The notes under the pieces: model-generated
What the model was told of the DNA's origin: nothing
Databases searched by the model: none
What the model saw: the letters and a program-made list of their open reading frames with translations, nothing else
Program-made: the position numbers and the translations under genes
Assembly (NCBI RefSeq): GCF_016862635.1
Contig: NZ_BONI01000081.1
Location: 1-41,534 of the forward strand
Source: Catellatospora coxensis
GTDB lineage: Bacteria; Actinomycetota; Actinomycetes; Mycobacteriales; Micromonosporaceae
Length of the DNA stretch: 41,534 nucleotides
Direction of reading: 5' to 3'
In this document: positions 1 through 41,534 of the stretch, piece by piece
Layout: each line of letters opens with the position of its first letter
Position numbering within the stretch: the first letter of the stretch is position 1

Positions 1-40
1 CCTTCTACATCGCGGAGCGATGTGAAGGTGCCCTTCCTTT
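1..40. repeat. Family A inverted repeat, copy 1 (cut by window start)
   Basis: Bases 18-37 are a right arm ending in GAAGGTGCCCTTCC. Bases 1-12 are the inner part of the left arm, with one extra base; the rest lies before the window. The loop region (CGCGGAGCG) matches that of copy 3 at 10804-10847. The repeat ends 6 bases from the stop codon of the minus-strand glycosyltransferase gene, so it probably forms the hairpin at the 3' end of that transcript. Confidence 0.75.
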
Positions 41-43
41 GGT

Positions 44-850
44 CTAGCGGCGGCGGAGGGCGGCGCCGGCGAGGAGGCGGGCGGCGTACGGGAGGTCGTG
101 GACGAGGTAGCGGCCCGCGAGACGGCCGGGTTCCTGGGCCAGGCGGTGGGCCCATTCGAGGCCGCTGCGCTGCATCCAGATCGGGGCGCGGTGCAGCTCC
201 CCGGCGACGAATCCGATCGCCGCGCCGCAGCCGATGAACCAGGTGAACGGCAGCTCGGCGCGCAGGTCGGAGATGACGCGCTCCTGCTTGGGGAAGCCCA
301 GGCCGACGAAGACGAAGTCGGGTTTGGCCTCGATGACCTCGGTGTACACCTGCGCGCACGTGTCCGGGTCGAGGTCGAAGCCGAACGGCGGCGCGACCTG
401 GCCGGCGATGCGCAGCCCGGGGCACCCGGCGGCGAGCACCGACGCCGCCTTGACCGCGCCGTCGGTGCCGGTCTCGTCGGGGGGCGTGCCGCCGAGCAGG
501 TACACCGAGCGCCCGGCGCGGCCGAGGGCGGCGGACAGGCTCCAGATGAGACCGGATCCGGTCACCCGTTCGGGGAGCGGGGTGCGGGAGAGCTTGCTGG
601 CCCAGACCAGCGGCATGCCGTCGGCGACGACGAGGGTCGCGTCCTCCAGGAAGCCGCGTACCTCGGCGGCGCGCGCACCGCGCCCCGAAGCGAGCCGCAT
701 GATGTCGACGTTCGGGGTGAGGATGCGTCCCCCGTCGCCGCGTTCCAGGGCGGCGATCACTCTTTCGGCGACGGCCTCCTCGGTGACGGCGTCGAACCAG
801 GTGCCGGCGAGGTGGACCTTTCGGCCATAAACAGTCCCCGTAAAAGCCAT
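44..850 (-). CDS. WecG/TagA/CpsF family glycosyltransferase
   Basis: 268 residues from ATG 850. The family (GT26) transfers an N-acetylated amino sugar to a lipid-linked sugar at the inner face of the membrane during wall teichoic acid or exopolysaccharide assembly. Family signatures are present in order: TPNVDI (about 45-50), ADGMPLVW (76-83, with the conserved Asp), GLGFPKQE (183-190), and the C-terminal GLEWAHRL...EPGRL...RYL segment linked to membrane association. The open frame extends to a TTG at 862. ATG 850 is preferred because TATTGT lies 8 bases upstream (859-864 on plus), giving a leaderless transcript, and no ribosome site is seen. It diverges from a sulfotransferase gene, so the locus probably makes a surface polysaccharide. 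Donor and acceptor cannot be told from sequence. Confidence 0.9.
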   Translation of the reverse strand: MAFTGTVYGRKVHLAGTWFDAVTEEAVAERVIAALERGDGGRILTPNVDIMRLASGRGARAAEVRGFLEDATLVVADGMPLVWASKLSRTPLPERVTGSGLIWSLSAALGRAGRSVYLLGGTPPDETGTDGAVKAASVLAAGCPGLRIAGQVAPPFGFDLDPDTCAQVYTEVIEAKPDFVFVGLGFPKQERVISDLRAELPFTWFIGCGAAIGFVAGELHRAPIWMQRSGLEWAHRLAQEPGRLAGRYLVHDLPYAARLLAGAALRRR

Positions 851-858
851 GAATTCAG

Positions 859-864
859 ACAATA
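859..864 (-). promoter_or_regulatory. Probable -10 box (TATTGT) for the WecG/TagA gene
   Basis: On the minus strand TATTGT fits TANNNT and ends 8 bases before ATG 850, the spacing of a leaderless actinobacterial gene. The 89-bp gap to 940 must also hold the plus-strand sulfotransferase promoter. Confidence 0.4.
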
Positions 865-939
865 CAGACCAACAACACTGTTCGGTCGTTATACCGCACG
901 AGGGCGCGTCGCGGACCGTGATGCCGCAGTGGGGGATGT

Positions 940-1902
940 ATGACGACCAGGGTTCTTTTCGTCGGTGGGCTCGGCCGCAGCGGCACGACCCTGATCGAAC
1001 GCGTGCTGGGCGAGCTGCCCGGCGTCTGCGCCCTCGGCGAGATCGTCCACCTCTGGCAGCGCGACCTGCGCGACGACGAGCGCTGCGGCTGCGGCGAGCG
1101 GTTCAGCGGCTGCGACTTCTGGCAGCGCGTCGGCAAGGCCGCGTTCGGCGGCTGGCACCGCGTCGACGTGCACCGCATCCTGGCCCTGCGCGACCTGGTC
1201 GAGCGCACCCGGCACATCCCCCGGCTGGCCGGGCCGAAGCGGCAGGCCCTGGACTTCACCGCCCTGGTCACCGAGTACGCGGACTACTACGCGCGCATCT
1301 ACGCGGCCGCAGCCGAGACCGCCGGGGCCAGCGTGGTGATCGACTCGTCCAAGCACAGCGCGCTGGCGCACTGCCTGCGCTGGTCGGACTCGGTGGACCT
1401 GCGGGTGCTGCACGTGGTGCGCGACGCCCGCGGGGTGGCGTACTCGTGGACCAAGACGGTGGCGCGGCCGGAGACCGACGGCGCCGACGAGATGACCCGG
1501 TATGCCCCGACGCGCAGCGCGCTGCTGTGGAACGCGCACAACGCCGCGTTCGGGCTGCTGCGCCGCCGCGGCGTCGCCGTGCGCCGGGTGCGGTACGAGG
1601 AGTTCCTGGCCCGGCCCCGCAGCAGCGTGCAGCGCATCGCCGCGTTCATGGGGCTGGACCCGTCCGTGATGGACCTGGGCTTCGTCGAGGACGAGTCCGT
1701 CGAGCTGTCGCGCGGCCACAGCGCCGCGGGCAACCCGATGCGGTTCACGGTCGGGCGCATCGAGTTGCGCCGCGACGACGCCTGGCGCCGGCAACTGCCG
1801 CCGCGCCAGCGCGCCCTGGTCGGGGCCGTGTGCGCGCCGCTGCTGCGGGCGTACGGGTACCCGCTGAGCAGTACCGCTGAGATCGTGGGAGCACACCGAT
1901 GA
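940..1902 (+). CDS. PAPS-dependent sulfotransferase family protein
   Basis: 320 residues. It carries the 5'-phosphosulfate-binding loop GGLGRSGTTL (9-18) and a 3'-phosphate-binding region with VIDSSKHS (133-140) and VVRDARGVAYSW (159-170), the two PAPS-contact elements of the Sulfotransfer_1/3 fold. A purine-rich GGGGGA lies 4 bases before the ATG. The stop overlaps the next start (ATGA), so it is translationally coupled to a GT2 glycosyltransferase. Next to that enzyme and a WecG/TagA-type enzyme, sulfation of an exopolysaccharide or glycolipid is the most likely job (inference). Cysteines at 30, 49, 51 and 58 make the N-terminal third unusually Cys-rich for a cytoplasmic protein. The acceptor is unknown. 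Confidence 0.85.
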   Translation: MTTRVLFVGGLGRSGTTLIERVLGELPGVCALGEIVHLWQRDLRDDERCGCGERFSGCDFWQRVGKAAFGGWHRVDVHRILALRDLVERTRHIPRLAGPKRQALDFTALVTEYADYYARIYAAAAETAGASVVIDSSKHSALAHCLRWSDSVDLRVLHVVRDARGVAYSWTKTVARPETDGADEMTRYAPTRSALLWNAHNAAFGLLRRRGVAVRRVRYEEFLARPRSSVQRIAAFMGLDPSVMDLGFVEDESVELSRGHSAAGNPMRFTVGRIELRRDDAWRRQLPPRQRALVGAVCAPLLRAYGYPLSSTAEIVGAHR

Positions 1903-2960
1903 GGGTCAAGGCAAACACCGGCCGGTTCGACGGCACACGCGGGGCCCGTCCCGCCGGCAGCGCCACCACCGCCGGCACCGACGCGCCGGGCAGGCCGTCG
2001 GCCCGGGGCGAGGCGGAGGCGGGCGCGACGCCGGAGAGCCGGCGCGACTGGCCGGCGGTCGGCGTGGTCATTCCCACCCGCAACCGCCCGGAGCTGCTAG
2101 GCAAGGCCCTTGACGCGGTACGCGCCCAGGACTACCCCGGCCCGCTGCGCGTCATCGTGGTCTTCGACCAGGCCGAGCCCGACCCGGAGCTGACCCGCGC
2201 CGACGACCGGCCGGTGCTGGTGCTGGCCAACTGGCGGCAGCCCGGCCTGGCCGGGGCGCGCAACACGGGTATCGCGGCGCTGGACACCGAGCTGGTGGCG
2301 TTCTGCGACGACGACGACCTCTGGCACCCGAGCAAGCTGCGCCGCCAGGTCGGCGCGCTGGTCCGCACGCCGGACGCGGAGTTCGCGACGTGTGCGATCG
2401 AGGTGGAGTTCGAGGGGGTCGCCCACCCGCGGCTGGCCGGCACCGGCTCGGTGACCGTCGAGCACCTGGCCCGCTCCCGGATGTCGATGCTGCACTCGTC
2501 GGGCTTCCTGGCCCGGCGCGAGGCGCTGCTGGAGTCCGGGGTCATCGGCCCGGTCTCCGAGGACGCCCCGGGCAGCCAGAACGAGGACTGGGATCTGCTG
2601 CTGCGGGCCGCCCGGCGGCACCCGATCGTGCACGTCGACGAGCCGCTGGTCCGGGTGCTCTGGGGCCGCAGCAGCTTCTACGCGTACGAGTACTCGACCA
2701 AGATCTCTTCGCTGCGCTGGATGATGGCCCGCCACCCGGAGATCTCCGGCTGCCGCCCCGGCGCGGCCCGGGTGTACGGCCAGCTCGCCTGCTGGTCGGC
2801 CGCGGCCGGGGACCGGCGGCAGGCCTGGCGCTGGACCCGGGAGACCATGCGCAACAACTGGCGCGAGCCGCGGGCCGCGATCGCGCTGGCCGCCCTCACC
2901 GGAGCCGTCAAGGTCGAGACGGTGCTGACCGCGCTGCACCGGCGCGGGCACGGCATCTGA
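1899..2960 (+). CDS. Family 2 (GT-A) glycosyltransferase
   Basis: 353 residues. The GT-A nucleotide-sugar fold begins near residue 53: VVIPTRNRPE (56-65), GLAGARNTGI (116-125) and the acidic metal-binding stretch CDDDDLW (136-142), with a later NEDWDLLLR motif where the family's catalytic acidic pair sits. An N-terminal extension of about 50 Ala/Gly/Arg-rich residues precedes the fold and looks disordered. Its ATG lies inside the last codons of the sulfotransferase gene (4-bp overlap), so the two are probably made together. It likely adds a sugar to a surface polysaccharide or glycolipid that is also sulfated. Donor and acceptor are not predictable. Confidence 0.88.
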   Translation: MRVKANTGRFDGTRGARPAGSATTAGTDAPGRPSARGEAEAGATPESRRDWPAVGVVIPTRNRPELLGKALDAVRAQDYPGPLRVIVVFDQAEPDPELTRADDRPVLVLANWRQPGLAGARNTGIAALDTELVAFCDDDDLWHPSKLRRQVGALVRTPDAEFATCAIEVEFEGVAHPRLAGTGSVTVEHLARSRMSMLHSSGFLARREALLESGVIGPVSEDAPGSQNEDWDLLLRAARRHPIVHVDEPLVRVLWGRSSFYAYEYSTKISSLRWMMARHPEISGCRPGAARVYGQLACWSAAAGDRRQAWRWTRETMRNNWREPRAAIALAALTGAVKVETVLTALHRRGHGI

Positions 2961-3096
2961 ACACGTTCGCACCGTCACACCTGCACCGATCACCACGTTC
3001 CACCGTTGCCCGTGCGCGTCCGCGTACGATACCGTGTTGAACCTTGTTGGATTTCGGTGACTTAGGCCCGCCAGGGCCGGCAGGTGAGGAGACGGG

Positions 3097-3852
3097 ATGC
3101 TCGCCCCGCAACGCCAGCAGGCGATCCTCGCCCAGGTGCGCCGCTCCGGCGGGGTACGCGTGGCCGACCTCGTCGCCGAGCTCGGCGTCTCCGACATGAC
3201 CATCCGCCGCGACCTGGAGGTGCTCGCCGAGCGCGGCCTGGTCGTCAAGGTGCACGGCGGGGCCACCGCGCCCCCGTCCGGCGTCGCCGACGAACCCGGC
3301 TTCGCCGCGAAAGCCGAGCGCCAGCGTACGGAGAAGGCGAAGCTCGCCGAAGCCGCCGCCGCCCACGTGGCCCCCGGCAGCGCCGTCGCGCTGTCCGCGG
3401 GCACCACCACGGTGCGGCTGGCGCAGGCCCTGGTCGAGGTCCCCGGGCTGACCGTGGTCACCAACTCGATCCCGGTCGCCGACGTCTTCTACCGCGCCGG
3501 CCGCCCCGACCAGACCGTGGTGCTCACCGGCGGCACCCGCACCCCCTCCGACGCGCTGGTCGGCCCGATCGCCGTCGCCTCGCTGCGCGACCTGCACGTC
3601 GACCAGCTCTTCCTCGGCGTGCACGGGCTCAGCGTCGAGGCCGGGCTGACCACCCCGAACCTGCTCGAAGCCGAGACGAACCGGGCCCTGATCGCGGCCA
3701 CCCGCCGCCTGGTCGTGCTCGCCGACCACACCAAGTGGGACACACTCGGCATCGCGTCGATCGTCCCGCTCAGCGCCGTCGACCTGCTCATCACCGACGC
3801 CGAGCCGCCGGTCGACGTCAGCGAGCTCACCGTTGTGGAGATCACCCCATGA
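3097..3852 (+). CDS. DeoR/GlpR-family transcriptional regulator
   Basis: 251 residues, the usual length. The N-terminal winged helix-turn-helix (about 5-56) includes the family signature VSDMTIRRDLEVLAERGLV. The C-terminal DeoR sensor domain has the sugar-phosphate-binding landmarks SAGTTT, a GLTTPN segment and a late ADHTKW motif. Family members usually repress sugar catabolism genes and release DNA on binding a phosphorylated sugar. GAGGAG upstream of the ATG is a good ribosome site. Its stop overlaps the galT start (ATGA), which suggests it controls its own operon in response to galactose or a related sugar phosphate (inference from position). The 136-bp gap before it should contain the operon promoter; I could not single out boxes. 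Confidence 0.9.
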   Translation: MLAPQRQQAILAQVRRSGGVRVADLVAELGVSDMTIRRDLEVLAERGLVVKVHGGATAPPSGVADEPGFAAKAERQRTEKAKLAEAAAAHVAPGSAVALSAGTTTVRLAQALVEVPGLTVVTNSIPVADVFYRAGRPDQTVVLTGGTRTPSDALVGPIAVASLRDLHVDQLFLGVHGLSVEAGLTTPNLLEAETNRALIAATRRLVVLADHTKWDTLGIASIVPLSAVDLLITDAEPPVDVSELTVVEITP

Positions 3853-4877
3853 AGCGCACCAGCATCACCATGGCAGACGGCCGCGAACTGATCTACTTCG
3901 ACGAGCACGACGACGCGGTACGCGCCACCGTGGACAAGCGTGAGCTGCCCCCGCCGCCCTCGCCCGCGCAGCTGCGCTTCGACCCGCTCACCGAGGACTG
4001 GGTCGCCGTCGCGGCGCACCGGCAGGCCCGCACCTTCCTGCCGCCCACCGAGGAGTGCCCGCTCTGCCCCACGAGGAGCGCGTTCCTGACCGAGGTGCCC
4101 GCCGACGACTACGACGTGGTGGTGTTCGAGAACCGCTTCCCCTCGTTCTCCGGTGACGCCGGGCGCTGCGAGGTGGTCGTGTTCTCGCCGCAGCACGACT
4201 CGTCGTTCAAGGACCTGCCGGTGTCGCGGGTGCGCACGGTGCTCGGCGCGATGGCCGACCGGACCGCCGAGCTGTCCGCCCAGCCGGGCGTGGAGCAGGT
4301 GTTCTGCTTCGAGAACCGGGGCGTCGAGATCGGCGTGACGCTGCACCACCCGCACGGGCAGATCTACGCGTACCCGTACGTCACCCCGGTCACCCGGCGC
4401 TACCTGGAGGCGGCCCGCAGATTCCGGGACGCGAACGGCGGCAACCTGTACGCCGACCTGCTGGCCCGCGAGCGTGCCGAGGGCGCCCGGGTCGTCGCGT
4501 CGAACGAGCTGTGGACGGCGTTCGTGCCGTACGCGGCCCGCTGGCCGTACGAGATCCACCTCGCCCCGCACCGGCAGGTCCCCGACCTGGCCGCGCTCAC
4601 CGAGGCGGAGCTGGACGCGTGCGCGCCGCTGTGGTCGGAGATCACGCGACGGCTCGACGGGCTGTTCGGCGTGGCCATGCCGTACATCGCGGGCTGGCAC
4701 CAGGCCCCGGTGCACACCGACCGCGACCTCGGCTACCTGCACCTGCGGCTGATCAGCTCCCGGCGCGCGCCGGGCAAGCTGAAGTACCTGGCCGGGTCGG
4801 AGTCGGCGATGGGCGCGTGGGTCAACGACATCGCGCCGGAGCAGGCCGCTGCTGCGCTCAGGGCGGTTTCCCTCTAA
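3849..4877 (+). CDS. galT: Galactose-1-phosphate uridylyltransferase
   Basis: 342 residues from ATG 3849; the frame stays open far upstream but that part overlaps the regulator gene. The enzyme exchanges UMP between UDP-glucose and galactose 1-phosphate in the Leloir pathway. Visible motifs are the zinc ligand pair CPLC (Cys70, Cys73) and the active-site HPHGQ (167-171), with the uridylylated His169 expected from the E. coli enzyme. ENRG sits just before it, and a late GWHQAP...HTD segment fits the C-terminal half. Coupled by a 4-bp overlap to the upstream DeoR-type gene. No galK or galE is present in the window, so the rest of the pathway must be elsewhere. Confidence 0.95.
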   Translation: MKRTSITMADGRELIYFDEHDDAVRATVDKRELPPPPSPAQLRFDPLTEDWVAVAAHRQARTFLPPTEECPLCPTRSAFLTEVPADDYDVVVFENRFPSFSGDAGRCEVVVFSPQHDSSFKDLPVSRVRTVLGAMADRTAELSAQPGVEQVFCFENRGVEIGVTLHHPHGQIYAYPYVTPVTRRYLEAARRFRDANGGNLYADLLARERAEGARVVASNELWTAFVPYAARWPYEIHLAPHRQVPDLAALTEAELDACAPLWSEITRRLDGLFGVAMPYIAGWHQAPVHTDRDLGYLHLRLISSRRAPGKLKYLAGSESAMGAWVNDIAPEQAAAALRAVSL

Positions 4878-4887
4878 GTTCGTACAT

Positions 4888-5850
4888 GTGAACGACGACG
4901 AGGTCCGTCAGGTCGAGGTCGAAGTCGAGCCCGGCGTGCGGCTGCGACTGCGCCACCGCCCCGCGAGCACGGGTCCTGGACCCGTCACGGCGTTCGAACA
5001 CGGCACGCCTGACTCAGGTGGCACGTCGGTCGAGCAGGGCACGGCGCGCCGGGTGGGCGGCTCCGACGCGGTGCCGTTCCTGCTCGTCCACGGGCTGTCG
5101 TCGAACGCCCGGCTGTGGGACGAGGTGGCCGGGGCACTGGCCGCCGCCGGGCATCCGAGCTGGGCGGTGGACCTGCGCGGGCACGGTGAGTCCGACGCTC
5201 CGGAGTCCGGCTACGACACCGGCACCGCCGCCGCCGACCTGGCCGCCCTGATCACCGCGCTCGGCCTGGACCGCCCGGTGGTGGTCGGCCAGTCGTGGGG
5301 CGGCAACGTGGTGGTCCGGCTGGCCGCCAAGCATCCGGAGCTGCCGGGCGCGCTCGGGCTGGTCGACGGCGGCTGGATCGACCTGCACGCCGCCTTCCCC
5401 GATTGGGGGTCGTGCGAGCGCACGCTGCGCCCGCAGGACATCGACGGCCGTCCCGCCGCCACCATGCGGCAGTGGCTGGACTCGGCGCACCCCGACTGGT
5501 CGGAGACGGCCCGCGCGGCGACGCTGGCGAACATGCGGATCAGGCCCGACGGCGCCATGGAACGGCGGCTGACCATCCCGCACCACCTGGAGATCCTGCG
5601 GTCGATGTGGGACGGGCCGCCCGGCCCCGACCTGCCTCTGGTCGCGGTGCCCGCGCTGCTGCTGCCCGCGCTCGGGCCCGACGACGAGCGGGCCGAGCCG
5701 GTCCGCCGCGCCGCAGCGGCACTGCCCGACGCGGACGTGCGCTGGTATCCCGGTGGCGACCACGACCTGCACGCCCAGCACCCGGCCATGGTCGCGGCCG
5801 ACCTGCTCACCCTGGCCGTGCCCGGTGACCGGCGCAAGGAGGCGGCGTGA
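4888..5850 (+). CDS. Alpha/beta hydrolase
   Basis: 320 residues from GTG 4888; the ATG two bases earlier is followed at once by a stop. Alpha/beta-hydrolase landmarks: oxyanion LLVHGLSSN (about 65-73), DLRGHGES (95-102), nucleophile elbow VGQSWGGN with Ser136, and a C-terminal GGDHDLHAQHP carrying the catalytic His. An insert of about 30 residues rich in Gly, Thr and Ser (28-61) separates the first strands and is not part of the core fold. It starts 10 bases after galT and overlaps the next gene by 4 bases (GTGA), so it belongs to the same operon. No strong ribosome site is visible, fitting coupled translation. Substrate unknown. Confidence 0.85.
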   Translation: MNDDEVRQVEVEVEPGVRLRLRHRPASTGPGPVTAFEHGTPDSGGTSVEQGTARRVGGSDAVPFLLVHGLSSNARLWDEVAGALAAAGHPSWAVDLRGHGESDAPESGYDTGTAAADLAALITALGLDRPVVVGQSWGGNVVVRLAAKHPELPGALGLVDGGWIDLHAAFPDWGSCERTLRPQDIDGRPAATMRQWLDSAHPDWSETARAATLANMRIRPDGAMERRLTIPHHLEILRSMWDGPPGPDLPLVAVPALLLPALGPDDERAEPVRRAAAALPDADVRWYPGGDHDLHAQHPAMVAADLLTLAVPGDRRKEAA

Positions 5851-7223
5851 CGAAGCTGCTCGTGATCATGGGGTCCGGCGAGACCACCCCCACCATGATC
5901 AAGCCGCACCGGCAGTTCTTCGCCGCCCTGCGCGACGGAGACCGGGCGGCGCTGCTGGACACGCCGTACGGCTTCCAGCTCAACGCCGACGAGATCAGCG
6001 CGCGGGCCGTCGGCTACTTCGCGCATAGCGTCGGGCGCGCCGTGGACGTCGTCTCCTGGCGCACCACGCCCGCACCCGGCCTCGACCGGGAACGCGCGCT
6101 GGCCGCGCTGCGCGGCGCGAACTGGATCTTCGCGGGGCCGGGTTCGCCGACGTACGCCCTGCGCCAGTGGCGCGACACCGAGCTGCCGTCCCTGCTGGTC
6201 CAGGCCGAGGTGCTCGTCTTCGCCAGCGCCGCCGCGCTCACCCTCGGCTCGCACACCATCCCCGTGTACGAGATCTACAAGGCCGGCGCCGACCCGGCCT
6301 GGGAGGCCGGCCTCAACCTGTTCGAGCAGCTCACCGGCATCCCCGCCGTGGTCATCCCGCACTACGACAACGCCGAGGGCGGCCATCACGACACCCGCTT
6401 CTGCTACCTCGGCGAACCCCGCCTGGCCCGCCTCGAACGCGAACTGCCCGACGACACCGTCATCATCGGCATCGACGAGCACACCGCCCTGGTCTGCGAC
6501 CTCGAAGCCCGCACCGCCACCGTCCTCGGCAACGGCCACCTCACCCTCCGCCACCGCACCCGCACCCGCACCTACCCCACCGGCACCGTCCTCCCCCTCG
6601 AAGAAAGGAAGGGCACCTTCTTATCGCTATTGGTAGAGGAAGGGCACCTTCTTAACGCCGACGGCACGGACGGCCAGGTCGGGGGTGCTGACGGGGACGG
6701 CGTGGCAGGGGGCGGCAGGGCCCGAGGCGGTCCGGGCCGAGGTATCGCGGCCGGCGGCGGCGCGGCCAAAAGCGTCCCGGCCGCGGAGGTCGCCGCTGGG
6801 AGCGGCGCGGCTGGGAGCCGCGCGGCCGGGAGCGGCGCGGCGACGTTGCGCGACGCGGCCGACGAGGCCGAGGCCCGGTTCTCGACCGCGCTGGCCGAGC
6901 GGGACGTGGACGGCTGTGTCGCGGCGGTGCTGGAACTGGAGCAGGCGATCACCGACTGGAGCGCCGACACGCTCACCTCGGACTCCGGCGAGCACGCGCA
7001 CGGACTGCTGCGCGGCATGATCGTGCGGCTCGGCGCGCTCGCCGGCGCCGCGGACCCGACGCCACTGCTCACCCCGCTGGTGGACGCGCTGATCGGCCTC
7101 CGCGAGAAGGCCCGCGAGCAGCGCGACTGGGCCGCTGCCGACCGGGTCCGCGACGCCCTCACCGCCGCGTCGATCGAACTGCGGGACACCCCCGACGGCC
7201 CCGTCTGGCTCCGCACGTCCTGA
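5847..7223 (+). CDS. Peptidase E-like (S51 / type 1 glutamine amidotransferase-like) protein fused to a CysS-like C-terminal domain
   Basis: 458 residues, GTG start overlapping the hydrolase stop. Residues 1-250 resemble the S51/class I amidotransferase-like fold: VIMGSGET near the N-terminus, FAGPGSPTYAL (95-105), and a possible nucleophile segment FASAAALTLG (125-134) where peptidase E has a G-x-S-A-G elbow, so the Ser is kept but the glycines are not. Residues 252-331 are a low-complexity Gly/Ala linker whose DNA carries two direct family A repeats and a 15-bp triplication. Residues 332-458 end in LREKAREQRDWAAADRVRDA...DTPDGPVW, very like the C-terminal helical tail of cysteinyl-tRNA synthetase. 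Function unknown: the catalytic centre looks degenerate and the tail suggests nucleic-acid or tRNA contact (inference). Confidence 0.8.
   Translation: MTKLLVIMGSGETTPTMIKPHRQFFAALRDGDRAALLDTPYGFQLNADEISARAVGYFAHSVGRAVDVVSWRTTPAPGLDRERALAALRGANWIFAGPGSPTYALRQWRDTELPSLLVQAEVLVFASAAALTLGSHTIPVYEIYKAGADPAWEAGLNLFEQLTGIPAVVIPHYDNAEGGHHDTRFCYLGEPRLARLERELPDDTVIIGIDEHTALVCDLEARTATVLGNGHLTLRHRTRTRTYPTGTVLPLEERKGTFLSLLVEEGHLLNADGTDGQVGGADGDGVAGGGRARGGPGRGIAAGGGAAKSVPAAEVAAGSGAAGSRAAGSGAATLRDAADEAEARFSTALAERDVDGCVAAVLELEQAITDWSADTLTSDSGEHAHGLLRGMIVRLGALAGAADPTPLLTPLVDALIGLREKAREQRDWAAADRVRDALTAASIELRDTPDGPVWLRTS
6607..6658 (+). repeat. Family A repeat, copy 2: two direct half-elements inside a coding sequence
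   Basis: AGGAAGGGCACCTTCTTATCG-type units start at 6607 and 6638 (21 bases each, one mismatch between them) and lie in the same orientation 31 bases apart, unlike the inverted pairs elsewhere. They are translated in two different frames (RKGTFLS and EEGHLLN) and keep the host gene open. Confidence 0.85.
6798..6842 (+). repeat. 15-bp tandem triplication in the interdomain linker
   Basis: Three consecutive 15-base units of the form GGGAGCSGCGCGGCN, encoding the AGSGA / AGSRA / AGSGA run of the linker. In-frame length variation here would change only linker length. Confidence 0.8.
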
Positions 7224-7244
7224 CCTCGTCGCCATGGCAGCATT

Positions 7245-7283
7245 CCGGTCAGAACCTGCGGTGGCACCCAAGGTTCCGACCGG
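7245..7283 (+). terminator. Hairpin after the S51-like gene
   Basis: Arms 7245-7257 and 7271-7283 pair over 13 bp with one A-C mismatch and a 13-base loop, 22 bases after the stop. No T tract follows. Confidence 0.55.
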
Positions 7284-7316
7284 AAACGGCGATCACGGTC
7301 CAGCGCGCGGCGCAAA

Positions 7317-7353
7317 AACAGTGCCGACCCGCGGGAGGCGGGTCGGCACTGTT
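7317..7353. terminator. Bidirectional terminator between convergent S51-like gene and icd
   Basis: A perfect 16-bp stem (7317-7332 with 7338-7353) has a 5-base loop. It lies between convergent genes, about 100 bases after the icd stop. As the left arm is preceded by AAAA on plus, the minus-strand transcript reads the stem followed by TTTT, as an icd terminator should. Confidence 0.8.
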
Positions 7354-7449
7354 CGGGAAGGGACTTTCAGGCGGGATTCTTCTGCTGTTTCACCTGGTCA
7401 AACGATCGCAGGCGGGGCAGGAGACGGCTGTGGCCGTACCCGGTGAAAA

Positions 7450-8667
7450 TCAGGCGCCGAGGCGGCGGGCCAGGTTGGTGTCGAGGGTGTTCATGAACTC
7501 CTCGGTGGTCTGCCACGGCGCGTCGCGCGAGATCAGCAGCGCGAGGTCCTTGGTCATCGCACCGCCCTCGACGGTCTCGATGATGACCTGCTCCAGCACG
7601 TCGGCGAAGTTGGTCACCTCCGGGGTGCCGTCCAGCTTGCCGCGGTGCGCGAGGCCCCGGGTCCAGGCGAAGATCGACGCGATCGGGTTGGTCGACGTCT
7701 TCTCGCCCTTCTGCCACTGGCGGTAGTGCCGGGTGACGGTGCCGTGCGCGGCCTCGGCCTCGACGGTCTTGCCGTCGGGCGTCATCAGCACGGAGGTCAT
7801 CAGGCCGAGCGAGCCGAAGCCCTGCGCCACGGTGTCGGACTGCACGTCGCCGTCGTAGTTCTTGCAGGCCCAGACGAACCCGCCCTCCCACTTCAGCGCC
7901 GCGGCGACCATGTCGTCGATGAGCCGGTGCTCGTAGGTGATGCCGGCGGCCTCGAAGTCGGACTTGAACTCGGTCTCGAAGACCTCGGCGAAGATGTCCT
8001 TGAACCGGCCGTCGTACGCCTTGAGGATCGTGTTCTTGGTCGACAGGTAGACCGGGTAGTTGCGGGCCAGGCCGTAGCGCAGCGAGGCGCGCGCGAAGTC
8101 GCGGATCGACTCGTCGTAGTTGTACATGCCCATGGCGACGCCGCCGCCGGGGAAGTCGGAGACGGTCAGCTCCATCGGCTCCGAGCCGTCGGCCGGCTGG
8201 TACGTGATGGTGACCTTGCCCGGGCCCGGGACCACGAAGTCGGTGGCCTTGTACTGGTCGCCGTGGGCGTGACGGCCGATGACGATCGGCTTGGTCCAGC
8301 CCGGCACCAGGCGCGGCACGTTGCTCATGATGATCGGCTCACGGAAGACGACGCCGCCGAGGATGTTGCGGATGGTGCCGTTCGGCGACTTCCACATCTT
8401 CTTCAGGCCGAACTCGGCGACGCGGGCCTCGTCCGGGGTGATGGTGGCGCACTTGACGCCCACGCCGTGCCGCTTGATGGCGTTGGCGGCGTCGATCGTC
8501 ACCTGGTCGTCGGTGGCGTCGCGGTGCTCCATGCCCAGGTCGTAGTACTCCAGCTCCACGTCGAGGTAGGGCAGGATCAGCTGCTCCCGGATCTGCTTCC
8601 AGATGATCCGGGTCATCTCGTCGCCGTCGAGCTCGACGACCGGGTTGTTTACCTTGATCTTCGCCAT
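7450..8667 (-). CDS. icd: NADP-dependent isocitrate dehydrogenase
   Basis: 405 residues. It oxidatively decarboxylates isocitrate to 2-oxoglutarate with NADP+. Start [20 protein letters not shown] and motifs [24 protein letters not shown] (phosphoserine-type loop region), [18 protein letters not shown] and the C-terminal [12 protein letters not shown] are those of the eukaryote-like, homodimeric IDH subfamily of about 400 residues, not the monomeric 80-kDa form found in some actinobacteria. AAGGAG lies 10 bases before the ATG. It is monocistronic, ends at a strong bidirectional hairpin, and shares its promoter region with a divergent membrane protein gene. A perfect palindrome at 8731-8748 lies in that shared region. 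Confidence 0.97.
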
Positions 8668-8730
8668 CGCGAGGGCGCTCCTTAAAACCTTCGGCGTCCG
8701 GCGCGGAAGGCCGGGCGGCGGTCTCGTTTA

Positions 8731-8748
8731 GCAGTACGAGCGTACTGC
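8731..8748. promoter_or_regulatory. Perfect 8-2-8 palindrome between icd and the divergent gene (candidate operator)
   Basis: GCAGTACG-AG-CGTACTGC lies 64 bases upstream of the icd start and 87 bases upstream of the plus-strand start at 8835. The minus strand also reads TACGCT inside it, a possible icd -10 box. It does not match the actinobacterial SOS box. A dimeric repressor or activator site is the simplest reading. Confidence 0.45.
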
Positions 8749-8821
8749 CAGATCCACCAGGCGCAACCGCCAGGGTGCCGTGCCCCCGGTCACGGGGCCG
8801 CGCCGGGTCGCGCCCCGCCGT

Positions 8822-8827
8822 TACGCT
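8822..8827 (+). promoter_or_regulatory. -10 box (TACGCT) of a leaderless gene
   Basis: TACGCT fits TANNNT and ends 7 bases before GTG 8835. This decides the start codon of the downstream gene. Confidence 0.6.
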
Positions 8828-8834
8828 GCGCGCC

Positions 8835-9437
8835 GTGACGACAGTGAACCGGACATCGGCGCCCACTCCGATGATGTGGCTGGTCGGCGTGGCCAACCTG
8901 GCCACCCTGGGCCTCTTCTACCTGCTGCGCGACCTGCTGCTGCCCGCACAGACGTGGGCGCTGGCAGACGTGCCGACCACGGTCACGCTCGTGCTCGCGT
9001 GGACGCTGGTCGCCTTCCCGGCGCTGTGCCTGGCGGTCGGCACGTTCGACGTCACCGCCCGACCGCTGCGCCGGCCCTGGGGATACCTGGCCTCGGCAGG
9101 CGTGCTGGTCGCCACCGCGCAGCTCGCCGTGCTGACCAGCCGGCACCGCCCGCTCGATCACGGCCGCTACCGCCCCGAGTCGCCGGAGCACCGGGCAGCC
9201 GCCCATACACCCGCCGGGGAGGCTCTGTCGGACGGAGCCATGTCGGCGCTGGCCGGGATCGCGGTATGGGTGGTTCTGTTCGCCATCGGCCACTGGGTGT
9301 GGCGGCGGCTGCGCGGCGAGGGCGGGCGGGTCTTCCTCAGCCTGTTCGACGTGAGCCCGCAGTATCGCCGGGCGCTCGCCGTCGGCTCGGCGGCCGGTGC
9401 CGTGATCGGGCTCGCACTGGCGCTGCTGCTCCACTGA
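8835..9437 (+). CDS. Hypothetical integral membrane protein
   Basis: 200 residues from GTG 8835. An in-frame start at 8775 exists, but 8835 is favoured by a -10 box 7 bases upstream and by the Arg/Pro-rich, non-membrane-like sequence before it. Hydrophobic segments lie near residues 13-36, 47-72, 81-100, about 135-157 and 178-199, so four or five membrane passes. A polar loop between the third and fourth is rich in His, Arg and Glu. No family recognised. It diverges from icd and converges on ung, whose stop is 49 bases away. Confidence 0.7.
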   Translation: MTTVNRTSAPTPMMWLVGVANLATLGLFYLLRDLLLPAQTWALADVPTTVTLVLAWTLVAFPALCLAVGTFDVTARPLRRPWGYLASAGVLVATAQLAVLTSRHRPLDHGRYRPESPEHRAAAHTPAGEALSDGAMSALAGIAVWVVLFAIGHWVWRRLRGEGGRVFLSLFDVSPQYRRALAVGSAAGAVIGLALALLLH

Positions 9438-9485
9438 CCGGCCGCGCCGCGGCTCCCGGAACGGATCGCCGCGGCGCGGAGCGAG

Positions 9486-10157
9486 TCAGCTCCAGTTGAT
9501 CTCGCCGCGGCCGGCTTCCAGCAGCGCGGTCTTGATCTGCGAGAACGGCTTGCTGCCCAGGAACCCCTTCGGGTTCATCGGGCTCGGGTGCCCGGCCTCC
9601 AGCACGACGTGCTGCGGGTTGTTCACCAGCACGGCCTTCTTGCGGGCATACGACCCCCACAGCACGAAGACCACCCGGTACGGCGAGTCGTTCACGGCCT
9701 TGATCGCGGCGTCGGTGAACGCCTCCCAGCCCTGGTTGGCGTGACTGCCCGGCTTGACGCCCACGGTGAGCACCGCGTTGAGCATCAGCACACCCTGGCT
9801 CGCCCAGCCGGTGAGGTCGCCGTTGCGCGGGGGCTCGACGCCGAGGTCGTCCTTGAGCTCCTTGTACACATTGCGCAGGCTCGGCGGCACGGCCACGCCG
9901 GGGCGCACGCTGAAGCTGAGGCCGTGCGCCTGGCCCGGCTTGAAGTAGGGGTCCTGGCCGAGGACGAGCACCCGGGTGTGCGCGGGCGAGGTGAGCCGGA
10001 ACGCCGTGAACAGGTCGTCGCGCGGCGGGTACACCGTCTCGGTGGCGTAGGCGTTCTCCACGAAGGAGGAGAGCCGGGCCGTGGCGTCGAGGTCCAGGTG
10101 CGGCTTCATCACGTCGCGCCACTCAGCGGGCAGCAGGTCGAGCAGGTCCAATGCCAT
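9486..10157 (-). CDS. ung: Uracil-DNA glycosylase, family 1
   Basis: 223 residues from ATG 10157 (a second in-frame ATG is at 10169; the longer open frame upstream overlaps a plus-strand gene). It removes uracil from DNA, starting base-excision repair. Motif A is VLGQDPYFKPGQAHGLSFSV with the catalytic Asp; motif B is GHPSPMNP with the catalytic His. The residue after GQDPY is Phe, where E. coli has His; mycobacterial enzymes, as I recall, have Pro there, so variation is tolerated. Length is normal. Convergent with the membrane protein on its left, and the next gene on its right (MSMEG_6728-like) is divergent. Confidence 0.95.
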   Translation of the reverse strand: MALDLLDLLPAEWRDVMKPHLDLDATARLSSFVENAYATETVYPPRDDLFTAFRLTSPAHTRVLVLGQDPYFKPGQAHGLSFSVRPGVAVPPSLRNVYKELKDDLGVEPPRNGDLTGWASQGVLMLNAVLTVGVKPGSHANQGWEAFTDAAIKAVNDSPYRVVFVLWGSYARKKAVLVNNPQHVVLEAGHPSPMNPKGFLGSKPFSQIKTALLEAGRGEINWS

Positions 10158-10247
10158 GCGGGACACCATAGTGCCCGCGTCCGACAACCGCGCGGCTAAG
10201 CCCCGCCCCGGCGGTTTGACCGGCCTGGCCTGCGGGTATCCACCGTC

Positions 10248-10727
10248 GTGCAGACGTTCCTGCCCTATCCGGACTTCGCGGCCAGCGCCGCGGCGCTCGA
10301 TCCGCGACGGCTGGGCAAGCAGCGGGTCGAGACGATTCAGGTGCTGCGAGGGCTGATCGTGCCCGGCTACGGCTGGCGGCACCATCCTGCGGTGAAGATG
10401 TGGGCCGGCTACGAGGAGGCCCTGGTCCGCTACGGCCTGGAGATCTGCGGCGTGTGGTCGGCCGCCGAACGCGCGGACACCTGCTCTGCAACGCTCGCCA
10501 CGGATCTCGCCTCGGCCGGTGGTCCCGCGGCGATACGCGACCAGCCGGCACTCGGCGCGACCGGCGACCTCCCACCCTGGCTGGGCGACGAGGCCTTCCA
10601 CCTGAGTCACCGCTCCGTGCTGCTGCGCAAGGACGCCGCCCACTACCGCCCGCTCTTCGGCGACCTCCCCGCCGATCTGCCCTACGTCTGGCCCTCTTCC
10701 GACCGCCGGCCCGCTTACCTGCCCTGA
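10248..10727 (+). CDS. MSMEG_6728-type protein, pyrimidine-dimer-glycosylase-like fold
   Basis: 159 residues, GTG start. The N-terminus MQTFLPYPDF followed by LDPRRLGKQRVET and HHPAVKMWAGYEEAL is what I recall for the MSMEG_6728 family, distantly related to the T4 endonuclease V-like pyrimidine dimer DNA glycosylases (R-L-G-K-Q...E pattern). A late FHLSHRSVLLRKDAAHY segment fits the same family. It sits beside ung and diverges from it by 90 bp, so a DNA-repair link is plausible but unproven. The gene ends directly at a hexanucleotide tandem repeat. Confidence 0.8.
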   Translation: MQTFLPYPDFAASAAALDPRRLGKQRVETIQVLRGLIVPGYGWRHHPAVKMWAGYEEALVRYGLEICGVWSAAERADTCSATLATDLASAGGPAAIRDQPALGATGDLPPWLGDEAFHLSHRSVLLRKDAAHYRPLFGDLPADLPYVWPSSDRRPAYLP

Positions 10728-10780
10728 CCGCAACCGCAACCGCAACCGCAACCGCAACCGCAACCGCAACCGCAACCGCA
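10728..10780 (+). repeat. Hexanucleotide tandem repeat (CCGCAA, about 8.8 copies)
   Basis: 53 uninterrupted bases of CCGCAA start at the base after the stop codon of the upstream gene and end 23 bases before family A copy 3. Perfect copies suggest recent slippage or an active mechanism. It is outside any coding sequence I accept. Confidence 0.95.
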
Positions 10781-10803
10781 GGTCAACGACCGTCGGGTGT
10801 TAA

Positions 10804-10847
10804 GAAGGGCACCTTCTATAACGCGGAGCGTTAAGAAGGTGCCCTTC
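10804..10847. repeat. Family A inverted repeat, copy 3 (probable mdh terminator)
   Basis: Left arm 10804-10823 and right arm 10829-10847 pair over 19 bp with one bulged base; the loop is 5 bases. It lies 11 bases downstream of the mdh stop on the minus strand, so it should fold at the 3' end of the mdh mRNA. Confidence 0.85.
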
Positions 10848-10858
10848 CTTTGGACAGG

Positions 10859-11809
10859 TCACATGCCGGCGACGTCGGCCTGCTTGGCGCGGACGGCCTC
10901 GGCGGCCTCGTTGAGGCCGGCGAGCTCGGTCTCGGTGAGGTCGGTGATGACGACCTTGCGGGCGCCGGTGGCGCCGATCTCGGCCTCGACGCCCAGGTAG
11001 ACGCCGGAGATGCCGTACTCGCCGTCGACCCAGGCGCAGACCGGCATGACCTCGCCGGAGTCCTCGGCCACGGCCTTGGCCATGCGGGCGGCGGCGGCCG
11101 ACGGGGCGTAGTACGCCGAACCGGTCTTCAGCAGCGCCACGACCTCGGCGCCGCCGTTGCGGGTCCGGGTGACCAGCTCCTCGATCTTCTCGGCGGGCAG
11201 CAGGTCGGACAGCGGCTTGCCGTCGACGGTGCAGCGCGAGGGCACCGGCACCATGGTGTCGCCGTGCGAGCCCAGGGTCAGCGTCTTCACCGAGCCGACC
11301 GGGACGTTCAGCTCCTCGGCGACGAAGTGCGTGAAGCGGGCGGTGTCCAGCATGCCGGCCTGGCCGATGACCCGGTTCTTCGGGAACTGGGTGGCGATCT
11401 GGGCCAGCGCGGTCATCTCGTCGAGCGGGTTGGACACCACGATGACGACGGCGTTGGGCGCGTGCTTGGCGACCTGCTCGGCCACCCCGCGGACGATCTT
11501 GGCGTTGACACCGAGCAGGTCCATGCGGCTCATGCCGGGCTTGCGCGGCAGGCCGGCGGTGATCACGACGATGTCGGAGCCGGCGATGGCCTCGTAGCCC
11601 GAGCCGTCGACACCCGTGGTGGCGCCGACGACCTTGGTCTCGAAGCCCTCGATGGAGCGGGACTGGTTGAGGTCCAGGGCGAGACCCTCGGGCTTGCCCT
11701 CGATGATGTCGGTCAGCACGACGGTCTCGAAGACGTCGTACTCGGCGAGGCGCTGCGCGGTGGTCGAGCCGTAGAAACCGGCGCCGACGACGGTGACCTT
11801 CTTGCCCAT
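10859..11809 (-). CDS. mdh: Malate dehydrogenase (LDH-like type)
   Basis: 316 residues from ATG 11809. It interconverts malate and oxaloacetate with NAD+ in the TCA cycle. The sequence has the N-terminal Rossmann glycine motif VTVVGAGFYGSTTA, the active-site loop GLPRKPGMSR with Arg at the position that selects malate over lactate, and the catalytic GSHGDTMVP His. This is the LDH-like group, not the cytosolic-type enzyme of many other actinobacteria. The open frame reaches 11887, but AGGGAG 8 bases before ATG 11809 and the family N-terminus fix the start. folD lies upstream on the same strand, 124 bp away. Confidence 0.96.
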   Translation of the reverse strand: MGKKVTVVGAGFYGSTTAQRLAEYDVFETVVLTDIIEGKPEGLALDLNQSRSIEGFETKVVGATTGVDGSGYEAIAGSDIVVITAGLPRKPGMSRMDLLGVNAKIVRGVAEQVAKHAPNAVVIVVSNPLDEMTALAQIATQFPKNRVIGQAGMLDTARFTHFVAEELNVPVGSVKTLTLGSHGDTMVPVPSRCTVDGKPLSDLLPAEKIEELVTRTRNGGAEVVALLKTGSAYYAPSAAAARMAKAVAEDSGEVMPVCAWVDGEYGISGVYLGVEAEIGATGARKVVITDLTETELAGLNEAAEAVRAKQADVAGM

Positions 11810-11933
11810 TGGCACATACTCCCTGCTGGCGGATGTCTGGTGGTGACCAGCACAGCCCTGTGACGAAGGTGTAACGATCCGCACCATAGTCCGCTGCGTC
11901 TATCGACGGCCGGTCGGGTGCGGCGGGTGTGGG

Positions 11934-12797
11934 CTAGAGCGCCGACTCGGCCTTCTCGACCACGTTGGTGAGCAGCATGGCCCGGGTCATCGGCCCTACC
12001 CCGCCGGGGTTCGGCGACACGAACCCGGCCACGTCGGCGACGTCGGCGTGCACGTCACCCACGATGTGCTTCTTCCCGTCCGGTCCCTCCACCCGCGACA
12101 CGCCGACGTCGAGCACGGCGGCGCCCGCCCGGACCATGCCCGGGGTGATGATGCCCGGCACCCCCGCCGCGGCGATGACGATGTCGGCCCGGCGGGTGTG
12201 CGCGGCCAGATCCTTGGTCCCGGTGTGGCAGAGGGTCACCGTCGCGTTCTCGGTACGCCGGGTGAGCAGCAGTCCCAGCGGGCGGCCCACGGTGACGCCG
12301 CGACCGACGACGCAGACCTCCGCGCCCGCGATCGGCACGTGGTACCGGCGCAGCAGCTCGACGATGCCACGCGGCGTGCACGGCAGCGGCGCGGGCACGC
12401 CCAGCACCAGCCGTCCGAGGTTGACCGGGTGCAGCCCGTCGGCGTCCTTGTCCGGGTCGATCAGCTCCAGCACCCGCTGCTCGTCCAGGCCCTTGGGCAG
12501 CGGCAGCTGGACGATGTAGCCGGTGCAGGCGGGGTCGGCGTTGAGTTCCGCGACGGCACGCTCCACATCGGCCTGGGTGGCGTCGGCGGGCAGGTCGCGG
12601 CGTAGCGAGGCGATGCCGACCTCGGCGCAGTCCTTGTGCTTGCCGTTGACGTACCACCGGGAGCCCGGGTCGTCGCCGACCAGCACCGTGCCCAGGCCTG
12701 GGGTCACGCCCCGGGCTTGCAGCGCGGCCACCCGGGTCCGCAGGTCCGCCTTGATCGCCGCTGCCGTCTCGGTGCCGTTGAGGATCGTCGCCGTCAT
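11934..12797 (-). CDS. folD: Bifunctional methylenetetrahydrofolate dehydrogenase / cyclohydrolase
   Basis: 287 residues from ATG 12797; the frame stays open to 12932 but the FolD N-terminus begins at MTATILNG. It converts 5,10-methylene-THF to 10-formyl-THF, the cofactor used by PurN and PurH encoded 7-9 kb away. Motifs: [29 protein letters not shown] (YxxxK with Tyr and Lys of the active site), [17 protein letters not shown], the NADP-binding [11 protein letters not shown], and the C-terminal [14 protein letters not shown]. Length is typical. The minus-strand context (folD then mdh) resembles the Streptomyces order as I recall it. Confidence 0.96.
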
Positions 12798-12865
12798 GCC
12801 GTCGATCCTGCCATCACGACTTTGACCACCTGAAACCAGGACATCCCGTTCGACGGCCCGCCCTT

Positions 12866-12946
12866 CATGATCGACCGACTTGCCGGGCAATGGGGCGAAT
12901 GCGCCGCGGCGATACGCCCGTTTGCCAGGCAAATCCGAGGATCATG
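12866..12946. repeat. 81-bp imperfect palindrome in the folD-importer gap
   Basis: Outer arms 12866-12890 and 12921-12946 begin and end in CATGATC / GATCATG and each contains its own small palindrome (TTGCCGGGCAA; TTTGCCAGGCAAA). The middle holds GGGCG...CGCCC around CGCCGCGGCG. The nested symmetry could extrude as a cruciform or fold as one long RNA hairpin. It is not a family A or B member. Confidence 0.6.
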
Positions 12947-13374
12947 GCGCACTGGGGGCTAGCGGCTGCGATGACCGGCGTCGATCATTTGGCCCTTTAG
13001 CTGGGGAACTAACTGTGAGTAGCAGTGGGATAGATCACCGCGTGGCCTTGGTTGCAGGATCTTCCAGCATCCGGGACGCCATAAGGGGTCAAATCGGGCT
13101 CCCGACAGTCCCACTATGTGACCGGCGACTATTGCCTGGGTCACGGTCTGAATCGGGCATACTGGCGTAGTTACGCCCATATGACAGGCTGCCCTCTAAT
13201 ACCAGAATCGTGACCCGACCCGCAAGTACTCCCCTCGTAGACTGTTGCGAATCTGCAACCCGTGGGTTTGGTGCCGGGCCGAGCTTCGTCCTACCTTTGC
13301 CGGACGTTGCACTGCGTGACAACGGCTGGTCAGCCTGCCGTCGTGAGGTGCGACGTAGGAGATGAGGAGGCTCA
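12947..13374 (+). promoter_or_regulatory. Long upstream region of the first oligopeptide importer operon
   Basis: This gap (with the palindrome before it, 577 bp between folD and the binding protein) has lower GC than its flanks. No gene is supported. A possible -10 TAGACT lies at 13238-13243, followed at once by the inverted repeat GTTGC-GAATCT-GCAAC (13244-13259), a candidate operator over the start point. GTGACC...GGTCAC forms another short inverted repeat near 13118-13144. The leader would be about 125 bases, ending in AGGAGG (13365-13370), a perfect ribosome site 4 bases before ATG 13375. Confidence 0.4.
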
Positions 13375-15003
13375 ATGCAGGTCCGTAGGCTCGCAGCCTG
13401 GGCTGCTCTCCCGCTTGCTGTCACTCTCGGCCTGTCGGCCTGTGGCAAGAGCGGTGGCAGCGACTCGGGTAGCGCCAACCCCAATGGTGTGGTTTCCATC
13501 GGCATCGCCGAACCGAAGCACCTGATCCCGTCCAACACCGCGGAGACCAGTGGCTCCCAGGTGCTGGCCGCGCTGTTCGCCCCCCTGGTCGACTTCGACG
13601 AGGCCAACAAGCCCTTCGAGGTGGCCGCGCAGGAGATCAGCACCACCGACAACAAGACCTGGACGATCAAGCTGAAGGACGGCTGGACGTTCCACAACGG
13701 CGAGCCGGTCACCGCCGACAGCTACATCAACGCCTGGAACTACGCGGCCTACGGCCCGAACGCCCAGGACAACAACTACTTCTTCGACAAGGTCGAGGGC
13801 TACAAGGACCTCAACCCTGCCGACGCGAACACCAAGCCGACGGCGACCGCCCTCACCGGTCTCAAGAAGGTCGACGACAAGACCTTCACGGTGACCCTGA
13901 ACGCGCCGTTCAGCGAGTTCAAGGCCCTGCTGGGCTACACCGCGTTCTACCCCCTGCCGAACGCCGCGTTCGAGAGCGCGACCGCTTCGCCGCTGGTCCT
14001 GGCCAAGAGCTACGAGGACGCCCCCATCGGCAACGGCCCGTTCAAGATCAAGGGCTCGTGGCAGCACGACGCCCAGGTCGAGGTCGAGAAGTACGACGCC
14101 TTCGCCGGCACCAAGCCGACCATCGGCGGCGCGCTGTTCAAGATCTACCAGAACAGCGACGCCGAGTACGCCGACCTCCAGGCCAACAACCTGGACGTGG
14201 TGAAGCAGATCCCGACCGCCAGCCTGTCCACGGCCACCGGCGACCTGGGTGACCGCTACCAGACCAGCCCGGCGTCGACCCTGCAGGTGCTCGCCTTCCC
14301 GACCTTCGACAAGCGTTTCGAGAAGCCCGAGGTCCGTAAGGCGATCTCCATGGCGATCGACCGCGAGGAGATCGCGAACAAGGTCTTCCAGGGTTCGCAG
14401 AAGGCCGCCTACTCCTTCGTCTCCCCGGTCGTCGCGGGCTACCGCGACAAGACCTGTGGCGCGGCGTGCGAGTTCAACCCGACCGAGGCCAAGAAGCAGT
14501 ACGAGGCCGCGGGCGGTCCGAAGTCGCTCAACATCACGTACAACACCGACGGCGGCCACCAGGAGTGGGTCGACGCGACCTGCAACCAGCTGAAGGCCAA
14601 CCTGGGCGTGGAGTGCGTCGGCACCCCCGAGCCGAAGTTCGCCGACCTGCTCACCAAGGTCAAGGCGAAGAAGGACGTCGGCATGTTCCGCATGGGCTGG
14701 GTCATGGACTACCCGTCCATGGAGAACTACCTCGGCCCGCTGTACTCGACCGGTGGTTCCTCGAACTACTACGGCTACAGCAACCCCACCTTCGACAACC
14801 TGCTGAAGGAGGGCTCGGCCGCGGCGACGCAGGACGAGGCCATCAAGAAGTACCAGGAGGCCGAGGACATCCTCGCCAAGGACATGCCGGTGCTTCCGCT
14901 GCGCTTCGGCCAGAACGTCTTCGGTCACTCGACCAACGTCAAGGACGTTCACATCGACCTGTTCAACCGGGTCGACCTCAACAAGATCCAGATCGCCGGC
15001 TGA
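13375..15003 (+). CDS. Oligopeptide/dipeptide ABC transporter substrate-binding lipoprotein (importer 1)
   Basis: 542 residues. A signal peptide with twin Arg near the start, a hydrophobic core and lipobox LSAC (Cys23) is followed by a Gly/Ser linker, so it is a membrane-anchored lipoprotein. The rest is a family 5 extracellular solute-binding protein (OppA/DppA type): LKDGWTFHNGEPVTADSYINAWNYA is the family signature near 95-120, and the C-terminal LPLRFGQNVFGHS...V fits too. Substrate is probably a peptide, but nickel, glycosides and other ligands occur in the family. First gene of a five-gene operon; a 12-bp hairpin downstream probably lets it be expressed above the permeases. Confidence 0.95.
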   Translation: MQVRRLAAWAALPLAVTLGLSACGKSGGSDSGSANPNGVVSIGIAEPKHLIPSNTAETSGSQVLAALFAPLVDFDEANKPFEVAAQEISTTDNKTWTIKLKDGWTFHNGEPVTADSYINAWNYAAYGPNAQDNNYFFDKVEGYKDLNPADANTKPTATALTGLKKVDDKTFTVTLNAPFSEFKALLGYTAFYPLPNAAFESATASPLVLAKSYEDAPIGNGPFKIKGSWQHDAQVEVEKYDAFAGTKPTIGGALFKIYQNSDAEYADLQANNLDVVKQIPTASLSTATGDLGDRYQTSPASTLQVLAFPTFDKRFEKPEVRKAISMAIDREEIANKVFQGSQKAAYSFVSPVVAGYRDKTCGAACEFNPTEAKKQYEAAGGPKSLNITYNTDGGHQEWVDATCNQLKANLGVECVGTPEPKFADLLTKVKAKKDVGMFRMGWVMDYPSMENYLGPLYSTGGSSNYYGYSNPTFDNLLKEGSAAATQDEAIKKYQEAEDILAKDMPVLPLRFGQNVFGHSTNVKDVHIDLFNRVDLNKIQIAG

Positions 15004-15024
15004 AGCCTGACGGTCGACTGACGG

Positions 15025-15058
15025 TGGTGGTGCCGGTCCTCTCGGGCCGGCACCACCA
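15025..15058 (+). terminator. Intra-operon hairpin between binding protein and permease genes
   Basis: A perfect 12-bp stem (15025-15036 with 15047-15058) has a 10-base loop and no T tract, 21 bases after the stop. It probably protects the 3' end of the binding-protein mRNA or partly terminates. The remaining gap to 15194 contains GATATT near 15149, a possible internal -10 box. Confidence 0.6.
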
Positions 15059-15194
15059 TCGCGCCGAGACCCCCCGCCCCCGCGTCCTCCGACCCGGTTA
15101 GGCGCACCACCACCACGTCGACCGCAGCCCCGTGGTACGAAGAACACGGATATTTCGTGCTAAACGGGCTGCCCGGTGAGAGAAGAAATCGACG

Positions 15195-16154
15195 ATGTTC
15201 CGCTATCTTGTGCGGCGCTTCCTCCAGATGATCATGGTGTTCATCGCGACCACGTTCATCGTGTACTCGCTGATGTACTGGACCGGAGGCGACCCCATCC
15301 AGGCCCTGGCCGGCGAGAAGCCCGTCAGCGACCTTCAGCGCGCCCAGCTGGTCGAGAAGTACGGCCTCGACCAGCCCTTCCTCCAGCGCTACTGGAACTA
15401 CCTGAGCGACCTGCTGCAGTGGCCGCCGAACTTCGGCACGACGCTGACCGGCCGTTCGATCAACGACATCCTGTCCGACGCGTGGCCCGTGACGATGCAG
15501 CTGGCGACCATCGCCATCCTCTTCACGATCATCTTCGGGATCACCGCCGGTGTCATCGCCGGTATCCGCCGAGGCAGCATCTTCGACAACTCCACCCTCG
15601 TGCTGACGCTTCTGGTGATCGGCATCCCCTCGGTCGTGCTCGCGCCGCTGTCGCAGTACCTCTTCACCATCCAGTGGAAGATCTTCCCCACCACCGCGAG
15701 CGGCGTCGGGGGCTGGGAGCGCTGGTCCGACCCCAGCCTCTGGTTCGAGCTGCTGCTGCCGGGCATCGTGCTCGGCTCGCTGTCGGTCGCCACCGCGATG
15801 CGGCTGACCCGCGCCTCGGTCAGCGAGAACCTGCGCGCCGACTTCGTCCGCACCGCCCGCTCCAAGGGCATGCCCGGCCGCCGGGTCATCGGCATCCACG
15901 TGCTGCGCAACTCGCTGATCCCGATCGTCACCTTCCTCGGCGTCGAGCTGGGCAGCCTGATGGCCGGCGCCATCGTCACCGAGGGCGTCTTCAACGTCCC
16001 GGGCGTCGGCTACCAGCTGAACCGTGCGCTGAAGACCGAGGACACCCCGCTGGTCATCGGCATCGTCAGCGTGCTGGTGATCGTCTTCCTGGTGGCCAAC
16101 CTGATCGTCGACCTGCTCTACGCGGTGCTCGACCCGCGGATCCGGTACGAGTAA
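15195..16154 (+). CDS. ABC transporter permease, OppB/DppB type (importer 1)
   Basis: 319 residues. It begins MFRYLVRRFLQMI with one membrane helix, followed by a periplasmic segment with GGDPIQAL and KYGLDQPFLQRYWNYL, then a BPD_transp_1 domain with about five more helices. The EAA coupling loop reads RTARSKGMPGRRVIGIHVLRN (about 219-239), contacting the ATPases. C-terminus VDLLYAVLDPRIRYE is a hallmark of this family. GAGAGAAGAA lies before the ATG. Twelve bases separate it from the next permease. Confidence 0.95.
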   Translation: MFRYLVRRFLQMIMVFIATTFIVYSLMYWTGGDPIQALAGEKPVSDLQRAQLVEKYGLDQPFLQRYWNYLSDLLQWPPNFGTTLTGRSINDILSDAWPVTMQLATIAILFTIIFGITAGVIAGIRRGSIFDNSTLVLTLLVIGIPSVVLAPLSQYLFTIQWKIFPTTASGVGGWERWSDPSLWFELLLPGIVLGSLSVATAMRLTRASVSENLRADFVRTARSKGMPGRRVIGIHVLRNSLIPIVTFLGVELGSLMAGAIVTEGVFNVPGVGYQLNRALKTEDTPLVIGIVSVLVIVFLVANLIVDLLYAVLDPRIRYE

Positions 16155-16166
16155 GAGGTTTCTGAC

Positions 16167-17135
16167 ATGACCGACTTCGAGTCCGTGGCCGCGACCGAGT
16201 TGCACACGGCCACCCCCGGACCGGCCGGCGATCCGAACGCGCCCGGCCAGCCGCACACCCTTGAGGTGTCCAAGCCCCGCAGCGCCAGCGCGGACGCCTG
16301 GCGCGAACTGCGCCGCCGCCCGCTGTTCTGGATCGCGCTGGTGATCGTCGGGCTGGTCCTGCTGATCGCCGCCTTCCCGTCGCTGTTCACCTCGGCCGAC
16401 CCGACCACCTGCTCGCTGAGCCACCGCATGGGCGACCCGTCCGGCGCGGCCATCTTCGGGTACGACGTGCAGGGCTGCGACGTGTTCGCCAAGTCCATCT
16501 ACGGCACCAAGAACTCGCTGCTGGCCGGTGCGGGAGCGGCGCTGGTGGCCGGCATCCTCGGCATGGTGCTGGGCATCACCTCCGGCTACTTCGGCGGCTG
16601 GTGGGACGGCGTCGTCTCGCGCGTGATCGACATCGTGCTGGGCCTGCCCCTGCTGCTGGCCGGCATCGTGTTCATGAAGCGGGTCACCAACGCCGGCGGC
16701 GGCCAGACCGCCATCCTGCTCGCGCTGATCTCCATCCTCGGCCTGCTCGGCTGGACCACCGCGGCCCGCGTCATCCGGTCCTCGGTGATCACCGCCAAGC
16801 AGCAGGACTACGTGCACGCCGCCAAGATGCTGGGCGCGGGCAGCGGCCGCATCATGTGGCGGCACATCCTGCCGAACTCGCTGGCGCCGTTCATCGTGAT
16901 CATCACGATGGCCCTGGGCTCGTTCATCGCCGCCGAGGCGACGCTGTCCTTCCTGGGCATCGGGCTGCGGCCGCCGAGCCAGTCCTGGGGCATCGACATC
17001 TCGACCGCGCGGGCCTACATGCGGGAGAACCCCATCCCGCTGATCGTGCCGTCGACGTTCCTGGCGCTGACCGTGCTCGCCTTCGTCATCCTGGGCGACA
17101 CGATCCGCGAAGCCTTCGACCCGAAGCTGCGGTGA
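16167..17135 (+). CDS. ABC transporter permease, OppC/DppC type (importer 1)
   Basis: 322 residues. A cytoplasmic N-terminus of about 40 residues precedes SADAWRELRRRPLFWIALVIVGLVL, the OppC_N helix. The BPD_transp_1 domain carries the EAA loop AAKMLGAGSGRIMWRHILPN and the family run EATLSFLGIGLRPPSQSWG. It ends GDTIREAFDPKLR, normal for OppC. AAGAGG precedes the ATG. Partner of the permease just upstream; six bases separate its stop from the ATPase gene. Confidence 0.95.
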   Translation: MTDFESVAATELHTATPGPAGDPNAPGQPHTLEVSKPRSASADAWRELRRRPLFWIALVIVGLVLLIAAFPSLFTSADPTTCSLSHRMGDPSGAAIFGYDVQGCDVFAKSIYGTKNSLLAGAGAALVAGILGMVLGITSGYFGGWWDGVVSRVIDIVLGLPLLLAGIVFMKRVTNAGGGQTAILLALISILGLLGWTTAARVIRSSVITAKQQDYVHAAKMLGAGSGRIMWRHILPNSLAPFIVIITMALGSFIAAEATLSFLGIGLRPPSQSWGIDISTARAYMRENPIPLIVPSTFLALTVLAFVILGDTIREAFDPKLR

Positions 17136-17141
17136 CCCGAC

Positions 17142-18179
17142 ATGACTGACATCCACGTGACCTCCGGCGCGGCCGGCCCCACCGGCTCCGGCCGGCACCT
17201 GCTCGAGGTGAAGGACCTCTACGTCGAGTTCCACACCCGCGACGGCGTCGCCCGTGTGATCAACGGCGTGTCGTACCACCTGGACCCGGGCGAGACCCTG
17301 GCCGTGCTGGGCGAGTCGGGCTCCGGCAAGTCGGTGACCGCGCAGGCGATCATGGGCATCCTGGACATGCCGCCGGCGAAGATCCCGAGCGGGAAGATCC
17401 TCTACAAGGGCCAGGACCTGCTCACCATGTCGGAGGAGCAGCGCCGCCAGGTACGCGGCAAGGAGATCTCCATGATCTTCCAGGACGCGCTGTCGGCCCT
17501 GAACCCGGTCTTCCCGGTGGGCTGGCAGATCTCCGAGACGCTGCGCACCCGGGCCGGCCTGTCCCGCAAGGACGCGCTCAAGCGGGCCGTCGAGCTGATG
17601 GACCTGGTCAAGATCCCGGCCGCCAAGGCCCGGGTCAAGGACTACCCCCACCAGTTCTCCGGCGGTATGCGCCAGCGCGTCATGATCGCGATGTCGCTGG
17701 CCATGGAGCCCAAGGTGCTCATCGCCGACGAGCCGACCACCGCGCTCGACGTGACCGTGCAGGCCCAGATCATGGACCTGCTCGGCGACCTGCGCCGCGA
17801 CATGAACATGGGCCTGATCCTGATCACGCACGACCTGGGCGTGGTCGCCGACGTCGCGGACCGCATCGCGGTCATGTACGCGGGCCGCATCGTCGAGCAC
17901 GCGGACGTGCGCAGCGTCTACAAGCACCCGGCGCACCCGTACACCGAGGGCCTGCTCGACTCGATCCCGCGGCTGGACTCCAAGGGCACCGAGCTGGCGA
18001 CCATCAAGGGCCTGCCGCCGAACCTGATGCGCCCGCCGACGGGCTGCGCGTTCCACCCGCGCTGCAAGTACGCCAAGGCGGTCTGCACCACCGAAACACC
18101 CCTCTCGCTGGACCTCGGCCACGGCCGGACCAGCGCGTGCCACTTCGCGAAGGAGATGCTCGATGGCACACTCCGCTGA
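17142..18179 (+). CDS. ABC transporter ATP-binding protein, OppD/DppD type (importer 1)
   Basis: 345 residues. Walker [10 protein letters not shown]-loop in [13 protein letters not shown], signature FSGGMRQR, Walker [13 protein letters not shown] and switch His in [14 protein letters not shown] are intact. The C-terminal oligopeptide-transporter domain has three cysteines in [15 protein letters not shown] and a fourth in SACHFA; related DppD proteins bind an iron-sulfur cluster with such cysteines (family knowledge). About two thirds of residues appear identical to the paralogue at 38498-39535 by eye. The downstream ATPase starts inside its last codons. Confidence 0.95.
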
Positions 18180-19203
18180 GAACGTCGCGGGCGCCCGCCC
18201 GGCCGGCGAGCCGCTGCTGCGGGTCGAGAACCTGGTCAAGCACTTCCCGATCACCCAGGGCATCCTCTTCAAGAAGAAGGTCGGCGCGGTCAAGGCGGTC
18301 GACGGGGTCAGCTTCGAGCTGCACCGCGGCGAGACGCTGGGCATCGTGGGCGAGTCGGGCTGCGGCAAGTCGACGCTGGCCAAGCTGCTGATGCGGCTGG
18401 AGACGCCGACCGCGGGCCGGGCCATGCTCAAGGGCAAGGACATCTTCAAGGTGTCCGGCTCCGAGCTGCGCCGCATGCGCCGCAACATCCAGATGGTGAT
18501 GCAGGACCCGTACACCTCGCTGAACCCGCGGATGACCGTCGGCGACATCATCGGCGAGCCGTACGAGATCCACACCGAGGTGGCGCCGAAGGGCGACCGC
18601 CAGCGCCGGGTGCAGGAGCTGCTGGAGCTCGTGGGTCTCAACCCCGAGCACATCAACCGCTACCCGCACCAGTTCTCCGGCGGACAGCGCCAGCGCATCG
18701 GCATCGCCCGCGCGCTCGCCCTCAAGCCCGAGATCATCGTCTGCGACGAGCCGGTGTCCGCGCTGGACGTGTCGATCCAGGCGCAGGTCATCAACCTGCT
18801 GGAGAAGCTGCAGGGCGAGCTGGACCTGTCCTACATCTTCATCGCGCACGACCTGTCCGTGGTGCGGCACATCTCCGACCGGGTCGGCGTGATGTACCTC
18901 GGCAAGATGGTCGAGGTCGGCACGGACGCGGAGATCTACGAGCGGCCGACGCACCCGTACACCCAGGCGCTGCTGTCGGCGGTGCCGGTGCCGGACCCGG
19001 ACGCCCGTTCCCACCGCGACGTCATCCGGCTGACCGGCGACGTGCCGTCCCCGGCCAACCCGCCGTCGGGCTGCCGCTTCCGCACCCGCTGCTGGAAGGC
19101 CCAGGAGCGCTGCTCGGTGGAGGAGCCGCTGCTGATCCGCCGCGGCGTCGACCCGCACCCGAGCGCGTGCCACTTCGCCGAGCTGCGCCAGGTAGTCGGC
19201 TGA
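18163..19203 (+). CDS. ABC transporter ATP-binding protein, OppF/DppF type (importer 1)
   Basis: 346 residues, overlapping the OppD-type gene by 17 bases, with AAGGAG inside that gene 7 bases before the ATG. Walker [25 protein letters not shown], signature [20 protein letters not shown]alker B and [14 protein letters not shown] switch region are all present. The C-terminal [15 protein letters not shown]...SACHFA cysteine motif matches its partner. It starts with the KHFPI insert and [12 protein letters not shown] typical of OppF. Last gene of the operon; family A copy 4 follows 25 bases later. Confidence 0.95.
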
Positions 19204-19227
19204 CTCCCGCGCCGTAGGGCAAGGTCA

Positions 19228-19279
19228 GAAGGAAGGGCACCTTCTTAACGGACGTCCGTTAAGAAGGTGCCCTTCCTTC
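19228..19279. repeat. Family A inverted repeat, copy 4 (perfect 52-bp palindrome)
   Basis: Bases 19228-19253 are the exact reverse complement of 19254-19279, centred on GACGTC. It lies between two convergent stops (importer ATPase at 19203, purH at 19287) and should form a 26-bp hairpin in either transcript, so it probably acts as a bidirectional terminator. On both strands the stem ends in pyrimidine-rich CTTCCTTC rather than a T tract. Confidence 0.92.
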
Positions 19280-19286
19280 GTCTTCG

Positions 19287-20861
19287 TCAGTGGGCGAAGT
19301 GGCGGGAGCCGGTGAGGTAGAGGGTGATGCCGGCGGCCTTCGCCGCGGCGATGACCTCCTCGTCGCGGATCGAGCCGCCGGGCTGGACCACCGCGGTCAC
19401 GCCCGCGTCCAGCAGCAGCTGCAGACCGTCGGCGAACGGGAAGTACGCGTCCGAGGCGGCCACCGAACCGGCGGCCCGGTCACCGGCCCGCGAGATCGCC
19501 AGGCGGCACGAGTCGACCCGGTTGACCTGGCCCATCCCGATGCCCACGCTGGCCCCGTCCTTGGCCAGCAGGATCGCGTTGGACTTGACGGCCCGGATCG
19601 CGCCCCAGGCGAACTCCAGGTCGCGCAGCAGCTCCTCGGAGGCCGGCTCGCCGGTCGCCAGCCGCCAGTTGGCCGCGTCGTCGCCGTCGGCCCCGAAGTC
19701 GTCGCGGGTCTGCACCAGCATGCCGCCGGACACCTGCCGCAGCTCGACCTTGTTCGGGCGGAACGCCGGGGCGAGCAGCACCCGCAGGTTCTTCTTCGCG
19801 GTCAGGATCTCCACGGCCTCCGGCGCGTACGCGGGGGCCACCACGACCTCGGTGAAGATCTCCGCGATCTGCCGGGCCAGCTCCGCGGTGACCTCGCTGT
19901 TGACCGCGATGATGCCGCCGTACGCCGACATCGGGTCGCACGCGTGCGCCTTGGCGTGGGCGTCGGCGATGGAGACCGACGAGATCGCGATGCCGCACGG
20001 GTTGGCATGCTTGATCACCGCGGCGGCGTGCACGCCCTCGAAGTCGTGCACGGTGCGCCAGGCGGCGTCGGCGTCGATGTAGTTGTTGTACGACATCTCC
20101 TTGCCGCCGAGCTGCTGCGCGCGGGCCAGGCCGGGCGCGGCGGCCGGGTCGATGTACAGCGCCGCCGCCTGGTGCGGGTTCTCCCCGTAGCGCAGCACGT
20201 TGCTGCGCCACAGGCCGAGACCGGCGTACTCCGGCCAGGCGAAGCCCTCCGCCTGCGGCGGGGCCAGCTCCTGGGCGCACCAGTTGGCCACCGCGACGTC
20301 GTAGTCGGCGATGTCGGCGAAGGCGCGGGCCGCCAGCGCGCGGCGCTCGCCCAGCGTGAAACCGCCGGTCTCCAGGGCCGCGGCGATCAGGTGGTAGTCG
20401 GCCGGCGAGGTGACCACCGCGACGTTGGCGTGGTTCTTGGCCGCCGCGCGCACCATGGCCGGGCCGCCGATGTCGATCTTCTCGATGCACTCGTCCGTGG
20501 ACGCGCCCGAGGCCACCGTCTCGGTGAACGGGTACAGGTTCGACACCAGCAGGTCGAACGGCTCGATGTCCAGCTCGGTGAGCTGCGCGCGGTGCGTGTC
20601 CAGGCGCACGTCGGCCAGCAGGCCCGCGTGCACCCGCGGGTGCAGCGTCTTGACCCGCCCGTCCAGGGTCTCCGGGAAACCGGTCAGCTCCTCGACCCGG
20701 GTGACCGGCGAGCCGGTGGTCTCGATCTGCTGCGCCGTGCTGCCGGTCGACACGATCTCGACCCCGTTCCGCCGCAGCGTCGCGGCGAGGGCCTCCAGCC
20801 CGGTCTTGTCCCACACGCTGATCAGCGCGCGTCGAATGGGCTTGCGCTCATCGGTGGTCAT
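19287..20861 (-). CDS. purH: Bifunctional AICAR formyltransferase / IMP cyclohydrolase
   Basis: 524 residues. It catalyses the last two steps of purine synthesis: formylation of AICAR with 10-formyl-THF, then ring closure to IMP. The N-terminal MGS-like cyclohydrolase domain has [21 protein letters not shown] and [15 protein letters not shown]. The formyltransferase domain has [13 protein letters not shown], the catalytic VIKHANPCG Lys-His pair, and the C-terminal [10 protein letters not shown]...[12 protein letters not shown]...[17 protein letters not shown] lies 6 bases before the ATG. It follows purN on the same strand, with a 176-bp gap in which I see no gene. Confidence 0.97.
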
Positions 20862-21037
20862 GCCATCTCCTCGCTACGCTCGTCGCCGGCATGAGCTCCC
20901 GCACCGTGGCCGGGCGCGCCCATACCTTCTCCTCGCTGGTTCGAGGCCGGTCTGAGCCGCCGGCCCCGTGGTCTGCTCGTCGCGCCCGGTCGTCGCCGTC
21001 CCGGGCCGGGTTTTCACGGCGTGGAAGGGCGGTCCGT

Positions 21038-21643
21038 TCAGCCGACGATCACTTTCCTGCCATTGACGGTCCAGCCGTCGCGTGCCATGCGGCCGACGTA
21101 CTCGACCAGCTGGCCACGCTCGGCGTCCTTGATGCGCTCGGAGAGGGTGTCCTCGGTGTCGTCGTCGAGCACCGGCACCGCGACCTGCGCGATGATCGGC
21201 CCGGTGTCCACGCCGCCGTCCACGAAGTGCAGCGTCGCCCCGGCGAGTTTCACGCCGTACTCGACGGCGTCGCGTGGGCCGTGCATGCCCGGGAAGGCGG
21301 GCAGCAGCGCGTTGTGGGTGTTGACGTAGCGTCCGCCGAACCGGTCCAGGAACGCCTTGCCCACCAGCTTGAGGAAGCCCGCGCCGATCACAAGGTCGGG
21401 GCGGTGCGCCGCGGTCAGCTCGGTGAACGTCTCGTCCCACTCCTGCCGGGTGGCGAAGTCGGGGACGCGGGCGACGAAGGTGGGCACTCCGGCGGCCTCG
21501 GCACGGGCCAGGCCCGCGATGCCGTGGCGGTCCGCGCCGACGCCGACGACGGCCGCCCCGTATGCGGGGTCGGCGCAGGCATCGAGCAGTGCTTGGAGAT
21601 TGGTACCGGAACCGGAGACCAGGACGACGAGGCGAGCGGTCAC
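21038..21643 (-). CDS. purN: Phosphoribosylglycinamide formyltransferase
   Basis: 201 residues, GTG start. It formylates GAR with 10-formyl-THF in step 3 of purine synthesis. Motifs: VLVSGSGTNLQALL phosphate-binding loop (8-20), catalytic Asn108, His110 and Asp146 in VNTHNALLPAF and GGVDTGPII. The residue after the catalytic His is Asn111 where most family members have Pro; I believe this occurs in close relatives, so activity is not in doubt. TAGGGT lies 6 bases before the GTG (21650-21655), giving a leaderless start. Probably transcribed with purH. Confidence 0.96.
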   Translation of the reverse strand: MTARLVVLVSGSGTNLQALLDACADPAYGAAVVGVGADRHGIAGLARAEAAGVPTFVARVPDFATRQEWDETFTELTAAHRPDLVIGAGFLKLVGKAFLDRFGGRYVNTHNALLPAFPGMHGPRDAVEYGVKLAGATLHFVDGGVDTGPIIAQVAVPVLDDDTEDTLSERIKDAERGQLVEYVGRMARDGWTVNGRKVIVG

Positions 21644-21649
21644 CTCTGC

Positions 21650-21655
21650 ACCCTA
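21650..21655 (-). promoter_or_regulatory. -10 box (TAGGGT) for leaderless purN
   Basis: On the minus strand TAGGGT fits TANNNT and ends 6 bases before the GTG start. No ribosome site is visible, consistent with a leaderless purN-purH transcript. Confidence 0.45.
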
Positions 21656-21832
21656 TCGGGCAGCGCAGAAGCTGCTCGCGCCGGGTACGGCGGGCACTTA
21701 CGGCGTTTTGCCCGACAAACGAGAAAATAAAGTAGATATTGGGCGAAGAACTGCATTCCAGAACGTGCCGACCGGCCCGGTCACCCGGGTGCCCGTCACC
21801 CCGCACGTGCTGCCGAACGCGAGGAGCCGATC

Positions 21833-22855
21833 TTGACGCAACCGCCGACACCACCGGAGCCGCCGGAGGAGCCGCCGTCGTGGCCGCCGCAGCCGCCGTC
21901 GCGCGAGGACCAGCCGCCCGCCCCGCCCTCGCCGGATGTGCCACCGCCGCCGAGCGAGCCGGTTCCCGCACCCCCCGAAGGCGCGACCTGGCAACCCGAG
22001 CCGGTCTCCCCGGCCGCCGAACCGGCGCATGAGCCGACCGCCGCCGAGCCGCCGTCCGCGCCTGAGTTCGCACCGCCGACCGCCCCCGAGCACCCCGCGC
22101 CGGAGTCCGGCTCGCCGGGCACCGTCGGTGGCGTCTGGCCGGAGCCGCCCAGCAGCCTGCCGGAGCCGCCGGCCAGCGTGGACAACCCGTTCAACCCGCC
22201 ACCCGCGCCGGAGTTCGGGCCGCCGCCGACCGCCATGAGCGACCCGACCGCGCCGCCGCCGCCACCGACTCCCCCACCGCCGCCCTCGCCGCCGGGACCG
22301 CCGCCGCCGATGCCACCGGTGCCCCCGCCGCCGTCGATCGGCGCGAGCACGCCCACCCCGCCCGGCTGGCCCGAGCCCGCCGAGCAGCCGTACCCGGCTC
22401 CCGCGCCGCCCCCGCCACCGCCGGTGACCGGCTCGTACGGCACCGGCGGCGGCACGGTGTACGGCTCGGGCGGCACGCCGCTGCCGCCGGTCCCGCCGCC
22501 ACCGCCGATCGGGGGACCGCCACCGCCACCGCCGCTGGGCCCCGCGCAGGGCACCGTGTACCAGAAGGCGGGCGGGCAGAACAATCTGTTCGGCTGGATC
22601 GCGCTGGCCTGCGGCATCATCGGCACCGGGTGCTGCTGCTGCCCGTGGCTCAACGGTGCGCCGTTCATCGGCGGCATTCCGGCGGTCATCCTCGGCGCGA
22701 TGCACCTCAACAAGGTGAAGAAGGGCGCGGCCTCGATGTCGTGGCTCGGCTGGGTCGCCATCGCGCTGGGCGTCATCGCCATGATCGCCGCCATCTGCGG
22801 TATCGCCACCGGCTGGCAGGATCGGATCTACGACCAGTACCAGCAGTTCAACTGA
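21833..22855 (+). CDS. Proline-rich membrane protein with DUF4190-like C-terminus
   Basis: 340 residues from TTG 21833, chosen because GAGGAG lies 6 bases upstream and no ATG or GTG fits. Residues 1 to about 240 are extremely rich in Pro, Ser and Glu with long proline runs, so a disordered cytoplasmic arm. Two membrane helices follow: LFGWIALACGIIGTGCCCCPWL (about 248-275) and WLGWVAIALGVIAMIAAICGIATGW, joined by the charged loop MHLNKVKKGAASMS. The helix-KK-helix pattern and the PAVILG start of the loop resemble DUF4190 proteins. Four consecutive cysteines sit at the end of the first helix. It resembles in plan Rv0954, a septum-associated membrane protein at the same place in the mycobacterial block. 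The nearby AT-rich run at 21721-21740 may carry its promoter. Confidence 0.75.
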   Translation: MTQPPTPPEPPEEPPSWPPQPPSREDQPPAPPSPDVPPPPSEPVPAPPEGATWQPEPVSPAAEPAHEPTAAEPPSAPEFAPPTAPEHPAPESGSPGTVGGVWPEPPSSLPEPPASVDNPFNPPPAPEFGPPPTAMSDPTAPPPPPTPPPPPSPPGPPPPMPPVPPPPSIGASTPTPPGWPEPAEQPYPAPAPPPPPPVTGSYGTGGGTVYGSGGTPLPPVPPPPPIGGPPPPPPLGPAQGTVYQKAGGQNNLFGWIALACGIIGTGCCCCPWLNGAPFIGGIPAVILGAMHLNKVKKGAASMSWLGWVAIALGVIAMIAAICGIATGWQDRIYDQYQQFN

Positions 22856-22868
22856 TCGAATCGTGCCG

Positions 22869-22904
22869 ACTGGTGGGACAGCGGATATCAGCTGTCCCAC
22901 CAGT
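22869..22904 (+). terminator. Hairpin after the proline-rich membrane protein gene
   Basis: A perfect 14-bp stem (22869-22882 with 22891-22904) with an 8-base loop lies 13 bases after the stop. No T tract. It separates this gene from the next plus-strand gene, so the two are probably separate transcripts. Confidence 0.7.
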
Positions 22905-22989
22905 CACGTCCGTCACAACTTGCTATTAGACTCCGCACGTTTGGCAACGGCTCACTCCGAGCCACCACCCCAACACCCCTGGAGTCTCC

Positions 22990-23280
22990 ATGACCTACGG
23001 TTCCCAGCAGCCGCAGCCGCAGATCGACAACAACCTGACGATGTCGATCGTCTCGATCTTCCTGTTCTGGCCGCTGGCCATCCCGGCCATCATCAACGCC
23101 AACAAGGTCAACCCGCTGCTGCAGGCGGGCGACTACGCGGGCGCCCAGGCCGCGGCGGCCGAGTCCAAGAAGTGGTCGAAGCTCGCCCTGATCATCGGTG
23201 GCATCGGCTGGGCGCTCGGCTGCATCTGCTGCGCCCTGCAGGTGTTCGTGATCGGCGCCAACGGCGCCGCGGGCATGTGA
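22990..23280 (+). CDS. CD225/dispanin-family small membrane protein
   Basis: 96 residues; GGAG lies 5 bases before the ATG. The pattern NNLTMSIVSIFLFWPLAIPAIINANKVN, then a charged loop with GDYAGAQAAAAESKKWSK, then a second helix LALIIGGIGWALGCICCALQVFV is the dispanin (CD225) arrangement: an in-plane or re-entrant first helix and a second spanning helix. Two adjacent cysteines lie in the second helix. Bacterial members are unstudied; animal relatives (IFITMs) change membrane stiffness and fusion. Role here unknown. It ends 7 bases from the convergent PerM-like gene. Confidence 0.82.
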   Translation: MTYGSQQPQPQIDNNLTMSIVSIFLFWPLAIPAIINANKVNPLLQAGDYAGAQAAAAESKKWSKLALIIGGIGWALGCICCALQVFVIGANGAAGM

Positions 23281-23287
23281 TCAGCGA

Positions 23288-25132
23288 TCACTGCACGAGC
23301 TGACGGGCGGTCCGCACAGCGGGCCGCCCTTCGGTCTGTCGGAGACCGCGCAGCACCCAGAAGCCGGCTACGCCGAGCAGGCCGCCCAGCGCGACCACCA
23401 GCGTCGCCATCGCTCCGACCTGCCACACCACCGGACCGGTGCGGACCGGCCCGGACACCGGCAGCACCCCGCCGGAGGCGTATCCCGCGGCCGCCAGCAG
23501 CACCCCGGCGACCAGCCCCGCGATCAGCGCCGAACCGCACAGCCGCAGCCAGCGCGGCTCGGGCGTGAGCACGTCACCTCGCCGGTTCCGGCGCGGGCGC
23601 AGCCGCCGCCGCGCCATCAGCACCGCCGCGGCCACACCGCCGAGCAGCGGCAGCACCGTGAGCAGCCAGCCCAGGCCCCGTAGCGGGCCGGTCGGCACTC
23701 CGGCGAACACCGGCAGCTGCGTCAGCGGCAGGGTGCCCGCGGCGAACCCCGGGCCGAGCAGGTAGGACGCCGCCCAGACGGCGAAGTTCGGCCCGTACAC
23801 CAGGCTCAGCAGGGTCAGGCCGGCCTGGCCGAGCACCCCGGTGTGGAAGCCTGCTAGGTCGTGGGTGGCCTGTGCGCCGTTCATGGCCACCGCGAGGCCC
23901 ACCGCGCCCGCGCCGACGGCCAGCACCAGCAGCGCCGCCACCACCCCGGCGCGTACGCCGTCGCGCAGCACCACCGGCGTGTGCCGGGCCAGCCGGCGCA
24001 GCACCCCGCCGCTGCGCAGCACCCCGACCGCGCCCGCCGCCGCTCCCAGCACGAGGAAGTGCAGCCCGGCCCGCCACGGCGTCACGAACAGCCCCGGGCC
24101 GTCGGCCAGCACCGCGGCGAGCAGGCCGAAGCAGCCGTACGCCCCGGCGACGGCCGCCGTGCCGAGCACCGCGTGCCGGATCGAACCGCTGCCCTGGGCG
24201 CCCATGGCCCGGGTGGTGTGCACCCCGGCCCGGTTGACCCGCCACAGCGCGAACGCGGTGAGCGCCAGCGGCGCCAGCTCCATGACGCCCAGCCGGCCGT
24301 CGATCCCGACGGTGATCGGCACGCCGTGCCCGAGCAGCCAGCCGGCCAGCATCAGCCGCACCGACAGTCCCCAGTCGACAGCCCCCTCGGCGAAGCGCAC
24401 CGCGACTGTCAGCAGCAGCAGCGGCCCGAGCACCAGCAGCGCCGCCCAGCCCGTGTTGACCAGCGCGGCCACCGGCAGCGGCGCGCCCCGCGGGCGCAGC
24501 ATGCCGGCCGGCCGGCCGCGCGGCAGCAGCACGGTCTCCCGGGTGGAGATCTCGTCGTCGAGCGGCTCCCGCGGCAGGGGCCGGTCCAAGTCGATCTTGA
24601 CGGTCTCGCGCGCCGCCAGGTGCGCCAGATCGATCTTGACGGTGTCCCGAGTGGCCAGGTACACGTCGTCGTCGAACCCGGCGGCGTCCGGATCGGCCTC
24701 GGCGACCCTCGGATCCTCATGGGCATCGCGCCGGGCGCTCGCACCGGCATCCTGATCCACACCCGCGTCCAAGACGTCGGCACCGCCCACGGGCGCGCCC
24801 GCGTCCCCATCCTGCCTGGACGGCTGGGTGTCGGCAGCGCGCCCGAGCGGGGCGGCGGCCGCATCCTGCCCGGACAGGCGAGCGTCGGCGGCACGCTCCG
24901 ACGGGCCGGGATCGGCCTCGCGCCCGGTGTCCGCTCCGCTCCCCTCCGGCGTGTCGCCACGCGAACCGTCCGGTTCGGCAACCTCGCGTTCGGACGGGGC
25001 CGGGCCGGGCACACGGATGTCGGCCGGGCGCGATCCGCCGGAAGCCGGCCGCGCGTAAGCGTCCGATCCCTCGCCGGGCGCAGCGCGCCGCAGCTCAGGC
25101 TGCACGCCGAGGGTGTCACCTTGCTCCGTCAT
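23288..25132 (-). CDS. DUF6350 / PerM-like cell-division-associated membrane protein
   Basis: 614 residues. About 220 N-terminal residues are acidic, Ala/Asp/Pro-rich and disordered, with three near-repeats of the form RDTVKIDLAHL, RETVKIDLDRPL and RETVLLPRGRP. Eight or more membrane helices follow, starting at VAALVNTGWAALLVLGPLLLL. The place directly upstream of purN, and this topology, match the DUF6350 / PerM proteins of actinobacteria; M. tuberculosis Rv0955 (PerM) is needed for division under some conditions (family knowledge). The 189-bp gap to purN and the intervening plus-strand genes mean it is not in a simple operon with purN here. The repeated TVKIDL strings in the tail could be a partner-binding or phosphorylation site (inference). 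Confidence 0.82.
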   Translation of the reverse strand: MTEQGDTLGVQPELRRAAPGEGSDAYARPASGGSRPADIRVPGPAPSEREVAEPDGSRGDTPEGSGADTGREADPGPSERAADARLSGQDAAAAPLGRAADTQPSRQDGDAGAPVGGADVLDAGVDQDAGASARRDAHEDPRVAEADPDAAGFDDDVYLATRDTVKIDLAHLAARETVKIDLDRPLPREPLDDEISTRETVLLPRGRPAGMLRPRGAPLPVAALVNTGWAALLVLGPLLLLTVAVRFAEGAVDWGLSVRLMLAGWLLGHGVPITVGIDGRLGVMELAPLALTAFALWRVNRAGVHTTRAMGAQGSGSIRHAVLGTAAVAGAYGCFGLLAAVLADGPGLFVTPWRAGLHFLVLGAAAGAVGVLRSGGVLRRLARHTPVVLRDGVRAGVVAALLVLAVGAGAVGLAVAMNGAQATHDLAGFHTGVLGQAGLTLLSLVYGPNFAVWAASYLLGPGFAAGTLPLTQLPVFAGVPTGPLRGLGWLLTVLPLLGGVAAAVLMARRRLRPRRNRRGDVLTPEPRWLRLCGSALIAGLVAGVLLAAAGYASGGVLPVSGPVRTGPVVWQVGAMATLVVALGGLLGVAGFWVLRGLRQTEGRPAVRTARQLVQ

Positions 25133-25256
25133 CAGGCGCTACCTAACCACAAACGAGCCGGGTTGACTACGAACCCTACCCCGTGGCCATTTCGACCCGA
25201 TATGCGAGTTAGGAGGGTTACGCTGCGAACAAGGTCGTTCATCGAGGAGGCTTGCC

Positions 25257-25592
25257 GTGACCTACACACCGCCGCCGCCGTCAGTGCCGCCGCCGCCACC
25301 GCCGCCACCGGTTCCGCCACCGCCGCCGGGACCGCCGCCGTACGGATCCGGCATGCCGCCCAAGGGCGGCGGCGACAAGGTGACGCTGTACGGCGTGCTC
25401 GGCATCGTGCTGGGCCTCTGCTGCTGCGGCATCATCGGCCTGATCCTGGGCTGGCTGTCGGTTCAGGAGGCGAAGAAGGTCGGCAAGAAGCCGACGCTGG
25501 GTTACATCGCGATGGCCATCGGCGTCATCGGCATCATCTGGAACATCATCTACGGCATCCGCTACGCCAGCGGCGGGATGAAGTTCAACTGA
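25257..25592 (+). CDS. Small proline-rich membrane protein, DUF4190-like (paralogue a)
   Basis: 111 residues, GTG start with GAGGAGG 6 bases upstream. The first 40 residues are mostly proline (PPPPPPPPVPPPPPGPPPYG). Then come helix 1 VTLYGVLGIVLGLCCCGIIGLILGWLSV, a basic loop QEAKKVGKKPTLG, and helix 2 YIAMAIGVIGIIWNIIYGIRY. The three consecutive cysteines sit mid-helix. The next gene, 23 bases on, encodes a close paralogue, so the pair is one transcript. DUF4190-type proteins have no known function. Divergent from the PerM-like gene. Confidence 0.78.
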   Translation: MTYTPPPPSVPPPPPPPPVPPPPPGPPPYGSGMPPKGGGDKVTLYGVLGIVLGLCCCGIIGLILGWLSVQEAKKVGKKPTLGYIAMAIGVIGIIWNIIYGIRYASGGMKFN

Positions 25593-25615
25593 CCTAGTCG
25601 GGATAGGGGAAACCC

Positions 25616-26005
25616 ATGACGAACGACCCGCTGCCGCCGTACGAGCCGCCACCGGTGACTCCTCCACCGGCACCGCCGCCGCTCAACCCGCCGCCACCGC
25701 CGCCACCACCGCCTCCGCCGTACGGCGTGCCGCCCGCACCGGGCAGCGGCGGCGGCAAGGACATGCCGTTGATCTACGGCATCATCGGCATCGTCACCGC
25801 CGTGTTCTGCTGCGCCCCGCTGGGCATCCTGTTCGGCTGGCTGTCCATGAAGGAGGCCCGGGAGCGCGGCACCGACCAGACGCTGGGCAAGGTCGCCTTC
25901 TGGCTGGGCATCGCGTTCACCGCGGTGCAGGTGATCAGTGCGATCCTGCTCTGCGTGGCCGGCGCGTTCAGCGGAAGCATGTCCGTCAACAACCGCGGCT
26001 ACTGA
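25616..26005 (+). CDS. Small proline-rich membrane protein, DUF4190-like (paralogue b)
   Basis: 129 residues; the ATG at 25618 region follows GGATAGGGGAAACCC with a GGGGA ribosome site. Layout matches paralogue a: a proline-rich arm of about 45 residues ending PPPPYGVPPAPGSGG, helix 1 LIYGIIGIVTAVFCCAPLGILFGWLSM, charged loop KEARERGTDQTLG, helix 2 KVAFWLGIAFTAVQVISAILLCVAGAF. Cysteines (CC) again lie mid-helix 1. The loop KEAR...G..QTLG aligns with QEAKKVGKKPTLG of paralogue a, so the two arose by duplication. The gene converges on sucD across a strong terminator. Confidence 0.78.
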   Translation: MTNDPLPPYEPPPVTPPPAPPPLNPPPPPPPPPPPYGVPPAPGSGGGKDMPLIYGIIGIVTAVFCCAPLGILFGWLSMKEARERGTDQTLGKVAFWLGIAFTAVQVISAILLCVAGAFSGSMSVNNRGY

Positions 26006-26021
26006 CCGGAAAAGAGCGGTG

Positions 26022-26056
26022 GGCGCCCTCCCCGATCGGGAGGACGCCCACCTTTG
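26022..26056. terminator. Bidirectional terminator between paralogue b and sucD
   Basis: An 8-bp outer stem (26022-26029 with 26049-26056), one C-A mismatch and a 6-bp inner stem (26031-26036 with 26042-26047) around a 5-base loop, followed by TTTG on plus. It lies 15 bases before the sucD stop. Confidence 0.8.
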
Positions 26057-26071
26057 TGCCTGCGTACGGCG

Positions 26072-26959
26072 TCAGCGGCCGGACATGACCTCGCGCATCA
26101 GCCGCGCGGTCTCCGACGGCGTCTTGCCGACCTTGACCCCGGCCGCCTCCAGCGCTGCCTTCTTCGCGTCGGCGGTGCCGGACGAGCCCGAGATGATCGC
26201 GCCCGCGTGGCCCATGGTCTTGCCGGGCGGGGCGGTGAAGCCCGCGATGTAACCGACGACCGGCTTGGTCACGTGGTTCTTGATGAACTCGGCCGCGCGC
26301 TCCTCGGCGTCGCCGCCGATCTCACCGATCATGACGATGGCCTCGGTCTCCGGGTCGTCCTGGAAGGCCGCGAGCGCGTCGATGTGGGTGGTGCCGATGA
26401 TCGGGTCGCCGCCGATGCCCACGGCGGTCGAGAAGCCGATGTCCCGCAGCTCGTACATGAGCTGGTAGGTCAGCGTGCCGGACTTCGACACCAGGCCGAT
26501 GCGGCCGGAGCCGGAGATGTCGGCCGGGATGATGCCGGCGTTGCTCGCGCCCGGGGACGCGACGCCGGGGCAGTTCGGCCCGATGATCCGGGTCTTGTTG
26601 CCGGTCTCGACGGCGTGCGCCCAGAAGGCGGCGGTGTCGTGCACCGGCACACCCTCGGTGATCACGACGGCCAGGCCGATGCCCGCGTCGATCGCCTCGA
26701 CGACGGCGTCCTTGGTGTACGCCGGCGGCACGAAGATGACCGTGACGTCCGCGCCGGTCTCCTTCATCGCGTCGGCGACCGACCCGAACACCGGCACCGC
26801 GGTGCCGTCGAAGTCGACCGAGGTGCCCGCCTTGCGCGGGTTCACGCCGCCCACGATCTGGGTGCCCGCGGCCAGCATGCGCCGGGTGTGCTTGGAGCCT
26901 TCGGAGCCGGTCATGCCCTGGACGATGACCTTGGAGTCCTTGGTGAGCCAGATAGCCAT
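26072..26959 (-). CDS. sucD: Succinyl-CoA synthetase alpha subunit
   Basis: 295 residues from ATG 26959; the frame extends to 26998 but that part overlaps sucC. With SucC it converts succinyl-CoA to succinate with NTP formation. CoA-binding N-terminal fold: [30 protein letters not shown]. The phosphohistidine loop is [24 protein letters not shown] lies upstream. Seven bases separate it from the sucC stop, so sucCD is one operon. It ends at a strong terminator. Confidence 0.97.
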
Positions 26960-26966
26960 GTCAGAT

Positions 26967-28145
26967 TCACTTCCCCGCTGCGGCGAGCTCGGCGGCACGC
27001 TTGGCGGCGCCGTCCATGGTGTCCACCCGCTCGACGAGCGGGTTGTTCGCGCTGTCGAGGATCGCGCGACCGGCCTCGGCGTTGTTGCCGTCGAGGCGTA
27101 CGACCAGCGGCTTGGTCACCGTCTCGCCGCGGCTGTCCAGCATGGCCAGCGCCTGCACGATGCCGTTGGCGACCGCGTCGCACGCGGTGATGCCGCCGAA
27201 GACGTTGACGAACACGCTCTTCACGGCCGGGTCCGACAGCACGATCTCCAGACCGTTCGCCATCACCTCGGCCGACGCGCCGCCGCCGATGTCGAGGAAG
27301 TTCGCGGGCTTGACCCCGCCGAACTGCTCACCGGCGTACGCGACCACGTCGAGCGTGGACATGACCAGGCCCGCGCCGTTGCCGATGATGCCGACCTCGC
27401 CGTCGAGCTTGACGTAGTTGAGGTCCTTGGCCTTGGCGGCCTGCTCCAGCGGGTCGACCGCGGCCTTGTCCTCCAGCGCCTCGTGGTCGGCGTGGCGGAA
27501 GCCGGCGTTCTCGTCCAGCGTCACCTTCGCGTCCAGGCACAGCACCTTGCCGGAGCTGATCTTCGCGAGCGGGTTGACCTCGACCAGGGTCGCGTCCTCG
27601 GCCCGGAAGGTCTGCCACAGCTTGATGGCGATGTCCACGACCTGGTCGGCGACCTCGGCCGGGAAGTGGCCGGCGGCGACGATCTCGCGGGCCAGCGCCT
27701 CGTCGACGCCGCGGTTGGCGTCGATCGCGATCTTCGCGACCTTCTCCGGCTGCTCCTCGGCGACGGTCTCGATCTCCATGCCGCCGGCGACGCTGGCGAT
27801 GCACAGGAAGGTGCGGTTCGCCCGGTCCAGCAGGTAGGAGAAGTAGTACTCCTCGACGATGTCGGCGGTCTCGGCCAGCATCACCTTGTGGACCGTGTGG
27901 CCCTTGATGTCCATGCCGAGGATGTCGTTCGCGCGGTCGTACGCCTCGGTCGCGTCGGCGGCGAGCTTGACGCCACCGGCCTTGCCGCGGCCGCCGACCT
28001 TCACCTGCGCCTTGACGACGACCCGGCCGCCCAGTCGCTCGGCGATCGCGCGGGCCTCCTCCGGGGTCTCGGCGACGCCACCGGCGAGCACGGGCAGGCC
28101 GTGCTTTTCGAAGACATCGCGCCCCTGGTACTCGTACAGGTCCAC
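26967..28145 (-). CDS. sucC: Succinyl-CoA synthetase beta subunit
   Basis: 392 residues from GTG 28145, preceded by GAAGAGG at 6 bases; the longer frame to 28316 has no family similarity. Family start [21 protein letters not shown]-grasp lysine region [20 protein letters not shown], and C-terminal phosphate-loop motifs [14 protein letters not shown] and [19 protein letters not shown] are present. First gene of sucCD. TAGGCT at 28247-28252 (minus) is a possible -10 box about 100 bases upstream. Confidence 0.97.
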
Positions 28146-28324
28146 CGATACCTCTTCGTGTGTCCAGCCCATGGCGTCGCGGGCTGGACGCCCGCTGCGA
28201 CGCGTAGGGACCATTGCCCATCCTCCGCTGGCTGGGCCTTCCGCGCAGCCTAACGGTCGGTCAGCGCAACGTATCGGCACGACCGCCCGGTGTGCCCAAC
28301 TGCACACCACGTCCACGGTCGGAG

Positions 28325-28346
28325 CGGGCGGCCGGTTGGCCGCCCG
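28325..28346 (-). terminator. Hairpin between the PH-like protein gene and sucC
   Basis: A 9-bp GC stem (28325-28333 with 28338-28346) with a GGTT/AACC loop lies 20 bases past the stop of the upstream minus-strand gene and separates it from sucCD. Confidence 0.6.
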
Positions 28347-28365
28347 GCCCGTCCCCGGTCCGTGC

Positions 28366-29043
28366 TCAGACGGACGTCTCGACCGGCACCCGCCCGGCGG
28401 CCTGGTAGCGCAGCGCGGCCAGCAGGTCGGCGGGGGTGCCCGGAGCCGCGGCGATAGGCACGTGGATGTTGGTCTCCAGCTTCTTCATGCGCCGCTTCTG
28501 CGCGACGGCGACACCCGCCCGGCTGCCCGCGTCGCCCTGCTTGACGAGGTTGAACTGGGGTTCGATGCGGGAGTCGCGGGGCTTCACGCACAGCTGCGGG
28601 CCGTGCCAGTGCCGCACGTACACCGACTCGATGTCCGCCCACGGCAGGTGCAGCACCCGGGCCTTGTCGAGGAAGGGCCGCACGTACACCCCTTCGGCGT
28701 CGGCGGCGAGCTGCACCGGGCGCAGCTGGCGCACGACGGAGATCGGCAGCCAGACCAGCAGGCCCAGCACGAGCACCAGCACGGCGCCGCCGAGCAGGCC
28801 GCTGTTCATGTCGCCGTACCTGGCGTTGTGCACCGTCTCCGCCGAGTGCAGCAGCAGGTAGACCCCGGCGGGCACCAGGAAGAGGGTGAGCAGCGCCAGC
28901 ACCGTCAGCTCGCCGCGGCGGTGGGCCAGCAGGTGCCGCCCGGCGCCGGACAGCTGGACCGTGACCGGCAGGCCGGCCGGGATGAGCGGCCGGATGGTCG
29001 GCACGGGGGCGGGGGTGCCCGCCGGGGTCTGAGGGCTGGTCAT
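28366..29043 (-). CDS. Membrane protein with PH-like (bacterial pleckstrin) domain
   Basis: 225 residues. A proline-rich N-terminus and a first strand [19 protein letters not shown] lead to two membrane helices, [20 protein letters not shown] and [22 protein letters not shown]. The C-terminal half, [37 protein letters not shown], has the strand pattern of bacterial PH domains (a helper W-x-x-I-x-x-V turn). Function unknown. The ATG at 29043 is preceded by TAGGTT with 8 bases between, so a leaderless start. Its neighbours are the cobalamin-binding protein upstream and sucC downstream. Confidence 0.7.
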
Positions 29044-29051
29044 GGCGCGTG

Positions 29052-29057
29052 AACCTA
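29052..29057 (-). promoter_or_regulatory. -10 box (TAGGTT) of the leaderless PH-like gene
   Basis: On minus, TAGGTT fits TANNNT and ends 8 bases before ATG 29043. Confidence 0.5.
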
Positions 29058-29176
29058 GCAGTCCGTCACTCTTTTCGGTGACCCCGCGATTGCCCGTAAC
29101 CCCGGGCTCGGGCCGTCGTTGAGTCTGATGTCAGAGCGCTGAGGTCGGAACGGCCGAGGCAGGATGACACAAACGG

Positions 29177-29265
29177 CCGATGCCCTGTCGGTCGAGGGGT
29201 GGCGGCGGGGCATCGTGCATAGAGGAGCCGGACGTGTGAGGGGTGCGTCCGGCTCCTCCCTTTTT
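29177..29265 (+). other. Candidate small RNA 3' part: hairpin plus T-tract terminator with no gene in front
   Basis: On plus, CGATGCCC (29178-29185) pairs with GGGCATCG (29208-29215). A perfect 13-bp stem follows (29222-29234 with 29246-29258) and then CCTTTTT. This is the clearest intrinsic terminator in the window, yet no plus-strand gene precedes it back to 29044. A small RNA starting between 29060 and 29170 would explain it; a weak open frame from ATG 29164 runs through the hairpin and is not convincing. The rest of the 292-bp gap holds the PH-gene promoter and the terminator below. Confidence 0.35.
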
Positions 29266-29281
29266 GCGTATCCGCAACGCA

Positions 29282-29314
29282 CGCACCCCCGAGCCGTTCC
29301 GGCGCGGGGGTGCG
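29282..29314 (-). terminator. Terminator of the cobalamin-binding protein gene
   Basis: A 10-bp stem (29282-29291 with 29305-29314) with a smaller GCC/GGC pairing in its loop, 22 bases after the stop on minus. Confidence 0.65.
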
Positions 29315-29335
29315 GATGTCTTCAGGGGTGGACGG

Positions 29336-29743
29336 TCAGGCGGGCTGCGCGGTCGCCACGTTGGCCCGCACCCAGTCCACGATCGCGTGCGTGGTCGCCC
29401 CGGGCGTGAACACCTTGGCCACGCCGAGCCGCTCCAGCTCCGGGATGTCCGCGTCGGGGATGATGCCGCCGCCGAACACCACCATGTCGCCGGCGCCGCG
29501 CTCGCGCAGCAGCTCGACCACCCGGGGGAAGAGCGTCATGTGCGCCCCGGACAGCACGGACAGGCCGACCGCGTCGGCGTCCTCCTGGATCGCGGTCTCC
29601 ACGATCTGCTCCGCCGTCTGGTGCAGGCCGGTGTAGATGACCTCCATGCCGGCGTCGCGCAGGGCTCTGGCCACCACCTTCGCGCCGCGGTCGTGCCCGT
29701 CGAGCCCAGGCTTGGCGACGACCACGCGAATACGAGTGCCCAT
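29336..29743 (-). CDS. Stand-alone cobalamin-binding domain protein (mutase small-subunit type)
   Basis: 135 residues, all one B12-binding Rossmann domain. The signature DGHDRG (15-20) carries His17, the lower axial ligand of the base-off/His-on mode, followed by SVLSGAH (about 62-68) and FGGGIIP (about 90-96). Length and sequence fit the small subunit of acyl-CoA mutases (IcmB of isobutyryl-CoA mutase, or the C-terminal domain of methylmalonyl-CoA mutase). No large subunit is nearby, so it must pair in trans. GAGAGGTGAG lies before the ATG. Closeness to sucCD, which uses the succinyl-CoA made by methylmalonyl-CoA mutase, may be meaningful. Confidence 0.9.
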
Positions 29744-30094
29744 CAGTGCTCACCTCTCCGCCGTACTGACCTTAACGAACGGTAACCCACCCGCCGGCGG
29801 TCACTGCCAGCGGTCCAGTGGTCTCAGTCCGCGATACCTATATATACGCGCCGCCCCGAGGCCCATTACGCAGCGTGTGTATCGCATATCAGGACAATTA
29901 ACGTCGCTATCGGGCATTCCGGGCCGGACAGTCGCACTCATAGCGAAGCGATGACGGACAGGAGCTTGTGCCTACCCCTACGGGTTGGTTAAGTTGTGCC
30001 GCAGTGCCAACCAGAAGTGCCAACCAGAAGTGCCATCCAAAAATGGGTGACAGAGCGTCGGAGTCCGCGGCGCCACCGATGACGGAGGCTGTAC
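29744..30094 (+). promoter_or_regulatory. Divergent control region before the first M23 peptidase gene
   Basis: 351 bp with no gene. AT-rich stretches occur at about 29838-29848 and 29875-29910. The minus side holds TAAGGT (29770-29775), a possible -10 for the cobalamin-binding gene. Three tandem 13-bp repeats lie at 30003-30041. The last 45 bases could fold so that CGTCGG pairs with CCGATG beside the ribosome site GGAGG of the peptidase gene. I looked for a c-di-AMP riboswitch and did not see its conserved blocks. Confidence 0.4.
30003..30041 (+). repeat. Three tandem 13-bp repeats upstream of the M23 peptidase gene
   Basis: AGTGCCAACCAGA occurs at 30003-30015 and 30016-30028; a diverged third copy (AGTGCCATCCAAA) follows at 30029-30041. 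They end 53 bases before the GTG start. The 13-bp period is not a whole helical turn. Confidence 0.85.
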
Positions 30095-30796
30095 GTGCAA
30101 TACAGGCCAACACTGTTACGGGAGGGTGACCGCTACCGCGGCCGCCGACGGGCTCCCGCCCCGCCCCGGAGCAGATACCTCGCCGTAGTCACGACCGCTT
30201 TCGTAGGTGCCGGGGTTGTCGCTTTCGGTGCCGGAGCCGGCATCAAGGACGCGAAGACCGACGCTCTCGTCGGCGAGACGTCCGCCTCCGAACTCAGCAG
30301 CGCCCGCCTCGAGGCCGCCGAGCGCGCGGGCCGCGGCGAGGACCGCTCGCTGTCCACCTCGATCGCCCAGTCCCCGAACGCGTGGGTCCTGCCGAACCAC
30401 GACTACCGCCTGACCTCCCTGTTCGGTCAGCGCTGGGGCAAGGCGCACAAGGGCGTCGACATCGCGGTCCCCGAGGGCACCCCGGTCGCCGCGATGCACG
30501 AGGGCATCATCGTGCTGGCCTCGTACAACGGCGGCTACGGCAACCAGGTGATCATCGACCACGGCAACGGCATCAAGACCACCTACGGGCACAACAGCCG
30601 CCTGATGGTCAAGGAAGGCCAGCGGGTCAAGGCGGGCGACATCATCGCCATCTCCGGCAGCACCGGCCACTCCACCGGCCCGCACGTGCATCTCGAGATC
30701 CACGTCAACGACGTGGCCGTGAACCCCCTCCCGTGGTTCAAGGCACACGGCGTCGACCTCGAATTGGAGATCGAACAGGCCTACGACGGCGGGTGA
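30095..30796 (+). CDS. M23 family metallopeptidase 1 (membrane-anchored)
   Basis: 233 residues, GTG start with GGAGG upstream. A basic cytoplasmic stretch (RGRRRAPAPPRSR) and one membrane helix near 28-50 anchor it, leaving the peptidase domain outside. The LytM fold starts at YRLTSLFGQRWGKAHKGVDIAVPEGTPV with zinc ligands in HKGVD, and ends in GPHVHLEI with the H-x-H pair. All catalytic residues appear present, so it should cut peptidoglycan peptide crosslinks. It equals the Rv0950c position in the mycobacterial block. A second M23 gene follows 281 bp later. Confidence 0.92.
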   Translation: MQYRPTLLREGDRYRGRRRAPAPPRSRYLAVVTTAFVGAGVVAFGAGAGIKDAKTDALVGETSASELSSARLEAAERAGRGEDRSLSTSIAQSPNAWVLPNHDYRLTSLFGQRWGKAHKGVDIAVPEGTPVAAMHEGIIVLASYNGGYGNQVIIDHGNGIKTTYGHNSRLMVKEGQRVKAGDIIAISGSTGHSTGPHVHLEIHVNDVAVNPLPWFKAHGVDLELEIEQAYDGG

Positions 30797-30815
30797 GCCG
30801 ACTTTTCGTCCGCAG

Positions 30816-30848
30816 AGCCGCCCGGGATCGCCAGATCCGGGCGGCTTT
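30816..30848 (+). terminator. Intrinsic terminator of M23 gene 1
   Basis: A 13-bp stem with one bulged G (30816-30829 with 30834-30846), a 4-base loop and a short TTT tail, 19 bases after the stop. Confidence 0.85.
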
Positions 30849-30938
30849 GTCGTATTCAGACACGACAGGCGGTGGCCCCGGTCACCCGAATCCGGTGGCA
30901 CACGTCACTCGACCCTGACGGGACTCAGGGTAGGTGCG

Positions 30939-30958
30939 GGTACGTAAAAGGTACATAA
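30939..30958 (+). promoter_or_regulatory. 11-bp-spaced direct repeat before M23 gene 2
   Basis: GGTACGTAA (30939-30947) and GGTACATAA (30950-30958) are direct repeats one helical turn apart, the layout of OmpR-family response-regulator sites. A hairpin ACCCTGA...TCAGGGT lies just before (30912-30931) and another, GCCAT-CCTGGT...ACCAGG-ATGGC, between it and the gene (31009-31038). Confidence 0.4.
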
Positions 30959-31077
30959 CTCCCGAGTGCTACCTGCCCGGGTGTCCGTTCCGGGATTCGG
31001 GCGGGCTGGCCATACCTGGTTTGACCAGGCAACATGGCTCGAGCCCGTGTCAACGAAGACCCGGAGGTTCCCACCTC

Positions 31078-31884
31078 ATGCAAGGCAGCAGCACCGAACT
31101 CCTGAAGGCAGCCCGCGCTCAGTACGACGTGGCCCGAGACAAGATCCGAAGCGGCCTCCGCGGCCGCTCGCGTCACGTCGTAGCCATCGCGGCACTGGCC
31201 GGCATCGCGTCGGTAGGCCTGGTCGCCGCCAACATCGACAACGGACCCACCGAGGTCACCCCCGTGGCGGCGACGTCCACGGTCGGCCGCGAGGCGGCCG
31301 CCGATCGCGCCGACCGCGCCGCGCGCGCCACCGCCAAGACCCAGCTCGCGGCACCCAAGGCGGCGCCGAAGGCCGCGCCCAAGGCGATCGCCCCCAAGGC
31401 GGTCCAGCCCGCGCAGGCCAAGGCGAAGGCCGGCACCTCCGTGCCCAAGGCCGCGCCGAAGGCCGCCGCGCCGGTCAAGGCCCGTCCCGTCTGGGGCAGC
31501 CCCATGCCGGGCGCCCAGGTCACCTCCTGCTTCGGTCAGCGCTGGGGCGTCCTGCACGCCGGCGTCGACCTCGCCGAGCCCGCCGGCACCCCGATCCGCG
31601 CGGTCGGCCCCGGCACCGTGTTCAGCAACGGCTGGGCCTACAGCGGCTACGGCATCTCGGTGGTCATCGACCACGGCGACGGCTATTTCACCCACTACGC
31701 CCACATGAGCCGCGACGCGGTGCAGATCGGCCAGAAGGTGAAGGCCGGCGACCTGCTCGGCTACGAGGGCTCCACCGGCGACTCCACCGGCCCCCACCTG
31801 CACTTTGAGGTGCACAAGGGCATGTGGAACCAGATCGAGCCGAGCGCGTGGCTGAAGGCCCGCGGCGTGCCGGTCAACTGCTGA
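31078..31884 (+). CDS. M23 family metallopeptidase 2 (membrane-anchored, Ala/Lys-rich stalk)
   Basis: 268 residues from ATG 31078; GGAGG lies 10 bases upstream, while the longer open frame to 30934 has no ribosome site. One membrane helix (VVAIAALAGIASVGLVAANI, about 36-55) is followed by an extended stalk of Ala, Lys and Pro with repeats of the KAAPKAA type (about 85-138), a likely wall-spanning spacer. The peptidase domain has CFGQRWGVLHAGVDLAEP (HxxxD) and GPHLHFEVH (HxH). The domain is clearly related to M23 peptidase 1 but the stalk is unique. Two Cys (early in the domain and the last residue) could form an extracellular disulfide. Confidence 0.93.
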   Translation: MQGSSTELLKAARAQYDVARDKIRSGLRGRSRHVVAIAALAGIASVGLVAANIDNGPTEVTPVAATSTVGREAAADRADRAARATAKTQLAAPKAAPKAAPKAIAPKAVQPAQAKAKAGTSVPKAAPKAAAPVKARPVWGSPMPGAQVTSCFGQRWGVLHAGVDLAEPAGTPIRAVGPGTVFSNGWAYSGYGISVVIDHGDGYFTHYAHMSRDAVQIGQKVKAGDLLGYEGSTGDSTGPHLHFEVHKGMWNQIEPSAWLKARGVPVNC

Positions 31885-31902
31885 GCTCGACCCACCCATC
31901 CC

Positions 31903-31939
31903 GGACACCGGTGCGCGCCCACGCGCGCACCGGGGTCCC
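31903..31939. terminator. Hairpin after M23 gene 2
   Basis: A perfect 10-bp GC stem (31908-31917 with 31924-31933) and a 6-base loop, with weaker outer pairing, 23 bases after the stop. A C-run rather than T-run follows. Confidence 0.7.
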
Positions 31940-31967
31940 CCCCCAGCGAGAACCCCTTCCCCCCGAA

Positions 31968-32007
31968 GACGTGTGGCCCGGATCGCGAGATCTGGGCCAC
32001 ACGCGTC
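31968..32007. terminator. Second strong hairpin in the M23-uvrD1 convergent gap
   Basis: GACG plus TGTGGCCC plus GATC arms (31968-31984 with 31989-32007) pair over about 17 bp with one G-T wobble and a two-base bulge around GCGA. With the hairpins on either side, the 330-bp gap 31885-32214 is nearly filled by folded elements; no gene is seen in it. Confidence 0.6.
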
Positions 32008-32048
32008 TGACGAAGGATGCGGTGATCGCTCGTTTCGGTCCGGCCTTG

Positions 32049-32114
32049 ATAGACGCTGGCCTATCACATCGAGTTCGATCAGGGTCACCGTCGATGTGAT
32101 AGGCCAGCGTCTAT
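32049..32114. repeat. Family B inverted repeat, copy 1
   Basis: Perfect 24-bp arms (32049-32072 and 32091-32114) around an 18-base spacer, containing GACGCTGGCCTATCACATCGA. It lies between convergent M23 and uvrD1 genes, 101 bases from the helicase stop. Shared with copy 2 at 37243-37313. Confidence 0.9.
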
Positions 32115-32214
32115 GGCGAGCCGGAGGCGGGCCGTGGAGCGGGTCGCGGGGGCGGGCCGTGGGGGTGCCCTCGCCGAGACCGTTGGAGGCAGTGCCCGGC
32201 CGGGTCGGCGAGGG

Positions 32215-34644
32215 TCAGATCTTCTCGATCGGGGCGTGGCGCAGGACCAGCCAGAGGACCTGGTCGCCGAAGTCGACCTGGACCTGGGCGCGGGCTCCGG
32301 CGCCCTGCACGGCGAGCACCCGGCCCAGCCCGTAGCGCTGATGGTTGACCCGGTCGCCGGCCGACAGCGACGGCGCGGCGGCCAGGTCGCTGGCGGTGGC
32401 CAGCTTGCTCGGGTCGATGCCGATCTTGCTGGCGAGCGCCGCCGCGCGGGCGGTGCCGCCGACGAAACCGCCGCTGCCCCGCTCCTGGGCCCGCTCGCGG
32501 CCGCCGATACCGCCGCCGCGCGAACCCCAGGAGGTGTACGCCCCCTCGGTGCGGTGCCAGTCGAGCAGCTCCGGCGGCAGCTCCTCCAGGAAGCGCGACG
32601 CCGGGTTGTACTGCGGCTGCCCCCACGCCGAGCGGGTGACCGCCCGGGACAGGTAGAGCCGGCGGCGGGCGCGGGTAATGCCGACGTAGGCCAGCCGCCG
32701 CTCCTCCTCCAGCTCCTTGACCTCGCCCAGCGAGCGCAGGTGCGGGAAGACCCCGTCCTCCAGGCCGGTGAGGAAGACCACCGGGAACTCCAGGCCCTTG
32801 GCGGTGTGCAGGGTCATCAGCGTGACCACGCCCTGGTGCTCCGGGTCGTCGGAGGGCACCTGGTCGGCGTCGGCCACCAGCGCGACCTGCTCCAGGAAAC
32901 CGGCCAGGGTCGGCGTCTCGTCGGCCGCCGCGGTGCGCTCGGCGTACTCCCGGGCCACGCTGACGAGTTCCTGGAGGTTCTCCACCCGGCCCTCGTCCTG
33001 CGGGTCGAGGCTCGCCTCCAGCTCCGACAGCAGGCCGGACTCGGTGAGCAGCAGCTCCAGCACCTGCTCCGGCGGCGCGGTGCGGGCCAGCTCGCGGGCG
33101 GCGTCCATCATCGTGAGGAACTCGCCGATCGAGTTGACCGCGCGGGTCGAGATGCCCGGCGCGTCCGCGGCCCGCCGCAGCGCCGCTCCGAAGGAGACGC
33201 GGTCGCGGGCGGCCAGCGCCTCCACCACGGCCTCGGCACGGTCGCCGAGCCCGCGCTTGGGCGTGTTGATGATCCGGCGCATGCTGACCGTGTCGTCCTC
33301 GTTGGACACCGCGCGCAGGTAGGCCAGCGCGTCGCGGACCTCCTTGCGCTCGTAGAAGCGCACCCCGCCGACGACCTTGTAGGGCAGGCCGAGCCGGATG
33401 AAGATGTCCTCGAAGACCCGGGACTGCGCGTTGGTGCGGTAGAACACCGCGACGTCGCCCGGCCGCGCCGACTCGGCGTCGGTGAGCCGGTCGATCTCGC
33501 GCGCCACCCAGTCGGCCTCGGCGTGCTCGTTGTCGGCGACGTACCCGACGATCTGCTCGCCCGCGCCCTGGTCGCTCCACAGGCGCTTGGGCTTGCGGTC
33601 GCTGTTGCGGTCGATCACGGAGTTGGCGGCGGACAGGATCGTCTGCGTCGAGCGGTAGTTCTGCTCCAGCAGGATGGTGCGCGCCTGCGGGTAGTCCCGC
33701 TCGAACTCCAGGATGTTGCGGATCGTCGCGCCGCGGAACGCGTAGATCGACTGGTCCGCGTCACCCACCACGCACAGCTCGCCGGTGTCCCCGACCAGCT
33801 CCTTGACCAGCACGTACTGCGCGTGGTTGGTGTCCTGGTACTCATCGACCAGGACGTGCCGGAAGCGCCGCCGGTATTTCTCGGTCACCTCGGGCTTGGC
33901 CTGCAGCAGGTGCACGGTGCGCATGATGATGTCGTCGAAGTCGAGCGCCTGAGCCTGCTGCAGCCGCTGCTGATAGAGCGTGTACGCCTCGGCGAGCACC
34001 CGCTCGGCGGGGCCGTGCGGCGTGAACGCCTCGGGGTCGACCAGCTCGTTCTTCAGGTTCGACACCTGCGCGGCGAGGCTGCGCGGCGGGTAGCGTTTGG
34101 GGTCGAGGTCCAGCTCGCGCGCGACCAGCTGCATCAGCCGGCGCGAGTCGTCCGCGTCGTAGATCGAGAAGGACGACTTGAGGCCGGCGTGCTCGTGCTC
34201 CGCGCGCAGGATGCGCAGGCAGGCCGAGTGGAACGTGGACACCCACATCATCCGGGCCCGGTTGCCGACCTGCGCGGCGACCCGTTCGCGCAGCTCGCCC
34301 GCGGCCTTGTTGGTGAACGTGATGGCCAGGATCTCGCCGGGGTGCACGCCCCGGGCGGCCAGCAGGTAGGCGATGCGCTGGGTGAGCACCCGGGTCTTGC
34401 CGGAGCCGGCGCCGGCGACGATCAGCAGCGGGGTGCCCTCGTGGGTGACGGCCGCCCGCTGGGGCTCGTTGAGGCCCTCCAGGAGCGCCGCTATGCGGGG
34501 GCCGGACTCGGTGGGGGCGCGGTCGCCCTGGGACGGCCAAGAGCCGCCAGAGGCCTTCTCGGCGGGCGGTTTCGCGGTGGCGGGCCTCCCCCCGGGCGTC
34601 GTCTCGGACGGCGTCATCTCGGGGAGATCGAAGAGCGCATGCAT
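32215..34644 (-). CDS. pcrA: ATP-dependent DNA helicase UvrD1/PcrA
   Basis: 809 residues. A superfamily 1A 3'-5' helicase for nucleotide-excision repair and removal of proteins from DNA. Q-motif LNEPQRAAV (58-66), Walker A AGAGSGKT (77-84), Ia ITFTNKAAGEL, II VLVDEYQDTN, III GDADQSIYAFRGA, IV QNYRS, V TLMTLHTAKGLEFPVVFLTG, VI YVGITRARRRLYL are all present. A Gly/Arg-rich linker leads to a C-terminal Tudor-like segment (AGDRVNHQRYGLGRVLAVQG...VDFGDQVLWLVLRHAPIEKI), which in UvrD1/PcrA contacts RNA polymerase or Ku. A 50-residue disordered N-terminus is extra. ATG 34644 follows TAGACT by 9 bases: leaderless. Same place as Rv0949 relative to chorismate mutase. Confidence 0.97.
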   Translation of the reverse strand: MHALFDLPEMTPSETTPGGRPATAKPPAEKASGGSWPSQGDRAPTESGPRIAALLEGLNEPQRAAVTHEGTPLLIVAGAGSGKTRVLTQRIAYLLAARGVHPGEILAITFTNKAAGELRERVAAQVGNRARMMWVSTFHSACLRILRAEHEHAGLKSSFSIYDADDSRRLMQLVARELDLDPKRYPPRSLAAQVSNLKNELVDPEAFTPHGPAERVLAEAYTLYQQRLQQAQALDFDDIIMRTVHLLQAKPEVTEKYRRRFRHVLVDEYQDTNHAQYVLVKELVGDTGELCVVGDADQSIYAFRGATIRNILEFERDYPQARTILLEQNYRSTQTILSAANSVIDRNSDRKPKRLWSDQGAGEQIVGYVADNEHAEADWVAREIDRLTDAESARPGDVAVFYRTNAQSRVFEDIFIRLGLPYKVVGGVRFYERKEVRDALAYLRAVSNEDDTVSMRRIINTPKRGLGDRAEAVVEALAARDRVSFGAALRRAADAPGISTRAVNSIGEFLTMMDAARELARTAPPEQVLELLLTESGLLSELEASLDPQDEGRVENLQELVSVAREYAERTAAADETPTLAGFLEQVALVADADQVPSDDPEHQGVVTLMTLHTAKGLEFPVVFLTGLEDGVFPHLRSLGEVKELEEERRLAYVGITRARRRLYLSRAVTRSAWGQPQYNPASRFLEELPPELLDWHRTEGAYTSWGSRGGGIGGRERAQERGSGGFVGGTARAAALASKIGIDPSKLATASDLAAAPSLSAGDRVNHQRYGLGRVLAVQGAGARAQVQVDFGDQVLWLVLRHAPIEKI

Positions 34645-34653
34645 CGTCTGGAG

Positions 34654-34659
34654 AGTCTA
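34654..34659 (-). promoter_or_regulatory. -10 box (TAGACT) of leaderless uvrD1
   Basis: On minus, TAGACT is a near-consensus TANNNT box ending 9 bases before ATG 34644, with no ribosome site. The 188-bp gap also serves the divergent 5'-nucleotidase gene. Confidence 0.55.
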
Positions 34660-34832
34660 TGCGCCCCCACCGACATCGACCCAGCCCGCCACCGATGAGC
34701 GTGAAACCGGCCCGTAGCGAGACGGTCGTGCAGGTGTCACCGATGGGCTGTGGCGCGGCGGAAACGCATACGCAAGGATGCCTTCATAAATCATCGCGCA
34801 CCCCCGCGCGATGCCGACTCTGGAGGCCCCCC

Positions 34833-36677
34833 ATGAATCACCCCCGTTCTCGGGGCTGGGCAGGCACGATGCGGCACCTGGCGCTACCGGCGCTGGCACT
34901 GGCCGTAGTGGCGACGATCCCGCTGAGCAGCGGATCGAGCGCCTCTTCCACCCCGGCGTGGAACCCCCTCACGCCCGTGTCGGTGAACATGGCCGCGGCG
35001 GCTCCGGCCGACCACACGGCGTACGGCAACCTTCTCGCGTTCAACGACTTCCACGGCGCGATCGACCCGCCGACCGGCAGCGGCGCGGCGGTGCTGGGCA
35101 CCCCCGCGGGCGGTGTCGAATACCTGGCCCACTGGGTCAAGAAGCTGCGTGCCGAGGGCGAGGCGGCCGGCCAGGAGGTCGTCACCGTCGGCGCGGGCGA
35201 CATGATCGGCGCCACCCCGCTGGTCAGCGCGGCGTTCCACGACGAGCCCAGCATCGAGCTGCTCAGCGAGCTCGGCCTGGACGTCAGCTCGGTCGGCAAC
35301 CACGAGTTCGACGAGGGCGTCACCGAGCTCAAGCGCATGCAGCACGGCGGCTGCCACCCGGTCGAGGGCTGCTTCGCCGGCGACGGCTTCGACGGCGCGG
35401 AGTTCCAGTACCTCGCCGCGAACGTCACCGACAAGCGCACCAAGCTGCCCATCCTGCCGCCGGTCGACGTGAAGATCATCGACGGCGTGCCGGTCGGCTT
35501 CATCGGCATGACGCTGGAGGGCACCCCGGGCATCGTGAACCCGGCGGGCATCACCACGGTCGACTTCCGCGACGAGATCGAGACCGCGAACCTGTGGAGC
35601 GGCCTGCTCCGCCTGCTCGGCGTCAAGGCGCAGGTGCTGCTGCTGCACGAGGGCGGCCAGCAGGGCGCCACCGGCAACGTCTCCACCTGTGACGGGTTCA
35701 CCGGCGTGATCTCCCCGATCGTGGCCGGCCTGCGCGACGAGATCGGCGTCGTGGTCTCCGGCCACACCCACCGCTTCTACTCGTGCCAGCTGCCCAACAA
35801 GTCGGGCAAGCCCGTCGTCGTCACCAGCGCAGGCACCAACGGCCAGCTGGTCACCGACATCACGCTGACCATGGACCGGCGCAGCCGCACCTTCACCTCG
35901 ATCGAGGCGCACAACGTCGTGACCGAGAACGGTGTGCGCAACGCCGACGGCACCTGGCAGACCACCGCACCCGGCGTGTTCGTGCGCAACCCCGCGCTGG
36001 TCGACCCGGCCGCCAAGGCGATCGCGGACAAGTACCGCACCGCCGTCGCGCCGCTGGCCAACCGGGTCGTCGGTAGCATCTCCGCCGACATCGTGCGCGA
36101 CGTGCAGCCCAGCGGGGAGAGCCCGCTCGGCGACGTCATCGCCGACGCCCAGCTGGCTTACACCGCCTCCGCCGGGGCGCAGCTCGCGCTGATGAACCCG
36201 GGCGGCATCCGGGCGCCGCTCACCTTCGCGAACTCGCCCGGTGGCGAGCCCGCGGGCCAGGTCACGTACGGCGAGGCGTTCACCGTCCAGCCGTTCAACA
36301 ACCTGGTGGTGACCTACTCGCTGACCGGGGCGCAGCTCGACGCGGTGCTGGAGCAGCAGTTCGCCGGCCACGCCGGGCAGAACACCACCAAGATCCTGCA
36401 GATCTCGGCGGGCTTCGCGTACTCGTACGACAGCACCCTGCCGCTCGGCAGCCGGGTCTCCGGCCTGACGCTGAACGGCACGCCGATCGACCCGGCGGCG
36501 ACCTACAAGGTCACCACGAACGACTTCCTGGCCAACGGCGGCGACAACTTCACGGCGCTGACCGCGGGCACGGGCCGGGTCTACGCGCCCGGTTTCGACG
36601 TCGACGCGCTGGTGGCGCACCTGGCCACCGGCCCGGTCACCCCGGGGCCGGCCAATCGCATCACCAAGCTCGGCTGA
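34833..36677 (+). CDS. Secreted 5'-nucleotidase (UshA-like bifunctional metallophosphatase)
   Basis: 614 residues from ATG 34833, with TGGAGG 6 bases upstream; the frame is open to 34659 without a start signal. The N-terminus has Arg residues and a hydrophobic helix (about 14-30), a signal peptide probably cut after an Ala/Ser-rich region. The metallophosphatase domain has FNDFHGAID, GAGDMIGATPL, GNHEFDEG and SGHTHRFY metal-ligand motifs. The C-terminal nucleotide-binding domain has GGIRAPLTF, GEAFTVQPFNNLVV and a late NDFLANGGDNF. It should hydrolyse extracellular nucleotides to nucleosides plus phosphate. No LPxTG or membrane anchor at the C-terminus. It lies between uvrD1 and chorismate mutase, an insertion relative to mycobacteria. 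Confidence 0.94.
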   Translation: MNHPRSRGWAGTMRHLALPALALAVVATIPLSSGSSASSTPAWNPLTPVSVNMAAAAPADHTAYGNLLAFNDFHGAIDPPTGSGAAVLGTPAGGVEYLAHWVKKLRAEGEAAGQEVVTVGAGDMIGATPLVSAAFHDEPSIELLSELGLDVSSVGNHEFDEGVTELKRMQHGGCHPVEGCFAGDGFDGAEFQYLAANVTDKRTKLPILPPVDVKIIDGVPVGFIGMTLEGTPGIVNPAGITTVDFRDEIETANLWSGLLRLLGVKAQVLLLHEGGQQGATGNVSTCDGFTGVISPIVAGLRDEIGVVVSGHTHRFYSCQLPNKSGKPVVVTSAGTNGQLVTDITLTMDRRSRTFTSIEAHNVVTENGVRNADGTWQTTAPGVFVRNPALVDPAAKAIADKYRTAVAPLANRVVGSISADIVRDVQPSGESPLGDVIADAQLAYTASAGAQLALMNPGGIRAPLTFANSPGGEPAGQVTYGEAFTVQPFNNLVVTYSLTGAQLDAVLEQQFAGHAGQNTTKILQISAGFAYSYDSTLPLGSRVSGLTLNGTPIDPAATYKVTTNDFLANGGDNFTALTAGTGRVYAPGFDVDALVAHLATGPVTPGPANRITKLG

Positions 36678-36721
36678 GCGCCGCGCGGATAGATCAAGGT
36701 CTCACATGATGGTCGACGTGC

Positions 36722-36749
36722 TTGCGTGGCGAGGTATCCATGGCATACT
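36722..36749 (+). promoter_or_regulatory. Promoter of the chorismate mutase leader
   Basis: TTGCGT (36722-36727), a 16-base spacer and CATACT (36744-36749) form a good vegetative promoter. Initiation 7-8 bases after the -10 box falls on or next to the GTG at 36757. Confidence 0.6.
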
Positions 36750-36756
36750 TGGCAAC

Positions 36757-36822
36757 GTGATCAACCAGGCGTTCTACTTTACCTATGGCTCCGGGAACCC
36801 GGCAGTCGTAGGTCGCGCCTGA
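36757..36822 (+). CDS. Leader peptide with Phe-Tyr-Phe-Thr-Tyr run (attenuator peptide)
   Basis: 21 codons, GTG start, stop TGA. Codons 6-10 read TTC TAC TTT ACC TAT, four aromatic codons of five, including TTT and TAT, which are rare in this GC-rich DNA. It would be translated from the first base or so of the transcript. The terminator hairpin starts 15 bases after its stop, and chorismate mutase starts 98 bases after its stop. The role proposed is sensing Phe/Tyr-tRNA charging by ribosome stalling. A longer in-frame version from ATG 36706 (38 residues) is possible if transcription starts further upstream. Confidence 0.65.
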   Translation: MINQAFYFTYGSGNPAVVGRA

Positions 36823-36836
36823 GCACACAGACCTCA

Positions 36837-36873
36837 CGAAAAGCCCCGGGCTCCCAGAGCCCGGGGCTTTTCG
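36837..36873 (+). terminator. Attenuator-type terminator before chorismate mutase
   Basis: A perfect 17-bp stem (36837-36853 with 36857-36873) with a 3-base CCA loop; the lower stem is AAAA/TTTT, so the right arm ends in TTTT. CCGGG and CCCGG segments inside the leader peptide coding region (36791-36802) can pair either with each other or with the left arm (about 36846-36853), giving rival folds. It could also just end 5'-nucleotidase transcription (stop at 36677). Confidence 0.75.
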
Positions 36874-36920
36874 CCTTGTCCCGGCCACTGGTGAGCGACA
36901 ATCCCACTGAGGAGTCCCAC

Positions 36921-37205
36921 ATGAGCGCCATCGCCCACGAGACCGGCACCACCGCGCCGGAGGCAGCCACCGAGATCACCTCGATGCGGGAGCGCATCGA
37001 CCAGATCGACGCCGCCCTCATCGCGCTGTGGAAGGAGCGTGCCGCGATCTCCCAGCAGGTCGGCAAGACCCGCGTCGCCTCCGGCGGCACCCGCCTGGTG
37101 CTCAGCCGCGAACGCGAGATCATGGACCGCTTCCGCGCCGAACTGGGCCCCGACGGCACCCAGCTCGCCCTCCTCATCCTCCGCGCCGGCCGCGGCCCGC
37201 TGTAA
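36921..37205 (+). CDS. Chorismate mutase, actinobacterial AroQ-delta type
   Basis: 94 residues from ATG 36921; TGAGGAG lies 6 bases upstream, and the frame open from 36726 crosses the terminator, so it is not used. It rearranges chorismate to prephenate, the branch to Phe and Tyr. MRERIDQIDAALIALWKERAAISQQVGKTR begins the first helix, with the active-site Arg and Lys; SGGTRLVLSREREIMDRF and the ending ELGPDGTQLALLILRAGRGPL match M. tuberculosis Rv0948c, whose C-terminal residues dock onto DAHP synthase and raise activity. Intracellular: no signal peptide. Preceded by the Phe/Tyr leader peptide and terminator, so it is probably attenuated by aromatic amino-acid supply. Confidence 0.93.
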   Translation: MSAIAHETGTTAPEAATEITSMRERIDQIDAALIALWKERAAISQQVGKTRVASGGTRLVLSREREIMDRFRAELGPDGTQLALLILRAGRGPL

Positions 37206-37242
37206 CCAGCCGCCCCACCCGCACCAAGGCCCGCCGCGCTTT

Positions 37243-37313
37243 GCAATCGACGTTGGCCTATTACATCGACTGGGCGTAGATCGAATTCGATGAGATAGGC
37301 CAACGTCGATTGC
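37243..37313. repeat. Family B inverted repeat, copy 2
   Basis: 27-base arms (37243-37269 and 37287-37313) pair with two mismatches around a 17-base spacer and contain GACGTTGGCCTATTACATCGA. It lies 37 bases after the chorismate mutase stop, again in a convergent gap. Confidence 0.9.
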
Positions 37314-37388
37314 GAGACGGCGGCGGCGGGTCGCACCGGCCCGGTCCGCGCGCCTGTTCCGTGGATCATGGGTTCGGGCGCACATGCA

Positions 37389-37421
37389 CAGGGCACCGCC
37401 CGCTGCGCGGACGGTGCCCTG
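37389..37421. terminator. Hairpin in the chorismate mutase / importer 2 convergent gap
   Basis: A perfect 10-bp stem, 37389-37398 with 37412-37421, 13-base loop. No gene is seen in the 292-bp gap 37206-37497; it holds family B copy 2, this hairpin and the next one. Confidence 0.6.
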
Positions 37422-37433
37422 CTCTATGTTGAC

Positions 37434-37488
37434 CCGGTGGCGGGCGGTCCGGCCGGAGGCTCAACCCCACCTGACCGTTCGCCACCGG
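37434..37488 (-). terminator. Probable terminator of importer 2 operon
   Basis: 16-base arms (37434-37449 with 37473-37488) pair with two G-T wobbles, starting 9 bases after the stop of the minus-strand OppF-type gene. Confidence 0.55.
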
Positions 37489-37497
37489 GAGACACTC

Positions 37498-38505
37498 CTA
37501 CCCCGCGTGCACCACGTCCCGCTCCTGCGCGAAGTGGCAAGCGCTCGGGTGCCCCGAGGTGGGGCGGATCTGCAGCAGCGGCGTCTCCGTCGCGCAGATC
37601 TCCTGGGCCTTCCAGCACCGGGTGCGGAAACGGCAGCCCGACGGCGGGTTGGCCGGCGACGGGACGTCGCCCTCCAGCCGGATGACCGCCTTGCGCTGAC
37701 GCGCCGTCGGGTCCGGCACCGGCACCGCGGACAGCAGAGCCTGCGTGTACGGGTGGGTCGGCCGCACGTAGATGTCGTCGTCCGTGCCGACCTCGACCAT
37801 CTTGCCGAGGTACATCACACCGACGCGGTCGGCGATGTGGCGCACCACCGACAGGTCGTGCGCGATGAAGATGTACGACAGGTTGAATTCCGTCTGGAGC
37901 TGGTCCAGCAGGTTCATGACCTGTGCCTGGATCGACACGTCGAGTGCCGACACGGGCTCGTCGCAGACGATGACCTCCGGCTTGAGCGCCAGGGCCCGGG
38001 CGATGCCGATGCGCTGGCGCTGACCGCCGGAGAACTGGTGCGGGTACCGGTTGATGTGCTCGGGGTTGAGACCGACCACGTCGAGCAGTTCCTGCACCTT
38101 GCGCCGCCGGTCGCCCTTGGGCGCGGCGTCGGGGTGGATCTCGAAAGGCTCCCCGACGATGTCGCCCACGGTCATTCGCGGGTTGAGCGAGGTGTACGGG
38201 TCCTGCATGACCAGCTGGATGTTGCGGCGCAGCTTGCGCTGCTCCGCCGGGCTGAGCCGCAGCACGTCCCGGCCCTGGTAGCGCACCTCGCCCGAGGTGG
38301 GCTTCTCCAGGTTCATCAGCAGCTTGGCCAGCGTCGACTTGCCGCAGCCCGACTCGCCGACGATGCCCAGGGTCTCACCCTTGTGCAGGTCGAGCGAGAC
38401 GCCGTCGACCGCCTTGATCTGCCCGATGGTGCGTTTGAAGACGATGCCCTGGCGGATCGGGAAGTGCTTGACCAGGTCGCGTACTTCGAGGATCACTTCA
38501 CTCAC
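37498..38505 (-). CDS. ABC transporter ATP-binding protein, OppF/DppF type (importer 2)
   Basis: 335 residues from GTG 38505, the start that gives an 8-bp overlap with the OppD-type gene and the family N-terminus SEVILEVRDLVKHFPIRQG. Walker [25 protein letters not shown], signature [20 protein letters not shown] and [14 protein letters not shown] are intact, as is the C-terminal [15 protein letters not shown]...SACHFAQE cysteine motif. By eye it is very close to the importer 1 paralogue at 18163-19203, including the KHFPI and FK-x-T-x-G-x-I-KAVDG insert. Last gene of the minus-strand operon. Confidence 0.95.
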   Translation of the reverse strand: MSEVILEVRDLVKHFPIRQGIVFKRTIGQIKAVDGVSLDLHKGETLGIVGESGCGKSTLAKLLMNLEKPTSGEVRYQGRDVLRLSPAEQRKLRRNIQLVMQDPYTSLNPRMTVGDIVGEPFEIHPDAAPKGDRRRKVQELLDVVGLNPEHINRYPHQFSGGQRQRIGIARALALKPEVIVCDEPVSALDVSIQAQVMNLLDQLQTEFNLSYIFIAHDLSVVRHIADRVGVMYLGKMVEVGTDDDIYVRPTHPYTQALLSAVPVPDPTARQRKAVIRLEGDVPSPANPPSGCRFRTRCWKAQEICATETPLLQIRPTSGHPSACHFAQERDVVHAG

Positions 38506-39535
38506 GGCCGTACAGCTCCTCTGCGAAGTGACAGGCACTGGCCCGGACGCCGCCCAGCTCGACCAGCGCGGGGCGCTCGGCCGAACAGATGTCCTTCGCC
38601 ATCCGGCACCGCGGGTGGAACGCGCAGCCCGAGGGGATGCGCAGCAGGTTGGGCGGCAGGCCCTTGATGGTGTTGAGCTCCTGGCCCTTGAGGTCCAGGC
38701 GCGGCAGCGAGTCCAGCAGGGCCAGCGTGTACGGGTGGCAGGGCTTGCCGTACAGCGCGTGCACGTCGGCCTGCTCCACGATCCGGCCCGCGTACATGAC
38801 CGCGATCCGGTCCGCGACGTCGGCGACCACGCCGAGGTCGTGGGTGATCAGGATCATGCCCATGTTCCGGTCGCGGCGGATCTCCGCCAGCAGGTCCATG
38901 ATCTGGGCCTGCACCGTCACGTCGAGCGCCGTGGTGGGCTCGTCCGCGATCAGCACCTCGGGGTCCAGCGCCAGCGCCATGGCGATCATGACGCGCTGGC
39001 GCATGCCGCCGGAGAACTGGTGCGGGAAGTCCTTCAGGCGCGTCTTCGCCGCCGGGATCTTGACCAGGTCCAGCAGCTCCGTGGCGCGCTTGTACCCGTC
39101 GGCGCGGCTCATGCCCCGCCGCTTGCGGAACAGCTCGGCGATCTGGAACCCGACCGTGAAGACCGGGTTCAGCGCCGAGAGCGCGTCCTGGAACACCATC
39201 GCGATGCCCTCGCCGCGGACCAGCCGGCGCTCGTCCTTGCCCATGGTGAGCAGGTCCTTGCCGCGGAAGCGGATGGAACCGCCCGTCACGAAGCCCGGCG
39301 GGGTGTCGAGGATGCCCATGATGGTCTGCGCCGTGACGCTCTTGCCGGAGCCGGACTCGCCCAGCACCGCCAGCGTCTCGCCCGCGTCCACGTGGTACGA
39401 CACTCCGTTGATCACCTTCGCGACGCCGTCGCGGGTGCGGAACTCCACGTGGAGGTTCTCGACCTCGAGCAGGTGGCCGCCCGAGCGGCCGTCGACGCCC
39501 TGTACCGGCGCCGTCTTCACCTTGATGTCACTCAC
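38498..39535 (-). CDS. ABC transporter ATP-binding protein, OppD/DppD type (importer 2)
   Basis: 345 residues, GTG start with AGGAGAG 5 bases upstream. [46 protein letters not shown] and [14 protein letters not shown] are all there, with the C-terminal [15 protein letters not shown] cysteine motif (likely iron-sulfur or structural, from family knowledge). It is the same length as its importer 1 counterpart and highly similar throughout. It overlaps the OppF-type gene by 8 bases and lies 9 bases after the OppC-type gene. Confidence 0.95.
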   Translation of the reverse strand: MSDIKVKTAPVQGVDGRSGGHLLEVENLHVEFRTRDGVAKVINGVSYHVDAGETLAVLGESGSGKSVTAQTIMGILDTPPGFVTGGSIRFRGKDLLTMGKDERRLVRGEGIAMVFQDALSALNPVFTVGFQIAELFRKRRGMSRADGYKRATELLDLVKIPAAKTRLKDFPHQFSGGMRQRVMIAMALALDPEVLIADEPTTALDVTVQAQIMDLLAEIRRDRNMGMILITHDLGVVADVADRIAVMYAGRIVEQADVHALYGKPCHPYTLALLDSLPRLDLKGQELNTIKGLPPNLLRIPSGCAFHPRCRMAKDICSAERPALVELGGVRASACHFAEELYGRE

Positions 39536-39544
39536 GTCGCTCTC

Positions 39545-40537
39545 CTAGCGCAGCTTCGGGTCGAGTGCGTCGCGCACGGCGTCGCCGAGCATGACGAAGC
39601 TGAGCACCGCGATGGCCAGGAATGCGGCAGGGAAGGCCATCATGTACGGAGCGGCCTCCATGAACTGCCGGCTTTGCCCGATCATGATGCCCCAGGAGAC
39701 GACCGGCTCCCGCAGGCCGACACCGAGGAAGGACAGCGTCGCCTCGGCGCCGATGTACGCGCCGAGCGTGATCGTGCCGACGACCACCATCGGGGCGACG
39801 GAGTTGGGCAGGACGTGCCGGAAGACGACCCGGCCCGGCCGGGCGCCCAGCGCCTGAGCGGCGTGCACGTAGTCCAGCTGCTTGGTCGACAGCACCGCCG
39901 CCCGCATGATGCGGGCGAACGACGGCCAGCCCAGCGCCACGAACGTGGCGATCACCAGGCTGGTGATGCGGAACGCGCTCGGGTTGCTCTGCACCGGGGC
40001 GAAGGTCGACAGGATCACCAGCGCGCCGAGCACGAACGGCAGGCCGAGGAAGATGTCGCCGAACCGCGCCAGCAGCGTGTCCGTCCACCCGCCCAGGTAG
40101 CCGCTCAGGATGCCGAAGAACCCGCCCAGCAGCATGTTGCCGATGACCGCGGACAGACCGACCACGATCGAGGCGCGGGCGCCGTAGATCGTGCGGGCGT
40201 AGATGTCCTGGCCCTGCACGTTGTAGCCGAACTGGCCACCCTTGCCGAACTGGAACCAGGCCCCGAAGTCGGGCTTGGTCAGGCTCCGGTTGAGGTCCGC
40301 GGCCGCCGGGTCGACGGAACTGAACAGCGACGGGAACGCCGCCATCAGCACGAAGATCATGATCAGGATCGCCGAGATCACGAACAGCGGCTTGCGGCGC
40401 AGCTCGTACCAGGCGTCCGTCCACAGGCTACGGGGCTTGTCCTTCTTGTCTTTCTGGGGAGCCTGCTCCGCGACGGCCGGGGTCACCGGCATCGGGGCGG
40501 CTTCGGCCGTGGGGGTGGCCACTTCAGGGCTACTCAT
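39545..40537 (-). CDS. ABC transporter permease, OppC/DppC type (importer 2)
   Basis: 330 residues. A polar N-terminal tail of about 35 residues, rich in Pro/Ala and ending KDKKDKPRS, precedes LWTDAWYELRRKPLFVISAILIMIFVLMAAFPSLF. The BPD_transp_1 domain has the EAA loop AAQALGARPGRVVFRHVLPN and EATLSFLGVGLREPVVSWG. It ends GDAVRDALDPKLR. Its ATG overlaps the end of the OppB-type gene by 8 bases (ATGAGTAG), so translation is coupled. Confidence 0.95.
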   Translation of the reverse strand: MSSPEVATPTAEAAPMPVTPAVAEQAPQKDKKDKPRSLWTDAWYELRRKPLFVISAILIMIFVLMAAFPSLFSSVDPAAADLNRSLTKPDFGAWFQFGKGGQFGYNVQGQDIYARTIYGARASIVVGLSAVIGNMLLGGFFGILSGYLGGWTDTLLARFGDIFLGLPFVLGALVILSTFAPVQSNPSAFRITSLVIATFVALGWPSFARIMRAAVLSTKQLDYVHAAQALGARPGRVVFRHVLPNSVAPMVVVGTITLGAYIGAEATLSFLGVGLREPVVSWGIMIGQSRQFMEAAPYMMAFPAAFLAIAVLSFVMLGDAVRDALDPKLR

Positions 40538-41438
40538 AGCGGATCCTCGGGTCCAGGACCCCGTACAGAAGGTCGACGAGCAGGTTGACGACGAGGTAGA
40601 CGAGCACGAGGATCGCCACGATCGAGACCACGACGCCGGACTGCCTGCGGTTGATCGAGTCGAACAGCAGGCCGCCGATGCCGCGGATGTTGAAGATGCC
40701 CTCGGTGACGATGGCGCCGCCCATGAGCGAGCCGAGGTCGAGGCCGAGCCAGGTGACCACGGGGATCATCGAGTTGCGCAGCGTGTGCACACCGGTGACG
40801 CGGCTCGGGGTCAGGCCCTTGGCGACCGCGGTCCGCACGTAGTCGGCCCGCCGGTTCTCCACCAGGTTCACCCGTGTCAGCCGGGTGATGTAGGCCAGTG
40901 ACCCGCTGCCCAGGATGAGTCCTGGAATGATCAGTTCCACCAGCGGCGCCTCCGGCGACACCGAGGACAGATTCAGCGAGTAGCGGGCCACGAGGCCGAT
41001 CACGAAGATCGGCAGCGCGATCAGGACCAGCGTCGACACCAGCACCAGGTTGTCGATGAAGCTGCCCCGGCGCAGGCCGGTGAGCACACCGGCGGTGATG
41101 CCGATCAGCGCCTCCGCGGCCACGGCCACCAGCGCGAGCTTGATGGACACCGGGAACGCCTGGCCCAGCAGCTCGCCGATCTCGGTGCCGTTGAAGGTCT
41201 GGCCGAACTCGCCACGCAGCAGGTTGGTCAGGTAGTTCAGGTACTGGATCGGCAGCGGGTCGTCCAGGCCGAACTTGTCGGTCATGAAGTCGACGTACGC
41301 CTGCGGGCACTGCCGCTCGCCGCATCGTCCTGCAAAGGGGTCACCTGGTAGTCCCCACACCAGGAACCAGATGAGAAAGGTGGTGCCGATGAAGACAGGG
41401 ATCGCCTGCAGCAAACGGCGGAGGGCATATCGCCCCAT
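40530..41438 (-). CDS. ABC transporter permease, OppB/DppB type (importer 2)
   Basis: 302 residues, ATG 41438. It starts MGRYALRRLLQAIPVFIGTTFLIWFLVWGLPGDPFAG. The first extracellular loop carries two cysteines five residues apart (CGERQC), a possible disulfide that the importer 1 permease lacks. The EAA loop reads RTAVAKGLTPSRVTGVHTLRN, and the C-terminus is VDLLYGVLDPRIRYE. First gene of this operon inside the window; the binding protein should be encoded beyond 41534. Confidence 0.95.
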   Translation of the reverse strand: MGRYALRRLLQAIPVFIGTTFLIWFLVWGLPGDPFAGRCGERQCPQAYVDFMTDKFGLDDPLPIQYLNYLTNLLRGEFGQTFNGTEIGELLGQAFPVSIKLALVAVAAEALIGITAGVLTGLRRGSFIDNLVLVSTLVLIALPIFVIGLVARYSLNLSSVSPEAPLVELIIPGLILGSGSLAYITRLTRVNLVENRRADYVRTAVAKGLTPSRVTGVHTLRNSMIPVVTWLGLDLGSLMGGAIVTEGIFNIRGIGGLLFDSINRRQSGVVVSIVAILVLVYLVVNLLVDLLYGVLDPRIRYE

Positions 41439-41468
41439 GACTACTCCTCACTGAGCCTCGCCGAGATA

Positions 41469-41523
41469 GGGCCGACCCCACATGCCACAGCGGTCACCCG
41501 CCGCGTCACCTGGGGTCGGACCC
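41469..41523 (-). terminator. Hairpin upstream of the importer 2 permease gene
   Basis: GGGCCGACCCCA (41469-41480) pairs with 41511-41523 over 12 bp with one bulged A around a 30-base loop. It sits where importer 1 has its hairpin between binding-protein and permease genes, supporting a binding-protein gene just off the right edge. Confidence 0.6.
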
Positions 41524-41534
41524 GCCGGCGTGCC

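Follow-up and report, generated by a model that had tools for sequence, protein, structure and literature searches.

In the actinobacterium Corynebacterium glutamicum, the leader of aroF (aroR) encodes Phe-Tyr-Phe (PMC4046766, PMC11802643, both cited from excerpts), and the excerpt of the second paper reports that aroR-aroF responds to Phe and not to Tyr (PMC11802643). Because this aromatic attenuator is already known in actinobacteria, the mechanism considered here is not itself new. In Escherichia coli, the pheL leader controls pheA, which encodes an enzyme containing chorismate mutase (CM), through charged tRNA-Phe, according to the same excerpt (PMC11802643). In Streptomyces lividans, the leader peptides of the trpL, leuL and ilvL attenuators are described in the cited part of PMC8079986 as being transcribed leaderless, and the words chorismate, phenylalanine and tyrosine do not occur in the main text of that paper. 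A 2019 survey of five low-GC genomes, its cited section naming HIMB5, Clostridium novyi, T. lienii, Arcobacter and B. cicadellinicola among them, gives two candidate upstream open reading frames (uORFs) with Phe and Tyr codons before shikimate genes (PMC6429828). The comparative survey of actinobacterial attenuators by Seliverstov et al. in 2005 reports, in the passage cited, having seen none ahead of the Phe and Tyr operons (PMC1262725). Among the open-access papers listed by our searches, we found no description of a CM attenuator in actinobacteria, and a word search for chorismate returned no mention in PMC2864571, PMC2965389, PMC10272879, PMC8269248, PMC13236596 or PMC4833913.

Against this background, we examined a 41,534-nucleotide stretch of Catellatospora coxensis DNA (contig NZ_BONI01000081.1, positions 1 to 41,534; hereafter the window), for which an original prediction had proposed an aromatic amino acid attenuator in front of a CM gene. 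The observation of a leader in front of CM is confirmed as real. All of its features lie on the plus strand. A -35-like TTGCGT (36722..36727) and a -10 box CATACT (36744..36749), separated by a 16-nt spacer and followed after 7 nt by a GTG at 36757, point at the leader where the original prediction had placed them. Strict consensus promoter and terminator scans of the window returned nothing at the leader, and TTGCGT is a poor match to the -35 consensus, so the promoter call rests on conservation, which backs it. The GTG opens a 21-codon leader-peptide reading frame, MINQAFYFTYGSGNPAVVGRA (36757..36822, GTG to TGA), which is predicted to be leaderless from its sequence and its conservation in the host family. 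It begins GTG ATC AAC CAG GCG TTC TAC TTT ACC TAT, and the putative regulatory codons TTC TAC TTT ACC TAT (Phe Tyr Phe Thr Tyr; 36772..36786) confirm the peptide that had been read from the DNA. CATACT-N7-GTG occurs once in the window against 0.08 expected, and a leaderless-like short reading frame with at least four F/Y in seven residues occurs once in the window and in 0 of 60 simulated windows.

The downstream part of the leader is predicted to form alternative structures. Hairpin 1, the putative protector (36781..36813; from folding and alignment), has the last Tyr codon in its left arm, while its right arm is part of an antiterminator. The outer arm of this antiterminator, GGGAACCCGG (36793..36802), is complementary at 9 of 10 positions to 36846-36855, as covariation and folding indicate, and its inner stem (36806..36839) has the conserved core GTAGGTC/GACCT in the family alignment and in the fold with a ribosome at Tyr10. 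The terminator hairpin (36837..36873) has 17 bp and a CCA loop. The 17-bp hairpin of the original prediction is present, but the T-run said to end it is no longer than TTTT and lies inside the stem, within the right arm, and the terminator scan was silent. Folding of the leader region, a check that had been proposed, gave a z-score of -7.4 against dinucleotide shuffles. A Shine-Dalgarno-like GAGGAG (36909..36914) precedes the CM gene (36921..37205, ATG to TAA), whose product is monofunctional and matches TIGR01808 (85.2 bits) and NF005894 (112 bits), both above cut-off; we take it to be of the AroQ-delta type, in agreement with the earlier label. The closest named relatives of the window's genome are Catellatospora, with 96-99% shared CM protein at loci L002-L006. 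The upstream neighbour is a 5'-nucleotidase-like gene. Two further observations concern this region. A near-perfect inverted repeat, perhaps a repeat element, lies directly 3' of CM (37238-37317), with a sub-threshold Rfam match only (mir-6096) and similar inverted repeats near CM in the relatives L018 and L025. A sub-threshold match to the Rfam family Thr_leader spans 36765-36875 and perhaps reflects a shared attenuator layout.

Comparative sequence evidence and modelled folding make it very probable that this element is a leaderless, ribosome-mediated transcription attenuator, which would couple CM expression to charged tRNA-Phe and tRNA-Tyr. The anatomy of the element, the conservation of its in-frame codons, the covarying positions in hairpin 1 and the antiterminator, and the folding with a simulated ribosome were computed and are shown below; the transcription start, actual termination and the starvation response we infer in the following form. 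Transcription would begin on the GTG or beside it, with a ribosome following RNA polymerase and translating the leader. A ribosome stalled on the Phe and Tyr codons would cover the left arm of hairpin 1, and the freed GGGAACCCGG...GTAGGTC segment would pair with the terminator left arm and with the RNA immediately preceding the terminator, giving read-through into CM. A ribosome that has reached the stop codon would instead cover the inner arm, so that no antiterminator could form and the terminator would fold. When the leader is not translated, hairpin 1 would protect the terminator, at least in the window's own sequence.

We folded the transcript, cut before the terminator right arm, masking the RNA as far as 12 nt downstream of where the A-site codon begins; this describes equilibrium, not kinetics. 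In the window sequence, hairpin 1 formed and leader-terminator pairs were absent when no ribosome was placed, whereas an A-site at any codon from Phe6 to Thr9 gave 9.2 expected leader-terminator pairs and one at Tyr10 gave 5.3. A ribosome at the stop codon again left none. The antiterminator formed with the ribosome at the last Tyr or two codons before it in all 11 sequences folded, the window and L119 among them, and was absent with the ribosome at the stop in all 11. In four of the 11 (L101, L113, L173 and L174) the antiterminator was already favoured without a ribosome, and in two (L030 and L177) the states were divided, so that hairpin 1 cannot be called a general protector under this simple model.

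We then looked for covariation between the competing structures. Among 77 family sequences, hairpin 1 and the terminator together had 98.0% of cells paired and 13 double-changed cells against 2.6 in shuffles; hairpin 1 had 98.5% of cells paired, with changes on both sides in three of its seven pairs, and the terminator 97.7%. The antiterminator, in which the outer leader arm pairs with the terminator left arm and the inner GTAGGTC with GACCTAC, had 90.9% of cells paired in the same 77 sequences (91.5% and 93.9% for helices 2 and 3, which belong to its inner stem). It contained 26 double-changed cells against 7.1 in shuffles, and 0 of 500 shuffles reached 26, kinship among the sequences not being removed from this comparison. 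At the order level, the outer helix had 33 double-changed cells against 16.0 (58 sequences, again with kinship included), and one of its pairs switches between GC (25 sequences) and CG (18 sequences). Counted as pairs with double changes, the antiterminator was unexceptional both in the family (6 versus 3.6, reached by 33 of 500 shuffles) and at the order level (4 versus 3.6, reached by 303 of 500). A comparison of cognate with swapped leader-terminator pairing, which does not depend on single alignment columns, agrees with the cell counts: the cognate pairing in the 77 family sequences averaged -19.75 against -17.88 kcal/mol for swapped partners (sd 0.20; 0 of 10,000 permutations; kinship included). 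The difference was also seen in 63 distinct family pairs (-18.70 versus -16.80) and in the 58 order-level sequences (-17.77 versus -14.88). In 19 of the 77 family sequences, L110 being the most extreme, the own terminator paired more weakly than the average foreign one. The terminator sequence that covaries falls partly within the terminator loop in L101 and L113, where the terminator's own stem therefore cannot explain the covariation. The antiterminator and the terminator are thus mutually exclusive structures that both covary, and the rival pairing between the leader and the terminator left arm, postulated from the single sequence, is borne out by compensating changes in both the family and the order alignments.

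The same leader could act mainly through Rho or through translation of CM rather than through intrinsic termination, and the short U-tract and the silent terminator scan would fit such an outcome, as would the mycobacterial cys leaders that the cited part of PMC1262725 describes as having no obvious terminators. We nevertheless regard this as unlikely, given that the hairpin is kept at the 97.7% level noted above, that its left arm is the antiterminator partner and that 35 nt separate it from the Shine-Dalgarno site of CM downstream. Apart from its weak U-tract, the locus has the computable features of a classical attenuator; its leaderless start is a prediction. A pathway gene, CM, stands directly downstream, and we infer that the leader controls it as in classical attenuation.

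CM is present in 199 of 200 host-family genomes. For the family sample we took one CM locus per genome from 109 genomes, leaving aside a weak match (L124, in G005) and the secondary matches L125 and L126, and a script chose the best F/Y-rich start upstream of CM. A leader reading frame with at least three F/Y in seven residues was found at 108 of the 109 loci. The exception, L022, has lost two of the four aromatic codons and retains Phe-Thr-Tyr only; L004 (Catellatospora vulcania) has the identical leader. Among the 108 positives, L112 has Phe and no Tyr, and in L067 the distance from the leader to the CM match, 516 nt, exceeds that at the other loci. A hairpin kept in the absence of Phe and Tyr codons, which would speak against the proposal, was seen at 0 of 109 loci, L022 having one Phe and one Tyr. 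In 98 distinct leaders, the codons between the start codon and the stem are F/Y in 318 of 935 cases when read in frame; read in the other two frames, the counts are 125 of 837 and 54 of 837. The last Tyr codon lies inside the stem, so its conservation need not reflect coding. The comparison of regions upstream of CM therefore yielded both the conserved in-frame aromatic codons and the compensating stem changes that the original prediction had anticipated, and its interpretation is supported at the level of sequence. As a separate observation, G030 has two CM copies (L112 and L125), both with terminator-like hairpins and atypical leaders, one with three Phe and no Tyr, the other with one Phe and two Tyr in a non-canonical reading frame.

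The promoter-like elements are conserved as well. Among 108 distinct loci chosen because a -10 box could be recognised, the box lies 6 nt from the start codon in 29 and 7 nt in 79, although the script would have accepted 3 to 9 nt. TTG[C/A] at a spacer of 15-19 was found in 80 of the 108 distinct family loci against 3.2 expected from shuffles. With 6-7 nt between -10 box and start codon, a transcription start at the start codon is predicted; transcription and translation starts would then nearly coincide, as had been suggested, and the mRNA should be leaderless, beginning at or next to the start codon of the leader. The Phe codons of the family leaders are mostly TTT (149 of 185 in 98 distinct leaders), and TTT accounts for 0 of the 63 Phe codons in five window genes (32215-39535). 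The use of TTT in the leaders may be a purposeful slowing of the ribosome.

The peptide is well conserved within the host family. At seven family loci (L101, L113 and L119-L123), the frame changes after the aromatic run, and C-termini such as ...RPGRRSR or ...RPSRRSSR replace ...SPAAVGRA; the hairpin and the antiterminator arms persist at these loci, as does a stop codon at nearly the same position. This speaks for the RNA, and not the C-terminal peptide, as the conserved object.

To define the reach of the element, we searched more widely with covariance models. At the order level, model R1 with strict filters found matches at E <=0.001 in 293 of 397 genomes. We took 40 order-level matches, 39 of them outside the family, mostly one per genus and from the top of the list. 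All 40 were followed by a CM match 153-263 nt after the start of the R1 match, and all 40 had a short reading frame with Phe and Tyr codons whose start was no more than 6 nt from model position 1. Applied to the window's own genome, R1 gave one real match, its palindromic reverse strand and seven weak matches (E >=0.11). These data bear on an alternative in which the hairpin serves only to end transcription of the upstream 5'-nucleotidase-like gene and the short reading frame has arisen by chance. That gene is on the same strand and ends at 36677, as would suit such a terminator, but a reading frame and a -10 box that separate the hairpin from the upstream stop and are conserved at 108 of the 109 family CM loci, leader arms that covary with the terminator, and order-level matches that in 40 of 40 cases precede CM make the idea very improbable.

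Model R2 matched 89 of 394 genomes of the class, and of the 20 matches taken at this level, 11 stand before CM, 8 before DAHP synthase and 1 before neither. In family f31, 43 of 61 genomes matched at E <=0.01, and DAHP synthase lies downstream in 29 of 30 loci. In a broad set, we examined 45 of 58 loci, the other 13 being reverse-strand overlaps or from genomes or genera already covered; 18 of the 45 stand before CM, 13 before DAHP synthase, 1 before a trpE-like gene and 13 before none of these. The last 13 (L302, L304-L310, L327, L332, L334, L335 and L341; E 2e-5 to 0.01) have no CM, DAHP synthase or trpE and are false or unexplained, so R2 is unreliable there. Phylum-wide, R2 matched 30 of 296 genomes at E <=0.001; at this range, it misses true cases and takes in false ones. 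R2 also did not recover the DAHP synthase leader of G211. Second R2 matches in three other genomes (L355-L357) were rejected, as they show no aromatic leader and resemble unrelated hairpins. Example proteins of both kinds, CM and DAHP synthase, score above the NCBIfam cut-offs, and the DAHP synthase assignment of L321 rests on tblastn. In all, the position of CM downstream of the element is kept across 18 families, and DAHP synthase is downstream in 9. No DAHP synthase of this type was found in the window's genome at E <=1e-20. The scope of the original prediction was thus too narrow: the element occurs in other families and classes, and with other codons before another gene. The single match before a trpE-like gene (L339) has the leader MTSLGVSWFWLRGSMSPVSPRA, and the best match of the trpE-like protein, TIGR00564, reaches 482.5 bits, below the cut-off of 517.7. 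This leader is possibly the same element or a converged trp attenuator.

The codons of the leaders follow the gene downstream. CM supplies Phe and Tyr only, whereas DAHP synthase supplies Phe, Tyr and Trp. Omitting near-identical leaders, L112, L125, L222, L243 and false matches, we counted the leaders with Trp: 39 of the 44 before DAHP synthase have it, against 4 of the 173 before CM, and in three of these four it stands apart from the aromatic run (Fisher p 7e-33, with no correction for kinship). Both F and Y are present in all 173 and in all 44, the script having preferred starts that give an aromatic run. The 44 DAHP synthase leaders comprise 31 from f31, with the rest from f10, f22, f41, f66, f67, f69 and f97; the f41 leader has no Trp, and every other family has at least one leader with Trp. 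One genome (G211) carries both kinds, a CM leader without Trp, MVRLTARFFYGSGHPAAVFVV (L167), and a DAHP synthase leader with Trp, MQQRFYFWYGYRPGSPRRLVALH (L343). Cognate pairing of the DAHP synthase antiterminator was weaker in its signal (-19.78 versus -18.89; 49 of 10,000 permutations; 29 sequences).

This matching of codons to gene product also bears on what the reading frame is for. Were it to encode a functional small protein acting in trans, with the RNA structure secondary, its good conservation in the family would follow; that it does so is hard to credit when seven loci have a frame-shifted C-terminus with the RNA arms kept and CM leaders and DAHP synthase leaders have different aromatic runs, each in keeping with the product of the gene that follows. 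A conserved structured RNA before a biosynthetic gene might equally be a ligand-binding riboswitch or a T-box, but this can be set aside almost entirely, because no Rfam family reached its gathering score in 8 loci, the best match in the window (Thr_leader) scored 28.8 bits against a cut-off of 55, and in-frame F/Y codons with gene-matched Trp codons make sense only if the leader is translated.

Returning to translated attenuation as the preferred reading, we consider the chances about even that there is one ancient attenuator, which would have arisen early in Actinomycetota and been kept while moving among DAHP synthase, CM and perhaps trpE. Its codons would have been retuned each time to the end products, Phe/Tyr at CM and Phe/Tyr/Trp at DAHP synthase, and the mostly used, rare TTT would perhaps make a more sensitive sensor. 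Codon content that varies with gene function amounts to a natural experiment on attenuator tuning, and the presence of two leaders in one genome, for CM without Trp and for DAHP synthase with Trp, makes the tuning directly testable. A defined switch for Phe/Tyr flux would be of use to strain engineers. The element is also a candidate for the RNA control of Phe and Tyr genes that the 2005 survey, in the passage cited, did not see in actinobacteria (PMC1262725).

Of the known systems, the aroR-aroF attenuator of C. glutamicum (Neshat et al. 2014, cited through PMC11802643 and PMC4046766) is the closest. It shares with the window's element an actinobacterial host, a Phe-Tyr-Phe leader, an aromatic pathway and a ribosome-mediated mechanism, but stands before the DAHP synthase gene aroF, whereas the window's element stands before CM. 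In the genus g103, possibly Corynebacterium, 41 genomes gave 30 loci; 13 of these were inspected, and none was a real match to the covariance model. The E. coli pheL-pheA system follows the same logic, but pheA encodes a fused CM-prephenate dehydratase and belongs to another phylum. The pheL leader has a ribosome-binding site. The leaders of S. lividans are alike in being leaderless leader peptides in an actinobacterium; the eight listed in the cited part of that study include none for Phe/Tyr, CM or DAHP synthase (PMC8079986). The uORFs of the 2019 survey are alike in their predicted control of aromatic genes by Phe/Tyr codons, but its cited section names no chorismate mutase and gives no actinobacterial example (PMC6429828). 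Compared with these systems, the element described here is classical in mechanism, and unusual in its reach and in codons matched to the gene that follows.
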